From Acidobacteriota bacterium (GTDB taxonomy: Bacteria > Acidobacteriota > Terriglobia > Terriglobales > SCQP01), in the NCBI GenBank assembly GCA_004299485.1, contig SCQP01000008.1, positions 62,001 through 126,000 on the forward strand: a DNA stretch of 64,000 bases, written 5' to 3'. Positions within the stretch are counted from its first letter, which is position 1. Every line of letters starts with the position of its first letter. Positions 1 to 64,000 of the stretch are shown in pieces. A model generated the notes under the pieces. That model worked only from the letters and a program-made list of their open reading frames with translations. It was not told the origin of the DNA and made no database searches. Made by a program: the position numbers and the translations under genes.

Positions 1-29
1 AAGTCAGCGTGGAAATGGTGTTGGGAAAT

Positions 30-1219
30 ATTTCCGCAGCCAATCGGCTGCGGCCTCATTGAAGCAAGGTCACCTACACCAACGACGTGCCGCCAGCGCC
101 ATTTCCGCAGCCAATCGGCTGCGGCCTCATTGAAGCGTAATCGTTGGGTCATTGTATACTCCGTTGTGAGGTATTTCCGCAGCCAATCGGCTGCGGCCTC
201 ATTGAAGCTTCGTTCCAGGCGTTGATGTTGAGCCAGTAGGCGTAATTTCCGCAGCCAATCGGCTGCGGCCTCATTGAAGCCCTTTGTCACCAGCAGCGAT
301 ATATTGCGCTACTGCCTATTTCCGCAGCCAATCGGCTGCGGCCTCATTGAAGCTACGACCTGGGCAAAGTGCTTGAAGCCGTGCCGGTTATTTCCGCAGC
401 CAATCGGCTGCGGCCTCATTGAAGCCCCAAGGAAACCGTCTGGCCCTTGCTGGCGCCGATAATTTCCGCAGCCAATCGGCTGCGGCCTCATTGAAGCAGG
501 CCTTCGATGGCCAGCCCCATCTCAGCGGCGGCCTATTTCCGCAGCCAATCGGCTGCGGCCTCATTGAAGCTGTTCGACACCAATCTGTGCGGCCGCCGCC
601 CCCGCCATTTCCGCAGCCAATCGGCTGCGGCCTCATTGAAGCGTGAACGTCTGCGCCAAGTGCGGCCTTGCGGAACTGATTTCCGCAGCCAATCGGCTGC
701 GGCCTCATTGAAGCTGACCAGGGTGAAGCAGCTCGGCGGGGACGCGAAGCATTTCCGCAGCCAATCGGCTGCGGCCTCATTGAAGCAACTACCAGCAGGA
801 AGGCGCCTACTTCGCCGGGCGTATTTCCGCAGCCAATCGGCTGCGGCCTCATTGAAGCAGATCGCGGTCGTCGGGAATCTCGACGCGGCGGTCAATTTCC
901 GCAGCCAATCGGCTGCGGCCTCATTGAAGCACGCGACGGACGGGGCACCGCAGCCATGGATGCAGGCATTTCCGCAGCCAATCGGCTGCGGCCTCATTGA
1001 AGCCTGCCGTATCAGACGCTATGGGATGAGGACGAAGCCATTTCCGCAGCCAATCGGCTGCGGCCTCATTGAAGCCTCAGCTTTGGACGCGGAGGGAGGC
1101 GGGGCCATGCTATTTCCGCAGCCAATCGGCTGCGGCCTCATTGAAGCGCGTGGCAGGCATGGGTGAGCGCGACGGGGACGGTCATCTCCGCAGCCAATCG
1201 GCTGCGGCCTCATTGAAGC
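30..1219 (+). CRISPR. CRISPR array, 17 repeats and 16 complete spacers
   Basis: Seventeen 36-nt repeats start at 30, 101, 173, 245, 318, 390, 462, 535, 607, 679, 751, 823, 895, 968, 1040, 1112 and 1184, with spacers of 35-37 nt. The repeat starts ATTTCCGCAGCC and ends CTCATTGAAGC. Its middle is a perfect 8-bp hairpin, CCGCAGCC and GGCTGCGG around an AATC loop, and the last eight bases (ATTGAAGC) look like the crRNA 5' handle left by Cas6-type cleavage in type I and III systems. All repeats are identical except the last, which has T to C at position 3. A degenerate last repeat normally marks the trailer end, so transcription should run rightward with the leader left of base 1. Bases 1-29 look like the end of another spacer. 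No cas gene is visible in the window, so the type cannot be assigned. Confidence 0.98.
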
Positions 1220-1816
1220 GGCCGGGTCGCCAGTCTCATGCCACGGGCGGGCAGCGGAAATGCAGGCGGCCGAGACCTGGCTTGCCTGGCAGATTGCAAC
1301 GGAGAGCAAGTCTCCGCTGGCTCGCCGGCGCGCACGCGCGCGGGCGCGGCTTGCCAGCGGCTCGTAAACGCGGGCCGCAACCCTCGGGCTGGACCGCTTG
1401 CACCCCGGCGCGGAGGCGCCCGATCGGCGGCTGGCTACGCCGCGCCGCAGTACCTCGCGGCCAAGGCGGTAGCCAACGTCAAATACGTCCTCGGCGGCAT
1501 GAGCGGCGCGCGCAAGCACGAAAGCACGCGCGACGAGATCTAGAACAAACGCGCACGCATCCCCCGCTCCAGCCAACCAAAGTACAATTTTCCGCCTCTA
1601 ATCTATTGACACCCAATTTCTGCGGAACGCTACCGGCGTGGGCTTCGCGCCGCCCAACGCTCCCACGCGGGCAGCCCGCCGCGCACCATCGCGGGCGCGG
1701 TTCTCCGAAGAACATCCGATCCCTGCTCAGGTTCCTGAGGCCCCCACGCCTTCCGAGCCTTCGCTAGCCACTAACCACTAGCCACTAGCCACTGTTCCCC
1801 TGCCACGGAGGTCTCC
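1220..1816. other. Trailer-side region without a convincing gene
   Basis: About 600 bases between the array and the next gene. An open frame at 1238-1543 has a C-terminal part (near 1430-1540, ending KHESTRDEI) that looks protein-like, but its N-terminal half is compositionally poor and another frame (from 1261, MQAAETWLAWQIATES) looks equally plausible before it stops. This could be the remains of a frameshifted gene. The segment 1634-1700 is rich in short GC palindromes. A heptamer tandem repeat sits at 1752-1793, followed by the ribosome binding site of the next gene (GGAGG, near 1807). Confidence 0.4.
1752..1793. repeat. Heptamer tandem repeat, TAGCCAC family, copy 1
   Basis: Four head-to-tail 7-nt units (TAGCCAC, TAACCAC, TAGCCAC, TAGCCAC) start at 1765, preceded by a unique-looking flank that begins TCCGAGCCTTCGC. 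The flank plus the first repeats (about 35 bases) recur in inverted orientation at 55141-55175 with one mismatch. Confidence 0.85.
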
Positions 1817-2400
1817 ATGGACTTCAAGGCTTCTCCCGCTCAGCGCCGTCTGCTGGACTACATCCACGCAAACCCCTCGCCCCTGCCCACCCTGGGGCTG
1901 TGCCAGTCCGCCAACGTCAGCCGCGCCAGCTTCTACCGCTGGTGCCGCGACCCAAACTTCCGCGCCTGGCTCGGCATCGCCTGGTCCTCCCGCCTGCTCC
2001 TCGACGGTGTGGCCCTGATGAACCAGGCCCGCGCCCAGGCTCCCGACAAGTTCTCCTACTGGCGCGCCCTCTCCGATCTCACCTTCGATCCCAAAGGCCT
2101 CGGCGCCATCGCCAAATGGCAGGAATCGCTCGTCCACCTGCCTCCCGACGCCTTTCTCCCTGGCCCCGGCGTCAAACCCAAACCCAAGCCCAAACCCCCA
2201 GCCGGCCCCCGGCCCCAACCCGACTGGGTGGCCGAGCTCTACAAGGACAGCGAGTTCCCTCCCCCTCCGCCTCCCGAAATCAGCCCCAACGGCTTCCCCA
2301 TCTACCATCCCGAGTCTGTGGAAGAGTGGAACCGCCGTCACGGCTTCGTCGATGAGCCGCCAGACGACCCGAAGGTCTTCAGCGTAGCGCAGCCGGGGAG
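1817..2400 (+). CDS. HTH DNA-binding protein with disordered C-terminus, 3' end undefined
   Basis: The start ATG lies a short distance after a good GGAGG site. Residues 1-50 (SPAQRRLLDYIHANPS, then SANVSRASFYRWCRDP) look like a homeodomain-like helix-turn-helix of the kind found in small phage and transposon DNA-binding proteins such as the phBC6A51 type. Residues 55-110 are probably helical. A low-complexity Pro/Lys stretch follows near residues 120-155 (KPKPKPKPP). After about residue 190 the frame enters four tandem copies of a 111-bp hairpin element and then stays open to 6313 antisense to the next gene, so no natural stop is visible. I end the call where the repeats begin. The real product may read through one or more repeat units (37 residues each), or the gene may have lost its stop through repeat expansion. 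Target and partner are unknown. Confidence 0.5.
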
Positions 2401-2895
2401 TAGGGGCCCCCGGCTAAGCGGCTTGGAGGTCCATAGAGAGCGGGGCACAACGACGCAGTGCGTCGTTTGCCGGCGCAGCCCGGCTGGGTACCCGCACCCA
2501 AATTACGTCAATCCGGTCCGCACCATCCTCCTCCTCCAGCGCGCCCTCAACCCCTCCTACCCCCTCCGCCGTCGTCGCTGCGCCTCCCTCGTAGCGAGGC
2601 CCGGGCCCAGGGGCCCCCGGTCGAGCGGTCCGGACCTCCATAGGGAGTGGGCCGCGTGGCGGAGCCAGTTTGGGCGCCCGCAATCCCGTTGCGCCTCTCC
2701 CGTAGCGAAGCCGAGGCGTAGGGGCCCCCGGCTGAGCGGCCTGGAAGTCCTTGGAGAGCGGGCCGCGCGGCAGCGCCGCGCTGGGTGCCCGCAAGCCCCT
2801 CGCGCCTCCCCAGTAGCGAAGCCGGGGCGTAGGGGCCCCCGGCTGAGCGGCCTGGAAGTCCATAGAGAGCGGGCCGCGTGGCGTAGCCGCGCTGG
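2384..2895 (-). repeat. Four tandem copies of a 111-bp hairpin element (subfamily II)
   Basis: Copies start at 2384, 2591, 2702 and 2813; the last three are spaced exactly 111 bp (37 codons), and a 96-bp extra segment separates the first two. All share GTAGCG followed by GGGGCCCCCGG and a GAGAGCGGG-like box. Next to that box each has a hairpin with a 5-nt loop. In copy 1 it is AACGACG/CGTCGTT (2449-2467); in copy 3 it is GCGCGG/CCGCGC (2765-2781). The stem sequences differ between copies. On the minus strand they resemble the element at 40631, 42731 and 58209. Translated on the plus strand each copy gives a similar 37-residue unit containing RGPRLSGLEV. Confidence 0.8.
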
Positions 2896-2924
2896 GGGAA
2901 CAGGCGCCTGTGGCGCCTGCTCCC
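2896..2924. other. Perfect GC hairpin after the element array
   Basis: CAGGCGCC (2901-2908) and GGCGCCTG (2912-2919) form an 8-bp stem with a TGT loop, extended by GGGA/TCCC on the outside with one mismatch. There is no T-run behind it, so it is not a typical intrinsic terminator. It could still end transcription from either side, or be part of the repeat array. Confidence 0.5.
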
Positions 2925-3106
2925 GATCAAGGAATGAGACAGTTAACGTGGTGGAAAAACCGCGCAGCACACCTTGCGCAGGCGCCAACGGCACAGCCGA
3001 CAAATCCGCTCCCGCCCAACAACCACGCGCCTTCTCGTCGCCTCACACTCGCGGCCAATCGAGCCGGCGCGGCCTCAGTCACTGTCTCGTGGCAACTGCC
3101 GGCCGC

Positions 3107-6100
3107 TCAGCGATGCTCCGCCGGCGGCGCCGTGAACTGAATCCCGAGGCCGAGGCCGAGCGAGTGAAGCTTGGCGTTGAAAGCGGCGCCGTCACCGTGG
3201 TTGAGGGCGGCGAGGCCGGAGCGAACCTGATTCATTTGCGCGGCCAGGGTTTGATTGGCGGCGATGGCCTGCGCGGTGGGGCCGAGGTCGGCGCCGGCTC
3301 CGTAACGGCCGGTGCCGTTGAAATCGGCAGCGAGCGTCGAGAGCTTGGCGTAGAGCTGGACGGGGGTGATGAAGCTCTCCTCAATGCTCTCGCTGCTGAG
3401 GTGGGTGTCGAAGAGCTGACCTTCGAGCGCGAGATATTTCTGATCGAGGGCGTGAGCGGCACGGACGGCATCGGCGTGATCGGCGAGCAGCGGCAGAGCA
3501 TCGGCAAGCTGCTTGCGGGTACGCTCGACGCCGTTGATCATCTCGGCCACGTCGTTGACTTCGCCTTGCATCATGAGGGCGAATTTGAGTTGCGCCTCCA
3601 TGGTGGTCTGGGTGCCCGAGGCGCTGGGATCTTTGAGGACGGTCAGGGGCTCGGTGCCGACGGCGGAGCCATCAACGGTGAGCTGGACCTGGTAGGTTCC
3701 CGGGACCACGCGCGGCGAGCCCGGTTCGCCACCCCAGGCGACCAGGGGACGCCAACCTTCAGCGCCAACTTTGACCCAGGGCTTGTCGGGCGGCGGAGTG
3801 AGGAGGTGGACGACGGTGGTTGCGGGGTAACGCAGATCCCACCAGACGCGGTTGAGGCCGGCGCGGGTAGTTCCCTTCACCGTGCGGATCACGGCGCCAT
3901 CGGCGCTGCGGATGGTGAGGGTTGCGGATTTGGCGGACGTGGGCAGGTAGTAGTTGAGGTCGGCGCCGTAGGGAATGTTTTGGCCGATCACGGGATCGTT
4001 GGGGCCGTCCTGCGGCACCAGCACCGAGCGCCGGAAGCGGTAGGCGTCGCGCGGCTTGAAGAAGTGCGGCGCGGCGGCGGCTACGACTTTGTCCCAGCTC
4101 CGCAGCGGCGTAATGTCATCCACAATCCAGATGCCGCGGCCGTAGGTGCCAATGACGAGATCGCTGAAATGGGGCTGGATGGTCAGCCAGTACATAGGCG
4201 CGGCGGGCATGTTGTTTTTGAGCAACGTCCAGTGCGCGCCATCGTCGAGGGTGAAGTAGATGGAGTTTTCCGTGCCGGCGTAGAGCATGCCCGCGCGCAC
4301 GGGATCTTCGCGCACCACGTGGACGTAGCTGAACAGGGTGTGCGGGATGTCACCGGAAATCTTGGTCCAGGTGCGGCCGAAGTCGGTGGTTTTGTAAATG
4401 TACGGATTGTAGTCACCCATCATCATCAGGTCATCGCTGAGATAGGCGGTGCCGGCGGCGAAGTGGGAGGGCTCGATGCGGGTGATTTCGCCGTAGGGCG
4501 GCAGATCGGGGATGTTTTTGGTCACATTGGTCCAGGTTTTACCGCCATCCTGGGTCACGCTGACTTCGCCGTCGTAGCTGCCCACCCAGAGAATGCCGGG
4601 CTTGACGGGAGAAATCGAAATGTTCGACAGGGTCTCGCTGTCGAAGGTCATGAGGTTGTCGCCGGCAACGCCGCCCGAGCTGCCTTCATGATCTTTGAGG
4701 TTGAGGGTGAGGTCGGGACTGATGCGCTTCCAGCTCTGGCCCGCATCGCCGGTTTCGTAGACGTACTGGCTGCCGGCGAAGACCTGGTTGTGATCAAACG
4801 GCGAGATGGCGATGGGGAAGGTCCAGTTCCAGCGGTCGCGGTACATGCTGGGGGCGCCGCCGTAGTTGTCGATGGGCCAGATGGAGACGTTGCGCGCCTG
4901 GCCGGTTTTCATGTCGACGCGGGTGAGGTCGCCGTTGTAGCAGCCGGTCCAGAGGATGTTGGAATCGACCGGATCGGGGACGGTGAAGCCGCTTTCGCAG
5001 CCGGCGTAACCGTGCCACTCGGCGGAGGTGATGACGCCGCCCGCGACGCCGCTGAAGTCGGAGCTGAACAGCGACCGGCTCGGCCCCCATTCGCCGTCGT
5101 CATCCTGGCGGTTGCCCATGACGTCGTAGGGGATGCGGTTGTCGGTGTAGACGTGATAGATCTGGGCGATCGGCAGCTTGATCTGCTGCCAGCTTTTCCC
5201 CCCATCCAGGCTGATCGACCCGCCGCTGTCATGCGCGGTCAGGATGCGGTTGGGATTTTTGGGATCGATCCAGATGGCGTGCAGGTCGCCGCCGGCGCGG
5301 CCGGCGTCGGTGGCGAAAGTTTTGCCGCCGTCGCGCGAGACCGACCAGTACTGGGCGGTGAAGTAGATGAGGTTTTCGTTGCCGGGCGAGACGTCAAAGT
5401 TGGTGAAGTAGGGGCCGCGGCCGGTCATGCGGTTGTTGCGGTTCATCAGGTGCCAGGTGCGGCCGGAGTTGTCGGACTGATAGAAGCCCGGCGCGGGGGA
5501 TTCCTGCACGAGGGCGTAGACGCGGCTGGAGTCGGAAGGAGCGACGCGCACGGCGATTTTGCCAATGTCAGCCCCGGCTGCGGGCAGGCCGTGGCCGCTG
5601 AGGCGATGCCAGGTGGTGCCGCCGTCGTGGGTGACGAAGATGCCGCTGCCGGCGCCGCCGCTGTTTTCGTTCCAGGGACGGATGGAAAGCTGCCACATGC
5701 CGGCGAAGAGCGTGTTGGGGTCGTGGGCGTCCATCGAGAGGCCAGAGCAGCCGGTTTGGGCGTTGACTTTGAGAACCTGGGACCAGGATTTGCCGCCGTC
5801 TTCGGTGCGGAAGACGCCGCGTTGGGGATTGTCGTTGTAGGCTTGGCCGACGGCGCAGACGAAGACGATTTTGGGATCGTGCGGGTTGATGGCGATGCCG
5901 ACGACGTGGCCCGAGTCTTCCAGACCCATGTGCTGCCAGTGGCCGCCGCTGTCGGTGGATTTGTAGACGCCGTCACCGGGCGAGGTGGGCTGGCGGATGA
6001 TGGAAGGCTCGCCGGTGCCGACCCAGACGATATTGGTGGCCGAGGGCGCGAGGGCGATGGCGCCGATGGCGGAGACGTCCTCATGGTCGAAGATGGGCTT

Positions 6101-6331
6101 GAACGTGACGCCGCCGTTGGTGGTTTTCCACAGCCCGCCCGCCGCCGCGCCGAAGTAGTCGATGAGCGGGTTGCCGGGCACGCTGGCCACCGAGATGTCC
6201 CGGTTGCCCTGCGGCCCGACAAAGCGGAAATGCAGCGCCCGCAGCGGATTCGGCGCCTGCGCGCCAGCCGCGAGGCTCAAAACAAGGCCGATGGAAAGGA
6301 GACAGGCTGCTAGTGACAGTGATTTCCGCAT
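3107..6331 (-). CDS. Secreted sortilin/BNR-repeat (VPS10-like) beta-propeller protein
   Basis: From the chosen start the protein has about 1074 residues. It opens with a signal peptide (MRKSLSLAACLLSIGLVLSL, cleavage probably after AGA or AQA); an upstream in-frame ATG at 6370 would only add residues ahead of this. The body has many BNR/Asp-box type repeats of the form S-x-D-x-G-x-T/S-W, for example STDSGGHWQHMG, TEDGGKSW, THDGGTTWHR and TTDFGRTW, which build the ten-bladed propeller of the VPS10/sortilin group. A C-terminal part of about 250 residues looks beta-rich and then helical. Such proteins are often annotated as glycosyl hydrolases, but I see no catalytic motif that proves this. The next gene upstream is a paralogue in the same orientation. 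Cell location is probably periplasmic or extracellular. Confidence 0.88.
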   Translation of the reverse strand: MRKSLSLAACLLSIGLVLSLAAGAQAPNPLRALHFRFVGPQGNRDISVASVPGNPLIDYFGAAAGGLWKTTNGGVTFKPIFDHEDVSAIGAIALAPSATNIVWVGTGEPSIIRQPTSPGDGVYKSTDSGGHWQHMGLEDSGHVVGIAINPHDPKIVFVCAVGQAYNDNPQRGVFRTEDGGKSWSQVLKVNAQTGCSGLSMDAHDPNTLFAGMWQLSIRPWNENSGGAGSGIFVTHDGGTTWHRLSGHGLPAAGADIGKIAVRVAPSDSSRVYALVQESPAPGFYQSDNSGRTWHLMNRNNRMTGRGPYFTNFDVSPGNENLIYFTAQYWSVSRDGGKTFATDAGRAGGDLHAIWIDPKNPNRILTAHDSGGSISLDGGKSWQQIKLPIAQIYHVYTDNRIPYDVMGNRQDDDGEWGPSRSLFSSDFSGVAGGVITSAEWHGYAGCESGFTVPDPVDSNILWTGCYNGDLTRVDMKTGQARNVSIWPIDNYGGAPSMYRDRWNWTFPIAISPFDHNQVFAGSQYVYETGDAGQSWKRISPDLTLNLKDHEGSSGGVAGDNLMTFDSETLSNISISPVKPGILWVGSYDGEVSVTQDGGKTWTNVTKNIPDLPPYGEITRIEPSHFAAGTAYLSDDLMMMGDYNPYIYKTTDFGRTWTKISGDIPHTLFSYVHVVREDPVRAGMLYAGTENSIYFTLDDGAHWTLLKNNMPAAPMYWLTIQPHFSDLVIGTYGRGIWIVDDITPLRSWDKVVAAAAPHFFKPRDAYRFRRSVLVPQDGPNDPVIGQNIPYGADLNYYLPTSAKSATLTIRSADGAVIRTVKGTTRAGLNRVWWDLRYPATTVVHLLTPPPDKPWVKVGAEGWRPLVAWGGEPGSPRVVPGTYQVQLTVDGSAVGTEPLTVLKDPSASGTQTTMEAQLKFALMMQGEVNDVAEMINGVERTRKQLADALPLLADHADAVRAAHALDQKYLALEGQLFDTHLSSESIEESFITPVQLYAKLSTLAADFNGTGRYGAGADLGPTAQAIAANQTLAAQMNQVRSGLAALNHGDGAAFNAKLHSLGLGLGIQFTAPPAEHR

Positions 6332-6514
6332 GGGTAGGCTATTCCTGGCTACAGCGACAAACGGTTCCACCCTAGCACGCCGCCCGATCTGTTTGCAATG
6401 CCGGGCCCGATATTAGGCGATGCTTCGAATGGCGGCAGCTTGGAGGAGCCCTGAGCGCCAGCGGGCTGACCCTGCCGGGAGTCGAAGCCCGCACTCCAAG
6501 CGACCAACGGGAGC

Positions 6515-6540
6515 GACCAGGGCAAAAAGTGGCGAGCCAC
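6515..6540 (+). repeat. 26-bp dispersed repeat, copy 1
   Basis: The 26 bases starting GACCAGGGCAAAAAGTGG recur exactly, in inverted orientation, at 27916-27941. The flanks do not align, so the conserved unit is short. Confidence 0.85.
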
Positions 6541-6592
6541 CGGTTTGGACAAGATCGTAGAACGCATGCTCCACCGCTTCGAGGCGCACGAC

Positions 6593-6632
6593 AATACTGA
6601 AGTACTGAAATACTGAAGTACTGAAATACTGA
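6593..6632. repeat. Octamer tandem repeat, AARTACTG family
   Basis: Alternating units AAGTACTG and AAATACTG, five in a row, the first shortened by one base. The array ends two to three bases before the stop codon of the gene at 6634-10053. Confidence 0.9.
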
Positions 6633-6633
6633 C

Positions 6634-9600
6634 CTACATGACGATGTGCGCCCCCTTGCCCAACATGGCGGCGTTGAAGGCGGGCAGCACCGTCGCCTTC
6701 AATGCGGCGAAGCCGGCGCGGGCTTGGGTGAGCTGGGCTTCGAGCTTGGCGGTCACGCGGCGCTGGGCGGCGGTGGGGGCGTAGTCGAGGCCACCGGCGG
6801 CGTCCTGGGCGCCCTGGCCGACCTGGCCGCTGAGCCAGATGAGGTTCATGTAGACCTTGTAGGCGGTGGGGAAATATTTGTCGTCGCTGAGCATGGATTC
6901 TTCGCTCACGAGCTGGTGCTCGACGTCCAGGATCTGGCCGTTGAGCTTGGCCAGCGCCGCGCCGGTCGCGGGCGAGTCGGTCTTGAGCTGGTCTTCGATC
7001 TGCTTCCGCCACTGCTCCATCTGGTTGACCATGAGCGAGGTTTGGGTGAGATCGGCCCGCAGGCGGACCTGGAGAGCCGTGGATTCGCGCAGGATGGCGT
7101 CGCTGGCTTCGACCTCGGGCGATTTGGTGACCTGGAAGGGCTGGGTGTAGCTGTGGCCGTCGACCGTGAGCTTGACGGTGTAGTCGCCGGGAGCGGCCAT
7201 GGGGACGCCGGTAGTTCCGGTAATGCCCCAATGAATAATAGTGCGGAACGTCTTGCCCTGATAGCGCGCCTCAGCCCAGATGTGCGGATTTTCGGGCGGG
7301 GTGGTGAGCAGCTTGACGAGCGTCGGCGGATCGTAGAGCAGGTTCCAGTAGGCGCCGTTGAGGCCCTGGTGGGCATCCACTTTCATGGTGCGGATCTCGT
7401 GGCCTGCGCGGTCGAGGATGTCGAGAGTCACAGGGTTGGTGGGCGCGGTGGGGAGATAGAACTGGAACTGCGGGCGGGCGGGTTCCATCGTGGTGGGATA
7501 GACGCTGCGCGTCTTGCGGAAGATTTCGCTCGGCTGGAAGAGCTTGACGTCATCGCCGCTGGGAACAGCGGTTGCGCCCGACTGCTCGAGCGCGGTGATG
7601 TGCGGCAGGATGTAGAGGCCGCGGCCGTAGGTGGAGACGTCGACGTCGTGCATGCGGCGCTCGACGTTGATCCAGGTGACCGGGGATGGGGGAAGGCCTT
7701 GATTGAAGTGAATCCAATGGGCGCCGTCATCGAGCGAGTAATAGAAAGCGTGACCGGTTCCCGCAAACAGCATGCCCTTGCGATTCGGATTGACGGCGAT
7801 GGAGAGCGTGTAGTCGAGCGGATTGGAGGAGGGGATGTCGCCGTTGATGCTGGTCCAGGTTTGACCGTAATTGGTGGTTTTCAGCAGGTAAGGCTTGTAA
7901 TCGTTGCTGCCTGCCATGCGGAAGTCAATGGCGATGGAAACGGTGCCGGGAGTGAACGGCGATGGCGCGATCTGGTTGATTTCGCCCCAGGGCGGCAAAT
8001 GGAGATGGGCGGTGACGTCGACCCAGTGCGGAGCGGCCTGAGATTCGGCGCCGCGGGTGTACCAGAGTTTGCCATCGTTGGTGCCGGCCCAGAGCAGGCC
8101 CTTCACGATAGGCGAGTAGGCGAGCGACCAGATGACCTCGCCGTCGTACTGGGCGAGATTGTCGCCCATGATGCCGCCGTTGTTGACGATGTATTTGGGA
8201 TTGCGATGGGAGAGGTCGGGGCTGAACTCCATCCAGCGATGGCCGGCATCGGAGGTGCGCAGCACCATCTGGCAGCCGTAGAGGACGTTGTTGTGATTGA
8301 AGGGGTCAATCGCCACAGGCGAGGTCCAGTGGCAGCGGTACTTGACCTCGGTCGGCGGAGAGTCGAGGGTGATTTTGGAGGGCGCGACGGAATGCGGCGT
8401 GCCTTCGGCGGCGTTGTAGCGGGTGAGTTTGTTGCCGTAGCAGCTTGCCCAGACGATGTTGGCGTTAGTGGGATCGGGGACGGTAAAGCCGGATTCACAG
8501 CCGCCGAGATTGAACTGCCACTGCGGGCGGGCCGCGGGCGGGCCACCGAAGCCGAAGCCGCCGATGGGCTTGTCGGAGCCTTCCGGGCTGAAGGCCCAGC
8601 CGGCGGGAGATTTTTGCTGCTTGGGATAGGCGGCGAGCAGGGCCTGATTCACCTTGGCCTGACCGCGGCGGCGGAAGAAGCGGGCGAAGTCGAAGCGCGC
8701 GCCCTGGGGCATGAAGTCGGCTTTAGGCAGCATGCCGTTGCCGGTATCGGCGCTGAGATCGCTGGGACCGCGCCAGGTGCCGTTGTCCTGGCGGTTGGTG
8801 TAGAGCCAGTACGGCACGCGATTGTCGCTGAAGACGTGATAGGTCTGGCCGTTGGGCAGGCTGACGCGGAGGGCGTTGCCGGCGCCGGTCGAGATGCTGG
8901 CGCCGCCGTCATCGGTGAGGATGTAATGAGCGGAATTGGTGGGATCGATCCAGGTGTCGTGGCAGTCGCCGCAGCTTGCCGGACCGATGGGCTTGACGCC
9001 GGTGCCGCCTTCGCCGGAGAAGGTCTCGCCGCCGTTGGTGGAGTAATGGACGTTGGAGCTGGTGATGAGGACGTTGTTGTCGTTTTTGGGATCGACTTCG
9101 ATGTGGATGTAGTAACCGGCGCGGCCGATGAGGGAGCGATCCCAGCTCACATCTTTCCAGTTATTGCCGCCGTCGTCGCTGCGCCAGAGGGAACCCTGAT
9201 CGGCCGTCTGGATGAGGGCGTAGACGCGCTGCGGATGGGAGGGCGCGATGGCGACGTCGATTTTGCCGAGGGGCGAATGCGGCAGGCCGTGACCGGTGAG
9301 ATGCGTCCAGGTCACGCCGTTGTCATGCGAGACGTAAACGCCGCTGCCGGCGCCGCCGCTGGCCTCAACCCAGGTGCGCTGCTCGACCTGCCAGGTGGCG
9401 GCGAAGAGAGTGTTGGGATCGCTGGGATCCATACTCAGGCCGCTGCACGCCGTGTTGGGATTGACGAACAGCGTGCGCTGCCAGGTCTTGCCGCCATCGG
9501 CGGAACGGAAGACGCCGCGCGACTGCTGCGGGCTGCTGAGACGGCCTTCGGCGCAGACGAAGACGTTGTTGGTGTCTTTGGGGTTGATGACGATGGTGGC

Positions 9601-10053
9601 GATGCGGCCGGTTTTCACCAGACCCATATGCTGCCAGGTGGCGCCGGCATCGTCGGATTTGTAAACGCCGTCGCCGATGATGTCGCTGGGGCGGATGACC
9701 CAGGGCTCGCCCGTGCCGACCCAGACGACGCTGTGATCGAGCGGCGCGACGGCGATGGCGCCGATGGCGGCCGCATCCTGATCGTCGAAGATGGGCTGGA
9801 AGGTGTGGCCCCCGTCGCTGGATTTCCACAGGCCGCCGGAAGCGGAGCCGAGATACACGGTGGCGAGATCGCCGGGAACGCCGGAAGCCGAGGCGACGCG
9901 GCCGCCGGGAGGCGGACCCATGAAATGGAACTGCAGTGCCGGCGGGGTGGTGGTCTTCTCGGGACCGCGCGGGCCGCGGCCGAACTGGGCGGCGGCGGGC
10001 AGGCAAAGGGCGAGGGTGAGAATGGAGCAAGCGAGCAGCAGCGTCCGGCGCAT
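6634..10053 (-). CDS. Secreted sortilin/BNR-repeat (VPS10-like) beta-propeller protein, paralogue
   Basis: About 1139 residues from the start at MRRTLLLACSILTLALCLPA, a clear signal peptide; the frame is open further upstream but those residues do not look coding. The propeller repeats are like those of the gene at 3107-6331 (SSDGGHTFQP, SDDAGATWQHMG, SADGGKTWQR, TTNYGQTW), and several blocks are nearly the same in both proteins, for example GDGVYKS, VWVGTGEP and CSGLSMD. The two are tandem paralogues. A blade-linker insert near residues 450-520 is not shared. The last 150 residues are helical. A role in binding or degrading extracellular polymers is an inference from the family; no active site can be named. 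Confidence 0.88.
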   Translation of the reverse strand: MRRTLLLACSILTLALCLPAAAQFGRGPRGPEKTTTPPALQFHFMGPPPGGRVASASGVPGDLATVYLGSASGGLWKSSDGGHTFQPIFDDQDAAAIGAIAVAPLDHSVVWVGTGEPWVIRPSDIIGDGVYKSDDAGATWQHMGLVKTGRIATIVINPKDTNNVFVCAEGRLSSPQQSRGVFRSADGGKTWQRTLFVNPNTACSGLSMDPSDPNTLFAATWQVEQRTWVEASGGAGSGVYVSHDNGVTWTHLTGHGLPHSPLGKIDVAIAPSHPQRVYALIQTADQGSLWRSDDGGNNWKDVSWDRSLIGRAGYYIHIEVDPKNDNNVLITSSNVHYSTNGGETFSGEGGTGVKPIGPASCGDCHDTWIDPTNSAHYILTDDGGASISTGAGNALRVSLPNGQTYHVFSDNRVPYWLYTNRQDNGTWRGPSDLSADTGNGMLPKADFMPQGARFDFARFFRRRGQAKVNQALLAAYPKQQKSPAGWAFSPEGSDKPIGGFGFGGPPAARPQWQFNLGGCESGFTVPDPTNANIVWASCYGNKLTRYNAAEGTPHSVAPSKITLDSPPTEVKYRCHWTSPVAIDPFNHNNVLYGCQMVLRTSDAGHRWMEFSPDLSHRNPKYIVNNGGIMGDNLAQYDGEVIWSLAYSPIVKGLLWAGTNDGKLWYTRGAESQAAPHWVDVTAHLHLPPWGEINQIAPSPFTPGTVSIAIDFRMAGSNDYKPYLLKTTNYGQTWTSINGDIPSSNPLDYTLSIAVNPNRKGMLFAGTGHAFYYSLDDGAHWIHFNQGLPPSPVTWINVERRMHDVDVSTYGRGLYILPHITALEQSGATAVPSGDDVKLFQPSEIFRKTRSVYPTTMEPARPQFQFYLPTAPTNPVTLDILDRAGHEIRTMKVDAHQGLNGAYWNLLYDPPTLVKLLTTPPENPHIWAEARYQGKTFRTIIHWGITGTTGVPMAAPGDYTVKLTVDGHSYTQPFQVTKSPEVEASDAILRESTALQVRLRADLTQTSLMVNQMEQWRKQIEDQLKTDSPATGAALAKLNGQILDVEHQLVSEESMLSDDKYFPTAYKVYMNLIWLSGQVGQGAQDAAGGLDYAPTAAQRRVTAKLEAQLTQARAGFAALKATVLPAFNAAMLGKGAHIVM

Positions 10054-10127
10054 TGGAAAGACCTCGAGGAAAACAGGAATATAGTAGTTCGCCGTTGCGG
10101 ACCGTGCCAAGAGAAAATTAATAAAGT

Positions 10128-12149
10128 ATGCCTCCCATTGCTGCCAAACACCCACATGTTGAAAACCGTCATGGCCAAACGTTCAGCGATGACTATTACT
10201 GGCTGCGCGAACGGGAAAACCCGGAGGTGCTCGACTACCTCAAGGCCGAAAACGCCTATACCGAGGCCGCGACCGCGGACGCGAAGGCGTTCGGGGAAGC
10301 GCTGTACCAGGAGATGCTGGGGCGGATTCAGCAGACGGATTTGAGCGTGCCGGTGCGGCGGGGGGAGTACTGGTATTACAGCCGGACGGTCGAGGGAAAA
10401 CAGTACCCGATCTACGCACGCAAACAGGGGAGCACCGAGGCGGAAGAGGAGATTCTGCTGGATTTGAATGTGCTGGCGGAGGGGCACAGCTTTCTGGGCC
10501 TGGGGGCATTTGCGATCAGCGATGACGCCACCACGCTGGCCTACACGACCGACACCACCGGCATGCGGCGCTACCGCTTGTACGTGAAGGATTTGACGAC
10601 GACCGGCGGCCTGCTGAAGACGACGGCAGAGCGCGTAACCTCGCTCGAGTGGGCCAGCGATAACCAGACGCTGTTTTACACGACCGAAGATGAAACCACC
10701 AAGCGCAGCGATCGCTTGTGGCGTCATCCCCTCGACGGCGCCGCGGAAGAGATCTATCACGAGGCCGACGAGCTCTACAGCATCGGCGTCCAGCGCACGC
10801 GCGACCGGGAGTATCTGCTGCTGGAAGCGGCGGCAACCGATTCGACCGAGTTCCGCTATTGGCGCTCCGATGCGCCGGCGAGCGAGCCGCGGCTATTTCT
10901 GGCCCGCGAGCGGGATCATAAATATGACCTCGATCACCGGGCGGGGTTGTTCTACATCCGCAGCAACCGCGGGGCGAAGAATTTCCGGCTGCTGACGACC
11001 GCGGTGGAGCATCCGGAGCCGCAGCACTGGCGCGAGATGCTGGCGCACGATCCGGAAGTGCTGCTGGAGGGCGTGGACTTATTCCAGGACTACGCGGTGA
11101 TAGCAGATCGGCGCCTGGGGCTGGAGCGGCTGCGGGTGCTGGAGTTCGCCACAGGCAAGTGGAGCACGATTGCAGTGCCCGAGCCGGTGTACAGTTTGTT
11201 CCCGTCAGCGAACCCGGAGTTTGCGACGAGGGCATTCCGGTATCAGTACGAAAGTCCGGTGACGCCGGCCAGCATCTTCGAGTACGACCTCGCGACCGGT
11301 GCCGCCAGACTGCTGAAGCAGCAGCCGGTGCTGGGCGGATATGACGCGGCACGATACAAGTGCGAGCGGCTCTGGGCCACGGCGCGGGATGGGGTGCGCG
11401 TGCCCATCAGCATCGTTTATCCGTCCGGCTTCGCGCGCGATGGCGCCTCGCCGCTGCTGCTGTACGGCTACGGATCCTACGGCTATGGATTGTCCGCTGG
11501 ATTTTCGATTTCCCGGCTGAGTTTGCTGGACCGGGGCGTGGCCTACGCCATCGCCCATGTGCGCGGCGGCAATGAGCTGGGCGAGGCCTGGCACGACGCC
11601 GGCATGCTGATGCAGAAGAAAAATACGTTTACGGATTTCATCGACTGCGCCGAGTATCTGATCGCCCAGCGCTGGACGCAGCCAGAGAAGCTCGCGATTG
11701 AGGGCGGCAGCGCCGGCGGCTTGCTGATCGGCGCAGTCGTGAATATGCGGCCGGAGCTGTTTGCGGCGGCGCATCTGGCGGTACCGTTTGTGGATGTGAT
11801 CAACACCATGTGTGACGAGTCGCTGCCACTCACGACGGGCGAGTATCTGGAGTGGGGTGATCCGCGGCAGGCAGACGCGTTCGCCTACATGCTCTCGTAC
11901 AGCCCCTACGACAACCTCGCGGCGCACCGCTATCCGGCGCTGCTGGTCACGACAAGCCTGAACGACAGTCAGGTGATGTACTGGGAGCCGGCCAAGTACG
12001 TCGCGAAGCTGCAGGCACTCAACCCGAATGCGACGGTGCTCCTGAAGACCAACCTGGGCGCCGGCCACGGCGGCGCCTCCGGCCGCTACGACCGCCTCAA
12101 GGAGACCGCGTTTGAGTACGCCTGGATTCTAGGTATGCTACAGCCATGA
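10128..12149 (+). CDS. ptrB: Oligopeptidase B (S9A prolyl oligopeptidase family)
   Basis: The 673-residue serine peptidase has the usual family length. An N-terminal beta-propeller (residues about 70-400) covers a C-terminal alpha/beta-hydrolase domain. The catalytic triad can be placed at S528 in GGSAGG, D613 in LNDSQV and H647 in GAGHGG. The N-terminal HPHVENRHGQ and DDYYWLRERENPEV are typical of PtrB. The enzyme cleaves short peptides after basic residues, probably in the cytoplasm, since I see no signal peptide. No clear Shine-Dalgarno site precedes the start. Its stop overlaps the start of the kinase gene (ATGA), so the two are likely co-translated, and it is divergent from the sortilin-like gene. 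Confidence 0.94.
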   Translation: MPPIAAKHPHVENRHGQTFSDDYYWLRERENPEVLDYLKAENAYTEAATADAKAFGEALYQEMLGRIQQTDLSVPVRRGEYWYYSRTVEGKQYPIYARKQGSTEAEEEILLDLNVLAEGHSFLGLGAFAISDDATTLAYTTDTTGMRRYRLYVKDLTTTGGLLKTTAERVTSLEWASDNQTLFYTTEDETTKRSDRLWRHPLDGAAEEIYHEADELYSIGVQRTRDREYLLLEAAATDSTEFRYWRSDAPASEPRLFLARERDHKYDLDHRAGLFYIRSNRGAKNFRLLTTAVEHPEPQHWREMLAHDPEVLLEGVDLFQDYAVIADRRLGLERLRVLEFATGKWSTIAVPEPVYSLFPSANPEFATRAFRYQYESPVTPASIFEYDLATGAARLLKQQPVLGGYDAARYKCERLWATARDGVRVPISIVYPSGFARDGASPLLLYGYGSYGYGLSAGFSISRLSLLDRGVAYAIAHVRGGNELGEAWHDAGMLMQKKNTFTDFIDCAEYLIAQRWTQPEKLAIEGGSAGGLLIGAVVNMRPELFAAAHLAVPFVDVINTMCDESLPLTTGEYLEWGDPRQADAFAYMLSYSPYDNLAAHRYPALLVTTSLNDSQVMYWEPAKYVAKLQALNPNATVLLKTNLGAGHGGASGRYDRLKETAFEYAWILGMLQP

Positions 12150-14734
12150 GTACGGCGCCCACTTCGATTGCGCATTTCCGTCTCACGGCCCCACTGGGCG
12201 CCGGCGGCATGGGAGAGGTCTGGCGCGCGACCGACACCAAGCTCAACCGCGAAGTCGCCATCAAGCTGCTGCCCGCGGCGATGGCGGGCGACGCCATGCG
12301 CATGGCCCGCTTCGCGCGCGAAGCGCAGTTGCTCGCGGGCTTGAATCACCCCAATATCGCCGCCGTCTACGGCGTCGAGGAGCGGGCACTGGTGATGGAG
12401 CTGGTCGAGGGCCCGACCCTGGCAGAGCGCATCCTGCAAGGCCCCATCCCGCTCGACGAGCTGCTGCCCATCGCCCAGCAGATCGCGGACGGCCTCGAGT
12501 TCGCCCACGAGCACGGCGTGATCCATCGCGATCTCAAGCCCGCCAATATCAAACTCTCGCTCGACGACCGCGTAAAGATCCTCGACTTCGGCCTCGCCAA
12601 AGCGCTGAGCACCGACTCCAGCACGGATTTATCCGATGCGCCCACCCTCACCACGCCCGCAACCTTGGTGGGCACGATTCTGGGCACGGCCGCCTACATG
12701 GCGCCCGAGCAGGCCAAGGGCAAGCCCGTGGACAAGCGTGCCGACATCTGGGCGTTTGGCGCCGTGGTCTGGGAAATGGCCACCGGCGAGCGCCTTTTCG
12801 CCGGAGAAACAATTTCCGAGACCCTGGCCGCGGTGCTCAAGGAAACGCCCGACTGGAACCGCGCGCCCGCGCCGCTGCGCCCGCTGCTGCGGCGCTGCCT
12901 CGAAAAGAACCCCAAGCTGCGCTTACGCGACATTGGCGACACCATGGCGCTGGTGGCCCAATCGCAACCGGACGCCACAGCTCCCGCACGGACACGCCGC
13001 TCACCGCTGGCCGCGTGGATTGTGGCCGCGGTGGCTCTGGCCGTCGCGGCGGTTTTCGCCTGGCTCGCACTCGCCCGGCATCCCGCTCCTGCTGCCTCCG
13101 CCGTCGCCTTCACCGTCGCGCCGCCCGCGGATGCGAACTTCGATAACGGCATCGCCGCGCTTTCACCCGATGGCCGCCGACTGGTCTTCGGCGCCGCGCC
13201 CAACCAGATGTCGCAGCTGTTTCTGCGCCCGCTCGATTCTGTGACCGTATCGCCTCTGGCCGGCACACAGGCGGCTGGCTCAGTGGATGGCAGCGGCTGG
13301 TCGAGCCTGTTCTGGTCGCCGGACGGCAACTCCGTCGCCTACTTCGCCCATGGCGAACTGATGCGCCTCGATCTGAACGGCGGCACTCCCACCGCCCTTG
13401 CTCCCGTGCCCAACGACGTCGGCGGAAGCTGGAGCCCGCGCGGTGTAATTCTCTATTGCCCCGCTACGACTGGCCCAATCTTCCGCATCTCGGCCTCCGG
13501 CGGCTCGCGCCGGCCAGCGACGGTGGTCGACGTCAAAGCTGGCGAAACCGGCGATGTCATGCCCTGGTTCTTGCCCGATGGCAATCATTTCCTCTTCATG
13601 GCCACCACCACCCAGGGCAGCCGGCTCAAGGTGGGCAGCCTGGACTCGCCACGCGTCGTATCGCTCGGAATGGCCGACAGCAACGCCGTTTATGACTCCG
13701 GCTCCCTGATCTTTGAACGCAGCGGGGCGCTGGTGGCGCAGCCGTTCGACGCCAGGACCCTCGCCTTCGCCGGACAACCGCAAACGCTTGCCGGCGCCAT
13801 CACCACCGAGAGCGTTACACCGCACGCCTTCTTCGGCGCCGCCCACGGCACGCTGTTTTATCAGCTCGGCAGCGGCGGCCCCGCACAGCTCGCCATTTTT
13901 GACCGCAGCGGCCACCAGTTGCAAACCCTCGCCGCGGCGGCGACATTTGGCGATCTTGAGCTTTCCCCCAATGGCCAGCAACTGGCGGACGTTCAGCCGG
14001 ACTCGGGCCTCTGGATTTACGACTTGACGCGGAATGCGCGCACGCTGCTGGACCCTTCCGCCAAGAGCACGGCGGCGGCCTGGAACCCGGCGAATGGCCA
14101 GATTGTTTACATACGCCGCAACCGCGAACGCTTTGAACTGGTGGAACGCCGCCCCGACAGCGTCAGTCCGCCCACAGTTTTATATTCCGCCTCCATTCCC
14201 TTCGTCCCATTTAGCATTGGGCGCGATGGGCGTCTGGCGCTGCTGGGGCAAGCCGGCGACAACGTGCTGGTTCTTCCGCTCCAGGGCGCGGGCAAGCCTT
14301 ACATCTGGATGGGTTCAAGCCCTGCCGCCCGCATCCACTCCACCGGAGTTGTGCGCGATCTGCAGTTCTCGCCCGACGGCCGCTGGGTCGTCTACATGTC
14401 GGACCGTCAGGTCTATCTGACCCAGTTCCCCGGCCCGGGAGCGCGCTATCAGGTCTCGCTGGCGGGCGGCCACCAACCGCGCTGGAGTGCCGACGGCAAA
14501 ACCATCTACTTCCTCGCTCCGCAACCGCGCCTGATGGCCGTGCCCGTGCGTTTACAGGCCAACGCGGCAACCCTGGGCTCGCCCAAAGCTCTATTCGGGC
14601 CGCTGAATGCCTATGGAAGCGGCTATAGCTACGCCGTCTCCTCCGATGGCGGCCGCATCATTGGCTTGCTCAACAGCGGTTCCGCTGCGCCAATCACCGT
14701 GATTACACACTGGACATCGTTGCTACGGCATTGA
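12146..14734 (+). CDS. Transmembrane Ser/Thr protein kinase with C-terminal TolB-like propeller
   Basis: The 862-residue protein is a typical acidobacterial PknB-type kinase. The kinase domain (about residues 10-265) has the glycine loop GAGGMGEVW, K40 in VAIKLL, the catalytic loop HRDLKPAN with D129, and DFG with D147. One membrane helix lies near residues 288-311 (SPLAAWIVAAVALAVAAVFAWL). The remaining 540 residues contain propeller-type repeats such as LSPDGRRLVF, WSPDGNSV, FSPDGRWVVYMSD and WSADGKTIYF, likely outside the cytoplasm. The architecture suggests that ligand binding by the propeller controls the kinase. It is translationally coupled to ptrB through a 4-nt overlap; the substrate is unknown. 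Confidence 0.93.
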   Translation: MSTAPTSIAHFRLTAPLGAGGMGEVWRATDTKLNREVAIKLLPAAMAGDAMRMARFAREAQLLAGLNHPNIAAVYGVEERALVMELVEGPTLAERILQGPIPLDELLPIAQQIADGLEFAHEHGVIHRDLKPANIKLSLDDRVKILDFGLAKALSTDSSTDLSDAPTLTTPATLVGTILGTAAYMAPEQAKGKPVDKRADIWAFGAVVWEMATGERLFAGETISETLAAVLKETPDWNRAPAPLRPLLRRCLEKNPKLRLRDIGDTMALVAQSQPDATAPARTRRSPLAAWIVAAVALAVAAVFAWLALARHPAPAASAVAFTVAPPADANFDNGIAALSPDGRRLVFGAAPNQMSQLFLRPLDSVTVSPLAGTQAAGSVDGSGWSSLFWSPDGNSVAYFAHGELMRLDLNGGTPTALAPVPNDVGGSWSPRGVILYCPATTGPIFRISASGGSRRPATVVDVKAGETGDVMPWFLPDGNHFLFMATTTQGSRLKVGSLDSPRVVSLGMADSNAVYDSGSLIFERSGALVAQPFDARTLAFAGQPQTLAGAITTESVTPHAFFGAAHGTLFYQLGSGGPAQLAIFDRSGHQLQTLAAAATFGDLELSPNGQQLADVQPDSGLWIYDLTRNARTLLDPSAKSTAAAWNPANGQIVYIRRNRERFELVERRPDSVSPPTVLYSASIPFVPFSIGRDGRLALLGQAGDNVLVLPLQGAGKPYIWMGSSPAARIHSTGVVRDLQFSPDGRWVVYMSDRQVYLTQFPGPGARYQVSLAGGHQPRWSADGKTIYFLAPQPRLMAVPVRLQANAATLGSPKALFGPLNAYGSGYSYAVSSDGGRIIGLLNSGSAAPITVITHWTSLLRH

Positions 14735-14735
14735 C

Positions 14736-14906
14736 CTATGCGACTTCTTCGCGCTCGCCCGCGCTGCTCTGCCTCATCTCGTTGCCGCAGCAGCAGCGCG
14801 GATTCATGGCGCCGCCGCCGCCCGGCTTGGCGCCGCGGGTGACTTCGATTTCGCAGCCGCAGTTGGGGTTGGAGCAGGTGTAGCGTTCGCCGGTTTCCAT
14901 GGCCAT
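14736..14906 (-). CDS. Small Cys-rich metallothionein-like protein
   Basis: This 56-residue protein reads MAMETGERYTCSNPNCGC, then a Gly-rich middle, then NPRCCCGNEM and an acidic tail. Six or more cysteines in C-x4-C-x-C and CCC arrangements suggest metal binding, as in small bacterial metallothionein-like proteins. GTGAGG a few bases before the ATG is a good ribosome binding site. It is convergent with the kinase gene, with one base between the stops. A second ATG two codons downstream is possible. The metal and the physiological role cannot be read from sequence. Confidence 0.75.
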   Translation of the reverse strand: MAMETGERYTCSNPNCGCEIEVTRGAKPGGGGAMNPRCCCGNEMRQSSAGEREEVA

Positions 14907-15010
14907 GGCACAGCCTCACAAGGGAAAAGTCCCGGAGGGTTGGATGCAACATCGGCGCTGCGGGAGCGGCGGGCAACAACGGGAAGGCCCTTCGCATCCG
15001 TCGAGGCACT

Positions 15011-15496
15011 ATGGCGCAGCGAATTGAGTACAACAAAGTAGCGCCTCTGGCGGTTCATGCCTTGCTGGGGGTGCAGCACTACGTAGACGGACAGACGAGT
15101 CTGGATCCGAAACTGCAGGAGCTGGTGAAGATGCGAGCCTCGCAGATCAACGGCTGCGCATACTGCCTGGACATGCATTCGCAGGATGCGCGGCTGAAGG
15201 GTGAAACCGAGCAGCGGCTGTACACGCTATCGGCATGGCGGGAGACGCCGTTTTTCAACGAGCGCGAACGGGCGGCGCTCGCCTGGACCGAGGCGGTGAC
15301 GCAGATCAGCCGGGATCGGGCGCCGGATGAGGTGTATGCAGAGGCGCGACGGCACTTCGACGAAAAGGAGCTGGTGGACCTGACCATGGCGATCATCGCG
15401 ATCAACTGCTGGAACCGGCTGGCGATTCCGTTCCGGACACCGCCGGGTCAGTATCATCCCCGGCAGCGCCTGGAACTGCGCGAGAAGGCGGCTTAG
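15011..15496 (+). CDS. AhpD-like carboxymuconolactone decarboxylase family protein
   Basis: The 161-residue all-helical protein carries the redox motif INGCAYCLDMH, with C49, C52 and H56 in the arrangement of AhpD-type alkylhydroperoxidases. The length fits the single-domain family. It probably acts as a thiol-dependent peroxidase or carrier in the cytoplasm; the actual substrate is not given by sequence. It is the only plus-strand gene here, convergent with the zinc-ribbon membrane protein, with one base between the stops. Confidence 0.9.
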   Translation: MAQRIEYNKVAPLAVHALLGVQHYVDGQTSLDPKLQELVKMRASQINGCAYCLDMHSQDARLKGETEQRLYTLSAWRETPFFNERERAALAWTEAVTQISRDRAPDEVYAEARRHFDEKELVDLTMAIIAINCWNRLAIPFRTPPGQYHPRQRLELREKAA

Positions 15497-15497
15497 T

Positions 15498-15914
15498 TCA
15501 CACGACGATGCCGCGACCGGGGAAATGGCCGTGAAAAAAGATCGGGAGAGAGAGCACGAGGGCGATGATCAGGATGGCGATGGCGATACCGATGTAGCCG
15601 AGCACGAGGCCGGCAATGGCCATGCCGCGCCCGGCAGAGTTGCCTTGCCTGCGCCGGATCTGCACCAGGGCGATGTGGCCGAAGACGATGGCCAGAATGG
15701 AGCCGAGCCAGTAAAGCCAGAGAATGCCGAGCACGAGGCTGGCGATGGCAAAACCGTTGGTTTCGCCATTGGCAAGCGCGGCCGCGGGCACGGGCACTGC
15801 CGGAGGCGGTGGCGGGAGGGGAGCAGACAGCGCGGCGCCGCAATGCGGGCAGAGGGGCTGAGCGGGATCGACGGGCTGGCCACAGGCGCCGCAGAAATGA
15901 GGAGCGTCGGTCAT
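15498..15914 (-). CDS. Zinc-ribbon DUF4190-type membrane protein
   Basis: About 138 residues from MTDAPHF. The N-terminus has a zinc ribbon (FCGACGQPV, then LCPHCGAAL: two CxxC knuckles), followed by a Pro/Ala linker. The C-terminal half has two membrane helices (FAIASLVLGILWLYWLGSIL and MAIAGLVLGYIGIAIAILII) in the repeated A-S-L-V-L-G-I pattern of DUF4190. I chose the second in-frame ATG because the upstream residues look non-coding. Function is unknown; such proteins are common in this phylum. Confidence 0.85.
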   Translation of the reverse strand: MTDAPHFCGACGQPVDPAQPLCPHCGAALSAPLPPPPPAVPVPAAALANGETNGFAIASLVLGILWLYWLGSILAIVFGHIALVQIRRRQGNSAGRGMAIAGLVLGYIGIAIAILIIALVLSLPIFFHGHFPGRGIVV

Positions 15915-15947
15915 GACAGATGGCTCGCCCGCCGAGTGTAGCACAGG

Positions 15948-16430
15948 CTAGTTGGGCTGACGGGCGCGGAGGAGGCGGATCTCGGCGATATCGAGTACGT
16001 CTTTCAACCTGCCGGCCGCAGCCTTGGCACGCTCCAGGGAATCGAGATCCATGACCTCGACGGTAACGCCATAGAGTGGCAGGACCGTGGCTGTCGCATG
16101 CAAGACGCTGTAGCCGCCAATCCCGGCGACCTCGCCGAGAAGATCCAGATCCCCCAGATCCGTGGTCAGCTTGAAATTCAATCCGCTGCGCAACGCCGCC
16201 TCGTCGAGACGAAACGGTAGCTCGACAGGCGCATCGCGCAGGCGAGGGCGCAGCGGAGCAATGGCTTCCGCAAGGCGCAGCAGATTGCTGCGCTCGCGGT
16301 CGTAGCAGATGTCAAGGTCCTGGGTGCTACGTGCCGAGCCGTGGAGGACGAGGGCGGCGCCGCCAATCACGACGAACGCGACCTCATGCGCCTTCAGCGT
16401 GGAGAGCAGTCCGTGAAAGTCAGCGGTCAT
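15948..16430 (-). CDS. Nucleotidyltransferase-fold protein (MNT/AbiEii-like)
   Basis: About 160 residues from MTADFHGLL. The motif VVIGGAALVLHGSARSTQDLDICYD, with GG and D-x-D (DLDI), is the catalytic signature of the minimal nucleotidyltransferase fold. Downstream residues (LTTDLGDLDLLGEV) fit the third acidic position. Proteins of this type act as toxins, antitoxins or nucleotide-transfer regulators. The start codon overlaps the stop of a 58-residue gene upstream (ATGA), so the two form a translationally coupled pair. The target is unknown. Confidence 0.82.
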   Translation of the reverse strand: MTADFHGLLSTLKAHEVAFVVIGGAALVLHGSARSTQDLDICYDRERSNLLRLAEAIAPLRPRLRDAPVELPFRLDEAALRSGLNFKLTTDLGDLDLLGEVAGIGGYSVLHATATVLPLYGVTVEVMDLDSLERAKAAAGRLKDVLDIAEIRLLRARQPN

Positions 16431-16603
16431 TTCGGAGCGTTCTTCCAGACGCACCGCAACTCATCGAGAAATGCCAGGAACGACTGCAAGCTCTCCAGAC
16501 GCTGCTCGGGAGTCATGGCGAGACGCTCGTCGATTTGCGACACGTCAATGCCGCTTTCCATGGTGTCGAGGATCGAATCGGCCCAGGCAATGCGCCGCTC
16601 CAT
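16427..16603 (-). CDS. Small protein coupled to the nucleotidyltransferase
   Basis: This 58-residue protein begins MERRIAWADSILDTMESGID, is probably all helical, and has an SLQSFLAFLDELR segment near its end. It has no motif I can name. Its stop overlaps the start of the nucleotidyltransferase gene by 4 nt, and the pair sits apart from its neighbours, as toxin-antitoxin genes do. It would be the antitoxin or an adaptor if so, but that is an inference from arrangement only. Confidence 0.7.
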   Translation of the reverse strand: MERRIAWADSILDTMESGIDVSQIDERLAMTPEQRLESLQSFLAFLDELRCVWKNAPK

Positions 16604-16622
16604 GGACCCAGTATAGAGGGGT

Positions 16623-17201
16623 TCAGGCGCGGGCGGGAGCGGCGACGCGGGCGATCTCGATGCGGAAATGCTCGGGACCGCGAAGGGCGTATTCCCAGCT
16701 CATTTCGCCGGGGCGGGCCTGCTCGATCTGGAAGCGGAGGGGCTGGGGGTCGTGGTCATTAACAATGAAGAATTTTTCACCGACGGCGAGATTGTCGAAG
16801 GCGTAAAAGACGGTACTGTGGCGCTGGGCGTGGGGGACGGAGCGCAGGTCGAGGTCGCGTCCGCTGGGGGCGAGCGAGTTCCAGAGCGCTTCCGGGGCGG
16901 GATGAACGAGGGTGACCAGAAGGCGAGCATCCTCAAGCGCCAGGAGGCTGTGGCGTTCGCCCGGAACCAGGCCGATGATGTCGCCGGCTTTGAGGGTAGA
17001 TTTGCCGGGCCGATGGTTCAGCTCGACCTGGCCGGAAGCGCAGTAAATGGTCAGCAACCCCTCGGCGGTGTTCTCGGCGAGGGTTTGGCCTTTGCGGAGC
17101 GAGACCAGCAGGACGCGGCGGATGGGATCCTCAAGCACGACGCGATGGCCAATATGATGATCGTTGAAATCAGCAGCTTCGAGCACGTTGGTGGGAGTCA
17201 C
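16623..17201 (-). CDS. Cupin domain fused to DUF2249-like domain
   Basis: The 192-residue protein has two parts. Residues 1-100 form a cupin barrel (KAGDIIGLVPGERHSLLALED contains the second cupin motif). Residues about 120-185 match the DUF2249 type: TVFYAFDNLAVGEKFFIVND, then GEMSWEY and GPEHFRIEI. Proteins with this second domain occur near redox, nitrite and heme genes. The molecular role is unknown. It is divergent from the SDR gene; about 90 bases separate the two starts. Confidence 0.8.
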   Translation of the reverse strand: MTPTNVLEAADFNDHHIGHRVVLEDPIRRVLLVSLRKGQTLAENTAEGLLTIYCASGQVELNHRPGKSTLKAGDIIGLVPGERHSLLALEDARLLVTLVHPAPEALWNSLAPSGRDLDLRSVPHAQRHSTVFYAFDNLAVGEKFFIVNDHDPQPLRFQIEQARPGEMSWEYALRGPEHFRIEIARVAAPARA

Positions 17202-17289
17202 GAAATCAGTGTGGCAGGCGCGAGACCGAAGCTGCCGTGACCGGCGTCACGGGGCGAGACTGGCGGCGTTCCGCGTTAGGCTGATAGAC

Positions 17290-17889
17290 ATGAAGATCAT
17301 CGTGGTTGGCGGAAGTGGGACGATTGGGTCGGCGGTCGTCAAGACGCTGGAAGCGAAACGGCACGAAGTGATTGGCGCCAGCCGTAAGGCGGCGGTGAAG
17401 GTTGATCTGGAGAATGCGGGGTCGGTCCGGGCAATGTTCGAACAGGTGAAAGACGTTGATGCGGTGGTGTGCTGCGCCGGCGATGCGGCGTTCCGGCCGT
17501 TTGCGGAACTGACCGATACCGACTACCAGCTTGGGCTTCGGAGCAAGCTGATGGGGCAGGTGGGACTGGCACGGATTGCCAAAGATTACCTGCGGGAGGA
17601 CGGCTCGATTACGCTCACGTCGGGCGTGCTGGCGCAGAAACCGATGGCGGGCAGCGCGGCGGTGTCCCTGGTGAACGCGGCGCTGGAGGGGTTCGTGCGG
17701 GCGGCGGCGCTGGAGCTGCCGCGGCGGCTGCGGATCAACGTGGTCAGCCCGCCGTGGGTCAGAGAGACGTTGATCCAACTCCACATGGACCCCAATGTCG
17801 GTCTGCCGGCCGCCGAGGTGGCCAAAGCTTACGCTGCCAGCGTGGAAGGCGACCGCCAAGGCAGCATCATCGAACCAGGGGTCTCATGA
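17290..17889 (+). CDS. Short-chain dehydrogenase/reductase
   Basis: About 199 residues from MKIIVVGGSGTIGSAVVKTL, where the NAD(P)-binding GGSGTIG loop starts almost at residue 1; the frame is open further upstream but those residues do not look coding. VVCCAGDAAF fits the N-A-G position in a degenerate form. An active-site Ser occurs in ITLTSGVLAQKP, but the usual Y-x-x-x-K is not clear, so this may be an atypical short SDR. The substrate is unknown. The next gene starts 13 nt after the stop. Confidence 0.85.
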   Translation: MKIIVVGGSGTIGSAVVKTLEAKRHEVIGASRKAAVKVDLENAGSVRAMFEQVKDVDAVVCCAGDAAFRPFAELTDTDYQLGLRSKLMGQVGLARIAKDYLREDGSITLTSGVLAQKPMAGSAAVSLVNAALEGFVRAAALELPRRLRINVVSPPWVRETLIQLHMDPNVGLPAAEVAKAYAASVEGDRQGSIIEPGVS

Positions 17890-17902
17890 GGGGCTCGAAC
17901 CA

Positions 17903-19048
17903 GTGATCGGCAGGGTATTCGGCGGGATTGCAGGATGGGCGATGATCGCGTTTGTGCTGCGCGATGCATTCGAAACCATGATCCTGCCGCGGCGGCTGAA
18001 CGGGCGGTTTCGCTTCACCCGCGTCTATTTCCAGGGCATCTGGCCAGTGTGGTCGGCGGCAGCAGCGCGGCTGCGCGGCCGGCGCCGGGAATCGGCACTC
18101 AGCTTGTTTGGCCCGCTATCCATGCTGCTGCTCTTTGTCCTTTGGGCGGTGATCCTGATTGGCGGATTTGCCTGCGTGTACTGGTCGCTGGGGTCGCCGC
18201 TGCAGACACCCGAACCACTGCGCGGCTTCGGCATGGACGTGTACCTGAGCGGGGTCACGCTGCTCACCATCGGCATCGGCGGCGCCGTGCCGCATACCGC
18301 CTTCAGCCGCGTACTGGCAGTCGCCGAAGGGGGGCTGGGCCTCGGTTTCGTGGCCATCATCATCAGCTACTTGCCGGTGCTGTACGCCGGCTTCTCACGC
18401 CGCGAGACCTCCATTTCGATGCTCGACGCCCGCGCCGGTTCGCCACCCTCGGCGTCGGAACTGCTGCGCCGCCATGCGGGCGCGCTGGAGGAATTACAGA
18501 CCTACCTGGCGGAGTGGGAGCGGTGGTCGGCCGAGCTACTGGAAACCCATATCTCGTACCCGGTGCTGGGATATTTCCGTTCCCAACACGTGAACCAATC
18601 CTGGGTGGCGGCACTCGGAAGCATGCTCGATGCCTGTGCCTTGCTGCTGGCCTGCGGCGAGGATCACTGCACCCGGCAAGCCCAGCTCACCTTTGCGGTC
18701 GCCCGGCATGCCGTGGTGGATTTGGCGCAGATTTTCATCCACCGGCTTCCGCGGACGATTCCCGACCGGCTACCGGACGCCGACCTGACCCGGCTGCAGG
18801 CGGGGCTGACCGAAGCCGGCGTGCCGCTGCGCTGGGAGGAGGCGAACCGGCGCCAGCTCATTGCCCTGCGCCAGCTCTATGAACCGCATTTGCTGGGAAT
18901 CGCCGCCCATTTAAAACTGGAACCTCCGCGCTGGCTCGGCAATCCGAACGTCCCCGACAATTGGCAGCGCAGCCCCTGGGATCGCTTCGCCACCGGCGCC
19001 ACCGGCATCGTCAAGCAGCGCGAACGTGAAGTCGAACGCCACTATTAA
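17903..19048 (+). CDS. Ion-channel-like two-TM protein with altered selectivity filter
   Basis: About 381 residues from a GTG start that has GAGGGGC just before it; the reading frame stays open upstream inside the SDR gene. Membrane helices lie near residues 10-25, 75-95 and 140-165. The pore-loop region reads LLTIGIGGAVPHT, where potassium channels have T-V-G-Y-G-D, so the filter is altered (GIGG). The C-terminal 220 residues are soluble and helical, rich in acidic and aromatic residues. It probably forms a channel or a channel-derived sensor in the inner membrane; conduction cannot be assumed from this filter. Confidence 0.75.
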   Translation: MIGRVFGGIAGWAMIAFVLRDAFETMILPRRLNGRFRFTRVYFQGIWPVWSAAAARLRGRRRESALSLFGPLSMLLLFVLWAVILIGGFACVYWSLGSPLQTPEPLRGFGMDVYLSGVTLLTIGIGGAVPHTAFSRVLAVAEGGLGLGFVAIIISYLPVLYAGFSRRETSISMLDARAGSPPSASELLRRHAGALEELQTYLAEWERWSAELLETHISYPVLGYFRSQHVNQSWVAALGSMLDACALLLACGEDHCTRQAQLTFAVARHAVVDLAQIFIHRLPRTIPDRLPDADLTRLQAGLTEAGVPLRWEEANRRQLIALRQLYEPHLLGIAAHLKLEPPRWLGNPNVPDNWQRSPWDRFATGATGIVKQREREVERHY

Positions 19049-19050
19049 GC

Positions 19051-19126
19051 TGGAGCCGACGTCCGGGTTCGAACCGGAGACCTGCTGATTACGAATCAGC
19101 CGCTCTACCAACTGAGCTACGTCGGC
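19051..19126 (-). tRNA. tRNA-Thr (CGT)
   Basis: The minus strand folds as a cloverleaf with acceptor GCCGACG pairing CGTCGGC, an anticodon loop TTCGTAA between the stem arms GCTGA and TCAGC, and the T-loop GGTTCGAACC. The anticodon CGT reads ACG. The CCA end is encoded (TGG at 19051-19053 on the plus strand). Confidence 0.96.
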
Positions 19127-19203
19127 CAAGTACTGGGGCCGGAGAGTTGCCGCTGCATACGGACGGGCAGGAATTATTGTAGCAAGCCGGAGGGCAAGGC
19201 GTT

Positions 19204-19599
19204 TCAGTGAGGCCAGAGGTGGTGGGCGTGGCGGGTGCGCTCGGCGGCGCGGACGTGATCTTCATCCATGCCGAGGTAATGGGCGATTTCGTGCCAGACG
19301 GTCTGCTCGACCAGACGCTCAAGATGCTCGCGGTTGCGGGCGAGGCGCTCGTGGGGGCCCTGAAAAATGGTGATGCGGTCGGGGAGGGAGAAGGTATCGA
19401 AGCTGCTGCGGACGGTCAGCGGCCGGCCTTCGTACAACCCCAGCAGGGTTCCGCCAAGGGCTACGCCGCGCGCCTCAAGAGTGGCCGGAGTGGGTTCGTC
19501 CTCAACCGTGATGCTCACGTTATCGAGACGGGCGCGAAACTCCTCAGGGATATTGGCCAGAGCTTGTTCCACGATGCTTTCAAACTCTGAGGCGCGCAT
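19204..19599 (-). CDS. Zincin-like metallopeptidase (DUF1025 type)
   Basis: The 131-residue protein has HExxHxxG at residues 103-110 (VWHEIAHYLG) followed by MDEDHV, where the third ligand (D/E) is expected, matching the small bacterial zincin-like family. The central DRITIFQGPHERLARNREHL is typical. No signal peptide is seen, so it is probably cytoplasmic. Substrate is unknown. It is transcribed away from proS. Confidence 0.9.
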   Translation of the reverse strand: MRASEFESIVEQALANIPEEFRARLDNVSITVEDEPTPATLEARGVALGGTLLGLYEGRPLTVRSSFDTFSLPDRITIFQGPHERLARNREHLERLVEQTVWHEIAHYLGMDEDHVRAAERTRHAHHLWPH

Positions 19600-19640
19600 A
19601 CGCTACTTCCTTGATTATGTGGCAGCCAGAGGAGGGAGCA

Positions 19641-19671
19641 AACTGACAACTGAAAACTGAGAACTGATAAC
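19641..19671. repeat. Heptamer tandem repeat, AACTGAN family, copy 1
   Basis: Four units AACTGAC, AACTGAA, AACTGAG, AACTGAT followed by AAC, ten bases before the start of proS. The same family lies inverted at 47682-47714. Confidence 0.9.
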
Positions 19672-19681
19672 CTGTTGTTCT

Positions 19682-21358
19682 ATGCGATGGAGCCAAATGT
19701 TTATTCCGACGCTGCGCGAGGCGCCGGCAGATGCGGAGGTGGCGAGCCACATTTATTTGCTGCGGGCGGGGTACATCCGGCAGCTTGCGGCGGGGCTGTA
19801 CAGCTATTTGCCGCTGGCATGGCGGTCGCTACTGAAGATTCAGCAGATCGTGCGGGAAGAGATGGACACCATCGGGCAGGAGTTTCAGCTTCCGGCGCTG
19901 CATCCGGCGGAGCTCTGGCAGGCAAGCGGGCGGTGGGAGCTGATGGGCGGGAACATGTTTCGGCTCAAGGACCGCTTCCAGCGGGATATGTGCCTGGGGA
20001 TGACGGAAGAAGAGGTGATGGCCTCGATTGCCGCGGGCGAGATCCGCAGCTACAAGCAGTTGCCGCAGATCTGGTATCAGATTCAGACGAAGTTCCGGGA
20101 TGAACCGCGGCCGCGGCAGGGGCTGCTGCGGGTGCGCGAGTTCATCATGAAAGACGCCTACAGCTTCGACGTGGACGAAGCCGGGCTCGATGTGAGCTAC
20201 CGCAAGCACGATGCCGTGTACCGGAGAATTTATGACCGGTGCGGGTTGCGGTACGTGGCGGTGGAGGCGCACTCGGGATCGATGGGCGGGGCGGAGTCGC
20301 AGGAGTTCATGGTGCTGGGCGATGCGGGCGAAGACGTGATCGCACAGTGCGTGGCGTGCGGGTACGCAGCGAATCTGGAAAAGGCGAGCGGAACGCCGGC
20401 AGCAGTGAAGGATCCGGAAGCGAAAGGCGACCCGGAAAAGTTTGCCACGCCGGGGGCGCACACGATTGCCGAGCTGGCGGCGTTTACCGGTGAGGCGGAG
20501 GGGCGGCTGGCAAAATCGCTGGTGTATATGGTGGGCGAAAAGCCGGTGCTGGTGCTGGTGCGGGGCGATGACGAGGCCAGCGAGGCGAAGCTGGGCACCG
20601 CGCTGGGCGGAGAGTTCCGGCCGGCGCATCCGGAAGAGATTGTCGAATATTTTGGGACGCCGCCGGGATCGGTGGGACCGCTGCACACGGCGAAGCCGGT
20701 GCGGATTCTGGCGGATTTGGCGCTGCAGGGGCGGAGGAATCTTACCGTGGGCGCGAATGAAGAGGGGTATCACCTCCGGCAGGTGACGCCCGGGGTGCAT
20801 TTTCAGGCGGAGTGGGTGGATGTGCGCGACGTGCGGCACGGCGACGGCTGCCCGAAGTGCGGCCAGCCGCTGACGGTGGCGCAGGCGATCGAGGTAGGAC
20901 ATATTTTCAAGCTGGGGCGGAAGTACGCCGACAAGCTGGGCGTGCGGGTACTGGACAAGGACGGCAAGGAAATCGTGCCGATTATGGGATCGTATGGCAT
21001 CGGCATGGAGCGGATTCTAACCGCAGCGATTGAGCAGAACCACGATAGCGAAGGCTTCTGGCTGCCGCGGACAATTGCGCCGTTTGCAGTGGTGATTACG
21101 CCGACCAACTTGAGCGACAAGAACGTGGCGGAGCTGAGCGAGCGCCTCTATAAAGAACTGCGGGCGAAAGGGCGCGATGTGCTGCTCGATGACCGGGATG
21201 AACGGCCGGGGGTGAAGTTCAAGGACGCCGACCTGATCGGGATTCCGCACCGGATCACGGTGGGCAAGAAAGCCGGCGAAGGGATTGTCGAGCTGGTGGA
21301 GCGCGCCAAACGGGAGAAACAGGAACTCAGCGCGGAAGCTGCGGTCGCGGCACTTTAG
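19682..21358 (+). CDS. proS: Prolyl-tRNA synthetase
   Basis: The 558-residue enzyme charges tRNA-Pro with proline. It is the bacterial ProS form with an inserted editing domain (about residues 225-385, [13 protein letters not shown] to the Cys/Lys-containing part) between motif 2 and motif 3. Visible class II elements are FIPTLREAP at the start, [20 protein letters not shown], the motif 2 region ([19 protein letters not shown]) and motif 3 ([14 protein letters not shown]). The C-terminal anticodon-binding domain is present ([13 protein letters not shown] to [19 protein letters not shown]). The start lies directly after a heptamer repeat; there is no clear ribosome binding site. Confidence 0.97.
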
Positions 21359-22329
21359 TTGACCCAGCGCTCGATTTGCTCGCCGAGGGTAGCGGAGGCG
21401 TGAAAAATGGTGCCGGCTTTGAGGCCGCCGGGCAGACGGTAGTCGCCGATGGCGGCCAAGCCCATGGAGGCGAAGCAGCCGCAACGTTCGCAATCGGGCC
21501 GGCCGCCGAACTGGCAGGGAGCGATGGTGGAGCGCAGATCGGCGGAGACGACGGTGGTGGCGCGGGCGAAGATGCACTCGCGCGGCGAAGACGGCGGATG
21601 TTCGAGCGCCGCGACCAGGCCGCGAGGCATGTCGAGGCTGGGATATTTTTCGCGCAGGCGGAACAGTTCGGCGATGATGCGGGCGCGCTCGGGAGCGGTG
21701 GGAATTTCGGCGAGCGTTTCGCCGATCTGCGGCGTGAAAATGCTCATCCAGATTTTTTTGACGTTCGCGTTGGCGGACCATTGCGCGACGAAGCGATCGA
21801 GGTAATCGGGCTGGCGGATCATGGGCGCCGTGATGGTGCAGTGAACGACGATCTGATGGCCGGCAATATTTTTCAGAATGCGGTCGTAAGTGGCCGGCGC
21901 GCGGCGCCGGTCGTGGTCGGGCTGCAGGCCGTCGATGGAAACCACCAGCTCAAAATTCGGCAGCGCCTGCCAGGATTCCGGCAGCGGGCGAAAAGCGCTG
22001 GTGACGACTTGCACAAATACGCCCATCGCCAGCAGCCGAGGGACGATGACTTCCATTTCACGGTAACGGACGAGCGGGTCGCCGCCGACGATAGAGACAT
22101 GGAGCGGTTTGTAGCGGCGGACCAGAGCGACAACGGCCTCGACGAGGGCGTCGCCGCGCAGGTCATGCAAGTCACGCAGATTCACGCCATCACCGACATG
22201 GTCCTCACTGAAAGCGTAACAACCCGGACAGTGCAGCGGGCATTCTTTGGTGATTTCGATAGAAAGTGCAGGCTTGCGGCCGCGCAAGAGCGCGGCCCAG
22301 GCACGCAGGACATCCCGTTTAGGCACCAT
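21355..22329 (-). CDS. Radical SAM protein
   Basis: The 324-residue protein carries the iron-sulfur motif CPLHCPGCY (C-x3-C-x2-C) near residue 30 after [35 protein letters not shown] is the GGE-like SAM-binding segment, and [18 protein letters not shown] follows. A C-terminal cysteine group ([15 protein letters not shown]) could bind a second cluster, as in SPASM-like enzymes. The reaction is unknown. I took the ATG at 22329 because the iron-sulfur motif then lies at the usual distance. It is convergent with proS, with the stops overlapping. Confidence 0.9.
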
Positions 22330-22386
22330 ATAAATAGGATGCAGCCGAAACGTTCGCCGGAACACTCTAATGTATCCTGAAGTTAC

Positions 22387-24981
22387 GTGCCGAAGCGGTC
22401 GCAAGTGCGGGTAAGCATCACAACCAGGGGATTGGCGCGGTGGCTGGCGCGGCCGTCGGGACGGGTGCTGTTGGCGCTGGTGTTCGCGGTGTTTGTGGCC
22501 TGTGGCGTGGCGTTTATCCACTACTACAACTTTTACGCGGAGATCATTGACGCACGGCTGGCCTCGCCGATTTTTCATCCTTCGTCGCTGGTGTTTGCGA
22601 CGCCCAAGGTGGTGGCGGTAGGCGAGAATCTGACGCCGCAACAGTTGAGCAACTGGCTGACGGCGGCGGGATATGCGGCGCGTGAGGCCTCGCCGGTGGG
22701 AACGTTTCTGGTGTCCGGCGACAGCGTACGGATTGCGCCGGGACCGGAGGCGTACCACGCGACGATTCCGGTGCAGGTGCAGTTTCAGAACGGCGAAGTC
22801 ACGACCATTACCGATCTGCAAAACCAGCAGGCGATGGATAACTACGCGCTGGCGCCGGAGCTGCTGACGACGCTGTTCAATGAGAAGCGGATTAAGCGGC
22901 GGATTGTGCGCTATCAGGATCTGCCGCCGATGCTGATTCAGGCGGTGCTGGACACCGAAGACAAGGGGTTTTTTCAGCACGGGGCGGTGAACTGGCCGCG
23001 CGTGGTAGCGGCGGCCTACCGGGACGTGCGCGCGGGACGGAAGGAACAGGGCGCGAGCACGATCGCCATGCAGGTGGCGCGGAATATTTTCGACCTGGGA
23101 TTTGAAAAAACCGCCAAACGCAAGCTGGAGGAAGTGCTGGTGGCGATGGAGCTGGAAGAGCGGCTGACGAAACAGCAGATATTCGAGCTCTACGCCAACC
23201 AGCTTTATATGGGGCAGCGCGGCAGTTACGCGATTCACGGCTTTGGCGAAGCGGCGGATGCGTATTTCGGCAAACCGGTGAATCAACTGACGCTGCCGGA
23301 GGATGCGTTGCTGGCGGGGATAATTCATGCGCCGAACGGAGACTCGCCCTACCGGCATCCGAAGCGCGCGCAGGAGCGGCGCGACGGAGTGCTGCGGTTC
23401 ATGGTGGCGGACGGAGCGATCACGGAAGCGCAGCGGCTGGAGGCCGATAAGGCGCCACTGGTGACGACGGCGGCGAACAATGAGGCGAGCGATGCACCCT
23501 ACTTCACCGAGATGGTGCGCGACCGGCTGAGCGATGCGGCGTCGAACGAGGATTTGTCGACGGAAAGCTACCGCATCTACACCACCCTGAACCCGGAGCT
23601 GCAGGCGGCGGCGGCGCAGGCGGTGAGCGAGGGGATGGTAGGGGTGGATAAGGAGCTGGCGGCACTGCGGCGGGCGCGCCATCACGGCCGCCAGCCGAAG
23701 AAACCGGAGGAAAAGGCGCAGGTGGCGCTAGTGGCGCTGGATCCGCACACCGGGGCGGTGCTGGCGCTGGTGGGGGGGCGGAACTTCGCCTTCAGCCAAC
23801 TCAACCACGCGCTGGCGCAGCGGCCGACGGGCAGCATATTTAAACCGATCGTGTACGCCACGGCGCTGGAGACCGGGCTGCTGCCGAATCTTCCGGCGAT
23901 TACCCAGAGTTCGATTCTGAACGACGAGCCGACGGTGTTTCCGGGCGGGTATGCGCCGGCAAACTTCGAAAACAAATATTTCGGGCCCGTGACGCTGCGG
24001 GTAGCGCTGGAACACTCGCTCAACAACGCAACGATTACGCTGGCGGAAGAAGTGGGCCTGCAGGCGGTGACCGATCTGGCGCACGCAGCCGGGATTACCA
24101 GCGCGGAGCCGACACCGTCGGAGGCGATCGGCACCTACACAGCGTCGCCGCTGACGATGGCGGGCGTGTATACCATGTTCGACAACGGCGGGGTGCTGGA
24201 AAAACCGCGGTTGATCGACTCGGTGCAGGACGCGCAGGGGCAAGTCATTCTGCAGCATCTGCCGAAGCCGAAACGCGTGCTGGATCCACGGATCGCGTTC
24301 CTGACGACGAACCTGATGGAGTCGGTGTTGCAGGCGGGTACGGCGGTGCGGGTACGGGCCATGGGATTTGACGTGCCGGCGGCGGGCAAGACGGGCACCT
24401 CGCACGATGCCTGGTTTGCCGGCTTTACCGACAATCTGCTGTGCGTGGTGTGGGTGGGGCTGGACAACTATCAGGACATTGACATTGAAGGCGCGCACGC
24501 TGCTCTGCCCATCTGGACGGATTTCATGAAGGCCGCCATCCAGTTGCCGGGCTATTCGCATCCGCAGCCGTTCGCGCCACCACCGGGGGTGGTAGCGGTG
24601 AAGGTCGATACGGTCTCGCACGAAGTGGCGACGCCGCTGTGTCCGCCCGACCAGACCGAGGTGAACTACTACATTGACGGGACGCAACCGACGGTGATGT
24701 GTCACCTGCATCCCAGCCCGCTGATTCCGCGCGGCATTGCCGAGGCCACGCACAAAGCCCTGCAGTTCCTGCACGTCGAGGCCCCACCGCCGCCGGAGCC
24801 GGCTGCGGCCACGAGGAAAGGGGAAGCCTTGCCGCCGCGGCTGACCGCAGCTCCGGCCACGGAATTGCCCGCAGCGAAGCCAAAACCCCAGCCCAAGCGC
24901 GGATTTTTCGGGCGGTTGCTGCATGCGATCGGCGGCGGTGGAGACAGTAAAAACGGCGGCGGGGGCGGCGGCCTACTGTAA
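22387..24981 (+). CDS. Class A penicillin-binding protein (glycosyltransferase and transpeptidase)
   Basis: The 864-residue enzyme polymerises and cross-links peptidoglycan. After a basic N-terminus there is one membrane anchor (residues about 27-48). An ~85-residue segment like the UvrB-domain-2-type region of PBP1b follows. The GT51 domain has E191 in TEDKGFFQHG and QGASTIAMQVARN. The transpeptidase has S483 in TGSIFKP, SLNNAT and K668 in KTGTSHD, all intact. The C-terminal tail is Pro/Lys/Gly-rich. The start is GTG; the next upstream gene is divergent. Confidence 0.95.
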   Translation: MPKRSQVRVSITTRGLARWLARPSGRVLLALVFAVFVACGVAFIHYYNFYAEIIDARLASPIFHPSSLVFATPKVVAVGENLTPQQLSNWLTAAGYAAREASPVGTFLVSGDSVRIAPGPEAYHATIPVQVQFQNGEVTTITDLQNQQAMDNYALAPELLTTLFNEKRIKRRIVRYQDLPPMLIQAVLDTEDKGFFQHGAVNWPRVVAAAYRDVRAGRKEQGASTIAMQVARNIFDLGFEKTAKRKLEEVLVAMELEERLTKQQIFELYANQLYMGQRGSYAIHGFGEAADAYFGKPVNQLTLPEDALLAGIIHAPNGDSPYRHPKRAQERRDGVLRFMVADGAITEAQRLEADKAPLVTTAANNEASDAPYFTEMVRDRLSDAASNEDLSTESYRIYTTLNPELQAAAAQAVSEGMVGVDKELAALRRARHHGRQPKKPEEKAQVALVALDPHTGAVLALVGGRNFAFSQLNHALAQRPTGSIFKPIVYATALETGLLPNLPAITQSSILNDEPTVFPGGYAPANFENKYFGPVTLRVALEHSLNNATITLAEEVGLQAVTDLAHAAGITSAEPTPSEAIGTYTASPLTMAGVYTMFDNGGVLEKPRLIDSVQDAQGQVILQHLPKPKRVLDPRIAFLTTNLMESVLQAGTAVRVRAMGFDVPAAGKTGTSHDAWFAGFTDNLLCVVWVGLDNYQDIDIEGAHAALPIWTDFMKAAIQLPGYSHPQPFAPPPGVVAVKVDTVSHEVATPLCPPDQTEVNYYIDGTQPTVMCHLHPSPLIPRGIAEATHKALQFLHVEAPPPPEPAAATRKGEALPPRLTAAPATELPAAKPKPQPKRGFFGRLLHAIGGGGDSKNGGGGGGLL

Positions 24982-25052
24982 CCCACGTGGGCTTGCCATA
25001 GAGACGGGACGGGAGGATACTGGCGTCATAGATAGCCAAGTGTGGAGGCACT

Positions 25053-25886
25053 ATGCGAACGCGAGTAGCAGGCGCAAGCGCGGTAGGGGTTGCACTCTTC
25101 CTGATGGCGGCGCTATGGCTGCCAGCAGCGGCACAAACGTACAGTTCGAATGCACCCGCCAAGCCGGCGGAGCTGACAGTGGGACAGCGCGCCGACATTT
25201 ATCTGGCGGAGCGGAACTACACCGAGGCAGTTGCGCTGCTGCAGCAAACGCTGCGCGACAAACACATGCGGACCGCGCCGCTGTACAACCGACTGGGCAT
25301 TGCGTACCAACAGGTCAACAACCTGGGCATGGCGGAAAAGTACTACAAGGAAGCGATCAAGAAAGACAAGAAGTCGGGCCGGTACCGCAACAACCTGGGC
25401 ACGGTGTACTACATGAAACGCAAATGGAAGAATGCGGCCAAGCAATTCCAGCAGGCGATCCGGCTGGACCCGACCAAGGCCACGTATTACGTCAACCTGG
25501 GCGGGGTGCTGTTTGCACAGAAGAAGTTCGAGCCGGCCCTCGCCGCATTCCGGGTGGCGCTACGGATCGATCCGGATTCGCTGTTTCCGGTGAGCAGCGG
25601 CGGACCCATTGTGCAGGATGTACAGGGAGCGAACACGGCCCGGTTTCACTATGACCTGGCGCGGCTGTTTTGCAGCATGGGCATGCTGAACGAGGCGGTG
25701 CATGAGTTCAGCCAGGCCTACGACATGCATTACAAAGAGCTGAAAGCCTCGTTGACTGATCCGGCGTTTGCACCGCTGCGGCAGCGGCCGGAGTACCGCA
25801 CGCTGATGGGGCTGCCGCCCCTGCCGCCTGTGCCGACGAAAGGCGGAAACGGCGGAAGCTTGCGGGGAGCGTATTCGAGCTTTTAA
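25053..25886 (+). CDS. Secreted or periplasmic tetratricopeptide repeat protein
   Basis: The 277-residue protein has a signal peptide (MRTRVAGASAVGVALFLMAALWLPAAAQ) and then at least four TPR units between residues 45 and 240 (for example APLYNRLGIAYQQVNNLGMAEKYYKEAIK, then GRYRNNLGTVYYMKRKWKNAAKQFQQAIR). It is likely a protein-protein interaction scaffold outside the cytoplasm. No partner is given by context; the next gene is convergent and the 3' ends overlap by 4 nt. Confidence 0.9.
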   Translation: MRTRVAGASAVGVALFLMAALWLPAAAQTYSSNAPAKPAELTVGQRADIYLAERNYTEAVALLQQTLRDKHMRTAPLYNRLGIAYQQVNNLGMAEKYYKEAIKKDKKSGRYRNNLGTVYYMKRKWKNAAKQFQQAIRLDPTKATYYVNLGGVLFAQKKFEPALAAFRVALRIDPDSLFPVSSGGPIVQDVQGANTARFHYDLARLFCSMGMLNEAVHEFSQAYDMHYKELKASLTDPAFAPLRQRPEYRTLMGLPPLPPVPTKGGNGGSLRGAYSSF

Positions 25887-26287
25887 GTAAGGACGATGGA
25901 GCCGGTACGGCGGCCGCTGGCCCAGCTCTGCGCCAGATCGGCAGCCGCGGCGGGCGAGAGCACTTCGACGGCTTCGGCTCCGCGGGCGAGCAGGAGACTG
26001 GCAAGGTCACGCTCGGAAGGGTGCAGCTCAGGGCCTTGGGCGATCAGGAGTACGCGGTGGAACTCATCCAGCGGCAGCCAGAGCGGGAGCTCCGAGCCGG
26101 GCACGAAGGCGAGCTGCTCATTTTCGAAGCAGGTCTGTAATTCCTGAGCGCTGGCAGTGCAAGCGCCAAGCGCCTCCTCGATGGCCGGCCAAAAGAGGGC
26201 TACCGCTTCCCCGGCCCCAAGCAGTGCACGGTACTCGTCAAGCAGCGAGGCCGCGTGCGGCCTCAGGTCACAGATCAGGCAGGGCAC
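25883..26287 (-). CDS. Hypothetical protein with N-terminal CxxC
   Basis: The 134-residue protein starts MPCLICDLRPHAASLLDEYR. The short C-x2-C near the start could bind metal. The rest is helical with hydrophobic patches (VALFWPAIEEAL) and I recognise no family. It is 9 bases downstream of the small Cys-rich gene on the same strand, so the two may form an operon. Confidence 0.7.
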   Translation of the reverse strand: MPCLICDLRPHAASLLDEYRALLGAGEAVALFWPAIEEALGACTASAQELQTCFENEQLAFVPGSELPLWLPLDEFHRVLLIAQGPELHPSERDLASLLLARGAEAVEVLSPAAAADLAQSWASGRRTGSIVLT

Positions 26288-26296
26288 GTGGCAGCT

Positions 26297-26521
26297 TCAG
26301 GCGGCCTGGCCGCGGGCGCTGTGGCGGGAAGCAAGCGGCCACTCGACACGGCGAGGCGGATAAGCACCGGCCTCGGCCGCCATGGTGCAGCAATAGTCAT
26401 CAAGCGGCCCCAAAGGGCGCAGGCGCATAACACCATGTTGGCGGCATTCAGCGCAAGTGTAATCGCCGTCGAACTGACCGGAAAAATATCGGCCGCACCC
26501 TGCGCATTGTTTGGTGATCAT
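26297..26521 (-). CDS. Small zinc-ribbon-like protein
   Basis: The 74-residue protein begins MITKQCAGCGRYFSGQFDGD, followed by YTCAECRQHG: two CxxC pairs forming a probable zinc knuckle. A further CC occurs near the middle (DDYCCTMAAEAG). The remainder is not recognisable. It lies just upstream of the gene at 25883-26287 in the same orientation. Confidence 0.7.
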   Translation of the reverse strand: MITKQCAGCGRYFSGQFDGDYTCAECRQHGVMRLRPLGPLDDYCCTMAAEAGAYPPRRVEWPLASRHSARGQAA

Positions 26522-26609
26522 GATCGCCTCCGCGCCGTCTCATTTCTTTCTACTTTTGATGCTGGCGCGAAAGCTGCTCTCTGTCAACTTCAATCCCCGC
26601 AAGGGCGGG

Positions 26610-27197
26610 CTATTGGCTGGGGCCGAGGGTGTAGCCGAGGGAAATGCCGACCTGCCAGGCGGTGGGGACGCCGTACTGTATGTTGTTGTGGATATGGTAG
26701 TAGTCGATGGCGGGGCGAAGGAAGATGTGCTCACCCCAGTAGACCTTCAGGCCGGCACCGACGTGAAAGGCGAAGTGGTTGTTGCTCTGGTGGTTGGTAC
26801 AGCCGGTAAAGGTGCCACAAGAGAAGAAGCCAGTGTAGAAACGCAGGTTTTCGGCGCCGATACCGACGGAGAAATCCGGGCGGATACTGACTCCGGTGGG
26901 CACCGGCTCCCATACGAGATTGAAGGTGTACAGGACCGGGCGCGAGCCGACGCCGAAGTATTGACTCTGGCTGGCGCGCCATTGCACTTGGGCGCCGATG
27001 CCGAGATTATGCGGCAGAAAGATCAGATCGCCACCGGCATTGAGGTACGTACCTCCGCCCAATTTGGGGACACCACTCGGGCCGGCTTTGGTGAGCAGGG
27101 TTCCGGCCCCGATGTAGGCGTCAACGGATTGAGCGGCGGAGAAGCCGATCAGGGTGAGGCAGGCTAGGGCAACCAGCATCCAGCGAACGTGTTTCAC
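26610..27197 (-). CDS. Outer-membrane beta-barrel protein, paralogue 1
   Basis: The 195-residue protein has a signal peptide (MKHVRWMLVALACLTLIGFSAAQ) and alternating hydrophobic beta-strands, ending in the barrel-like GISLGYTLGPSQ. It resembles 8-stranded OmpA/OmpX-type barrels. A paralogue with the same layout (PKLGGG, HIFLRP, HNN) lies directly upstream. Function is unknown; it may be structural or a small adhesin. Confidence 0.85.
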   Translation of the reverse strand: MKHVRWMLVALACLTLIGFSAAQSVDAYIGAGTLLTKAGPSGVPKLGGGTYLNAGGDLIFLPHNLGIGAQVQWRASQSQYFGVGSRPVLYTFNLVWEPVPTGVSIRPDFSVGIGAENLRFYTGFFSCGTFTGCTNHQSNNHFAFHVGAGLKVYWGEHIFLRPAIDYYHIHNNIQYGVPTAWQVGISLGYTLGPSQ

Positions 27198-27209
27198 ACA
27201 ACCTCCTAA

Positions 27210-27779
27210 CTAAGACCCAAACGTGTAGCCCAACGACACGCCCCAGCGCTGGGCGTTGGGATAGGGCGTGTTGTTGTGGATGAAATAGAAATGCGCCTCG
27301 GGGCGCAGGAAAATATGCTCGGTGACGTAGAATTTGAGGCCGACGCCAACATGGGCCGACAGGTGATTGCCGGCGAATTGAGCACAGTTGGACAGACTGC
27401 CGCAAGTGGTGAGGTTCTGGAAGCCCTGAATATTTTGCGAACCCAACCCGAGCATGAGCACAGGGATAAGGGAACGGCTGATGTGAATCGGGTCCAGAAG
27501 GACGTTGAAATCGTAGTACGTGGGCCGGAGTCCGGAAGAGTTTTGGGTGGCGCGGAAGGCGACTTCAGCACCAACGCCGACGGGACCCAGGAACAGATCG
27601 ACACCGGCACTAGGAAATAAGCCGCCGCCGAGTTTGGGGAAGTTTTGCACGGCTTGCTTGGCCGTGAGGGCGTTGAGACCGCCAAACACATCCAGCGACT
27701 GAGCACGGGCCGAAGGGAGCAGGAACAGGCAGACCACAAGGAGCAGAGTGGACAAAACTGCAGAACGAGTGAGCTTCAG
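27210..27779 (-). CDS. Outer-membrane beta-barrel protein, paralogue 2, probable CTG start
   Basis: The barrel body is paralogous to the gene at 26610-27197 (PKLGGGLFPSAGVDLFLGP, then EHIFLRPEAHFYFIHNN). The only standard in-frame start near the signal peptide is TTG at 27755, which would cut the signal sequence and has no ribosome binding site. A CTG at 27779 lies 6 nt after a perfect GGAGG (27786-27790) and gives a complete signal peptide with a basic n-region (LKLTRSAVLSTLLLVVCLFL). I therefore prefer this rare start. The two paralogues are separated by 12 bases. Confidence 0.8.
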   Translation of the reverse strand: MKLTRSAVLSTLLLVVCLFLLPSARAQSLDVFGGLNALTAKQAVQNFPKLGGGLFPSAGVDLFLGPVGVGAEVAFRATQNSSGLRPTYYDFNVLLDPIHISRSLIPVLMLGLGSQNIQGFQNLTTCGSLSNCAQFAGNHLSAHVGVGLKFYVTEHIFLRPEAHFYFIHNNTPYPNAQRWGVSLGYTFGS

Positions 27780-27915
27780 ATGACACCTCCGAGACTACTT
27801 GCGAGTGGACAACCTGTGTCCACAGTATAGCAAGGGGAGCGGTGGGAGGCCGTTTGCTAGCTTGATGCGCCCTGCGTGGCGCTCTTCTCGTGCTTGAACT
27901 TCAAAGGAGGGGTGG

Positions 27916-27941
27916 GTGGCTCGCCACTTTTTGCCCTGGTC
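27916..27941 (-). repeat. 26-bp dispersed repeat, copy 2
   Basis: Exact inverted copy of the sequence at 6515-6540. It sits in the 230-base gap between the barrel genes and tRNA-Gly, where I see no gene. Confidence 0.85.
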
Positions 27942-28011
27942 ACTTCGTCAGAGCCCGGAACCCATCCTCCCCGGCGTGCTCGCGCTGCGCGTGCGGCTCA
28001 ATCAGTTGCAC

Positions 28012-28086
28012 TGGAGCGGGAGACGGGGATCGAACCCGCGACATTCAGCTTGGGAAGCTGACGTTCTACCGCTGAACTACTCCCGC
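28012..28086 (-). tRNA. tRNA-Gly (CCC)
   Basis: Acceptor GCGGGAG pairs with CTCCCGC. The anticodon loop TTCCCAA lies between TCAGC and GCTGA, and the T-loop is GGTTCGATCC. The anticodon CCC reads GGG. CCA is encoded. Confidence 0.95.
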
Positions 28087-28095
28087 TCGCTGAGT

Positions 28096-28833
28096 TCAGG
28101 ATAGCAGAGCAGCGCCGGTGCTGGTGCCAAGGCGATCGGCGCCGGCGTTGAGGAGAGCGCGGGCCTGGGCAGGAGTGCGGATGCCGCCGGCAGCTTTGAT
28201 GCGGGCGCGGCCGGCGGCCAGTTCGTGCAAGCGGGCGATGGTTTCAGGCGTGGCGTCGCCATGGCCGCCGAAGCCAGTTCCGTTTTTGAGGAAATCGACG
28301 CCGGCGGCGAGGGCGGCGGCGGCGGCGCGGCCGAGTTCGGCGGGCGAAAGCAAGCCCATTTCAAGAATGGCTTTGACGCGGGCGCCGGCGGCGTGAGCGA
28401 GCGCGGTGACGGCGGCGAGCTCGGACTGAACGAGAGCGTCCTGGCCAGACTTGAGCGCCGCGAAGTTGATGACGACGTCGAGTTCGTCGGCGCCGAGTTT
28501 GAGACACTCGGCGGCTTCGAAGAGTTTGACCGAACCGAGCGAGTTGCCGAGCGGAAAGCCGACGACGGTTGCTACGAGCACGGGCGTGGGACGCAGGCGG
28601 GCGGCGGCGTGCGCAAGCCAGACGGACGGCACGCAAACGGCGGCCACGCCCCAGGCGGCGGCATCGTCGCAGAGGCGGTCGATTTGCTCAGCGGTGGCGC
28701 CGGGGGCGAGCAGCGTAGATTCGACGGCGGCGGCAAGACTGCCGGAGGAAGGCGCGGCGTCCGACTTGGGGCGCACCGCGGCAACGATGTCGTTGACGAG
28801 GGCTTCGTAGGCTTCCGGGGCGAGCTCGACCAT
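28096..28833 (-). CDS. deoC: Deoxyribose-phosphate aldolase
   Basis: The protein (about 245 residues) converts 2-deoxyribose 5-phosphate to glyceraldehyde 3-phosphate and acetaldehyde. The family core is clear: VCVPSVWLAHA, DELDVVINFAALKSG, and the Schiff-base lysine segment AAGVDFLKNGTGFGGHG. AAGGIRTPAQARALLNAGADRLGTST is the phosphate site. The start is uncertain: MVELAPEAY (28833) is chosen because the longer options at 28863 and 28890 approach the divergent ribD. Confidence 0.93.
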   Translation of the reverse strand: MVELAPEAYEALVNDIVAAVRPKSDAAPSSGSLAAAVESTLLAPGATAEQIDRLCDDAAAWGVAAVCVPSVWLAHAAARLRPTPVLVATVVGFPLGNSLGSVKLFEAAECLKLGADELDVVINFAALKSGQDALVQSELAAVTALAHAAGARVKAILEMGLLSPAELGRAAAAALAAGVDFLKNGTGFGGHGDATPETIARLHELAAGRARIKAAGGIRTPAQARALLNAGADRLGTSTGAALLS

Positions 28834-28861
28834 CGGGCCGATGATAGCATTCCCAAAGAGC

Positions 28862-29953
28862 ATGTACCGGCTGGAAGATCTCGATTTCATGCGTGAGGCG
28901 CTGCGATTGGCGGCAGAGGGGACGGCACTGGCGTCGCCGAACCCGCGCGTGGGCGCGGTGATTGTGCGCGAGGGACAAATCGTGGGGCGCGGGACGCACC
29001 GCTACGAAGAGAAAAGCCATGCCGAGGTGCTGGCGCTGGCGGAGGCGGGCGAGGCGGCGCGCGGGGCAACGCTCTACGTGAACCTGGAGCCGTGCTGCCA
29101 TGCCGGCCGGACGCCGCCGTGCACGGAGGCGCTGATTGCGGCGGGGATTGGGCGCGTGGTGATCGGACTGCGCGATCCCAATCCGAAGGTCAACGGCGTA
29201 GGGTTGCAGCAGCTCGAGACGGCGGGCATCAAGGTCGAGACCGACTGCATGGGGCGCGAGGCGCGGCGGCTGAACGAGGATTTCTGTAAGTGGATCCGCA
29301 CCGGGCTGCCGTTTGTAACGCTCAAGGTGGCGGTAAGTCTGGATGGGCGGATTGCCGGCCCGCGGCGGCGATGGATCAGCTCGCAGCAGTCACGGGAGCG
29401 GGTGCAGACGCTGCGGCATCAGGTGGACGCGGTGATGACCGGCATCGGGACGGTGCTGGCGGATGATCCCCTGCTCACCGACCGGACCAAGCTGCCGCGA
29501 CGGCGTCCGCTGCTGCGGGTGGTGCTGGACAGCCGGCTGCGGCTGCCGGCGACGGCGCAAATATTGAAGGGTGCAAGGCGGCAGAAGGATTTGCTGGTGT
29601 GCCATGCCACTGGAGGCGAAGAGCCGCAGAAGGCGCTGGAAAAGGCGGGAGCGCGGGCCGTGGCGCTGCCGGAAGCCGGCGGCGGACGCGTGGACCTGGA
29701 AGCTGTCCTGCGCATGCTGGGGCAGGAACAGATCACGTCGGTGCTGCTCGAGGCGGGAGCGCAGCTCAATGGCGCCATGCTGGCAGGCGGTTGGGTCGAT
29801 AAGCTGATTCTTTTTAAGGCGCCGGTATTGCTGGGCGATCGCGGTGTGCCGTTGGCCTGTGGGTTCGCGGAGCTCGAGCGCGGCGTGACTGGAGCACTGT
29901 CGAGTGAGAGCGTGGGTCCGGATCTCATGATCGAAGTCTATCTGGCAGACTAG
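28862..29953 (+). CDS. ribD: Bifunctional riboflavin biosynthesis deaminase/reductase
   Basis: About 363 residues. The N-terminal deaminase has ASPNPRVGAVIV, H53-A-E (SHAEVLAL) and PCCHAGRTPPC with its zinc cysteines. The C-terminal reductase contains TLKVAVSLDGRIAG, DAVMTGIGTVLADDPLLTDR and SVLLEAGAQLNGAML. It carries out the second and third steps of riboflavin synthesis. ATG at 28862 has AAAGAG ahead of it; an ATG 7 codons upstream is also possible. ribE follows after 4 bases, so they are one operon. Confidence 0.96.
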   Translation: MYRLEDLDFMREALRLAAEGTALASPNPRVGAVIVREGQIVGRGTHRYEEKSHAEVLALAEAGEAARGATLYVNLEPCCHAGRTPPCTEALIAAGIGRVVIGLRDPNPKVNGVGLQQLETAGIKVETDCMGREARRLNEDFCKWIRTGLPFVTLKVAVSLDGRIAGPRRRWISSQQSRERVQTLRHQVDAVMTGIGTVLADDPLLTDRTKLPRRRPLLRVVLDSRLRLPATAQILKGARRQKDLLVCHATGGEEPQKALEKAGARAVALPEAGGGRVDLEAVLRMLGQEQITSVLLEAGAQLNGAMLAGGWVDKLILFKAPVLLGDRGVPLACGFAELERGVTGALSSESVGPDLMIEVYLAD

Positions 29954-29957
29954 AACC

Positions 29958-30605
29958 ATGTTTACTGGGATTGTGAAGGCGATAGGGAAGGTGGAGAAGC
30001 TGGCGCGCAAGGGGGCGGGGGCGCGGATGGAGATTGGGGCGCCAACCGCGATGCTGAAGCGGATGCGGCGGGGAGACAGCATTGCTGTCAATGGGTGTTG
30101 CTTGACGATGGTTGCCCAGCATGCGGGGCGATTTACCGCCGACTTGAGCGAAGAGACGCTGGCGAAGACGGCGCTGGGCGGCTACAGCTCAGGGACGCGG
30201 GTGAATCTGGAGCTGCCGCTGCGGATGGGAGATCCGCTGGGCGGGCACATGATGCAGGGGCATGTGGAGGGGACGGGGAAGCTGCTCGGGATCAAAAAGC
30301 TTGCGGGCGACGGTGGGTGGTGGATGCGGGTTGGCATCCCGGCGGAACTGCGGCCGCTGCTGGTGCCGAAGGGGTCGATTGCGGTGGACGGGATCAGCCT
30401 GACGGTGGCGGCGCTTACGGGCAACGAGGCCGGATTTGCGATCATCCCGCATACCTGGCAGCACACGAATCTGCGCTGGCTGAAGGCGGGAGCGACGATG
30501 AACTTGGAAACCGATCCGATTGCGCGGCATGTGGAGCAGTTGCTGGCCGCGCGAGCGGCGCGAAGTGGGCTTAGTGAACGTGCGCTGCGGGCGCAGGGAT
30601 TTTAG
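29958..30605 (+). CDS. ribE: Riboflavin synthase alpha chain
   Basis: The 215-residue enzyme has the two lumazine-binding repeats of riboflavin synthase. The first begins MFTGIVKAIGKVEKL and includes GDSIAVNGCCLTM; the second begins near GGHMMQGHVEGTGKLLGI and includes KGSIAVDGISLTVAAL. It dismutates two lumazines to riboflavin. It directly follows ribD. The 3' end overlaps a convergent gene by 35 bases. Confidence 0.96.
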   Translation: MFTGIVKAIGKVEKLARKGAGARMEIGAPTAMLKRMRRGDSIAVNGCCLTMVAQHAGRFTADLSEETLAKTALGGYSSGTRVNLELPLRMGDPLGGHMMQGHVEGTGKLLGIKKLAGDGGWWMRVGIPAELRPLLVPKGSIAVDGISLTVAALTGNEAGFAIIPHTWQHTNLRWLKAGATMNLETDPIARHVEQLLAARAARSGLSERALRAQGF

Positions 30606-30945
30606 ACAGCGCGGCGGGATTGGTGAGCAGGATGTGCATCAACTTTTTCTGCTCGGGCGTGAGCGGCGTGTTGGGCGAGAGGGCACGCAGGCTGGTGGAT
30701 TCGCTGGCAAGGCGAGGCTGCTGGCGGGCAAATACATCCGCGCGGTACCAGCTTAGGGCCAGCAGGATGAGCAGCGCCAGAGCGATGGCGGCCCAGGCGG
30801 GCGCGGGCAGCGAGAGGAAGCGGCTGGCGGGGCGAGGAGAGTCGGCGCTGTGGGCCATCCAGGTTGCGACGGCGCCGGGCGCGGGTTCGACGCGACTGTA
30901 ATCGGCGAGAACACCGTCCACGAACTGGTCAAGATCGCGCGGCAA
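30571..30945 (-). CDS. Single-pass membrane protein next to an ECF sigma factor
   Basis: The 124-residue protein has one membrane helix (AWAAIALALLILLALSWY) near residues 50-67. The N-terminus (MPRDLDQFVDGVLADYSRVEP) resembles membrane-bound regulators coupled to ECF sigma factors, but has no zinc-binding Cys. The C-terminal TPEQKKLMHILLTNPAALSKI looks structured. It overlaps the sigma factor gene by 17 bases and is probably a membrane partner, perhaps an anti-sigma factor; that is inferred from context. Confidence 0.7.
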   Translation of the reverse strand: MPRDLDQFVDGVLADYSRVEPAPGAVATWMAHSADSPRPASRFLSLPAPAWAAIALALLILLALSWYRADVFARQQPRLASESTSLRALSPNTPLTPEQKKLMHILLTNPAALSKIPAPAAHVH

Positions 30946-31465
30946 CGTTGGCCTCCCCCAGTTTCGCGGCGAGTTTCTCGCGCAGCAGGCGGCGGGCGCG
31001 CAGGCAGCGGGTGCGCACCGAAGCCTCAGGAATTTTGAGCATGCGGCCGATTTCGCGGGCCGAGAGCTCTTCGACGGTGGACAGGATGAGGGGCTCGCGC
31101 AGCTTGGCGGGCAAGTGCTGGATCAACTGGTGGGTGAGGCGGCGAAGCTGATGATCGGCGGCGAGCTCGTCGGCGGCGATGCCGGTGGCGGCGAGCTGGA
31201 GCGGCGATTCGTCGTCGTCAAGCGAGACGGTGTGTACGCGGGAGCGGTGGGCTTTGGCGACGCGCCACGCAATGCGGGCGAGCCAGGCCTCGGGGCTCTC
31301 GACGTAGGCAAGGCGATGGCGGTATTTCCAGGCGCGCTGCAGAGTTTCCTGCACCGCGTCCTCGGCGTCATGGTGGTTGCGCAGCGCGGCGAAAGCGATG
31401 CGGTAGAGGGTGCGCGCGTGCGCCCAGACGACCGCCTCCCAATGCCTTTGCTCGTCCGTAGGCAT
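30929..31465 (-). CDS. ECF-type RNA polymerase sigma factor
   Basis: About 178 residues from MPTDEQRHWEAVVWAH. Region 2 includes LRNHHDAEDAVQETLQRAWKY and AWLARIAWRVAKAHRSR. Region 4 includes PAKLREPLILSTVEELSAREIGRMLKIPEASVRTRCLRARRLLREKL. It belongs to the sigma-70 extracytoplasmic type. I took the internal ATG since a longer start (31597) overlaps the upstream gene by 50 bases. It is coupled to the membrane protein downstream; the signal is unknown. Confidence 0.9.
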   Translation of the reverse strand: MPTDEQRHWEAVVWAHARTLYRIAFAALRNHHDAEDAVQETLQRAWKYRHRLAYVESPEAWLARIAWRVAKAHRSRVHTVSLDDDESPLQLAATGIAADELAADHQLRRLTHQLIQHLPAKLREPLILSTVEELSAREIGRMLKIPEASVRTRCLRARRLLREKLAAKLGEANVAARS

Positions 31466-31547
31466 GGCTGCAGCCCACGGAGCTACTGTTGTCGCCACCT
31501 GTGCCTCACCAGATAAAGAGCGGGCTGGGCGGCGTTCGTTCACGAAT

Positions 31548-32450
31548 TTATTGATGCGGCGTGCCGGGTTTGGCGGGGGCGGGCTTGGCCGGGCCAAAGT
31601 AGCTGTTGCTGATGATCACATGGGCCTTGGCGGCGATGGAATCGATGGCATTCTCGACATTTTGAGTCGAAAGGTTCTGTTCGATTTCCGGCTGCGCCTG
31701 AGCGAAGGGCTGGGTGGAGCGGGACTCGACCTGGACAATGTGGTAGCCAAAACGGGTGTGGATGGGATCGCTGATGGCGCCCACGGCGAGCTTTTTGACC
31801 GCGGTTTCGAACTCGGGAACGGTCTGGCCGGGAGAGATTTCGCCCAGTTCCCCGCCCTTAACTTTGGAACCGGGATCGTCAGAATTTTGCTTGGCGAGCG
31901 TGGCAAAGTCGGCGCCCGCCTTAAGTTGGGCGTCGATTTTTTGGGCCTTGGCGAGCGCCTGAGCTGGGGTAAGCTTGCTGCCGGCGCCAGGGGTTTCGGT
32001 ATCGGTAATCAGGATGTGGCGGAGCTTGGTTTGCTGGAACTCGGAGGCGTGGGCGGTGTAGTAGGCCTGCTCCTGCGCGGCCGTGGGTTTGGCTTCGGTT
32101 TGGAGCTTGTCCACCATGGCCTTGGCGAGGGCATTGTCGCGCGCCAGCATCATCTGGGCCTTGAAGGCAGGCTGCTGGTCGAGGCCGCGCTGGCGGGCGG
32201 CATCCACGAGGGCGAGCATTTTGCCCAGCTCGTCGGCAACCGCACGCTTGTTGGCAGACATAGCGGCGCGGTTTTGAGGCGGGGCGGAATCGATGAGTGC
32301 CTGGAACTGGCTGGCGCGGATATGCTCCGGACCGGCCGCGATGACGATCGGATCAGTGCTGTGGGCGGCCGGTTTGGGGGTGGATTGAGCGCACAGGCCA
32401 GCGGCGAGAGCCAGCACGAGCCCGGCGGAAAGCGGAGCAAGTTTCTGCAT
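31548..32450 (-). CDS. Periplasmic parvulin-type peptidyl-prolyl isomerase
   Basis: The 300-residue protein has a signal peptide (MQKLAPLSAGLVLALAAGLCAQ) and a helical N-terminal part as in SurA/PrsA chaperones. The parvulin domain includes LRHILITDTE near residue 145, SKVKGGELGEISPGQTVPEFETAV and ISDPIHTRFGYHIVQVESR. It probably helps fold exported proteins. It is divergent from the sigma factor at 32539. Confidence 0.92.
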   Translation of the reverse strand: MQKLAPLSAGLVLALAAGLCAQSTPKPAAHSTDPIVIAAGPEHIRASQFQALIDSAPPQNRAAMSANKRAVADELGKMLALVDAARQRGLDQQPAFKAQMMLARDNALAKAMVDKLQTEAKPTAAQEQAYYTAHASEFQQTKLRHILITDTETPGAGSKLTPAQALAKAQKIDAQLKAGADFATLAKQNSDDPGSKVKGGELGEISPGQTVPEFETAVKKLAVGAISDPIHTRFGYHIVQVESRSTQPFAQAQPEIEQNLSTQNVENAIDSIAAKAHVIISNSYFGPAKPAPAKPGTPHQ

Positions 32451-32538
32451 GCCTTGATTACATCACAGATTTGACCCCTCGATTGTGTAGTGGCTGAGGT
32501 ACAATGGCGCGGATCATACACCCGCGGGGCAGGGTTGG

Positions 32539-33177
32539 ATGCAAGCCAGGAACGAAAGCGAATCGCTCGAGGAGCTGTTGTCGCGCTGCGCCGGAGCGCC
32601 GCAGGAAGACGACTGGGCGGCGCTGGCGCAACGTACGCGGAAGGAACTGGCGGCAGTCTGCGGGCGCGTAGCGCGGCGGTGGGGCAACCGGGACCTCAGT
32701 GTGGCCGAAGATATGGTGCAGGAGGTCTATGCGCGGCTGGTGGCGACGCCGGCGCTGAGCCGGTTTGAAGCGCGCGGGGAAGGCTCGGGGCTACGGTATC
32801 TAAAGGCGATTGCGGCCGCGGTGACGCATGACCATTTTCGCGGGATTGCGGCCCAGAAGCGCGGCGGGGGCGTGGAGGAATTGCCGTTGTACGACTGGGC
32901 CGAGCCGGCGGCGAGCGGCAACGGAGGGGCGGAACAGCAGCTCTTGTTGAGCGAGGTCGAGAGCGCGTTGCAGCGGCTGAGCCGCGTCGGGGGGGTGGAC
33001 CGCAACCTATTGATTTTTCAACTTCATTACCGGCTGGGGATGACGGCACAGGCGATTGCGTCGATACCGGCGCTGGAGTTGAGCGCCAAAGGGGTAGAAA
33101 GCGCGCTGGGGCGGATGATACGGCTGATCCAGGGAGAGGTGCTGAAGCCGAAGGCTGTGGGAGCAGGAGCGAAATGA
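32539..33177 (+). CDS. Sigma-70-family ECF-like sigma factor of the CHAT operon
   Basis: The 212-residue protein has a region-2 segment (VAEDMVQEVYARLVATPALS, then GSGLRYLKAIAAAVTHDHFRG) and a region-4 segment (RNLLIFQLHYRLGMTAQAIA to GVESALGRMIRLIQGEVL). It is an ECF-like RNA polymerase sigma factor, though the region-4 helix is unusual. The next gene starts 52 bases downstream in the same direction and encodes a protein with a zinc-finger segment like anti-sigma factors, so the pair probably regulate one another. A TACAAT box lies near 32500-32505 but no good -35 is at the usual distance. Confidence 0.85.
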   Translation: MQARNESESLEELLSRCAGAPQEDDWAALAQRTRKELAAVCGRVARRWGNRDLSVAEDMVQEVYARLVATPALSRFEARGEGSGLRYLKAIAAAVTHDHFRGIAAQKRGGGVEELPLYDWAEPAASGNGGAEQQLLLSEVESALQRLSRVGGVDRNLLIFQLHYRLGMTAQAIASIPALELSAKGVESALGRMIRLIQGEVLKPKAVGAGAK

Positions 33178-33229
33178 GGGCGCAAAGGATAGCGGGGATG
33201 GATTGCGATAGAGAAGGAAGAGGCGCCGG

Positions 33230-36200
33230 ATGCCGGTAGGTAGCAAGGCACAACTTGGCCGTCTGCTACGGCGACCTGGCGCCGGGACCGGGGGACTGCA
33301 TGCGCCCCAACATGCATGTCCTCCGGCAGAAGATTGGTATGAGGTCGCGGCCGGGAGTCAGCCGCCCAACGAGGCGCGGCGCGCGCTGGCGCACGCGGCG
33401 GAGTGCCGGGCATGCGGCGCGCGGCTGCGGGCGGCGATTGAGGATTTGGGGATCGAGCCGGCAGAGGCGCGGGAGAAGCGCGGCTGGGGCTTGAAGGTGG
33501 CGCCGTGGGCGGTCGCGGCCATTGTGATCCTTAGTGCGGCGCTGCTCTATAGCGTTTACCAGCGGCGGCATGCCCCGGCGGTGCTGCTGGCCGACGCCTA
33601 TAGCGCCAACCGAACGCTGGCATGGCGGCTGCCGGGCGCGGCGTATGCGCCGCTGACAACCACACGCGGGAACCAGGGCGAGGCGCCGGCGGCGCTGCTG
33701 GAAGCGGAAGATCGAATTGCGCACGCGCTGGAGCGCGAGCCGGCGAGCACGAAATGGCTGGAGCTGGAAGCGAGAGCCGATCTGCTGCGGTTTGCCTACA
33801 GCGAAGCGCTGCAGCATGCGCAAGCGGTGCTGAAAACGCAACCCCATGCGCTGGACGCGCTGAGCGACGAAGCAGGGGCTTATTTCGAACGAGCGGAGGC
33901 GGAGGGCAACGGCTCCGATTACGACGCCGCGCTGGAGGTGCTGGGACAAGCGCTGGCGCAGGCGCCAGACGATCGCGTCGCGCGCTTCAACCGGGCGCTG
34001 ACGGCGGAGCGGCTGCGGCTGTACTCGCTGGCGGTGAGCGACTGGCGCGCGTATTTGCGGGTGGAGAGCACCGGAGCGTGGGCGGAGGCGGCACGGCAGC
34101 ATTTACAAAAGGACGAGGCGTTACTGGCGACGCATGACAAGACGGAGATGCGTCCGCTGTTGCCGCCGAGGCAGTTTGTCGAGGCGGCAGCGCGGGGCAG
34201 CCCGGCACTGACGGGCCAGGATGAAGCCTATCTGCGGCAGGCGCTGGAGCAATGGCTGCCAGATGCATTTTCTGGAACCGGCGCCGCCCGCGGGCCGGCA
34301 CGTGCCGCGGTGCAAGCGCTGGCGGCGCGATTGCAGCAGCGGCATGGGGACCGGTGGCTGGAGGAGCTGCTGGTAACCGCAGGCGCGAGAGCAGGGCCGG
34401 AGTTCGGAGCCGGCGTGGCGGAGCTGGGGCGAGCGGAGACGGCGAATGATTCCGGTAAACCCGGAGAAGCGGCGGCGGCAGCGCAAGCGGCGCGCCGCGA
34501 TTTTTTATCTCCTGAGGGGTATTCGTTGCCCGGATACTGGCAAGCGGAATTGGAGTGGGTTTACGCGCAGGCACGGGAGGAACATGCGGCGGCGTGCCTC
34601 CAGCAATCCGGCGCCGTAATTTCAACGAGCGCGCAGGGGCAGTATCGGTGGATGGAAGCGCAGGCATTGCTCGACCAGTCCAACTGCAAAGTGCTGGCGG
34701 GAGATGTGGCGGGGCAGGATGTGGATGTGAGGCGCGCATTGGCGATTGCACGCACGGCCCGATATCCCGGAGTCACGATGCGGGCGGAGGCATTTCTAGC
34801 GGCGGCACCGCTAGCGCCGGGCTCGCCAGTATTGTGGCGGCAGCACCTGGAGACGTTACGGGAATTCTGGGCCGAGCCGGTGTCGCCGATGTGGGGGTAT
34901 CAGCTTTATATGACGTTGGCGCTGCGGTCGGCGCAGATGCAGCGGCCGCACGCGGCGAGGGACTTTGCGCGGGCAGCGGTCGCGCAAGTGAGCCTGCTGC
35001 CCGAGCGCTCGTTTCAGGCCATCGCGCGGCGGCAGTTGGCGGTGTACCTGACCGAGTGCGGGCAGGTGGGCGGGGCGGAGAAGGAAATCCAGAAGGCGGA
35101 CCAGCTCTATGCCACGCTGCCAGCCACGCCGGCGACGCGGAACTTCATGGCCATCAATGACCTGGAGCTGGCGCGGGCGGGATTGCGGCAAGGGAAACTG
35201 AAGCTGGCAGCAGCGCGGCTGCGCGCGTACAAGCGCGAGCAGCCGGCCGTAGAGAACCTGAAGAACCGCGCTCTGCCCTATTTCGAGCTGCGCGGGCAGA
35301 TCGCGCTGGCGCAGAAAAAGTACGAGCCGGCGAAACAGGCGTTTCAGGCGGCCATCTGGATCAACCACATTTATCTGACGGAGATGCAGCGCGACCGCAA
35401 CCGGCTGGCGTGGCGCGAAGCGAACGATGCGCCGTACCGGGGGCTGTTGCAGGTGATGCTGGCGCAGAAGGCGCCAGCGCAGCAGATGCTGGCAGCGTGG
35501 GAAGCCAGCCGGGGCGCAGTGGTCGCTGGCGCATGGCCGGCGGCACCGAGCCGGGAGCTGGCGAACTTGAACGCGGCGGGCGTGCCGGCGCCGCCTGAAG
35601 GCGTGGAGCTTGCTCCGGGGCTGGCGCGTTTGCGCACGGTGCAGGTGATCAGCTACGCGGTGCTGCCGAAAGAAGTAGTGATCTGGCGGTTTGATGACCA
35701 GGGCATCGAGATGCGGCAAACTCCGATTGCGGCCAAAGCGCTGCAGGAGCGGGTGCGGAAGTTTGCGGTGGCGTGCGCGAACCCGGCGCCGGATGCGCGG
35801 GAGCTGGATGCAGAGGCGGAGCAATTGTATAGCTGGCTGATTGCGCCGGTGGCGAAAGATCTAGACCCGGCGCGGACGCTGGTGATCGAGGCGGACCCGA
35901 CGATGGGGCCGCTGCCGTTTGCGGCGCTGCGCGATGGGCAAGGAACCTGGCTGGGCGAGCGCTTTGCACTGGAATACGCACCCGGACTGGCCTACGCAGG
36001 TTGGGCGGGAACTGGGCCAGCGGTCACGACCGGGAGCCGGCTGCTGGCGGTAGCGGATCCGGCCAGCGGAAACAGCTACGCACCGCTGCCCGAGGCGGCG
36101 GAAGAGGCGAGTGCGATTGCAGCGCAGTTTCATCATGCCCAGGTGCTGGAAGGACCGCAGGCGACGCCGGCGGCGGTGGTGCAGGGACTGCGGCAGGCGG

Positions 36201-36619
36201 AGGTGTTTCATTTTGCCGGCCACGCTGAGGAGATGGCGGGCGAGGTGAGGCTGGTGCTGGCGGGAAGCGGCCCGGGGATGCTCGGACCAGAGCAGATTCC
36301 GCGCCGCGGATTGCAGCGCTGCCGGCTGGCGGTGCTGGCGGCCTGCACGACGGCGCCGGGCGCGGCGGGGGCGATGGATGCGACCACACTGGTGCGGGCG
36401 CTGCTGCGGGCGGGCGTGGCGAACGTGGCGGCGAGCCTGTGGCCGGTGGATTCAGAAAGCACGGCGCAGCTTGACCGGGCATTTTATTCGGCGCTGCTTG
36501 CAGGAAAATCTCCAGCGCGCGCGTTACAGATGGCGGAGGTCACGGCGCGCCGCCGGCCGGGGCGCGCCGCTCCCTACTACTGGGCCAGTTTTGGCTTATT
36601 CAGCACGGAGTACCGATGA
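33230..36619 (+). CDS. Zinc finger, membrane, TPR and CHAT protease-like protein
   Basis: The 1129-residue protein has four parts. Residues about 30-72 form a zf-HC2-like segment with H-x3-C-x2-C (AHAAECRACGARL), as in anti-sigma factors. A membrane helix lies near residues 84-108 (WAVAAIVILSAALLYSVY). About 650 residues of helical repeats, TPR-like, follow. The last 300 residues form a CHAT (caspase-like) domain: RLLAVADPASGN, EVFHFAGHAE with H998, LAVLAACTTA with C1039, and LWPVDSESTAQ. Both catalytic residues are present, so a peptidase activity is likely. It overlaps the next gene by 4 nt. The sigma factor immediately upstream suggests that the N-terminal zinc finger holds it at the membrane. 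What the peptidase cuts is unknown. Confidence 0.9.
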   Translation: MPVGSKAQLGRLLRRPGAGTGGLHAPQHACPPAEDWYEVAAGSQPPNEARRALAHAAECRACGARLRAAIEDLGIEPAEAREKRGWGLKVAPWAVAAIVILSAALLYSVYQRRHAPAVLLADAYSANRTLAWRLPGAAYAPLTTTRGNQGEAPAALLEAEDRIAHALEREPASTKWLELEARADLLRFAYSEALQHAQAVLKTQPHALDALSDEAGAYFERAEAEGNGSDYDAALEVLGQALAQAPDDRVARFNRALTAERLRLYSLAVSDWRAYLRVESTGAWAEAARQHLQKDEALLATHDKTEMRPLLPPRQFVEAAARGSPALTGQDEAYLRQALEQWLPDAFSGTGAARGPARAAVQALAARLQQRHGDRWLEELLVTAGARAGPEFGAGVAELGRAETANDSGKPGEAAAAAQAARRDFLSPEGYSLPGYWQAELEWVYAQAREEHAAACLQQSGAVISTSAQGQYRWMEAQALLDQSNCKVLAGDVAGQDVDVRRALAIARTARYPGVTMRAEAFLAAAPLAPGSPVLWRQHLETLREFWAEPVSPMWGYQLYMTLALRSAQMQRPHAARDFARAAVAQVSLLPERSFQAIARRQLAVYLTECGQVGGAEKEIQKADQLYATLPATPATRNFMAINDLELARAGLRQGKLKLAAARLRAYKREQPAVENLKNRALPYFELRGQIALAQKKYEPAKQAFQAAIWINHIYLTEMQRDRNRLAWREANDAPYRGLLQVMLAQKAPAQQMLAAWEASRGAVVAGAWPAAPSRELANLNAAGVPAPPEGVELAPGLARLRTVQVISYAVLPKEVVIWRFDDQGIEMRQTPIAAKALQERVRKFAVACANPAPDARELDAEAEQLYSWLIAPVAKDLDPARTLVIEADPTMGPLPFAALRDGQGTWLGERFALEYAPGLAYAGWAGTGPAVTTGSRLLAVADPASGNSYAPLPEAAEEASAIAAQFHHAQVLEGPQATPAAVVQGLRQAEVFHFAGHAEEMAGEVRLVLAGSGPGMLGPEQIPRRGLQRCRLAVLAACTTAPGAAGAMDATTLVRALLRAGVANVAASLWPVDSESTAQLDRAFYSALLAGKSPARALQMAEVTARRRPGRAAPYYWASFGLFSTEYR

Positions 36620-37404
36620 AACCGATACCCTCATTGCCACAACAAGATTTTTGCCTGATTCTGCACGGCCCCTGGGGCGTGCTGGTCAATTCACGCGACG
36701 GCAGCGTGACTGCGGCGACTCCGGCGATCATAGGCGGCGGCATGCCGCATACCTATGCCTACCGCGAGGATCAGAACGTTTATGAGAACAATGTGCTGCC
36801 GGCGCTGCCGGCGGGCGGGTATGAATTGCGGCTGACCTCGCTGCAAGCCGCAGCGACAACGGCGTTCCCGCCCAATCCGCCGGAGGCGCATATCCGACGG
36901 ACCGCGTGCATCTCAGACCTGGCGTATTTGCGCGTCCGGTTGCCTAGCTTTGGGACGTGCTTGCTGGGTCACGCGGTCTGCGCCGATGGTAGTGCCAACG
37001 CCTGGGTGGGCTTCAATGGCCGGGACGGCGCGGCCGTGCAAGGCACGACGTTTCCGCACTGCATTGCGTTGCATTACCCGGCGGCCGCAGACATTGAGCT
37101 GCAGTTTCCGGGAGCGCACAAGCCGTGGAGTCCGGCCAATCCGCCGGGCGGCGGTTGCCGCAAGCTGCATTTGTATGCGCAGTATGCGGGCGTCACGCCC
37201 ATGCGCGACGACATGTGCGCAAGCCATTTCACCTGCATGACGCGAGTGTTCGGAATCGATGTGGCGCTGAAGGATGCCGGTGGGCCGCACACCGTAGCGC
37301 CGGCGCCGGCGCCGCTCATTGATGCCGACTTGCAGGATTTGGCCCCCGTGCTGCGCCAAGATCCACCGTTTACCTGCGGCGGCAACATTGTCATTTACTC
37401 CTGA
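36616..37404 (+). CDS. Unknown protein coupled to the CHAT gene
   Basis: The 262-residue protein begins MKPIPSLPQQDFCLILHGPWGVLVNSR, is rich in Gly/Pro/Cys (about ten Cys) and appears beta-rich, ending CGGNIVIYS. Its ATG overlaps the CHAT gene stop (ATGA). I recognise no domain. Position suggests that it could be the substrate or effector of the CHAT protein. Its closest alternative is simply a conserved partner of unknown role. Confidence 0.75.
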   Translation: MKPIPSLPQQDFCLILHGPWGVLVNSRDGSVTAATPAIIGGGMPHTYAYREDQNVYENNVLPALPAGGYELRLTSLQAAATTAFPPNPPEAHIRRTACISDLAYLRVRLPSFGTCLLGHAVCADGSANAWVGFNGRDGAAVQGTTFPHCIALHYPAAADIELQFPGAHKPWSPANPPGGGCRKLHLYAQYAGVTPMRDDMCASHFTCMTRVFGIDVALKDAGGPHTVAPAPAPLIDADLQDLAPVLRQDPPFTCGGNIVIYS

Positions 37405-37405
37405 G

Positions 37406-37969
37406 ATGGCAGCGAAGGCGGAATTTGGGCATTCGCTCGTCGCGCCGGTAAGCGAGTTCTTGGAGCGGGAGGCGATCTGGCGCGAGCTTTTCCCCGCCCG
37501 TGCGGGGTCTGCGAGATGCGATGTCGGGGCGCAGCGGTTCCGGGCGTCGGTGGCGCTGCTACTGAGCCGGCTCGGTTGGGATTACGTGGGCGATGCGCAG
37601 GTATACCTTTTTACGGCTCCAGACCCGGATCCCGGAGCGGTGGTGGTGTTCGGAGCGGCGTCGGGGCAGCCAGAAGAGGAAATCGGCCGGGTGGTACACC
37701 AGGCGGCGCGATTGCGCGCGTTCTTGCGCGCCTGCGGTCTGACTGCGATCCCGGTGCGAAGCTTAGTGGTCGTAGGAACTGAACCGAGCACGGAACTGCG
37801 GACCGCGGCGGCCATCGTCGAAGTGCGATTGCTCGAGGCAGAGGAACTGGCGCGCCTGAGCGCGGCGCCCGTCGCCAACCGCAATAGGGTTTACGCCATG
37901 ATCGCGGCGAGGCCGACCTGGCGGACTGGGATCGCGGCCGAGGCGCAACTTTCCGCCGCGTGTTGGTGA
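37406..37969 (+). CDS. Unknown protein, last gene of the CHAT operon
   Basis: About 187 residues from MAAKAEFGHSLVAPVSEFLE, one base after the stop of the previous gene. The pattern is alpha/beta with EEIGRVVHQAARLRAFLRACGL and VRSLVVVGTEPS. It could resemble small nuclease or nucleotide-binding folds but no motif decides this. The spacing makes it the fourth member of the sigma/CHAT cluster. Confidence 0.65.
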   Translation: MAAKAEFGHSLVAPVSEFLEREAIWRELFPARAGSARCDVGAQRFRASVALLLSRLGWDYVGDAQVYLFTAPDPDPGAVVVFGAASGQPEEEIGRVVHQAARLRAFLRACGLTAIPVRSLVVVGTEPSTELRTAAAIVEVRLLEAEELARLSAAPVANRNRVYAMIAARPTWRTGIAAEAQLSAACW

Positions 37970-38106
37970 GAGTTGCAGGGATTTCTCCCGCGCCTACGAT
38001 ACAGAAAACAACAGAGGTGACAGCACACCACTCTGAGTCGCCGGTAGCGGGCGCCGCTGCAGTTCAACGGTTGCCCGGCTGCCGGGGCACGGGTGGGAGC
38101 CGGTGT

Positions 38107-38352
38107 TCAGTCGATCTCGAGACCGAAGGCGGCCATCCCGGGCGCAAGCACGGTGAGCGGGTATTCACCATTACTGCAGAGCTTGAACGAACCGAAATCC
38201 TTGTGCCGAGGGCCGTCGGGAGCAAGTGGGCCGCTCGCTACCCATTGACGCAGGCGTTGCAAATCTTCCAGCGTGGCTTCCCGCTGTTGCACCCGCTGCA
38301 GCAGATGTTCGCAGACCGGCCTCGGAAGATCAGCGAACTTGATTTTCGGCAA
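38107..38352 (-). CDS. Small hypothetical protein, second of an overlapping pair
   Basis: The 81-residue protein starts at TTG (MPKIKFADLPRPVCEHLLQR) and ends DFGSFKLCSNGEYPLTVLAP followed by GMAAFGLEID. It overlaps the preceding gene by 23 bases and has GGAGAGCAGG before the start. I recognise no family; two small overlapping genes of this kind could be a toxin-antitoxin pair. Confidence 0.55.
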   Translation of the reverse strand: MPKIKFADLPRPVCEHLLQRVQQREATLEDLQRLRQWVASGPLAPDGPRHKDFGSFKLCSNGEYPLTVLAPGMAAFGLEID

Positions 38353-38509
38353 CCGCCTGCTCTCCGAACACCGCTTGAATCAGATCACGGCCGGCCACAG
38401 CTCGCTCGGTGTCGGTGGCTGCGCTTAAGAACCGGCGATGCGAGACGCGCAGCGCACGTTCTGCCTCGGCCTCGGCTCGCACCCCGCCGACTTTTTTGGG
38501 GGCTGCCAT
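38330..38509 (-). CDS. Small hypothetical protein, first of an overlapping pair
   Basis: About 59 residues from MAAPKKVGGVRAEAEAERAL. The Lys/Arg/Glu-rich helical sequence could bind nucleic acid or its partner. A longer start at 38566 is possible but its residues look non-coding. It is the upstream gene of an overlapping pair. Confidence 0.5.
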   Translation of the reverse strand: MAAPKKVGGVRAEAEAERALRVSHRRFLSAATDTERAVAGRDLIQAVFGEQAVAENQVR

Positions 38510-38575
38510 GCCGTCGTTGTACTGCTGCACCAGCGTGGTGCAGCCGCTGGCCGGCATGCCAGACAAAGAAAGCGA

Positions 38576-38857
38576 TTACCGGGAGTCCGCACCGGCCAGG
38601 ACCTGGCGGTTGTGACGGGCCCAGGCGCTGTTGGCGAGGACAGCTTTCATCGGCGGACCACCGCTCGTACCGCAGGCGCAAGGACCTTTAGTCATGGCCT
38701 CGCTCATGCAGGAACAGGAACTTTTGCCCAGGCACGCGCAGACGTAGACAACATGAGTATTGGGTTCGGGAACCTGAAGCGGCGGCTGGGAAACTTCTCC
38801 GAGGGCGCAGACAGCCAATAATCCCACCGCCGCGGTAATGGCACGCGGTCTCCACAC
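38576..38857 (-). CDS. Small secreted Cys-rich protein
   Basis: The 93-residue protein has a GTG start and a signal-like N-terminus (MWRPRAITAAVGLLAVCALG), then a Cys-rich part: VYVCACLGKSSCSC, then GPCACGTSGG, and ends SAWARHNRQVLA. The C-x-C spacing suggests metal or cluster binding outside the cytoplasm. No function is known to me. A strong ribosome binding site is not visible. Confidence 0.65.
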   Translation of the reverse strand: MWRPRAITAAVGLLAVCALGEVSQPPLQVPEPNTHVVYVCACLGKSSCSCMSEAMTKGPCACGTSGGPPMKAVLANSAWARHNRQVLAGADSR

Positions 38858-39004
38858 AGTAGACCTCCGCTGGAAACAACGCGGGCGGAGCAGCCTGCCT
38901 CGCGAGAAGTTCCGCTCCGTCCGCGACGTTACTTTGTACCGTCACTTTCGCCCAGGCAATCGCCTGGAGCAATAGCCACTCGCTGACAGATTGCCATAGC
39001 CAAC

Positions 39005-40492
39005 TTAGAAAGGAAGCTGAGCGATGAGACGGCGGACGGCGGCGGGGAGTTCCGCGGGCGCGATGCTGCCGAAGCCGAGAATGAAACCGGAGCGGGGCTT
39101 GGAAGCAAAGTAGGCCGGAGACAGCGGCCAGAGGGAAAGCTTTTGGTGGGCGGCGCGGGTGGCGATGGCAACATCGTTGCAGCGGCGGGAGGTGGTGAGG
39201 GTGATGTGCATGCCGGCGCCGGCGCCGTGAATTTCCCAGGCGGGGCCAAGCGCGGGGCGAAGCAGCGCCAGCAGCATCTCCTGTTTTTGCGCGTAGTGGC
39301 GGCGCATGCGCTGAATGTGACGGGCAAAATGGCCTTCGGCGAGAAAGTCGGCGAGCACTTCCTGCGTGAGGAAGGAGGGAGAAATGTCGGCAGCGTAGCG
39401 GGCGGCCGCGAAAGCGGAAACCAAATCCGGGGGAACGACCAAATAGCCGGCGCGCAAGCTGGGGAAAAGGACTTTGCTGAAGGTGCCGATATAGAGGACC
39501 CGCTGCTGATTGTCGAGACCCTGCAGGGAGGCGACGGGAGGGGTGGAAAAACGGTACTCGCCGTCGTAGTCGTCCTCGATGATCCAGGCACCCGCCTGCG
39601 CGGCCCAGCGCAGGAGCTCGAAACGGCGCGCGGCGCTCATGGTGGAACCGAGGGGGTACTGATGCGAGGGGGTGACGTAGGCGAGGCGGGCGCGGGGAGC
39701 GAGGCGGCGTCCAGCGGCGACGCTGAGGCCTTCGGCATCGACGGGCACGGGCACCAGACGCGCGCCGCCGGCGAGGAAGGCCTGGCGCGCGAGCCAATAA
39801 CCTGGTTCTTCGAACCAGACCGGCGAGCCCGGATCGCAAAGCACACGCACGCACAAATCCACGGCCTGCTGGGATCCGGAGGTAATTAGAATTTGTTCGG
39901 GCTGACAGCGCACCGCGCGGGCAGTGCGCAAGTAAGAACAGATGGCTTCACGCAAACGCGCCGAACCCTCCGGGCGCATACGGTGCAGCGCGTGCGCCTG
40001 AGGATTGCGGGCGTGACGCTGAATGAGGCGCGCCCAGAGCACGAAGGGGAACTGGTCGAGCGCGGGCTGGTGAACGCCAAAGGCGCCCCAGACGTACCAG
40101 GGAAGGCGCTCGTAGGGCGGCAGTAGCGCCATGCGGCGCGCGAGGGGACGCGGAGGGGATGCAGAGCCCGGCGCGAGTTTGGCGGCGGCGGCGGTGCGCG
40201 GCGCCAACTCGCTCAGGGCGCGGGCGATGCAGGTGCCGGCGCCGGCACGGCCTTCCAGATAGCCTTCGGCGGTGAGCTGCGCGTAGGCGGTCGTGACCGG
40301 CATGCGCGATAGATGGAGCGTAGCTGCCAGTTCGCGGCTGGAGGGAATGCGCTGGCCTGGACGCAGATCGCCGCGCCCAATGGCGGCGCGCAGGGCCGCA
40401 CAAATCTGTTGATGCAGAGGGCGCGGCGAACGGCGATCGAGGGGAATCAGCGGGAGGATACCGTCGGCGGCGGGCATAGAACTAGGAAACAT
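39005..40492 (-). CDS. MocR/GntR-type transcription regulator with aminotransferase domain
   Basis: About 495 residues from MFPSSMPAADGILPLIPLDR; the frame is open further upstream (to 40762), but that part reads antisense through the OprB gene and its hairpin element. The N-terminal GntR HTH (PLHQQICAALRAAIGRGDLRPGQRIPSSRELAATLHLSRMPVTTAYAQL) is followed by a fold type I aminotransferase domain, with the PLP-lysine region TFSKVLFPSLRAGYLV. It probably senses a PLP-linked metabolite. It is divergent from the OprB-like porin, with 41 bases between starts, so it may control that gene. Confidence 0.92.
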   Translation of the reverse strand: MFPSSMPAADGILPLIPLDRRSPRPLHQQICAALRAAIGRGDLRPGQRIPSSRELAATLHLSRMPVTTAYAQLTAEGYLEGRAGAGTCIARALSELAPRTAAAAKLAPGSASPPRPLARRMALLPPYERLPWYVWGAFGVHQPALDQFPFVLWARLIQRHARNPQAHALHRMRPEGSARLREAICSYLRTARAVRCQPEQILITSGSQQAVDLCVRVLCDPGSPVWFEEPGYWLARQAFLAGGARLVPVPVDAEGLSVAAGRRLAPRARLAYVTPSHQYPLGSTMSAARRFELLRWAAQAGAWIIEDDYDGEYRFSTPPVASLQGLDNQQRVLYIGTFSKVLFPSLRAGYLVVPPDLVSAFAAARYAADISPSFLTQEVLADFLAEGHFARHIQRMRRHYAQKQEMLLALLRPALGPAWEIHGAGAGMHITLTTSRRCNDVAIATRAAHQKLSLWPLSPAYFASKPRSGFILGFGSIAPAELPAAVRRLIAQLPF

Positions 40493-40533
40493 GGGTGAGA
40501 GGCAGGAATGGGGCGGGTGGTTTCTTAAAATAG

Positions 40534-41847
40534 ATGAACATGCCCGTACGGTGCCCGCGCCTATTATGCCTCTGTGTCTGCCTTCCTGGATTGCTGCTCG
40601 GGCCGGCGCGCGCGCGGGCGCAAGCGGCAGCATTGACTGGCGCGGGGCCTGGCGTGGCTGCGCCACACCACCCGCTTGACGCTCGGCCGGGCTGGGGGCC
40701 CCGGGAGCCCCAGCCCGGCCCCCGCGTGCAACCCGCGGGAGACTGCTTATGTCCTGCAGCATGCAAGAAGGTCTTCGGCCCGGAGACGGGGTTCGCCAAG
40801 CGCGGCATTGATTTTGAAGGCTGGCTGCAGCTCGATGGCGCGACGCTGGGCGGCGGACTGAGTCCGGCGCGGGCCTTCGACGGGCAGTATCTGCTGGACC
40901 TGTCTGCCACGTTTGATACGCAGAAGCTGGCGGGGTGGGCGGGCGGAACGCTGCTGGTGGATATGCAGACGCACAGCGGACCGAATATCGTGAGTCAGTA
41001 CGTACCGGCGATTCAGGATCCGGACAATATGGACGCGCACTCGTTTACCGAGATTGACCGCGCCTGGTACCGGCAGATGCTGTGGGGGCAGAAGCTGCAA
41101 CTGCAGGTGGGGCTGATGTATGTGGACGAGCAGTTTTTCACCGTGCCCTACGGGGACAATTTCATTTCGCTGAATTTCTCCTCGGATGCCACGATCAGCA
41201 CGTTCGTGCTGCCCACGTATCCCAGGGGATCGTTTGGCGGGAGCGCGTTTTTTTACCCGGTGAAAGGCGTGTATGTATCGGCGGGCGTGTTCAACGACCA
41301 CAGCGCGGAGCTGCCGTACGATCCGGGCGGGGACTTGTGGGTGACCGAAGAGGGTTGGCAGCATCCGTGGCGTGGGCTGCCGTTCAGCCTGCAGGTGGGT
41401 GCGTGGCATGACACGGGGAGCTTCCAGCCGTTGGCCGGGCCGGTGGGCAGCGTGGTGCCTGGCGCGACGGGCGCGTATCTGGTGGCGGGGCAGAAGCTGT
41501 GGCATCCGGCGAAGGCGCCGGACCGGGGGCTGGGCGCGTTTTTGCAGCTTGGCAGCGCACCGCCGACGGTGGCGGCGATCGACCGGCACGCGGGCGCGGG
41601 AGTGGTATGGACGGGGGCGTTCGACGCACGGCCGCACGACGAGATCGGGTTTGCGTTCAGCGACGGCTCGCTATCACCGCAGGGCGGATTTCTGCACGGG
41701 TTTGAAAATGAGTTTGAGGCGTACTACCAGATTTACGTCTCGAGCTGTCTGACGGTGCAGCCGGATGTGGAGTATTGGCAGCATCCCGGAGGCAGGGCGA
41801 CACCGAACGCCTGGCTCTATTCCATTCGCATGCAACACACGTTTTAG
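40534..41847 (+). CDS. OprB-family carbohydrate-selective porin with in-frame hairpin element
   Basis: The 437-residue protein has a signal peptide (residues 1-30), an insert, then an OprB-type barrel (FEGWLQLDGATLGGG, YVDEQFF, the C-terminal strand WLYSIRMQHTF). Residues about 33-63 (LTGAGPGVAAPHHPLDA and following) are the translation of the repeated element at 40631-40720. OprB porins admit sugars through the outer membrane. The insert sits between signal peptide and barrel, a place where extra residues should be tolerated. It is divergent from the MocR regulator. Confidence 0.88.
   Translation: MNMPVRCPRLLCLCVCLPGLLLGPARARAQAAALTGAGPGVAAPHHPLDARPGWGPREPQPGPRVQPAGDCLCPAACKKVFGPETGFAKRGIDFEGWLQLDGATLGGGLSPARAFDGQYLLDLSATFDTQKLAGWAGGTLLVDMQTHSGPNIVSQYVPAIQDPDNMDAHSFTEIDRAWYRQMLWGQKLQLQVGLMYVDEQFFTVPYGDNFISLNFSSDATISTFVLPTYPRGSFGGSAFFYPVKGVYVSAGVFNDHSAELPYDPGGDLWVTEEGWQHPWRGLPFSLQVGAWHDTGSFQPLAGPVGSVVPGATGAYLVAGQKLWHPAKAPDRGLGAFLQLGSAPPTVAAIDRHAGAGVVWTGAFDARPHDEIGFAFSDGSLSPQGGFLHGFENEFEAYYQIYVSSCLTVQPDVEYWQHPGGRATPNAWLYSIRMQHTF
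40631..40720 (+). repeat. Palindromic element, subfamily I, copy 1
   Basis: Begins CATTGACTGGCGCGGGGCC. First hairpin GGCGTGG-CTGCG-CCACACC (40651-40669). Second hairpin with a perfect 13-bp stem, GGCCGGGCTGGGG (40685-40697) and CCCCAGCCCGGCC (40708-40720). It is read in frame within the porin gene. Confidence 0.9.
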
Positions 41848-42614
41848 CCCTGGTCGCGGAGACTGCGGACGGCGAGGGCGAAGCAGGCGAGGGCGAAGAT
41901 GACGAAGGCGAGGGCTTCGAGAGCGAGGCGCGAGGGCGTGCCGAGGCCGATGGAACCGTAGCGGAGCACATCCACCTGCCAGGTGACAGGGTTGGCGCGG
42001 GCGGTGAGGCGCAGCCAGCGGGGCAGCGGCGCGAGCGGATAGAACATGGAGCTGACGAACATCAGCACGAAATAGGAGGCGTTGACGAGACTGTTGAAGG
42101 CGTCGTTGCGGCGGATGCGCAGGGCGAAGATGGCATAGAAGAAGAACCAGCCGGCGGTGCCGGCGATCACCGCGATGGCGAGGATGGGGAGCAGGCTCCA
42201 GCGCAGATGGATGCCCAGCAGCAGGCAACCGGCCGCGACAGTGATGGCGGCCTGGAGGACGGCGACGCAAACGTTGAACAACACCTTGCCCAGCAGGTAT
42301 TCGGAACGGCGCATGGGGTAGGTGAGCATTTCGAGGAAAATGCCGTTGTCGCGGTCAAGAAAGAACGACCAGGAGCTGTTGACGGCGACGCCAAGGCTGG
42401 CCATGCCGAGCACGCCGGCGAGGAAAAAGGAATTGTAATCGACGCCCTTGCCGAGGGCGGGCGCAGCGCCGAGCGCGGCGTTCACGCCGATGCCGAAGAC
42501 GAGCAGGTAGAGAAGCGGATAGAAGAGATCGAAGAAGAGGAAAGTGGTGTTGGTGGCGCGAATCTTGCTCTCTCGATAAAACACCGCCGCGAGGGGACCG
42601 TATCTCACCGGCAT
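41844..42614 (-). CDS. ABC-2 type transporter permease
   Basis: The 256-residue membrane protein has six helices, including TFLFFDLFYPLLYLLVFGIG, SSWSFFLDRDNGIFLEMLTYPM and AGTAGWFFFYAIFAL. The segment TYPMRRSEYLLGKVLFN is typical of ABC-2 exporters. It is the downstream partner of the ATPase at 42605-43648 and overlaps it by 10 bases. The substrate is unknown. Its 3' end overlaps the porin gene by 4 bases. Confidence 0.9.
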   Translation of the reverse strand: MPVRYGPLAAVFYRESKIRATNTTFLFFDLFYPLLYLLVFGIGVNAALGAAPALGKGVDYNSFFLAGVLGMASLGVAVNSSWSFFLDRDNGIFLEMLTYPMRRSEYLLGKVLFNVCVAVLQAAITVAAGCLLLGIHLRWSLLPILAIAVIAGTAGWFFFYAIFALRIRRNDAFNSLVNASYFVLMFVSSMFYPLAPLPRWLRLTARANPVTWQVDVLRYGSIGLGTPSRLALEALAFVIFALACFALAVRSLRDQG

Positions 42615-43648
42615 GCGGTTGCCTGCGTGAGCTGGACGAAGATGTCTTCCAGGCTGGCACCGCGGACTTCCACGCGGAGGACGCGGCCGCGGCGGGCGAG
42701 CGCGCTGACCAGATCGAGAATCTGCGCCTCCATTGACTGGCGCGGGGCCTGGCGTGGCTGCGCCACGCCACCCGCTTGCGACTCGGCCGGGCCGGGGGCC
42801 CCGCGGTCCCCAACCCGGCCGAGTCCGGTCTTCAGGGTGATTTCGAGGGTGTTGCCTTCGAGGTCGCAGCGCAGGGGGTACAACGCGGCAGCCGCTTCGG
42901 CGATGCCAGGCGGCAAGGTCTCGAAGGTGAGTGAAATTTCATAGACGCCGGCGGATAGAAGCTTGAGATCCTGCAAGCTGCCGCGGGCGGCCTGCTTGCC
43001 GTGATGCATGATGAGGATGTCGTCGCAGAGTTCCTCGGCCTCGCTCAGGATCTGGGTGGTGAGGATGATGGTGCGGCCGCGGGCAGCTTCCTCGCGCACG
43101 TAGCCCATGATGGCGCGCTTGAGGATGGGGTCCATGCCGGTGGAGAACTCGTCGAGGAAGATAACGGGCGTGTCGGCGAGGAAAACTTTGGCGACTTGCA
43201 CGCGGCGACGGGAGCCGCCGCTCAAATCCTGCACTTTTTGCTCGGCGTAAGGCGTGAGCTGGAATTTTTCCATAACCGCGGCGGCACGGCGGCGGGCTTC
43301 GCGGGTGTCAAGACCACGAAAGCGGGCGTAAGTAAGCAGGTTATCGCGGACGCTGAGGAGCAGCTCGGCCGCGGTTTCCTGCAAGACGGTGGCGATGCGG
43401 CGGCGGACTTCCAGCGGGCGCGCGGCCACGTCGAAGCCGGCGACGCGGGCGCTACCACTGGTCGGACGCAGCAGAGTGGTCAGCACCTTGAGCAGAGTGG
43501 TTTTGCCGGCGCCGTTGGGACCGAGCAGACCGAAGATGGCGCCGCCCGGGACGGAGAAGCTGATGCCATCGACAGCCCGCACAGCGGGCCTGCCGCGGCG
43601 CTCATAAACTTTAATGAGGTTGTCGACCTCGAGAGCAGGCTCGGCCAT
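42605..43648 (-). CDS. ABC transporter ATP-binding protein with in-frame hairpin element
   Basis: About 347 residues from MAEPALEVDNLIKVYERR. Walker A GPNGAGKT is at residues 43-50, the signature LSGGSRRR near 142, and Walker B VIFLDEFS at 162-169. Residues about 277-306 (GRVGDRGAPGPAESQAGG and following) are the antisense translation of the element at 42731-42820, which interrupts the C-terminal accessory domain. It is the partner of the ABC-2 permease. A tRNA-Ser lies 10 bases before its start. Confidence 0.92.
   Translation of the reverse strand: MAEPALEVDNLIKVYERRGRPAVRAVDGISFSVPGGAIFGLLGPNGAGKTTLLKVLTTLLRPTSGSARVAGFDVAARPLEVRRRIATVLQETAAELLLSVRDNLLTYARFRGLDTREARRRAAAVMEKFQLTPYAEQKVQDLSGGSRRRVQVAKVFLADTPVIFLDEFSTGMDPILKRAIMGYVREEAARGRTIILTTQILSEAEELCDDILIMHHGKQAARGSLQDLKLLSAGVYEISLTFETLPPGIAEAAAALYPLRCDLEGNTLEITLKTGLGRVGDRGAPGPAESQAGGVAQPRQAPRQSMEAQILDLVSALARRGRVLRVEVRGASLEDIFVQLTQATACR
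42731..42820 (+). repeat. Palindromic element, subfamily I, copy 2
   Basis: Nearly identical to the copy at 40631 over the first 80 bases. First hairpin GGCGTGG-CTGCG-CCACGCC (42751-42769) is perfect. Second hairpin has 11 of 13 pairs. It lies inside the ABC ATPase gene on the opposite strand, in frame. Confidence 0.9.
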
Positions 43649-43658
43649 AGCGGGGGAG

Positions 43659-43748
43659 TGGCGGAGAGGGAGGGATTCGAACCCCCGGTACCCGTTAAGG
43701 TACACACGCTTTCGAGGCGCGCGCCTTCAACCACTCGGCCACCTCTCC
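43659..43748 (-). tRNA. tRNA-Ser (CGA)
   Basis: Acceptor GGAGAGG pairs with CCTCTCC; the anticodon loop CTCGAAA gives CGA, reading TCG. A long variable arm, typical of class II serine tRNAs, is present. CCA is encoded. Confidence 0.96.
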
Positions 43749-43838
43749 GGATCGCGCGTGCGTTGCGCCAGAGATGAGTTTAGCATGGCGGCGCGGGCGC
43801 CATTTGACGGGGGCGTGACTTGGTGGGACAATCCCACC

Positions 43839-44066
43839 ATGGTATTGAAACTGGACTCCAAACGGCGGTTGACGGTGCCGCGAGAGCTCGCGCCAGCATT
43901 GCCCGGCGACCGGTTTGAGGCCTGCTTTGATGCCGATGAGGATACCTTGATCTTCCGCCGCCTGCCCGCCGGGCGGGACTGGCTGGATGTGCTGAAGTCA
44001 TGTCCCGTGAGCATGGATGATATTCCACCGCGAAGCCGGGAGTTGCCGAGGCATCGCAAGCTGTGA
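43839..44066 (+). CDS. AbrB/MazE-like antitoxin
   Basis: This 75-residue protein begins MVLKLDSKRRLTVPRELA, the swapped-hairpin AbrB fold, and continues GDRFEACFDADEDTLIFRRLP. It binds DNA and its partner toxin. The stop overlaps the start of the VapC-type toxin gene. A longer frame upstream would run through tRNA-Ser sequence and is not used. Its flanks carry no other regulator. Confidence 0.85.
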   Translation: MVLKLDSKRRLTVPRELAPALPGDRFEACFDADEDTLIFRRLPAGRDWLDVLKSCPVSMDDIPPRSRELPRHRKL

Positions 44067-44479
44067 ATTGGCTGCTGGATACTGATGTCCTCAGCCAGCC
44101 CGCCAAGCGGAGCGGTGACAGCCGCGTGATTGCCTGGATGGAAGCGGAACGGGCGCGGTGCTACACCAGCGCGATCGTGATCGCGCAACTCGCCTACTGG
44201 GTGCGCAGCCGTGAGGGGCGGCGGCGGAGCGAGCTGCAGATTTGGTTAACCGAACTGCTGGCGGCATTGCAGGGTCGAGTGTATAGCTTCAACGTGGCCG
44301 TGGCGCATGTTTGGGCAGAGCAGGAGCGAGCGCGGGCTCTGACCGGGCACCCCATGCCGCTAGCGGATAGCTACATCGCCGCAACCGCGAGCCGGTGCGG
44401 ACTGGTTGTCGCTACCGGCAATGAGCGTGATTTCCAGCATGCGGGCGTACGCGTGTTCAACCCATTCCGTGAACTGTAA
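44063..44479 (+). CDS. VapC-like PIN-domain toxin
   Basis: The 138-residue protein starts at GTG. The PIN motif is visible: LLDTDVLSQPAK with D6 and D8, E and D residues in the central helices, and PLADSYIAATA near residue 100 with acidic D. PIN toxins cut RNA. It is coupled to the AbrB-type antitoxin by a 4-nt overlap, a standard type II layout. Confidence 0.9.
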   Translation: MNWLLDTDVLSQPAKRSGDSRVIAWMEAERARCYTSAIVIAQLAYWVRSREGRRRSELQIWLTELLAALQGRVYSFNVAVAHVWAEQERARALTGHPMPLADSYIAATASRCGLVVATGNERDFQHAGVRVFNPFREL

Positions 44480-44575
44480 CCAGGCAGGTCTGCACTTCCG
44501 CACGGCGACCTCCAACGTAACGGCGGGAGAATGCGGTCGTAGGGCCGGTCCAGAGTTGAGGGTGATGGGCGGAGG

Positions 44576-45952
44576 GTGCTCGCCTCGTGGGAGAATGTGC
44601 GTGTGACTCCTTGGGATGATTTCCAAAGTGCGGTTGCACCGTTTCTTGAGCTCTGGGCGTATGCGAGGGTCGTTTGCGTTGCGATTCGCCACGCCGGTGA
44701 GTACCGCGCGCTGGCACTTCGGATCGAGCTCTGCGTGGCCGAACCGAAGCGGTGTAGGCTGTGGCCAGTCGGCCAAGAACTCGTGCTCGAATGTGGGCCT
44801 ATTAACCGCGAACGCGTGCTTGACATAGCGCAAGAGGCGTGCGAACAGAACCGGTTTACGCTGAGCGGCGTCGGCAGCACCACCATCCAGCTCGCGGGTG
44901 CGAGTGGAGCGTATTGGCAGTTTCAGAGGCGGGAGCGATGGGAGGGGCGGCCGTACACGCTTGCTCTGGCGTGCGGGGGCGAGCGGATCGCAAGCTTCCC
45001 AGGCGCGGACCTGCTCGCAAGCGCGGACGCGGAGCTGCGCGCCAGCGACCAATCCCCGTACAACGGAATCGACGGCTGGCTATACACGCACGCCCCGGGG
45101 ATATCGCCCCTCCCTTTTGCTAGCTCGCATACGTCGATGGAGATCGTTGCGCCCCTGTCGATTCGTGGCAGGTACGTAGCGGATACTGGCCGCGTGGTCG
45201 TGGAGTGCCCGGCGGCGTTCCGGCGAAACATAAAGGCGGCGGCGTTCTTCGATAACAACGTATCCCAATCGCTTATCCTTTCGAACGGCAGCGCCGGGGG
45301 GTTCGGCGCTGAAATGCGGTGGCCCGATGGCACCTCATTTGCGACGGTACACATCACTGCGGAGGGCGTAACCGTCGATTCGTTGGAAGTGCAGCGATGG
45401 CGCGGTTCCGGCAATTTGGGCGCCGCAGTGAACGGATACTTCGATGAAGGCCATGGCTGGCTTCGCGACGCACTTGCGGCGGCGCCGAACCGGGATGGCC
45501 GGCAGCATAACTTTGAGCGCGGCGTGGTGAGGCTGCTGGCGAGCCTTGGGTTCAGCGTCATCTCGTATGCGGAGAAGACAGGTGCGAGGCAGTCACGGCC
45601 GGACGCGGTTATTATCCACGACAGCGGTACAGCCCGGGTTGTACTGGTCGAGTGCACGATCGAGCAGCCGATGAAGAAGATCTCAAACCTGGCAGTCCGA
45701 GTTCAGGAGCTTTCCAAGCATCTGGGGAGCCAAGGGATCGGGCGCGGAGTTGAGGTCCGCGGTGTCATCTTTAGCGCGACTGAGCCTGTCGGTGCTGAGG
45801 TTACTGACGCAGCGGATCACGAAATTCCGATTATCGGGCCGGGGCAGATTCAGAACCTACTGGCACGCATGGGGCGGCCGCTACCGGAAGCAGATACGCT
45901 CCTGAGCGAGATTCTTGGCTGCGCGGCGAACCCATTCGCGGGAAGCAACTGA
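44576..45952 (+). CDS. Unknown protein with possible PD-(D/E)XK nuclease domain
   Basis: The 458-residue protein (GTG start; another GTG at 44597 follows a GGGAGA box) has an N-terminal 290 residues I do not recognise. The C-terminal part starts near residue 312: NFERGVVRLLASLGFSVISY, then SRPDAVII with D343 and VVLVECTIEQPMKKI with E359. The spacing D-x15-E-x-T resembles Mrr/restriction-endonuclease folds, where the usual pattern is D-E-x-K; here the third position is T and lysines follow 7-8 residues later. It lies next to the toxin-antitoxin pair, so a defence role is possible but unproven. Confidence 0.6.
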   Translation: MLASWENVRVTPWDDFQSAVAPFLELWAYARVVCVAIRHAGEYRALALRIELCVAEPKRCRLWPVGQELVLECGPINRERVLDIAQEACEQNRFTLSGVGSTTIQLAGASGAYWQFQRRERWEGRPYTLALACGGERIASFPGADLLASADAELRASDQSPYNGIDGWLYTHAPGISPLPFASSHTSMEIVAPLSIRGRYVADTGRVVVECPAAFRRNIKAAAFFDNNVSQSLILSNGSAGGFGAEMRWPDGTSFATVHITAEGVTVDSLEVQRWRGSGNLGAAVNGYFDEGHGWLRDALAAAPNRDGRQHNFERGVVRLLASLGFSVISYAEKTGARQSRPDAVIIHDSGTARVVLVECTIEQPMKKISNLAVRVQELSKHLGSQGIGRGVEVRGVIFSATEPVGAEVTDAADHEIPIIGPGQIQNLLARMGRPLPEADTLLSEILGCAANPFAGSN

Positions 45953-45958
45953 ACCAGC

Positions 45959-46426
45959 TCAGCAACGGCGCTTCTGGAAGAATTCCTGGACGAGGGCGGC
46001 GCAGTCGGCGGCGAGGAGGCCGGAGGTGACGGCGAAGGTGTGGTTGAGGGCGGGGTGGGCGGCGAGGGAGGGGTGGGAGTGGAGGGCGCCGGATTTGGGT
46101 TCGGGGGCGCCGTAGACGAGGCGGGCGATGCGGGCCTGGATGAGGGCGCCGACGCACATGACGCAGGGTTCGATGGTGACGTAGACAGTCGCGCCGTTGA
46201 GGCGATGGTTGCCGGCGCGCCAGGCGGCTTCGCGCAGGGCGACGAGTTCGGCGTGGGCGGTGGGATCGACGTCGAGGAGGGTGCGGTTGTAGCCGCGTCC
46301 AAGGATGACGCCACCCTCGGAGACGACAATGGCGCCGACCGGGACTTCGCCGGCGAGCTCGGCGGCGCGGGCGAGCTTCAACGCCTCCGTCATCCAGGCG
46401 TTGTCGTCTAAGAGTATTTCAGCCAA
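45959..46426 (-). CDS. tadA: tRNA-specific adenosine deaminase
   Basis: The 155-residue enzyme deaminates A34 of tRNA-Arg to inosine. H58-A-E60 (DPTAHAELVAL) and PCVMC (C88, C91) form the zinc site; NHRLNGATVYVTIEP is typical. The first ATG is used; an internal ATG at residue 12 would avoid a 19-base overlap with the upstream permease gene. Confidence 0.95.
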   Translation of the reverse strand: MAEILLDDNAWMTEALKLARAAELAGEVPVGAIVVSEGGVILGRGYNRTLLDVDPTAHAELVALREAAWRAGNHRLNGATVYVTIEPCVMCVGALIQARIARLVYGAPEPKSGALHSHPSLAAHPALNHTFAVTSGLLAADCAALVQEFFQKRRC

Positions 46427-47676
46427 CGGCGGAGTTCGGCAAGATTGGGACGCTTGCCCGTCATGAGGATGCCCACACGGTAGATTTTAGCCGTAAGCAG
46501 GGTGCAGCCCCAGAAGGAAGCGGCGACCAGCGCCATGGAGAGCAGCACCTGCCAGAGCGGCGGGTTGGAGACCGCAATGCGCATCACCATGAGAATGGGG
46601 GCGAGAAAGGGAATCAGCGAAAGCACGACGCTGAGGGGGCTGGTGGGATTGGCCATGACCAGAAACGCCAGCCAGATGGCAACGACGAGCAGCATGGAAA
46701 GGGGCATTTGCATCTGCTGGGCTTCCTGCTCGCTCGAGACCACGGCGCCGATGGCGGCGTAAATGCTGGCGTAGAGCAGATAGCCGAGGACGAAGAAGAT
46801 CACGACGGCGAGGAAAAGCGCGGTGGCGTTGTGGGGGAGGTACTGGGCGAGATTGGCGCCGCCAGCCTTGGCCATGGTCAAAGCATAGCCGGCGAAGAGA
46901 GCCAGGCAGAGGCCCCAGACGGCAAATTGCGTGAGGCCGGTGCCGGCGATACCGAGAATTTTGCCCATCATGAGCGAGAAGGGATCGACGGCGGAAAGCA
47001 GGACTTCGGAGACGCGCGAGGTTTTCTCTTCCGTGACGGCGCGCATGGTGACCACGCCGTAGACGAGCAGGAACAGATAGAGAACGATCACGAGAGCGAT
47101 CGGGACCACGATGGAGGCGTTGTTCTCGCTGCGGTCGCCCTGGGCGGTGATTTTGAGCTCGTCCAGTTTGAAACTGCCCATGAGGCCCTTGATTTCGCTG
47201 ACGGAAACACCGGCGTGCAGCAGCGCCGCCTGATTGACGGCGCGTTCGAGGCGGCTGTTGAGCTCCTGATTCACGGCCAGGGCGGCGGAGTTGCGGGCAT
47301 GATATTGCGCGGTGCGGCTGGTGAGGACATCGGCGGGAATTACGAGATATCCGTCAATAGTCTTGTTGAGCGCCTCGGCGCGCAAGTGCTGCTGGACGGC
47401 AGGGAGCGTGGCCGCGGTGGCGGTGACCGGTTCGAGGTTGAGCTGGGTGCCGAGGGCCGAGGGTGTGGCGGCGGCGATTTCCAGCGCGGGCAGGACCTGG
47501 TGCGAAAGATCCACGACGGCGACCGAGCCGGCGGCGTGCTGGCTGGCGTGGATGATGGCGTACTCGAACAGGCCAAAGGCGGCGAGCAGGACCGGAAAGC
47601 CGAAGGTGATGACGAGGAAGCCTTTGGTACGGACGCGGGTGAGGAGCTCGCGGTGGATGACGGTGAGGATTTTCAT
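46408..47676 (-). CDS. ABC-2 type exporter permease (NatB-like)
   Basis: The 422-residue protein has an N-terminal helix (VITFGFPVLLAAFGLFEYAI), a large loop of about 160 residues, then five more membrane helices (for example IVVPIALVIVLYLFLLVYGV, MPLSMLLVVAIWLAFLV). RAVTEEKTSRVSEVLLSAVDPFSLMMGKILG is the signature of NatB-type ABC-2 exporters. It follows its ATPase gene after a 30-base gap filled with a heptamer repeat. The substrate is unknown. Confidence 0.92.
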   Translation of the reverse strand: MKILTVIHRELLTRVRTKGFLVITFGFPVLLAAFGLFEYAIIHASQHAAGSVAVVDLSHQVLPALEIAAATPSALGTQLNLEPVTATAATLPAVQQHLRAEALNKTIDGYLVIPADVLTSRTAQYHARNSAALAVNQELNSRLERAVNQAALLHAGVSVSEIKGLMGSFKLDELKITAQGDRSENNASIVVPIALVIVLYLFLLVYGVVTMRAVTEEKTSRVSEVLLSAVDPFSLMMGKILGIAGTGLTQFAVWGLCLALFAGYALTMAKAGGANLAQYLPHNATALFLAVVIFFVLGYLLYASIYAAIGAVVSSEQEAQQMQMPLSMLLVVAIWLAFLVMANPTSPLSVVLSLIPFLAPILMVMRIAVSNPPLWQVLLSMALVAASFWGCTLLTAKIYRVGILMTGKRPNLAELRRWLKYS

Positions 47677-47681
47677 GGAGA

Positions 47682-47714
47682 GTTATCAGTTCTCAGTCGT
47701 CAGTTTTCAGTTTC
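47682..47714. repeat. Heptamer tandem repeat, AACTGAN family, copy 2
   Basis: On the minus strand the units read AACTGAA, AACTGAC, GACTGAG, AACTGAT, then AAC, matching the array at 19641. It lies between the ATPase and permease genes, and the stop codon TGA of the ATPase (47707-47709) is part of a unit. Confidence 0.85.
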
Positions 47715-48663
47715 TTGCGGCGACCGCGCGCTCTTGGGTGCCGAGAGTGGTCGCCGCGACGGTGTCTAAGAAGATCTGGTTGAGGGTGGGCTGGAGTTGT
47801 TCGAAGCGGGTGATGGAGAGCTGTGGGGCGAGAAAGCGCAGGAGCGAGGAGACGGCGGCGGGCGACTGGGCGTCGGGCGCGAGCTTGAGCTCGGCGTAGT
47901 TGCCGAAGTCGTCGGTGCGGAGGACGCCGGGAGCCTGGCGGAGCACGGCGGGATCGCCGGTGTAGTCGACGCGGACGGTCGATTTGCCGGCGGCGGCGCG
48001 GAGGCTGGCGAGGCGGCCATCGAGGACTTTGCGGCCCTTGTTGATGAGGCAGACGTGATCGCAGAGGCGTTCGGCTTCTTCCATGCGGTGGGTCGAGAGC
48101 AGGATGGTCTTGCCCTGGGCGCGCTGCTCCAGCAGGATTTCCATGAGCAGGTTGGCGTTGACAGGATCGAGGCCGCTCGAAAACTCGTCGAGGATCAGGA
48201 TTTCGGGATCGGCGATGACGGCGACGATGAACTGGATTTTTTGCTGCATGCCCTTGGAGAGATCGTTGACCTTCTTTTCGGCCCAATCGCTGAGTTCGAC
48301 GCGCGCGAGCCATTGCTTCACGCGCGTGCGCGACTCGGCGGCGGGAAGGCCTTTGAGGCGGGCGAAAAATTCGAGCAGCTCGCGGACCTTCATTTTGGCA
48401 TAGAGGCCGCGCTCTTCGGGCAGGTAGCCAATACCGTCTTTGGTCTCGTCGCTCACCGGCTTGCCGTGGACCGTGACGGTGCCGGAGTCTGGCATGTAAA
48501 TGCCAACCATCATCCGGATACTGGTGGTTTTGCCGGAGCCGTTGGGGCCAAGGATGCCGTAGACGCTGCCCTCAGGCACGTTCAGCGTCAGCGACTGAAC
48601 GGCGCGGACGGCGCCAAAGGACTTCTCGATGGCATCGCAGGCGATAGCGGGGGATGAAGGCAT
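47707..48663 (-). CDS. ABC transporter ATP-binding protein (NatA-like)
   Basis: About 318 residues from MPSSPAIACDAIEKSFG. Walker A is GPNGSGKTT, the Q-loop region GIGYLPEERGLY is typical, the signature is LSKGMQQKIQ and Walker B ILILDEFS. It is the ATPase of the exporter at 46408. The stop lies within a tandem repeat. Confidence 0.92.
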   Translation of the reverse strand: MPSSPAIACDAIEKSFGAVRAVQSLTLNVPEGSVYGILGPNGSGKTTSIRMMVGIYMPDSGTVTVHGKPVSDETKDGIGYLPEERGLYAKMKVRELLEFFARLKGLPAAESRTRVKQWLARVELSDWAEKKVNDLSKGMQQKIQFIVAVIADPEILILDEFSSGLDPVNANLLMEILLEQRAQGKTILLSTHRMEEAERLCDHVCLINKGRKVLDGRLASLRAAAGKSTVRVDYTGDPAVLRQAPGVLRTDDFGNYAELKLAPDAQSPAAVSSLLRFLAPQLSITRFEQLQPTLNQIFLDTVAATTLGTQERAVAARN

Positions 48664-48697
48664 GGCAGTTCGCAAAATGATAACGGCGCAGAACGAA

Positions 48698-49708
48698 TTA
48701 TTGCAACAGGCGGAAGCGGTTTTTATAGCCAGTCAACTCCAGATAGCCTTCACCACCGCCAGAGACGGTCACTGCGCCTTCCCAATATTCGACACCGATG
48801 GCGGGGGCGCGGATCTCCTGGTCTTTTACCAGCGGTGTCACCGTGAATTGCAAGCCGAAGCGTGGCACAGTGACGCGCCAGGATGTTGGATACGACTGCC
48901 AGTGGGCGAGCGGCGTCATGGTGAAGTCGGCGGCGGTGAGGTGAACGGGCGCACCGCCATGCGGACGCCAGGTGCCCGCGGAATGAGGATCGCGGCGGCC
49001 ACCGGTGAGGCGGAGATTGTAGAGCATGAGATCGCCGGTGGGCAGGTGCAGGCCGAGCCAGTCCCAGCCTAACTGATCCGCAGCGAGCTGATCGGTGGCA
49101 AACTCGTGGTCCATCCAGGCGAGGCCGGAGACGGTACTTCCCTGCACCGTGCCGGTCACTTGCAGGTGCGGGAACGAGTAATAGTAAGACGCTTCGCCGG
49201 GGGCGCTTCCCTTCTGGCTCCAGCCGTGGATGCCGTTGAGCATGCGCTGACCGGGCGTTACCGCCAAGTCGAGAGATTGGCCGCCCCAGGCGGCGTGGAG
49301 GTGATCGGGACCGGCGGCGGTGAAATCGACGTACCAATTTTCGTTCCAGACGCGGAAGCCAGAGGCACGGTGGGCGACGCCTGCCTGCGACCAGTTGCCG
49401 CGGCGAGCGCGGGTGTGGAACAGGAAGCGATGATCCGCCGCGCCGGTGATGGAGAAGTGGGTGAAGTAGAGGTCGTGCTTTGGGTCGGCGCCGGGTTGGG
49501 GCGAGATACGGAAGAAGGTGAGCTCGAAGCCGAATTGTTGGCCCGCGGCAGAGTGCAGATTGCCGGTGAAGTACCACCATTCGGTGGCGAAGTTGGGGTG
49601 GGCGAAGTCGTCCTGCGGGAAATGCCAGACGTAGCCGGGCGTGGCGACGCGGAAGGTGGCGGGCGTAGCGAAGAGGAAGATACCGAACAAAAGCGCGAGG
49701 AGGCGCAT
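48698..49708 (-). CDS. Lipocalin-like (AttH/CrtC-type) secreted protein
   Basis: The 336-residue protein has a signal peptide and the motif FATEWWYFTGNL, typical of AttH and carotenoid 1,2-hydratase-like proteins. GWDWLGLHLPTGDLMLYNLR and EYWEGAVTVSG are also typical. It is the last gene of the ABC system upstream (49709-52201 and 52204-52905), with 0 bases between, an arrangement known from attEFGH-type operons. It probably acts outside the inner membrane on a lipid-like substrate. Confidence 0.9.
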   Translation of the reverse strand: MRLLALLFGIFLFATPATFRVATPGYVWHFPQDDFAHPNFATEWWYFTGNLHSAAGQQFGFELTFFRISPQPGADPKHDLYFTHFSITGAADHRFLFHTRARRGNWSQAGVAHRASGFRVWNENWYVDFTAAGPDHLHAAWGGQSLDLAVTPGQRMLNGIHGWSQKGSAPGEASYYYSFPHLQVTGTVQGSTVSGLAWMDHEFATDQLAADQLGWDWLGLHLPTGDLMLYNLRLTGGRRDPHSAGTWRPHGGAPVHLTAADFTMTPLAHWQSYPTSWRVTVPRFGLQFTVTPLVKDQEIRAPAIGVEYWEGAVTVSGGGEGYLELTGYKNRFRLLQ

Positions 49709-52201
49709 TTAGGTAGCCTCCAAAGCCGAGGGCACGGCGCTGCGCTGGGCGGCGCGGGCGGGAAGCCATCCGGCGGCCACGGTGGCGAGCCAGACGATGA
49801 CTGAGGCAATCGCCAGGAATAGATAAGGCGGATGGAACTGAATCGACCAGCCGAAAGATTGCACATTAATGACGCGGGCGAGAATCAGCGAGAGCACGAT
49901 GCCCATGCCCCAGCCAAGCGCCAGCGCGAAGGAGGCGATCAGGGCGGATTCGGCCAGCAGCAGACGGCGGATTTGGGCGCGGGTGGCACCGAGGAAGCGC
50001 AGGACCGCGAATTCGGGGGCGCGCTCGAGCACGACGGCGAGCAAGGTGTTGGCGACGCCGAGAATGGCGACCAGGAGGGTAATGATCTCAAGGGCGTAGG
50101 TGATGCGGAAGGTTTGATCGAAGACAGCCATGGCCTGGCGGCGGATGGAGGCATTGTCGGCGACAACGATTGCAGCGCGAGGAGGCAGGGCGCGCTGGAC
50201 GCGCAATTGCAAAGTGGAAGAGGCAAGGCCGGGTGCGGCATCGAGGCCGAGAACCGTGGCGGCGGGCGGGCCGAAGAGGTGGGTGTATTCAGGGCGCGGA
50301 ATGACGACGAGACCTTGATCGCTGGAGTAGTCGTAAAAGACGCCGGCGATACGGAGGCGTGCGGCGGCCTGCGTGCCGGTGAGCGGGAGGGTGGAGCCGG
50401 TCCAGAGGTGGAAGCGGCGGGCGAAGGGCTCAGAAACCAGCACCTGACCGGGACGGGTGATGCGGCCGCCGGCGAGGAAATGGCGGAGCGGCAGGGCGGC
50501 CTCCCCACGCACGCGCCAGCGGGTTTCAAGGATGACGGGTTGGCCGCGGAAGCGCCAGGATTGCGAATGGCCGGCGCCGACGGCGCGGACGCCGGGCGTG
50601 GCGGAGGCAGCGGCAATCACGGCGGGCGGAAGCGGGACGGGACGATTGCGATCCCAGTCGGCGGCCTGGACGAAGACATCATTCTGGAGCTGCTGGCCGA
50701 TCCAGGTGGAGACGGTGGCGCGGAAGCTGCCGACCATGATGGCGACGCCAAGCATGATGCCGATGGCGACGGCTACGGCGACGGTGAGAATGGAGCTGCG
50801 GCGGAGGGCGCCGGCGAGCGAGGCAGCGGCGACGCCGGGCAGGCTGCGGCCGCGGCGCAGGTGTGGCAACAGTTGTGCGAGGGTGAGCGGCGTGACCGCA
50901 GCCCAGGCGAGCACAGCGGCGAGCGCGCTGGCGAAGCCGAACCAGGGGATGCGGCCGATGGCGGGCAAGTGCGCCAGAACCACCGCGAGCACGGCCAGAA
51001 CCACAGCCGCAACGCCGAGCCAGCCCAGGCGGGTGCGAACCACGGCCTCGGCGCTGCCCGGGCGCAGAGCTTGCGCGGGAGCGACCGCGGCGGCCTGACG
51101 TGCGGGCGACCAGGCGGCGAGCAGACCGGCGGCGAGCGCGAGGCCGAGGCCCCAGAGCCAGTCGGCGGCGATGAGGTGTGCTGCGGCGGAGGTGTGGGCG
51201 GCGTTCGAGGTGTAGAGACTGTGGACGGTTTGCTCGACCAGGGCCAGCGCACGGGCGCCGAGGGACCATCCGGCGAGCACGCCCAGCGCGCCACCTGCGA
51301 GCGCCAGCACGGCGCCTTCGGCAAGGAACAAGCGCAGAACCTGGCTGCGCGGGGCGCCGAGGGCGCGCAGCGTGGCAATGGCCGTGCGGCGGCGGACGAC
51401 GGAGATAGAAACGGTGTTGTAGATGAGAAAAAGGCCGATGAGCAGCGCGATGTAGGAGAGCGCGGTAAGGTTGGCGCGGAAGGCGGCCAGCATCTTGGCC
51501 TGGTTCTGGACGCGGGCGGCGGGCGGGGCGACGCTATCCGCCGCGGGGACGAGAGCGGCGAGGCGCGCGGCCACGGCGCGGCGCGAGGCGCCCGGGGCGA
51601 GCGAGACGCGAAGACCATCGGCAGTTCCTGGGCCGTTGGGCTCGAAGGCGGCGAGGGCATCGGGAAGATCGAGCAGGGCGAGATCGCCCGTGGGCGCGAT
51701 GCCGGTGCGGAAGGCGTGAATACCGCCGCCCATGGCCAAGTCGACGCGGGCACCGCGCTGCAAGTGGAAGCGTGAAGCGTAAGCCGAGGGCAACAGGATC
51801 AGCGGCAGGTTCGCGGTGGCTTTGGGAATTGGGCCTGGATCGCGTAAGGAAATGCCGCGCTGGCTGGCCTCGGCGACGAGATCGATGCCGAGAACTTCAA
51901 GGGCATCCTGGTGCGCGGGGTCCCAGGCGCGGCGCTCGATGTAAGGGGTGATTTCGCCGTGGGCGTTCAGCAGAAACAGTTTGGGCAGCAGCGTCAGCGG
52001 AATGGGCGCGGGACCGGTGACCAGGAGATCGGCCTGAGCGGCGAGGGAGTTGGTGGTGCGCTCAAAGGAGGCGATGGCGGCGCGGTTGGCCACGCGAATG
52101 GCGATGACGACGGCGACTCCAAGCGCGATGGCGAGCAGGCTGAGGATGGTGCGACCCCAGTCGTTGCGCAGCGGCCGCAGGATCAGAGCGCGCAGGAACA
52201 T
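49709..52201 (-). CDS. FtsX-like ABC transporter permease (AttFG-type)
   Basis: The 830-residue protein begins MFLRALILRPLRNDWGRTILSLLAIALGV, has ten or so membrane helices in two FtsX-like halves (a first near 240-350, a second near 710-820) and large extracytoplasmic domains. It lies 2 bases after the ATPase gene. It belongs to MacB/LolE-type mechanotransmission permeases and probably exports a lipid or peptide together with the lipocalin-like gene downstream. Confidence 0.92.
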   Translation of the reverse strand: MFLRALILRPLRNDWGRTILSLLAIALGVAVVIAIRVANRAAIASFERTTNSLAAQADLLVTGPAPIPLTLLPKLFLLNAHGEITPYIERRAWDPAHQDALEVLGIDLVAEASQRGISLRDPGPIPKATANLPLILLPSAYASRFHLQRGARVDLAMGGGIHAFRTGIAPTGDLALLDLPDALAAFEPNGPGTADGLRVSLAPGASRRAVAARLAALVPAADSVAPPAARVQNQAKMLAAFRANLTALSYIALLIGLFLIYNTVSISVVRRRTAIATLRALGAPRSQVLRLFLAEGAVLALAGGALGVLAGWSLGARALALVEQTVHSLYTSNAAHTSAAAHLIAADWLWGLGLALAAGLLAAWSPARQAAAVAPAQALRPGSAEAVVRTRLGWLGVAAVVLAVLAVVLAHLPAIGRIPWFGFASALAAVLAWAAVTPLTLAQLLPHLRRGRSLPGVAAASLAGALRRSSILTVAVAVAIGIMLGVAIMVGSFRATVSTWIGQQLQNDVFVQAADWDRNRPVPLPPAVIAAASATPGVRAVGAGHSQSWRFRGQPVILETRWRVRGEAALPLRHFLAGGRITRPGQVLVSEPFARRFHLWTGSTLPLTGTQAAARLRIAGVFYDYSSDQGLVVIPRPEYTHLFGPPAATVLGLDAAPGLASSTLQLRVQRALPPRAAIVVADNASIRRQAMAVFDQTFRITYALEIITLLVAILGVANTLLAVVLERAPEFAVLRFLGATRAQIRRLLLAESALIASFALALGWGMGIVLSLILARVINVQSFGWSIQFHPPYLFLAIASVIVWLATVAAGWLPARAAQRSAVPSALEAT

Positions 52202-52203
52202 GG

Positions 52204-52905
52204 TTACTGTGCCGCGATCAGCTCGCCATCGCGCATGTGCAGGGTGCGGCCGGCGTGGGCGGCAGCTTCGGGGCTGTGCGTCGCCATCACGACAGCGGCG
52301 TTCTGCTCGCGGCTGAGGCGGCCGAGGAGATCGATGACGGTGGCAGCGGCCTGGGTGTCAAGATTGCCGGTGGGTTCATCGGCAATGATGAGAGCGGGGC
52401 GATGAATCAAGGCGCGGGCGAGCGCGGCGCGCTGCGCTTCGCCGCCGGAGAGTTGATGCGGGTAGGCAGCGAGGCGGGAGGCGATACCGAGGCGATCGGC
52501 GAGCTCGAGGACGCGGGAGCCGGCGGGCTGGCCGGCGAGGCGCAGGGGCACGGTGATGTTCTCTTCGACGGTGAGCGTGGGCAGGAGATGAAAAGCCTGA
52601 AAGACAAAGCCGACGGAGCGGCGGCGGAGGGCGGTGAGAGCGTCATCGGCGAGCGCGGAAGTGTCCTGGCCGGCAAGCCAGACGTGGCCGCGGGTGGGCA
52701 GGTCCATGGCGCCGAGCAGGTTCAGCAGCGTGGTTTTGCCGCAGCCGCTGCGGCCCATGAGGGCAACGAACTCGCCAGGTTCTATCTGGAGCGAGACGTC
52801 GCGGACGGCGAGCGTGGCGGCACCGCCGGCGCCGTAGCGCTTGCTGACGGCATCGGCTCGCACTACGGCTGTCCGCAAGGCGGTTTCCGTCTCGGCGCTC
52901 GCCAT
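52204..52905 (-). CDS. ABC transporter ATP-binding protein (LolD/MacB type)
   Basis: About 233 residues from MASAETETALRTAVVRADAV. Walker A is GRSGCGKTT, signature LSGGEAQRAALARAL and Walker B LIIADEPTGNLD, all typical of LolD-like ATPases. It is the first gene of the operon with the FtsX-like permease. A longer frame (to 53097) would overlap the upstream peptidase gene and is rejected. Confidence 0.94.
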   Translation of the reverse strand: MASAETETALRTAVVRADAVSKRYGAGGAATLAVRDVSLQIEPGEFVALMGRSGCGKTTLLNLLGAMDLPTRGHVWLAGQDTSALADDALTALRRRSVGFVFQAFHLLPTLTVEENITVPLRLAGQPAGSRVLELADRLGIASRLAAYPHQLSGGEAQRAALARALIHRPALIIADEPTGNLDTQAAATVIDLLGRLSREQNAAVVMATHSPEAAAHAGRTLHMRDGELIAAQ

Positions 52906-52915
52906 ACCTTTTAGA

Positions 52916-53734
52916 TTAGTGCCTGCCGCAGAGATCCGCTTTGGTACGTTCGAAGGCGGGCGAGTCGTCGTGATAGGAAGGGTGTGGGCCGAGGGTAGGA
53001 ATCTCGGCTTCAATGGCGGCGCGGCGATTGCCGGGGTTGGGGTGGTCGGACAGGAATTGGATGGCCTGGCTCCCGCCCTGGGCTTGCAGAGTTTCAAAAA
53101 ACTGCGCCATGGCGCGGGGATCGAAGCCGGTGGCGTTCATGTCCTGTGCGCCGAGGGCGTCGGCCTGGCTTTCCATATCGCGCGAGTATTTGAGAAAGAC
53201 GCTGCCGACGGCAAACTGCGCGGCGATCTGAGCGAGTTGGTTGCCGCCCAGCGCCTGACCCAAAATGCTGAGAGGGATGGCGGCAATTTGCTTTTTCGAG
53301 GCCATGGAAGTGGAATGGCGCAGCGCTACGTGGGATTCTTCGTGCGCTACGACGCCTGCGAGTTGCGCTTCGTCGGTGGCCGCGCAGAAGGCGCCAACGT
53401 TGACAAAGATGGGGCCGCCGGGAAGGGCGAAGGCGTTGATCTCCTTTTGATTGACGATGTGGAAGTTGTAGGGGAACTTCGGGCCAGGCATGTGCGCCGC
53501 GAGCGAGTCACCGAGCGAGGTCAGGTAGTGGGTGGCCTGGGCGTTGTGGAGGATCGGAACCTGCTTTTCGACTTGAGCAGCGGCCTGTTGGCCTACGGCG
53601 ACATCCTGTTGCGGAGAAAACATATTGAAGCCGGGGTGGTAGTAGTTGCCGCTGCCAGGCTGCTGGGGCGCCGGGGCACTGGCGCAGCCGAGCAGCAGGA
53701 GCAGCAGCACTAGAGGAGTGATTCTCGCCCGCAT
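52916..53734 (-). CDS. M48 family metalloprotease, lipoprotein
   Basis: The 272-residue protein has a lipoprotein signal (LLLLLGCAS, lipid at C17). HEESH at residues 131-135 is the zinc site and SRDMESQADALG carries the third ligand. ALPGGPIFVNVGAF is typical of the family. It probably degrades misfolded envelope proteins, as YcaL/BepA-type proteases do. It follows fabH by 6 bases and precedes the ABC operon. Confidence 0.92.
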   Translation of the reverse strand: MRARITPLVLLLLLLGCASAPAPQQPGSGNYYHPGFNMFSPQQDVAVGQQAAAQVEKQVPILHNAQATHYLTSLGDSLAAHMPGPKFPYNFHIVNQKEINAFALPGGPIFVNVGAFCAATDEAQLAGVVAHEESHVALRHSTSMASKKQIAAIPLSILGQALGGNQLAQIAAQFAVGSVFLKYSRDMESQADALGAQDMNATGFDPRAMAQFFETLQAQGGSQAIQFLSDHPNPGNRRAAIEAEIPTLGPHPSYHDDSPAFERTKADLCGRH

Positions 53735-53740
53735 TTCTTC

Positions 53741-54763
53741 CTAAATGGCCCAGCGGATGAGCTGGGCACCGGCAGTGTAGCCGGCGCCAACGGCGGCCAG
53801 CAGCACCAAGGCATTGGGATGCAGCAAGCCCTGGTCCTGGGCATCCCGCATGCCCAGCGGAATGGTGGCGGCGGTGGTGTTGCCGAATTTGCCGATGTTG
53901 ACCAGGACTTTGTTGGGATCGAGGCCGAGGCGCTCGCCGGTGGACTTGATGATGCGCAGATTGGCCTGATGGGGGATGAAGCAATCCAGATCACTGGCTT
54001 TGAAGCCGTTGCGGTCGAGAATAGCCTGGCAGATTTCGTACATTTTCAGGACGGCGTACTTGAAGACGGACTGGCCTTCCTGATGGACGAAGTGCTCGCG
54101 CGCCTGGACGGTTTCGACACTGGCAGGACGGCGGCTGCCGCCGGCGGGCATATAGAGGTTGGGGCCACCGACGCCTTCGATCTGGTGGAAGTAATCGAGC
54201 AGGCCATAGGGCTCGTCCGGAGCGGCCGCTTCGAGCAGTACGGCGCCGGCGCCGTCGCCAAAGAGGACGCAGGTGGCGCGGTCGGTGTAATCAATGATGC
54301 TGCTCATGGTATCGGCGCCGATGACCATGACGCGCTTATGCGTGCCGGCGCCGATGAGGCTGGCGCCGGTGGCGAGGGCGTAGAGAAAGCCGCTGCAGGC
54401 GGCGACGACGTCAAAGCCCCAACACTTGGCGCCCAGCTTGTCCTGCACGAGGCAGGCGGTCGAGGGGAAGAGCATGTCGGGCGTGACGGTGGCGACGAGG
54501 ATGGCTTCCACGCTGGAAGCATCGGGGTTGCCGGCAGCATCGATGAGGCCGCGGCGGCGGAGGCAGTCGCGCGAGGCTTCCACCGCCATGTCGCTGGTGG
54601 CCATAACGCCGGGCTCGACGATGTGGCGCTCGGTGATTCCGGTACGGGAGATGATCCAGTCGTGGGAGGTCTCGACCAATCTTTCCAGGTCGGCGTTGGT
54701 GAGCAGGCGGGGAGGCACATAGGTGCCGACGGAGGTGATCTTGGCTCTGACAGGGTTCGACAT
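53741..54763 (-). CDS. fabH: 3-oxoacyl-ACP synthase III
   Basis: The 340-residue enzyme starts fatty acid synthesis by condensing acyl-CoA with malonyl-ACP. The triad is C123 (VAACSGF), H265 (IPHQANLRI) and N295 (FGNTTAAT). TSHDWIISRTGITERH is the typical N-terminal segment. Its upstream gap contains tandem repeats. Confidence 0.96.
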   Translation of the reverse strand: MSNPVRAKITSVGTYVPPRLLTNADLERLVETSHDWIISRTGITERHIVEPGVMATSDMAVEASRDCLRRRGLIDAAGNPDASSVEAILVATVTPDMLFPSTACLVQDKLGAKCWGFDVVAACSGFLYALATGASLIGAGTHKRVMVIGADTMSSIIDYTDRATCVLFGDGAGAVLLEAAAPDEPYGLLDYFHQIEGVGGPNLYMPAGGSRRPASVETVQAREHFVHQEGQSVFKYAVLKMYEICQAILDRNGFKASDLDCFIPHQANLRIIKSTGERLGLDPNKVLVNIGKFGNTTAATIPLGMRDAQDQGLLHPNALVLLAAVGAGYTAGAQLIRWAI

Positions 54764-54800
54764 GGTTGGGGGTGCGAAAGCGGTAGAAGTTCGATTGTAA

Positions 54801-54848
54801 CGGTCTATCGGTCTATCGGTCTATCAGTCTGTCGGTCTGTCGGTCTGC
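54801..54848. repeat. Octamer tandem repeat, CGGTCTAT/CGGTCTGT family
   Basis: Six 8-nt units: CGGTCTAT three times, CAGTCTGT, CGGTCTGT and CGGTCTGC. The same family in inverse orientation lies inside dnaX at 56738-56773. Confidence 0.9.
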
Positions 54849-54879
54849 GGGTCCGCAGAGTTGAAGCGAATTCATCGAG

Positions 54880-54950
54880 AGGGTCCCCAACACGGCGCAT
54901 GCGGCCTATTGAGAGCCGGCCGCGCGGCGCGGCCGCGCTGGGTGCCCGCG
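54880..54950 (-). repeat. Palindromic element, subfamily II, single copy
   Basis: Shares GAGAGC and GCGCTGGGTGCCCGC with the copies near 2.8 kb. The hairpin is GCGCGG-CGCGG-CCGCGC (54922-54938). It is directly upstream of the SRP RNA promoter. Confidence 0.8.
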
Positions 54951-54972
54951 ATTTAGGGAATGCGGCCCGCGA

Positions 54973-54978
54973 TATAAT
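54973..54978 (+). promoter_or_regulatory. Probable -10 box of the SRP RNA
   Basis: A perfect TATAAT lies 8 bases upstream of the predicted RNA 5' end. The region where a -35 box should be (GATTTA, 54950-54955) is weak. Confidence 0.7.
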
Positions 54979-54985
54979 AGACCGT

Positions 54986-55117
54986 CAAGCTTCGGGCCGC
55001 CGTGGGCGTCGCAAGATGCCGACGGCACGCGCGCAAGCTCCGCCTGCGAACCCCGCCAGGTCCGGAAGGAAGCAACGGTAACGGGACTGGACTGTGCAGC
55101 GCGATCCCCGAAGCTTG
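54986..55117 (+). ncRNA. ffs: Signal recognition particle RNA, small bacterial type
   Basis: The conserved domain IV is clear: GAACCCCGCCAGG, TCCGGAAGGAAGCAACGG and CGGGACTGGA. Its ends pair as CAAGCTTCGGG (54986-54996) with CCCGAAGCTTG (55107-55117). It is the RNA of the signal recognition particle and lies directly upstream of dnaX, as in many bacteria. Ends are set by the terminal helix and could extend by a few bases. Confidence 0.95.
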
Positions 55118-55140
55118 GCAATACGACCGCAGCAGTGGTC

Positions 55141-55175
55141 AGTGGCTAGTGGTTTGTGGCTAGCGAAGGCTCGGA
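55141..55175. repeat. Heptamer repeat, TAGCCAC family, copy 2 (inverted)
   Basis: Inverted copy of 1752-1786 with one mismatch, including the unique GCGAAGGCTCGGA flank. It lies between the SRP RNA and dnaX. Confidence 0.85.
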
Positions 55176-55220
55176 CGGGCGGCCGAACTGATAGTGCATT
55201 TCTGCCCCGCTTACTTCACC

Positions 55221-56912
55221 ATGCCTCCTGTGATCGCCAGACGCTACCGGCCGCAAAGCTTCGAGGAAGTGATCGGGCAGGACGCGATTGTACGCACGCT
55301 GCGGAATGCGATCACGAGCGGGCGGGTGGCGCACGGATATATTTTTTCCGGCCATCGCGGGATTGGCAAGACCACCGTGGCGCGCGTTCTGGCCAAGGCG
55401 ATGAACTGCCAGGCGAGTGAGGGGCCAACGCCGGAGCCGTGCCAGCAGTGCGTGAGCTGCACGGAGATCCGCGAGGGTAATGCCGTCGATGTGATCGAGA
55501 TTGATGCCGCCAGCAACCGCGGCATTGACGAGATCCGGGCACTGCGCGAGCGCGTGCGCTACCGGCCGGCGCGGGACCGGTACAAGTTTTTCATCCTGGA
55601 CGAAGCCCATCAGCTCACCGGCGATGCCTTCAACGCGCTGCTGAAGACGCTGGAAGAGCCGCCGGAGTGGGCCATCTTTGTGCTGGCGACGACGGAACCG
55701 GAGGCGCTGCCGGCGACCATCCGCAGCCGCTGCCAGCAGTTTGCGTTCCGGGCAGTGAGTTTCCCGGTGTTGCTCAAGCGGCTGCAGGAGATTTGCGCGG
55801 CAGAAAATGTTGCCGCGGAACCGGAGGCGCTGGAGCTGATTGCTGAAGCCGGCGACGGCTCGGTGCGGGATGCGCTGTCGCTGCTCGATCAGGCCGTCAC
55901 CTACGCGACCGAGGGACTGACGGCGGAGGCGGTGCGCAGTTTGTTGGGACGTGTTGCCGGAGCGGGCATTCGCGGACTGCTGGAAGCGGTGCGCGAGGCG
56001 AGCGCGCATGATCTGCTCGAGCGCGCCGACGAGCTGCTGGCGACGGGCGTGGGGCCAGCGCAGATTTGCGCGCAGATGACGCAGACGGTGCGGAACGTGC
56101 TGGTGGCGCAGGCGGCGCCGGAGGAGCCGGAGTTGATTGCGGCGGGCGAGGGCGAGCGCGCGCTGGCACGCGAGCTGGGCGGATGGTTCCGGGAAGAGGA
56201 GCTGACGCGGTTTCTGCAGATTTTGCTGCGGGTGGCGGGGGATTTCCGGCACGGGCAACAGCAGCGGCTGCATTTTGAGCTGGCGCTGATGAAGATGATG
56301 GAGGCGCGGAAGCTGAGCAGCGTGGAGGAGGTGATCGCGGCGCTAGAGGGGCAGGGGGAAGAGGGAAAAGGGAAAAGGGAAGAGGGAAAAGGGGAAAGGG
56401 AAGAGGGAACGGCAGCGAGGAGCCAGGGGACAGGGACGATCAGCCATCAGCCATCAGCTATCAGCCATCAGCACACGCGCGCGGCCGCGGATCCTACGGT
56501 CGCGGTGAGGGCCGTACTGGAGCGGGAAGGAAAGGCGTCACTGCTGGCGATTTTGGGGGCGGCGGGGTGGCAATGGAATGAAGAGGGCGGGAAGCGGAAG
56601 TTGACGCTGACGTTTGCCGAGGGCGATGGGCGGGCGGCGCTGGCGCAGCAGGCTTCCACGCAAAAGGCGCTGACGGCGGCGTGCTTGAAGGCAATGGGGG
56701 CGGCGCCGGAGATCAGCGTCATCCTTGACGGCGCGGGACCGACAGACCGACAGACCGAGAGATCGACAGACCCAGCGCCGGCGCTGCCGGGGAGTCCAGA
56801 GGAGCGGGCGGAAAATCATCCCTTGCTGCGGCAGTTGAAAGCGCAGATTCCGATGCATGTGCTGCGGACGCGGGCGCTGCCGGCGAGTGAAGCTAAAGGA
56901 AAGGGCCAATGA
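55221..56912 (+). CDS. dnaX: DNA polymerase III subunits gamma and tau
   Basis: About 563 residues from MPPVIARRYRPQSFEEVIGQ. The clamp-loader ATPase has Walker A GHRGIGKT (44-51), zinc ligands C63, C74, C77 and C80, and DEAH at 127-130. Domain III reaches about residue 370. The linker and C-terminal part contain three different short tandem repeats translated in frame: residues 379-397 (EEGKGKREEGKG), 407-417 (ISHQPSAISHQH) and 506-518 (PTDRQTERSTDP). A GTG nine codons upstream is an alternative start. It overlaps ybaB by 4 nt. Confidence 0.95.
   Translation: MPPVIARRYRPQSFEEVIGQDAIVRTLRNAITSGRVAHGYIFSGHRGIGKTTVARVLAKAMNCQASEGPTPEPCQQCVSCTEIREGNAVDVIEIDAASNRGIDEIRALRERVRYRPARDRYKFFILDEAHQLTGDAFNALLKTLEEPPEWAIFVLATTEPEALPATIRSRCQQFAFRAVSFPVLLKRLQEICAAENVAAEPEALELIAEAGDGSVRDALSLLDQAVTYATEGLTAEAVRSLLGRVAGAGIRGLLEAVREASAHDLLERADELLATGVGPAQICAQMTQTVRNVLVAQAAPEEPELIAAGEGERALARELGGWFREEELTRFLQILLRVAGDFRHGQQQRLHFELALMKMMEARKLSSVEEVIAALEGQGEEGKGKREEGKGEREEGTAARSQGTGTISHQPSAISHQHTRAAADPTVAVRAVLEREGKASLLAILGAAGWQWNEEGGKRKLTLTFAEGDGRAALAQQASTQKALTAACLKAMGAAPEISVILDGAGPTDRQTERSTDPAPALPGSPEERAENHPLLRQLKAQIPMHVLRTRALPASEAKGKGQ
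56356..56411 (+). repeat. Heptamer tandem repeat GGGAAAA/GGGAAGA in dnaX
   Basis: Eight 7-nt units such as GGGAAGA, GGGAAAA, GGGAAAA, GGGAAGA. They are translated as an acidic/basic low-complexity segment of the tau linker. Confidence 0.88.
56439..56473 (+). repeat. Heptamer tandem repeat ATCAGCC in dnaX
   Basis: Five units ATCAGCC, ATCAGCC, ATCAGCT, ATCAGCC, ATCAGCA, in frame in the tau linker. Confidence 0.88.
56738..56773 (+). repeat. Octamer tandem repeat ACCGACAG in dnaX
   Basis: Four 8-nt units, ACCGACAG, ACCGACAG, ACCGAGAG, ATCGACAG, then ACCC; reverse complement family of the array at 54801. Confidence 0.88.
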
Positions 56913-57220
56913 ACTTCGACTTGAATCAAATGCAGTCGCTGCTGGGCGAGGCGCGCAAGCACTACGAAGAGCTGCGGCAAAAGATGGCGCGCACGACGGT
57001 CGAGGCGACAGCGGGCGCGGGCATGGTGACGGTGAAGATGAGCGGGGATAAGCAACTGCTGGAGGTCAAGCTCGACCCGGAAGTGGTCAAGAATGATCCC
57101 GATATGCTGCCGGACCTGATCCGCGCGGCGGTCAACGACGCTTCACGGCGGGTGGATGAAATGGTGAAGTCGGAACTGGGCGGACTGATGGGCAACATGC
57201 CGCTGCCGGGATTGTTTTAG
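56909..57220 (+). CDS. ybaB: YbaB/EbfC nucleoid-associated protein
   Basis: The 103-residue protein is helical at both ends with the central [30 protein letters not shown] strand region of the family. It binds DNA as a dimer. It sits between dnaX and recR, the conserved order, and starts at the overlapping ATGA. Confidence 0.95.
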
Positions 57221-57234
57221 GCCAGGCGACTGCT

Positions 57235-57849
57235 ATGGAACTTGCGCCGCCGCTGAAACGCCTGATCGATGCCCTGCATCGGCTGCCCGGCGTGGGGCAG
57301 AAGTCGGCACAACGGATTGCGTTTCATCTGCTGAACGCGCCGGAGGAGCAGACGCGCGAGCTGGCGGAGGCGGTGGCCACGCTGCGGGAGCAATTGCACT
57401 TCTGCTCGGTGTGCAACAACATCACTGACTGCGATCCATGCGGGTACTGCGGGGATGCGCAGCGTGATGCGTCGGTGGTGTGCGTGGTTGAGGAACCGCA
57501 TAACATTGTCGCGGTGGAGAAATCGGGACAATTTCACGGGCAGTATCACGTGCTGGGCGGTGCAATTGCGCCGCTGGCGGGGATTGGGCCGGAGCAGTTG
57601 AAGATTCCTTCGCTGCTGGCGCGGCTGCGGGCCACGGGCGCGGGCGGCGAGCCGGTGGTGCGGGAGATCATTATAGCCACCGATCCCAACGCCGAGGGCG
57701 AGGCGACGGCGCTGTATCTGGCGCGGCTGCTGAAGCCGCTGGGCGTGCGGGTGAGCCGCATCGGGATGGGGATTCCGGTGGGCAGCGAGATCGAGCACGC
57801 CGATGCGGTGACCATGTCGCGGGCGCTCGAAGGGAGACAAGAACTGTGA
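57235..57849 (+). CDS. recR: Recombination protein RecR
   Basis: The 204-residue protein has the HhH region ([17 protein letters not shown]), a C4 zinc finger ([16 protein letters not shown]) and the Toprim domain ([23 protein letters not shown]). It acts with RecF/RecO in gap repair. It follows ybaB by 14 bases and overlaps rimO by 4 nt. Confidence 0.96.
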
Positions 57850-59276
57850 GCGAGAGCGAGCCGAAAACGGTGGGGTTTGTCAGCCTCGGCTGCCCAAAGA
57901 ACCTCGTGGACTCCGAGGTGATGATGGGCATGCTGCAGAAAAACGGCTGGCGCGTCACCGCCGATGCCAGCGACGCCGATGTGCTGGTGGTGAATACGTG
58001 CAGCTTCATCGAACCAGCGCAACGCGAAAGCATTGACACCATTCTGGAGATGGCCGCGCAGAAGAAGAACGGGCGCGCGAAGCGGCTGGTGGTAGCCGGA
58101 TGCCTGGTGGAGCGGTTCCGGGGCGAACTGCAGAAGGAGATGCCCGAGATTGATGCGCTGATCGGGACGAATGAACTGCAGCAGATTGAAGCGGCGTGCT
58201 CCGGGACCTCGACTGGCGCGGGGCCCCGCTCGGCTGCGCCGAGCGACCCGCTTAGGTCGCTGCTGCCGATCCTGCCGCAGGATTTTTTTGATCCCAGTCC
58301 GGCGGCGCCGTATCTGTACGATGACCTGACGCCGCGGCTGCGGGCGACGCCGAAGCATTCGGCGTATGTGAAGATCGCCGAAGGGTGCGATCATCCGTGC
58401 AGCTTTTGCGTGATTCCGAAGTATCGCGGCCGCTTCCGCAGCCGGCGGTTTGAGTCGGTGGTGAACGAGGCGCGACGGCTGGCGGGCGAGGGCGCGCGCG
58501 AGCTGGTGCTGATTGGGCAGGACACGACCTGCTACGGCGAAGACCTGGGGCTGAAGGACGGACTGGCGGCGCTGCTCGGGCGGCTGGCGGGCGTGGCGGC
58601 GGAGTCCGAGACGCTGCGCTGGATCCGGACGCTGTATTTTTATCCAAACAAGGTCAAGCAGCCGCTGCTTGACACGATCGCGGCGCACCCGGAGCTGTGC
58701 AAGTACGTGGACATGCCGCTGCAACATGCCGCCGCGGGCGTGCTGAAGCGGATGAAGCGCGGCGGGTCGGGGGAGATTTTTCTGAAGCTGATCGAGCGGA
58801 TTCGGGCGACGATTCCGGGCGTGGCGCTGCGGACGTCGTTCATCGTGGGCTTTCCGGGCGAGACTGAGGCGGAGTTTGAGGAGCTGTGCACGTTCGTGCG
58901 CGAGGTCGAGTTTGACTGGATGGGCGTGTTCGCGTACTCCGATGAGGCGATTAATCAGGCGGTGCATCTTGAGGGCAAAGTGCCGCAGGCGGTAATCGAG
59001 CAGCGCAAGAAGAAGCTGATGCAGATGCAGCGCGCGATCTCGCGGCGGCGGCGCAAGGCAATGATCGGGCGGACCGTGCCGGTGCTGGTGGAAGGCCCGA
59101 GCAGCGAGACCGAGCTGCTGTGGGAAGGCCGGATCGAGGGGCAGGCGCCGGAGATTGACGGCAAGGTACTGATCAACGATTGTGCCGAGGGTACTGAGCT
59201 GCGGACCGGGATTTTGGCGCGGGCGGAGATCACCGGAGCGCAGGATTACGATCTACTCGCACGGCTCGTACAATAA
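57846..59276 (+). CDS. rimO: Ribosomal protein S12 methylthiotransferase with in-frame hairpin element
   Basis: The 476-residue radical SAM enzyme methylthiolates S12. The N-terminal UPF0004 domain begins [16 protein letters not shown], and the radical SAM cluster is C181, C185, C188 ([10 protein letters not shown]). The TRAM domain is at the end ([15 protein letters not shown]). Residues about 122-138 ([17 protein letters not shown]) are the translation of the element at 58209-58260 and lie between the two domains, where RimO normally has a short linker. It starts at GTG overlapping recR. Confidence 0.94.
58209..58260 (+). repeat. Palindromic element, subfamily I, short copy in rimO
   Basis: Begins TCGACTGGCGCGGGGCC. 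The hairpin is CGCTCGG-CTGCG-CCGAGCG (58227-58245). The loop equals that of the other subfamily I copies, while the stem is wholly different but perfectly paired. Confidence 0.9.
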
Positions 59277-59281
59277 GAGCC

Positions 59282-59446
59282 ATGCGCTGCCCGATATGCC
59301 ACAAACCGGTGGCGGAAGATGACCCGGAATTCCCCTTCTGCAGCCAGCGCTGCCGGACGATTGATTTGGGCAACTGGGCGAGTGGCGTCTACCGCGTGCC
59401 GGTAAAACCGGACGAACCTGACTCTCCGCCCGACGAGAAACAATAG
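59282..59446 (+). CDS. yacG: DNA gyrase inhibitor YacG-like zinc protein
   Basis: The 54-residue protein MRCPICHKPV to SGVYRVPVKP has CPIC and CSQRC (C-x2-C and C-x3-C), as in YacG, which binds zinc and gyrase. It follows rimO by 5 bases. Confidence 0.9.
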   Translation: MRCPICHKPVAEDDPEFPFCSQRCRTIDLGNWASGVYRVPVKPDEPDSPPDEKQ

Positions 59447-59501
59447 TTCGTAGATTACCCAGTTGAGAGGCGGCGGGAGTGTGGCATAGATTGTCTATGT
59501 C

Positions 59502-59831
59502 ATGCGTCCTGATGAGATTCCGCCGGGAACGCTGGTGCTGCTGATTCTGGTCACGCTCGAACGGCAGGCGCCACTGCACGGGTTTGAGATTGCCGAAGCC
59601 ATTGAGCGGCGGTCGGAGGACGTGCTGCGAGTGGAAGAGGGGTCGCTGTATCCGGCGCTGCAGCGGATGCTGGTGAAAGGCTGGATCGTGGGCGAGTGGG
59701 GCCAGACGAGCGAGAACCGGCGCGCCCGCTATTACCGGCTGACGCCTGCCGGGCGGAAGCAATTGACGGCGGAGCGGGCGCAGTTTGCGCGGGTAATGGG
59801 CGCGGTGGGAAAGGTGCTGCAGCCGGTATGA
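59502..59831 (+). CDS. PadR-family transcription regulator
   Basis: The 109-residue winged-helix protein has LVLLILVTLERQAPLHGFEIAEAI and the PadR signature VEEGSLYPALQRMLVKGWI, then RRARYYRLTPAGRKQL. It overlaps the permease gene by 4 nt and probably represses that operon. Confidence 0.94.
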   Translation: MRPDEIPPGTLVLLILVTLERQAPLHGFEIAEAIERRSEDVLRVEEGSLYPALQRMLVKGWIVGEWGQTSENRRARYYRLTPAGRKQLTAERAQFARVMGAVGKVLQPV

Positions 59832-62416
59832 GCTGGCCTGGCGAATGCGCGCGGCGGGTGTGGATGCTGGTGGGTCAGCGGCGCTGGCGGCGCGAGCTCA
59901 GCGAGGAGATGCGGCTGCACCGGGAGCTGCGGGGCGGTGGCGCACGACGCTTCGGCAATGAGCTGCGGCTGCTGGAGCGCAGCCAGGCGCAGTGGGGCTG
60001 GACGTGGCTGGAGACCTGGGCGCAGGACATCCGCCACGGCCTGCGGCTGCTGCGGCGCACGCCGCTGATCACGGCGCTGGCGCTGGTATCGCTGGGGCTG
60101 GGGATCGGCGCCACGACGGCGCTATTCACGCTGACCGATGCGGTGCTGCTGCGGCCGCTGCCAGTGAGTCATCCGGAACGGCTGGTCTGGCTGCAGACAA
60201 GATTTGGCTTCAGCCCGCGGATGTTTAGCCGCCTTCAGGAGCAGAACGGACTTTTCGCCGGCGTTGCTGCCGCTGACGATGTAATGCTGCCGACTGCGGG
60301 CGGGGGGCGTGCGTCGAATCTCTTGGTCAGCGGCAGTTATTTCGGCACACTCGGCTTGCACGCCGAACGCGGGCGTCTGCTCGCTGCCAGCGACGATTAT
60401 GAAGGCTGCCCAGCGATAGCCGATATCAGCGACGCGTTCTGGCGCAGTCATTATCAAGCTTCCCTCACGGCGCTGGGCTCGGCCATCGAACTTGGCGCGC
60501 AATGGTTTGATGTTGTCGGGGTCACGCCACCCGGATTTTCGGGCACGATAGCGGGCCGGGGATTCGACCTCGCCCTGCCGTTGTGCGACGAGAGCATCGT
60601 GCTCGGGCCCAACAATTATGGCGAGGCCTGGGGCGACTCGACCAACCTCAATGTGTACGCCCGCCTGCTGCCTGGTGAAAACGCAAGACAAGCGCAGGCC
60701 CGGCTGAACGCCGTCGAGCAACAACTGATCGCAGCCATGCCTGCGGACACACTCGTGGCGCAACGAAAGTCTTTCCGCGTACGGTTGGAGTCCGCTTCGC
60801 AGCGGCCGTCGGCCCTACGCATAAATCTGGGTGCGCCAATTGTGGCTTTACTCGGAATTGCCGGGCTGGTCTGGCTGCTGGCTTGCGCGAATCTCACGGC
60901 ACTGATGCTGGCACGTGCGTCGGCACGGCAACCGGAAATCGCCATGCGCCTTGCGCTTGGCGCGTCGCGGGCGCGGCTGGTGCGGCAGCTAATCACCGAA
61001 AGTATTCTGCTTACTCTCGGTGGCCTGGCGCTCGCGTGGCCGCTCGCGGTCTGGGCGTGCCGTGCCGCCGTAGCGTTCTGGTCGATGCACGGCACTGCAC
61101 CGGCCCTGGATCTCAGGACCGATTTCCGGGTGCTGCTCTTCCTCACCGGTCTGACGGTGGCAACGGCGCTGCTGATGGGCTTGTGGCCGTCGCTGCGGGC
61201 GAGCGACGCGCAGCTCAGCTCGAGCGCGCGGCAGAACCGCCCGCGTGCGGCGCTGGGGTGGCGGATGATCGCCGGGCAGCTCGCACTGGCGCTGGTGCTG
61301 CTTGCCGCGGCAGGGTTGTTCGCACGCTCGCTGGCGGAGCTTACTGGGCCCAGCAAGGGCTTTGACGCTCGTCATGTCTTGCTGGTTGAATACCCAGTGG
61401 TACGTGGCGCCAGCAGGGCCGAGATTACGCGGCTGGTTGCCGTGCGGCAAACGGCTATGGAGCGCATTAAGGTCCTTCCGGGCGTCGAGGACATCGCCGC
61501 CGCCCGCACGATTCCGGCCGGATGGGAGTCCACGCTGACGGCAACCGTTTGGCCCAAGGCCGATGGCGGTCACTGGCGGGCCGCGCTCTTCAATGCCGTA
61601 TCGCCTGGTTACTTCGCCACGCTGCGCACACCGGTATTGCAGGGGCGGACGTTCGAGCCCAGCGACATCGATCAGCCGGTGGTGATCATCGACTCTGCCC
61701 TCGCCAGGATGTTGTTTCCCGGCCACAACCCCATTGGCGAAACTTTCGAGGCCTACACTGGCCCCAAGGGCCGGCGCACGGTGCGAGTCGTCGGCCTGGT
61801 CGCTGATACCCACAACTGGCAGTTGCAGCGGGCCGCACCGCCGACCGCCTACATTCCGATCACCGGCGTGTTCTGGCCGGCTTCGACGCTCTTTGTGCGC
61901 ACGCCGCTTTCGGCCGCTGCGTTGGGCGAGGAGGTCCGGCACGCGCTCGGCAGCAGCGCCGCATTCACCGTCCAGCCGTTTACCGCGCTGATGGACCAGG
62001 GCATCAAGCCGCAGCGCATGCTGACGTGGCTGGCGGCGTTGTTTGGCGGCTTAGGGGTGGTGCTGGCCGGGCTGGGGCTGTACGGCGTGACGGCCTACAA
62101 TGCCCTGCGGCGGAGGCGGGAGTTTGGCATTCGTGTGGCCTTGGGCGCAGGCGAGGGCACGATTGCTCGGCAGGTGCTGCGGGAGGCGGGCGTGGCGCTG
62201 GCGGCGGGGCTGGTCATCGGCGGAGGCGTGGCGTTCACGCTGGCGCGCGTGCTGCGGGCAGAGCTGGGCAGGGTGCTGTACGGCGTGAAGGCGCAGGATG
62301 CGGCGGCGTGGGCGGGCGCGGTTGCGCTGCTGTGCGCGGTTGCCTTGCTGGCGGCGTGGTGGCCGGCGCGGCGCGCGGCGCGAGCCGATGCGATGGCGGC
62401 GCTGCGGGAGGAATAG
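59828..62416 (+). CDS. MacB-like FtsX permease, first of a tandem pair
   Basis: About 862 residues from MSWPGECARRVWMLVGQRRW. The N-terminus has RRELSEEMRLHRELRGGG and the anchor LRLLRRTPLITALALVSLGLGIGATTALFTL, then a MacB-type periplasmic domain and two FtsX-like halves. It matches the acidobacterial duplicated orphan permease type, which lacks an ATPase neighbour. The second copy follows after 2 bases. Confidence 0.93.
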   Translation: MSWPGECARRVWMLVGQRRWRRELSEEMRLHRELRGGGARRFGNELRLLERSQAQWGWTWLETWAQDIRHGLRLLRRTPLITALALVSLGLGIGATTALFTLTDAVLLRPLPVSHPERLVWLQTRFGFSPRMFSRLQEQNGLFAGVAAADDVMLPTAGGGRASNLLVSGSYFGTLGLHAERGRLLAASDDYEGCPAIADISDAFWRSHYQASLTALGSAIELGAQWFDVVGVTPPGFSGTIAGRGFDLALPLCDESIVLGPNNYGEAWGDSTNLNVYARLLPGENARQAQARLNAVEQQLIAAMPADTLVAQRKSFRVRLESASQRPSALRINLGAPIVALLGIAGLVWLLACANLTALMLARASARQPEIAMRLALGASRARLVRQLITESILLTLGGLALAWPLAVWACRAAVAFWSMHGTAPALDLRTDFRVLLFLTGLTVATALLMGLWPSLRASDAQLSSSARQNRPRAALGWRMIAGQLALALVLLAAAGLFARSLAELTGPSKGFDARHVLLVEYPVVRGASRAEITRLVAVRQTAMERIKVLPGVEDIAAARTIPAGWESTLTATVWPKADGGHWRAALFNAVSPGYFATLRTPVLQGRTFEPSDIDQPVVIIDSALARMLFPGHNPIGETFEAYTGPKGRRTVRVVGLVADTHNWQLQRAAPPTAYIPITGVFWPASTLFVRTPLSAAALGEEVRHALGSSAAFTVQPFTALMDQGIKPQRMLTWLAALFGGLGVVLAGLGLYGVTAYNALRRRREFGIRVALGAGEGTIARQVLREAGVALAAGLVIGGGVAFTLARVLRAELGRVLYGVKAQDAAAWAGAVALLCAVALLAAWWPARRAARADAMAALREE

Positions 62417-62418
62417 GC

Positions 62419-64000
62419 ATGGGCGAATTGTGGCGGCGGGTGCGGATGCTGTTGGGGCGGCGGCGCTGGCGGCGGGAGCTGGCCCAGGAGATGCGGCTGC
62501 ACCGGGAGCTGCGGGGCAGCGGCAGCGTGCGGCGCTTCGGCAATGAGCTGCGGCTGCTGGAGCGGAGCCAGGCGCAGTGGGGCTGGACGTGGCTGGAGAC
62601 CTGGGCGCAGGATATCCGGCACGGGCTGCGCCTGCTGCGGCGCACGCCGCTGATCACGGCGCTGGCGCTGGTATCGCTGGGGCTGGGGATCGGCGCCACG
62701 ACGGCGCTATTCACGCTGACCGATGCGATACTACTGCGGCCGCTGCCGGTGAGCCATCCCGAGCAGTTGGCGCAAGTCTATACACAGGCGCCGCGGATGA
62801 AGCGGCCGTCGCCTTCGTTCACCAACCCGATGTGGGAGCAGGTGCGCGATCACGAGGATGTGTTCTCGGGCGCGTTCGCGTGGAGCGCGAATCAGTTTGT
62901 GCTCACGACGGGCGGGCCACGGGAGACGGTGTGGGGCGTTTGGGCGAGCGGAGGGTATTTCTCGACGTTGGGCGTACACGCCGAGATGGGGCGGGTGTTT
63001 GGGCCGCAGGATGACTACCCGAGCTGCCCGAACATTGCCGACATCAGCGACGCCTTCTGGCGGAGCCGTTTCGGCGGATCGGCCAAAGCACTGGGGGCAA
63101 CGCTGCGGCTCGACGGCCATCTGTACACCGTCGTAGGTGTGATGCAGGCGGGATTTCCAGGCACGGACGTGGGCACGCAGGTGAACGTTGTGGTGCCGCT
63201 GTGCGACGAACGGCAGATGTTGAACGTCCGCGACGCCTGGTGGCTGATGGTGATGGGGCGGCTGAGGCCGGGAATGAGCCTGAAGGCGGCCGGAGTGCGG
63301 CTGGCGGCGACAGCGCCGGCGTGGCTGGCGGCGACCGTGCCGGGCGACTGGACGGCGGCGGAGCAAGCGGGCTACCGCGCGCGGCGGATGGGCCTGGCGT
63401 CGGGCGCGCGCGGCATGTCGAGGATAGGGCGTCGTTACGGTTCGGCGCTGGAGATCCTGCTTGCCATTGCCGGACTAATTCTGCTGGTCGCCTGCGCCAA
63501 TCTGGCGGCGCTGATGCTGGCGCGGGCGGCGGCACGGCGGCAGGAAATTGCCGTGCGGCAAGCGCTGGGAGCGGGGCGCGCGCGGCTGATCCGTCAGCTT
63601 ATGACGGAAAGCGCGCTGCTCGCCGCGGGCGGCCTGGCGCTGGGCGTGGCCTTTGCGAAGTGGGCGTGCCGCGCGGCGGAGACGTTGCTCAAGGCGCAGC
63701 TCAACCTGGCGCCGGATGGCCGCATGCTCGCCTGCGCGATCGGAGCCACGGTGCTGACGGGGTTGCTGGTGGGCCTGGCGCCGGCGCTCAGCACCAGCCG
63801 CGCCCAGGCGCCTTCGCGGGCGGCGGGACGGCGCGCTGCGGTGGCGGCGGTGGCGATTGCGGTGGTGTTGCTGGCGGGAGCGGGACTGTTTTTGCGCAGC
63901 TTTGCCAAGCTGGGCAACATCGGACTCGGGTTTGATCCGGCGCATGTGACGTTGCTGGAGGTCGACAATCAAAACGCGCTCCGGATCAGCAACGCCGCCG
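62419..64000 (+). CDS. MacB-like FtsX permease, second of a tandem pair, cut by window end
   Basis: The frame from MGELWRRVRMLLGRRRW runs to the window end. It is a paralogue of 59828-62416. The N-terminal part (62458-62740) is almost identical in DNA to 59878-60160, while the rest has diverged. The first FtsX-like block (ALGAGRARLIRQLMTESALL) is visible near 63560. Confidence 0.92.
   Translation, partial: MGELWRRVRMLLGRRRWRRELAQEMRLHRELRGSGSVRRFGNELRLLERSQAQWGWTWLETWAQDIRHGLRLLRRTPLITALALVSLGLGIGATTALFTLTDAILLRPLPVSHPEQLAQVYTQAPRMKRPSPSFTNPMWEQVRDHEDVFSGAFAWSANQFVLTTGGPRETVWGVWASGGYFSTLGVHAEMGRVFGPQDDYPSCPNIADISDAFWRSRFGGSAKALGATLRLDGHLYTVVGVMQAGFPGTDVGTQVNVVVPLCDERQMLNVRDAWWLMVMGRLRPGMSLKAAGVRLAATAPAWLAATVPGDWTAAEQAGYRARRMGLASGARGMSRIGRRYGSALEILLAIAGLILLVACANLAALMLARAAARRQEIAVRQALGAGRARLIRQLMTESALLAAGGLALGVAFAKWACRAAETLLKAQLNLAPDGRMLACAIGATVLTGLLVGLAPALSTSRAQAPSRAAGRRAAVAAVAIAVVLLAGAGLFLRSFAKLGNIGLGFDPAHVTLLEVDNQNALRISNAA

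Follow-up and report, generated by a model that had tools for sequence, protein, structure and literature searches.

The Rickettsia palindromic elements (RPEs; Ogata 2000, 2002, as cited in PMC10969869) are described in that account as dispersed palindromes of approximately 100-150 bp, found in frame in many unrelated protein genes, and as non-autonomous repeats whose mobilizer is unknown. Intragenic GTAG/CGTC REPs are hairpin repeats with subfamilies that carry alternative complementary stems; their insertions have been reported in uvrA, DnaE2, tRNA synthetases and other genes (in Opitutus terrae, R. conorii and Xanthomonas), the CGTC REPs have no dedicated transposase, and Acidobacteria are not among the phyla reported to contain GTAG/CGTC repeats (PMC3733652). 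REPINs are extragenic, RAYT-linked REP doublets, in which two palindromes build one mobile unit of ~70-110 bp (PMC3116915). As far as they are described in PMC6006769, the structures associated with class-3 TnpA (Y1) transposases in Acidobacteria are atypical hairpins of high copy number with a CnGA foot, located beside class-3 tnpA genes and served by an enzyme specific for single-stranded DNA.

Here we describe a family of palindromic elements from the draft genome of a member of Acidobacteriales (3.30 Mb, 22 contigs, 98.8% complete), analysed from one 64-kb stretch of this genome (contig C8:62001-126000, hereafter the window), together with the stretches around other copies and sampled 10-kb pieces of the genome. 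The family is dispersed, its copies are inserted in frame into genes for which the relatives have empty sites, its unit length has a mode of 96 nt, and its strand bias is correlated with GC skew. Compared by description, it resembles RPEs in comprising many dispersed palindromes, in frame in unrelated conserved genes, at sites that are empty in relatives; it differs from them in phylum and probably in sequence, in its typical unit, which measures 96 nt, contains two hairpins and has 78% GC, in the use of several reading frames, and in the orientation bias with respect to GC skew that is shown here. With the GTAG/CGTC REPs it shares in-frame palindromic insertions in conserved genes, among them uvrA. 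However, REP units are 20-40 nt long and possess a GTAG or CGTC foot; the acidobacterial family lacks such a foot and is of the wrong size, and therefore is not a GTAG/CGTC REP. REPINs are similar in size and in the combination of two palindromes, but here the two hairpins differ from each other and a large share of the copies lies in genes. The class-3 TnpA-linked structures, which are also acidobacterial, abundant and atypical, are, judging from their published description, the most likely cousins, although no Y1 transposase was found here. The preliminary description of the window, which knew no named element with these features in Acidobacteriota, was thus right about the exact family, but related kinds (RPEs, intragenic REPs, and the class-3 TnpA-associated structures of Acidobacteria) do have names. 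The best reading of the data is that of a new family of non-autonomous mobile palindromes, restricted to one lineage, without the GTAG/CGTC tag and without a resident RAYT.

Architecture, copy number and host range

The preliminary description listed eight copies of a palindromic family, divided them into two subfamilies, and noted that the flanking boxes are more conserved than the stems. All eight copies are present in the sequence (Table 1), and covariance models built from 24 copies of subfamily A (R1) and from 21 copies of subfamily B (R2) detected none beyond them in the 64-kb window. Genome-wide, further copies were found: at E<=0.001 R1 matched 102 places and R2 matched 49, a few of which overlap; the family comprises ~100 A and ~45 B elements, roughly 140 copies in 3.3 Mb. 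These numbers are well above chance: a 15-mer seed with <=2 mismatches gave 126 genomic matches, compared to 37 for the reversed control. The greater conservation of the boxes was confirmed, as was the division into A and B, with the correction that, in the orientation of the window, homology between the two emerges only if the minus strand is taken for B. The genome also holds A/B intermediates.

Table 1. Palindromic elements of the window and the genes that contain them
Feature	Position	Strand	Basis or detail
A copy, 3'-truncated, inside and in frame with rimO	58207..58255	+	ORF continuous; RimO homology on both sides
rimO-type methylthiotransferase gene, insert in inter-domain linker	57846..59276	+	RimO structure 4jc0
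A copy, full length	42731..42827 (model 42731-42820)	+	hairpin 1 42742-42775, hairpin 2 42785-42820
ABC transporter ATPase gene, element in frame antisense near C-terminus (GRVGDRGAPGPAESQAGGVAQPRQAPRQSMEA)	42605..43705	-	open frame, codon usage
A copy, full length, in frame just after likely signal peptide	40631..40727 (model 40631-40720)	+	
Putative secreted porin-like ORF with the 40631 copy	40534..41847	+	ORF, codon usage
B copy, hairpin 1 with nested AACGACGCACTGCGTCGTT palindrome	2386..2502	-	
B copy, diverged, first of three in ~111-nt-spaced array	2593..2688	-	
B copy, same ~111-nt-spaced array	2704..2799	-	
B copy, same ~111-nt-spaced array	2815..2912	-	
Diverged B copy between fabH and the SRP RNA gene	54854..54956	-	

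In the layout common to both subfamilies, an ATTGA-type start at the 5' end is followed by CGCGGG and a short bulge; next come a variable stem capped by a CTGCG-type tip, then CCCGCT and a spacer, and finally the second hairpin. Each element contains two hairpins, the first of which reads GCGGG-(bulge)-stem-CTGCG-type tip-stem-CCCGC, while the tip of the second is formed by the GGGGCCCC box. The typical A unit of 96 nt can be written as ATTGAYTGGCGCGGGG - hairpin 1 - CCCGCTTG - hairpin 2 - NNCGCGT, and the element consensus ends after CCCGCTTA. The three A copies of the window, all on the plus strand, share the seed GACTGGCGCGGGGCC. The copy at 58207 retains the 5' end and hairpin 1 (stem CGCTCGG/CCGAGCG); its covariance-model match spans 58207-58279(+), of which only the part up to ~58255 is intact. 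A conserved terminal GTAG/CGTC is absent from the alignments A1-A4, GACG being found in A1-type copies only, between the hairpins. The median identity of A copies to their nearest neighbour is 92%.

Among the 42 copies with recognizable ends, 25 measure 96 nt from ATT to GCGT and four represent a nested-palindrome variant of 117 nt (+21 nt); some A3-type copies are 94-95 nt long, hence the exact ends of the element are uncertain by 1-2 nt. The 96 nt of the unit correspond to 32 codons, and the A consensus, as read off the sequence, is open in one sense and three antisense frames (four of six). This number is not above that of shuffled sequences of the same composition and can be ascribed to the high GC content; the multiple-of-three length may be due to chance or to selection.

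The host range is restricted as far as tested. R1 matches each of the four other genomes of the genus and, within the same family, three of three genomes of genus g3 and one of two of genus g5; it has no match in 46 genomes of the neighbouring family, and none in ~298 other genomes of the class, which were searched at reduced sensitivity (14 candidates scored per genome, so that the negative result carries little weight outside family f1). In a scan of 84,980 species genomes, an exact 40-nt A3-type pattern occurs in only six Acidobacteria(les) MAGs. A stricter A pattern occurs in none of the named genomes scanned, and the element pattern was absent from the viral contigs of the collection searched.

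Copies of B are located at the ends of contigs C3, C6, C7, C12 and C16; the assembly thus breaks at the B repeat, the copy number of which is probably undercounted. Several B copies of this genome lie within tandem duplications of ~100 to 230 bp, which also take in unique flanking sequence. Elsewhere in the window (900-1222) there is a CRISPR-like array in which a ~34-nt repeat, CGCAGCCAATCGGCTGCGGCCTCATTGAAGC, occurs at least five times with a spacing of 72-73 nt.

Strand bias and mode of movement

The A copies keep the same orientation across hundreds of kilobases, and 55 of 75 neighbouring pairs are alike, compared to 37.2 expected (p<=5e-5); strand runs are absent from B. The sense strand of the A flanks has a GC skew of +0.067 (se 0.009) and is positive in 75 of 100 cases, and the corresponding skew of the B flanks is positive in 26 of 33. 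In the window the B copies are antisense to the G-rich strand, and the strand relation of A and B is not simple. The orientation of A also follows the skew measured in 10-kb stretches that were sampled separately (53 agree and 23 disagree, p=8e-4). Since the coding strand of the window has a slightly negative skew, the direction of genes does not explain the bias of A.

A positive GC skew identifies the strand with the leading-strand sequence, and this strand is also the lagging-strand template. The strand runs of A together with its G-rich sense strand suggest insertion into the single-stranded lagging-strand template, in analogy to the transposases of the IS200/IS605 group, for which such targeting is described in PMC6006769. 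Alternatively, GC skew could represent a local target preference rather than replication. We consider it likely that the copies are non-autonomous mobile palindromes of one Acidobacteriales family, which insert as folded single-stranded DNA and are moved in trans. According to this scenario, the element, when single-stranded, would fold into a pair of bulged hairpins, and the folded strand would insert at replication forks with its sense strand preferentially in the G-rich strand; this would proceed without a detectable target duplication, for which no signal was found in a scan of sizes 2-9. The enzyme acting in trans would presumably be of the HUH/Y1 type or another one specific for single strands.

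A less likely alternative is that the copies are REP/REPIN elements whose mobilizing RAYT (TnpA-REP) is absent from the draft genome. The size range, the hairpins and the single-stranded-DNA logic are alike; by the account given in PMC6006769, class-3 TnpA occurs in Acidobacteria together with atypical structures of high copy number (~600 in Solibacter); a search of 13 relatives revealed Y1 genes in genomes G002, G003 and G006; and because contigs break at B copies, a repeat-flanked enzyme locus could have been lost from the draft. However, the conserved terminal tag is absent, and the Y1 transposase (PF01797) was found neither in the 98.8%-complete genome studied here (G000) nor in G001 and G004, all three of which contain many copies of the element, and no element lies near any of the six Y1 loci retrieved from the element-bearing genomes G002, G003 and G006. 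The B-flanked contig C3 was considered as a hidden REPtron; its examined part contains apparent metal-efflux genes and no transposase.

We regard as rather doubtful the possibility that the single-stranded palindrome has evolved a frame-neutral unit (32 codons, 39 in the nested variant), by which it spreads through genes, essential ones included, at about the unselected rate in a genome without Y1, and that it is mobilized by a novel enzyme or by the host replication machinery itself. A classical MITE derived from a DDE insertion sequence, with short terminal inverted repeats recognized in double-stranded DNA and with the parent IS lost, is improbable: the ends show a weak inverted similarity discernible by eye (GGCGCGGGGCC versus the reverse complement of GGCCCTCGCGT), and loss of the parent is common among MITEs, but the absence of a target duplication of any size from 2 to 9 argues against it, and a strand-orientation bias is unexpected under double-strand cut-and-paste.

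Complementary stem changes

The stems had been described as wholly different and yet complementary, and this was taken to indicate selection for a hairpin in RNA or in single-stranded DNA. Compensatory changes are indeed present: double-sided changes affect 7 of 27 pairs in A, compared to 2.6 (sd 1.1) in shuffles, and 5 of 22 pairs in B, compared to 1.6 (sd 1.0), and in both subfamilies they also exceed controls with slid partners. About a dozen different, fully complementary inner stems occur (e.g. GCGTGG, GCTCGG, GAGCGG, GCCTGG, GCGCGG, GTGCGG and GCCGGG). The changes largely mark subfamilies, so that the number of events is smaller than the number of cells. However, one of the stems initially listed, AACGACG/CGTCGTT, did not arise by base-by-base change; it belongs to a separate 25-nt palindrome module, GTAAACGACGCACTGCGTCGTTTAC, which substitutes for the 3' arm of hairpin 1 in approximately ten A and B copies, and most genomic sites of which fall within A or B elements.

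Of the two molecules proposed, single-stranded DNA is supported by the strand bias, but RNA is not. A structured RNA (a regulatory hairpin of a 3'-UTR or 5'-UTR, or a small RNA), the selected fold of which causes the stems to co-vary, would account for the excess of double-sided changes over shuffles and slid controls and for the stability of the folds. Nevertheless, we find it quite improbable: the sense strand shows no excess of G-U pairs over A-C mismatches (59 versus 112 in A, 15 versus 64 in the relatives, and 22 versus 17 in B), a search of Rfam at both gathering and permissive thresholds found nothing similar, the fold z-scores of four sequences tested (-1.1 to -4.4) are mostly modest, copies in genes occur on either strand, and the strand bias tracks GC skew rather than gene direction. 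Returning to the folded single-stranded DNA that we favor, the complementarity of the arms would be maintained by processing or recognition of the hairpin at the DNA level and not by a function in RNA. At least one A copy has an inverted hairpin tip (GGC-GCA-GCC versus GGC-TGC-GCC), from which we infer processing at the DNA level.

In-frame insertion into genes

The main feature of the A family is frame-neutral insertion, which the preliminary description missed, as it did the location of the window's A copies inside genes. According to a codon-usage classifier trained on the window, which places 95% of 210-nt windows in the right frame and may err near gene ends, 28 of 99 classifiable A copies and none of 34 B copies lie in frame inside genes (Fisher p=1e-4). 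In simulated random insertions, 39% of the 96-nt consensus sequences were called in frame, compared to <=1% for lengths of 97 or 98 nt. Since 16 of the 36 best-scoring A copies are in frame, young copies appear to reside in genes at approximately the rate anticipated without selection. The in-frame share is lower in the relatives (6 of 60). Nine of the in-gene copies are sense and 19 antisense, which fits the 1:3 ratio of open frames, and every open frame is used, resulting in different peptides such as ALTGAGPGVAAPRHPLDARPGWGPREPQPGLR and GRAGALGVPSPAERQAGGGAQPRQAPRQS.

The host proteins, some of them named by database search and others by eye from the sequence, include UvrA, SMC, PheT (with two inserts), DeoB, RNase R, RimI, SRAP/YedK, a DnaE-type polymerase, TreZ, HflX, a sulfite-reductase-like protein, RimO and an ABC ATPase. 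Solved structures align on either side of the insert in UvrA, SMC, DeoB, PheT and RimO. Flanks from the same genus match without the insert for DeoB, RNase R, SRAP, RimI, the reductase, TreZ, a C45-type peptidase and PheT, and the comparison of SMC and UvrA with relatives likewise forms part of the evidence for empty sites. The net insert amounts to 32 aa in DeoB, SRAP, RimI, TreZ and a sortilin-like gene, and to 31-33 aa elsewhere, where the length of the loop itself varies. In the window, the RimO structure (4jc0) matches the product at residues 9-118 and 163-444, with 44 residues between the matches compared to 18. For the ABC ATPase with its insert, single-sequence structure prediction gave a mean pLDDT of 38, too low to be informative.

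Several further observations concern individual genes. In pheT (C10:22528-25231) the two in-frame copies are of the A3 type and lie ~215 bp apart. In rimO, just after the truncated element (58269-58290), a GATCCTGCCGCAGGATTTTTTT hairpin with a T-run resembles an intrinsic terminator within the coding frame. The uvrA gene of the relative G004 encodes an element-like peptide, GASLSGTRAAGTLEPAPVND, just before the N-terminal motif of UvrA, suggesting that uvrA may be hit at another site in another species.

With a GC-rich unit whose length is divisible by three and four of six frames open, an element landing in a working gene, even an essential one, would add 32 codons with no frameshift, presumably translated and often tolerated. 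That the insert is instead useful, a domesticated linker for which the in-gene copies are kept, is highly improbable: it would agree with the recurrence in genes of DNA repair and translation (UvrA, SMC, PheT, RimO), seen also for REPs (PMC3733652), but all open frames are used and encode several unrelated peptides, the proportion of copies in frame differs little from that under insertion without selection, and the inserts examined are missing from the same sites in congeners.

The family described here supplies numerous examples of protein-coding palindromes whose sites are empty in congeners, and we found no such report for the phylum Acidobacteriota. The quantitative agreement between the length of the element, its open frames and its share in genes makes it testable that palindromic selfish DNA feeds loops into conserved proteins. 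Moreover, the orientation bias offers a handle on the movement of those RPE- and REP-like elements that have no known transposase.
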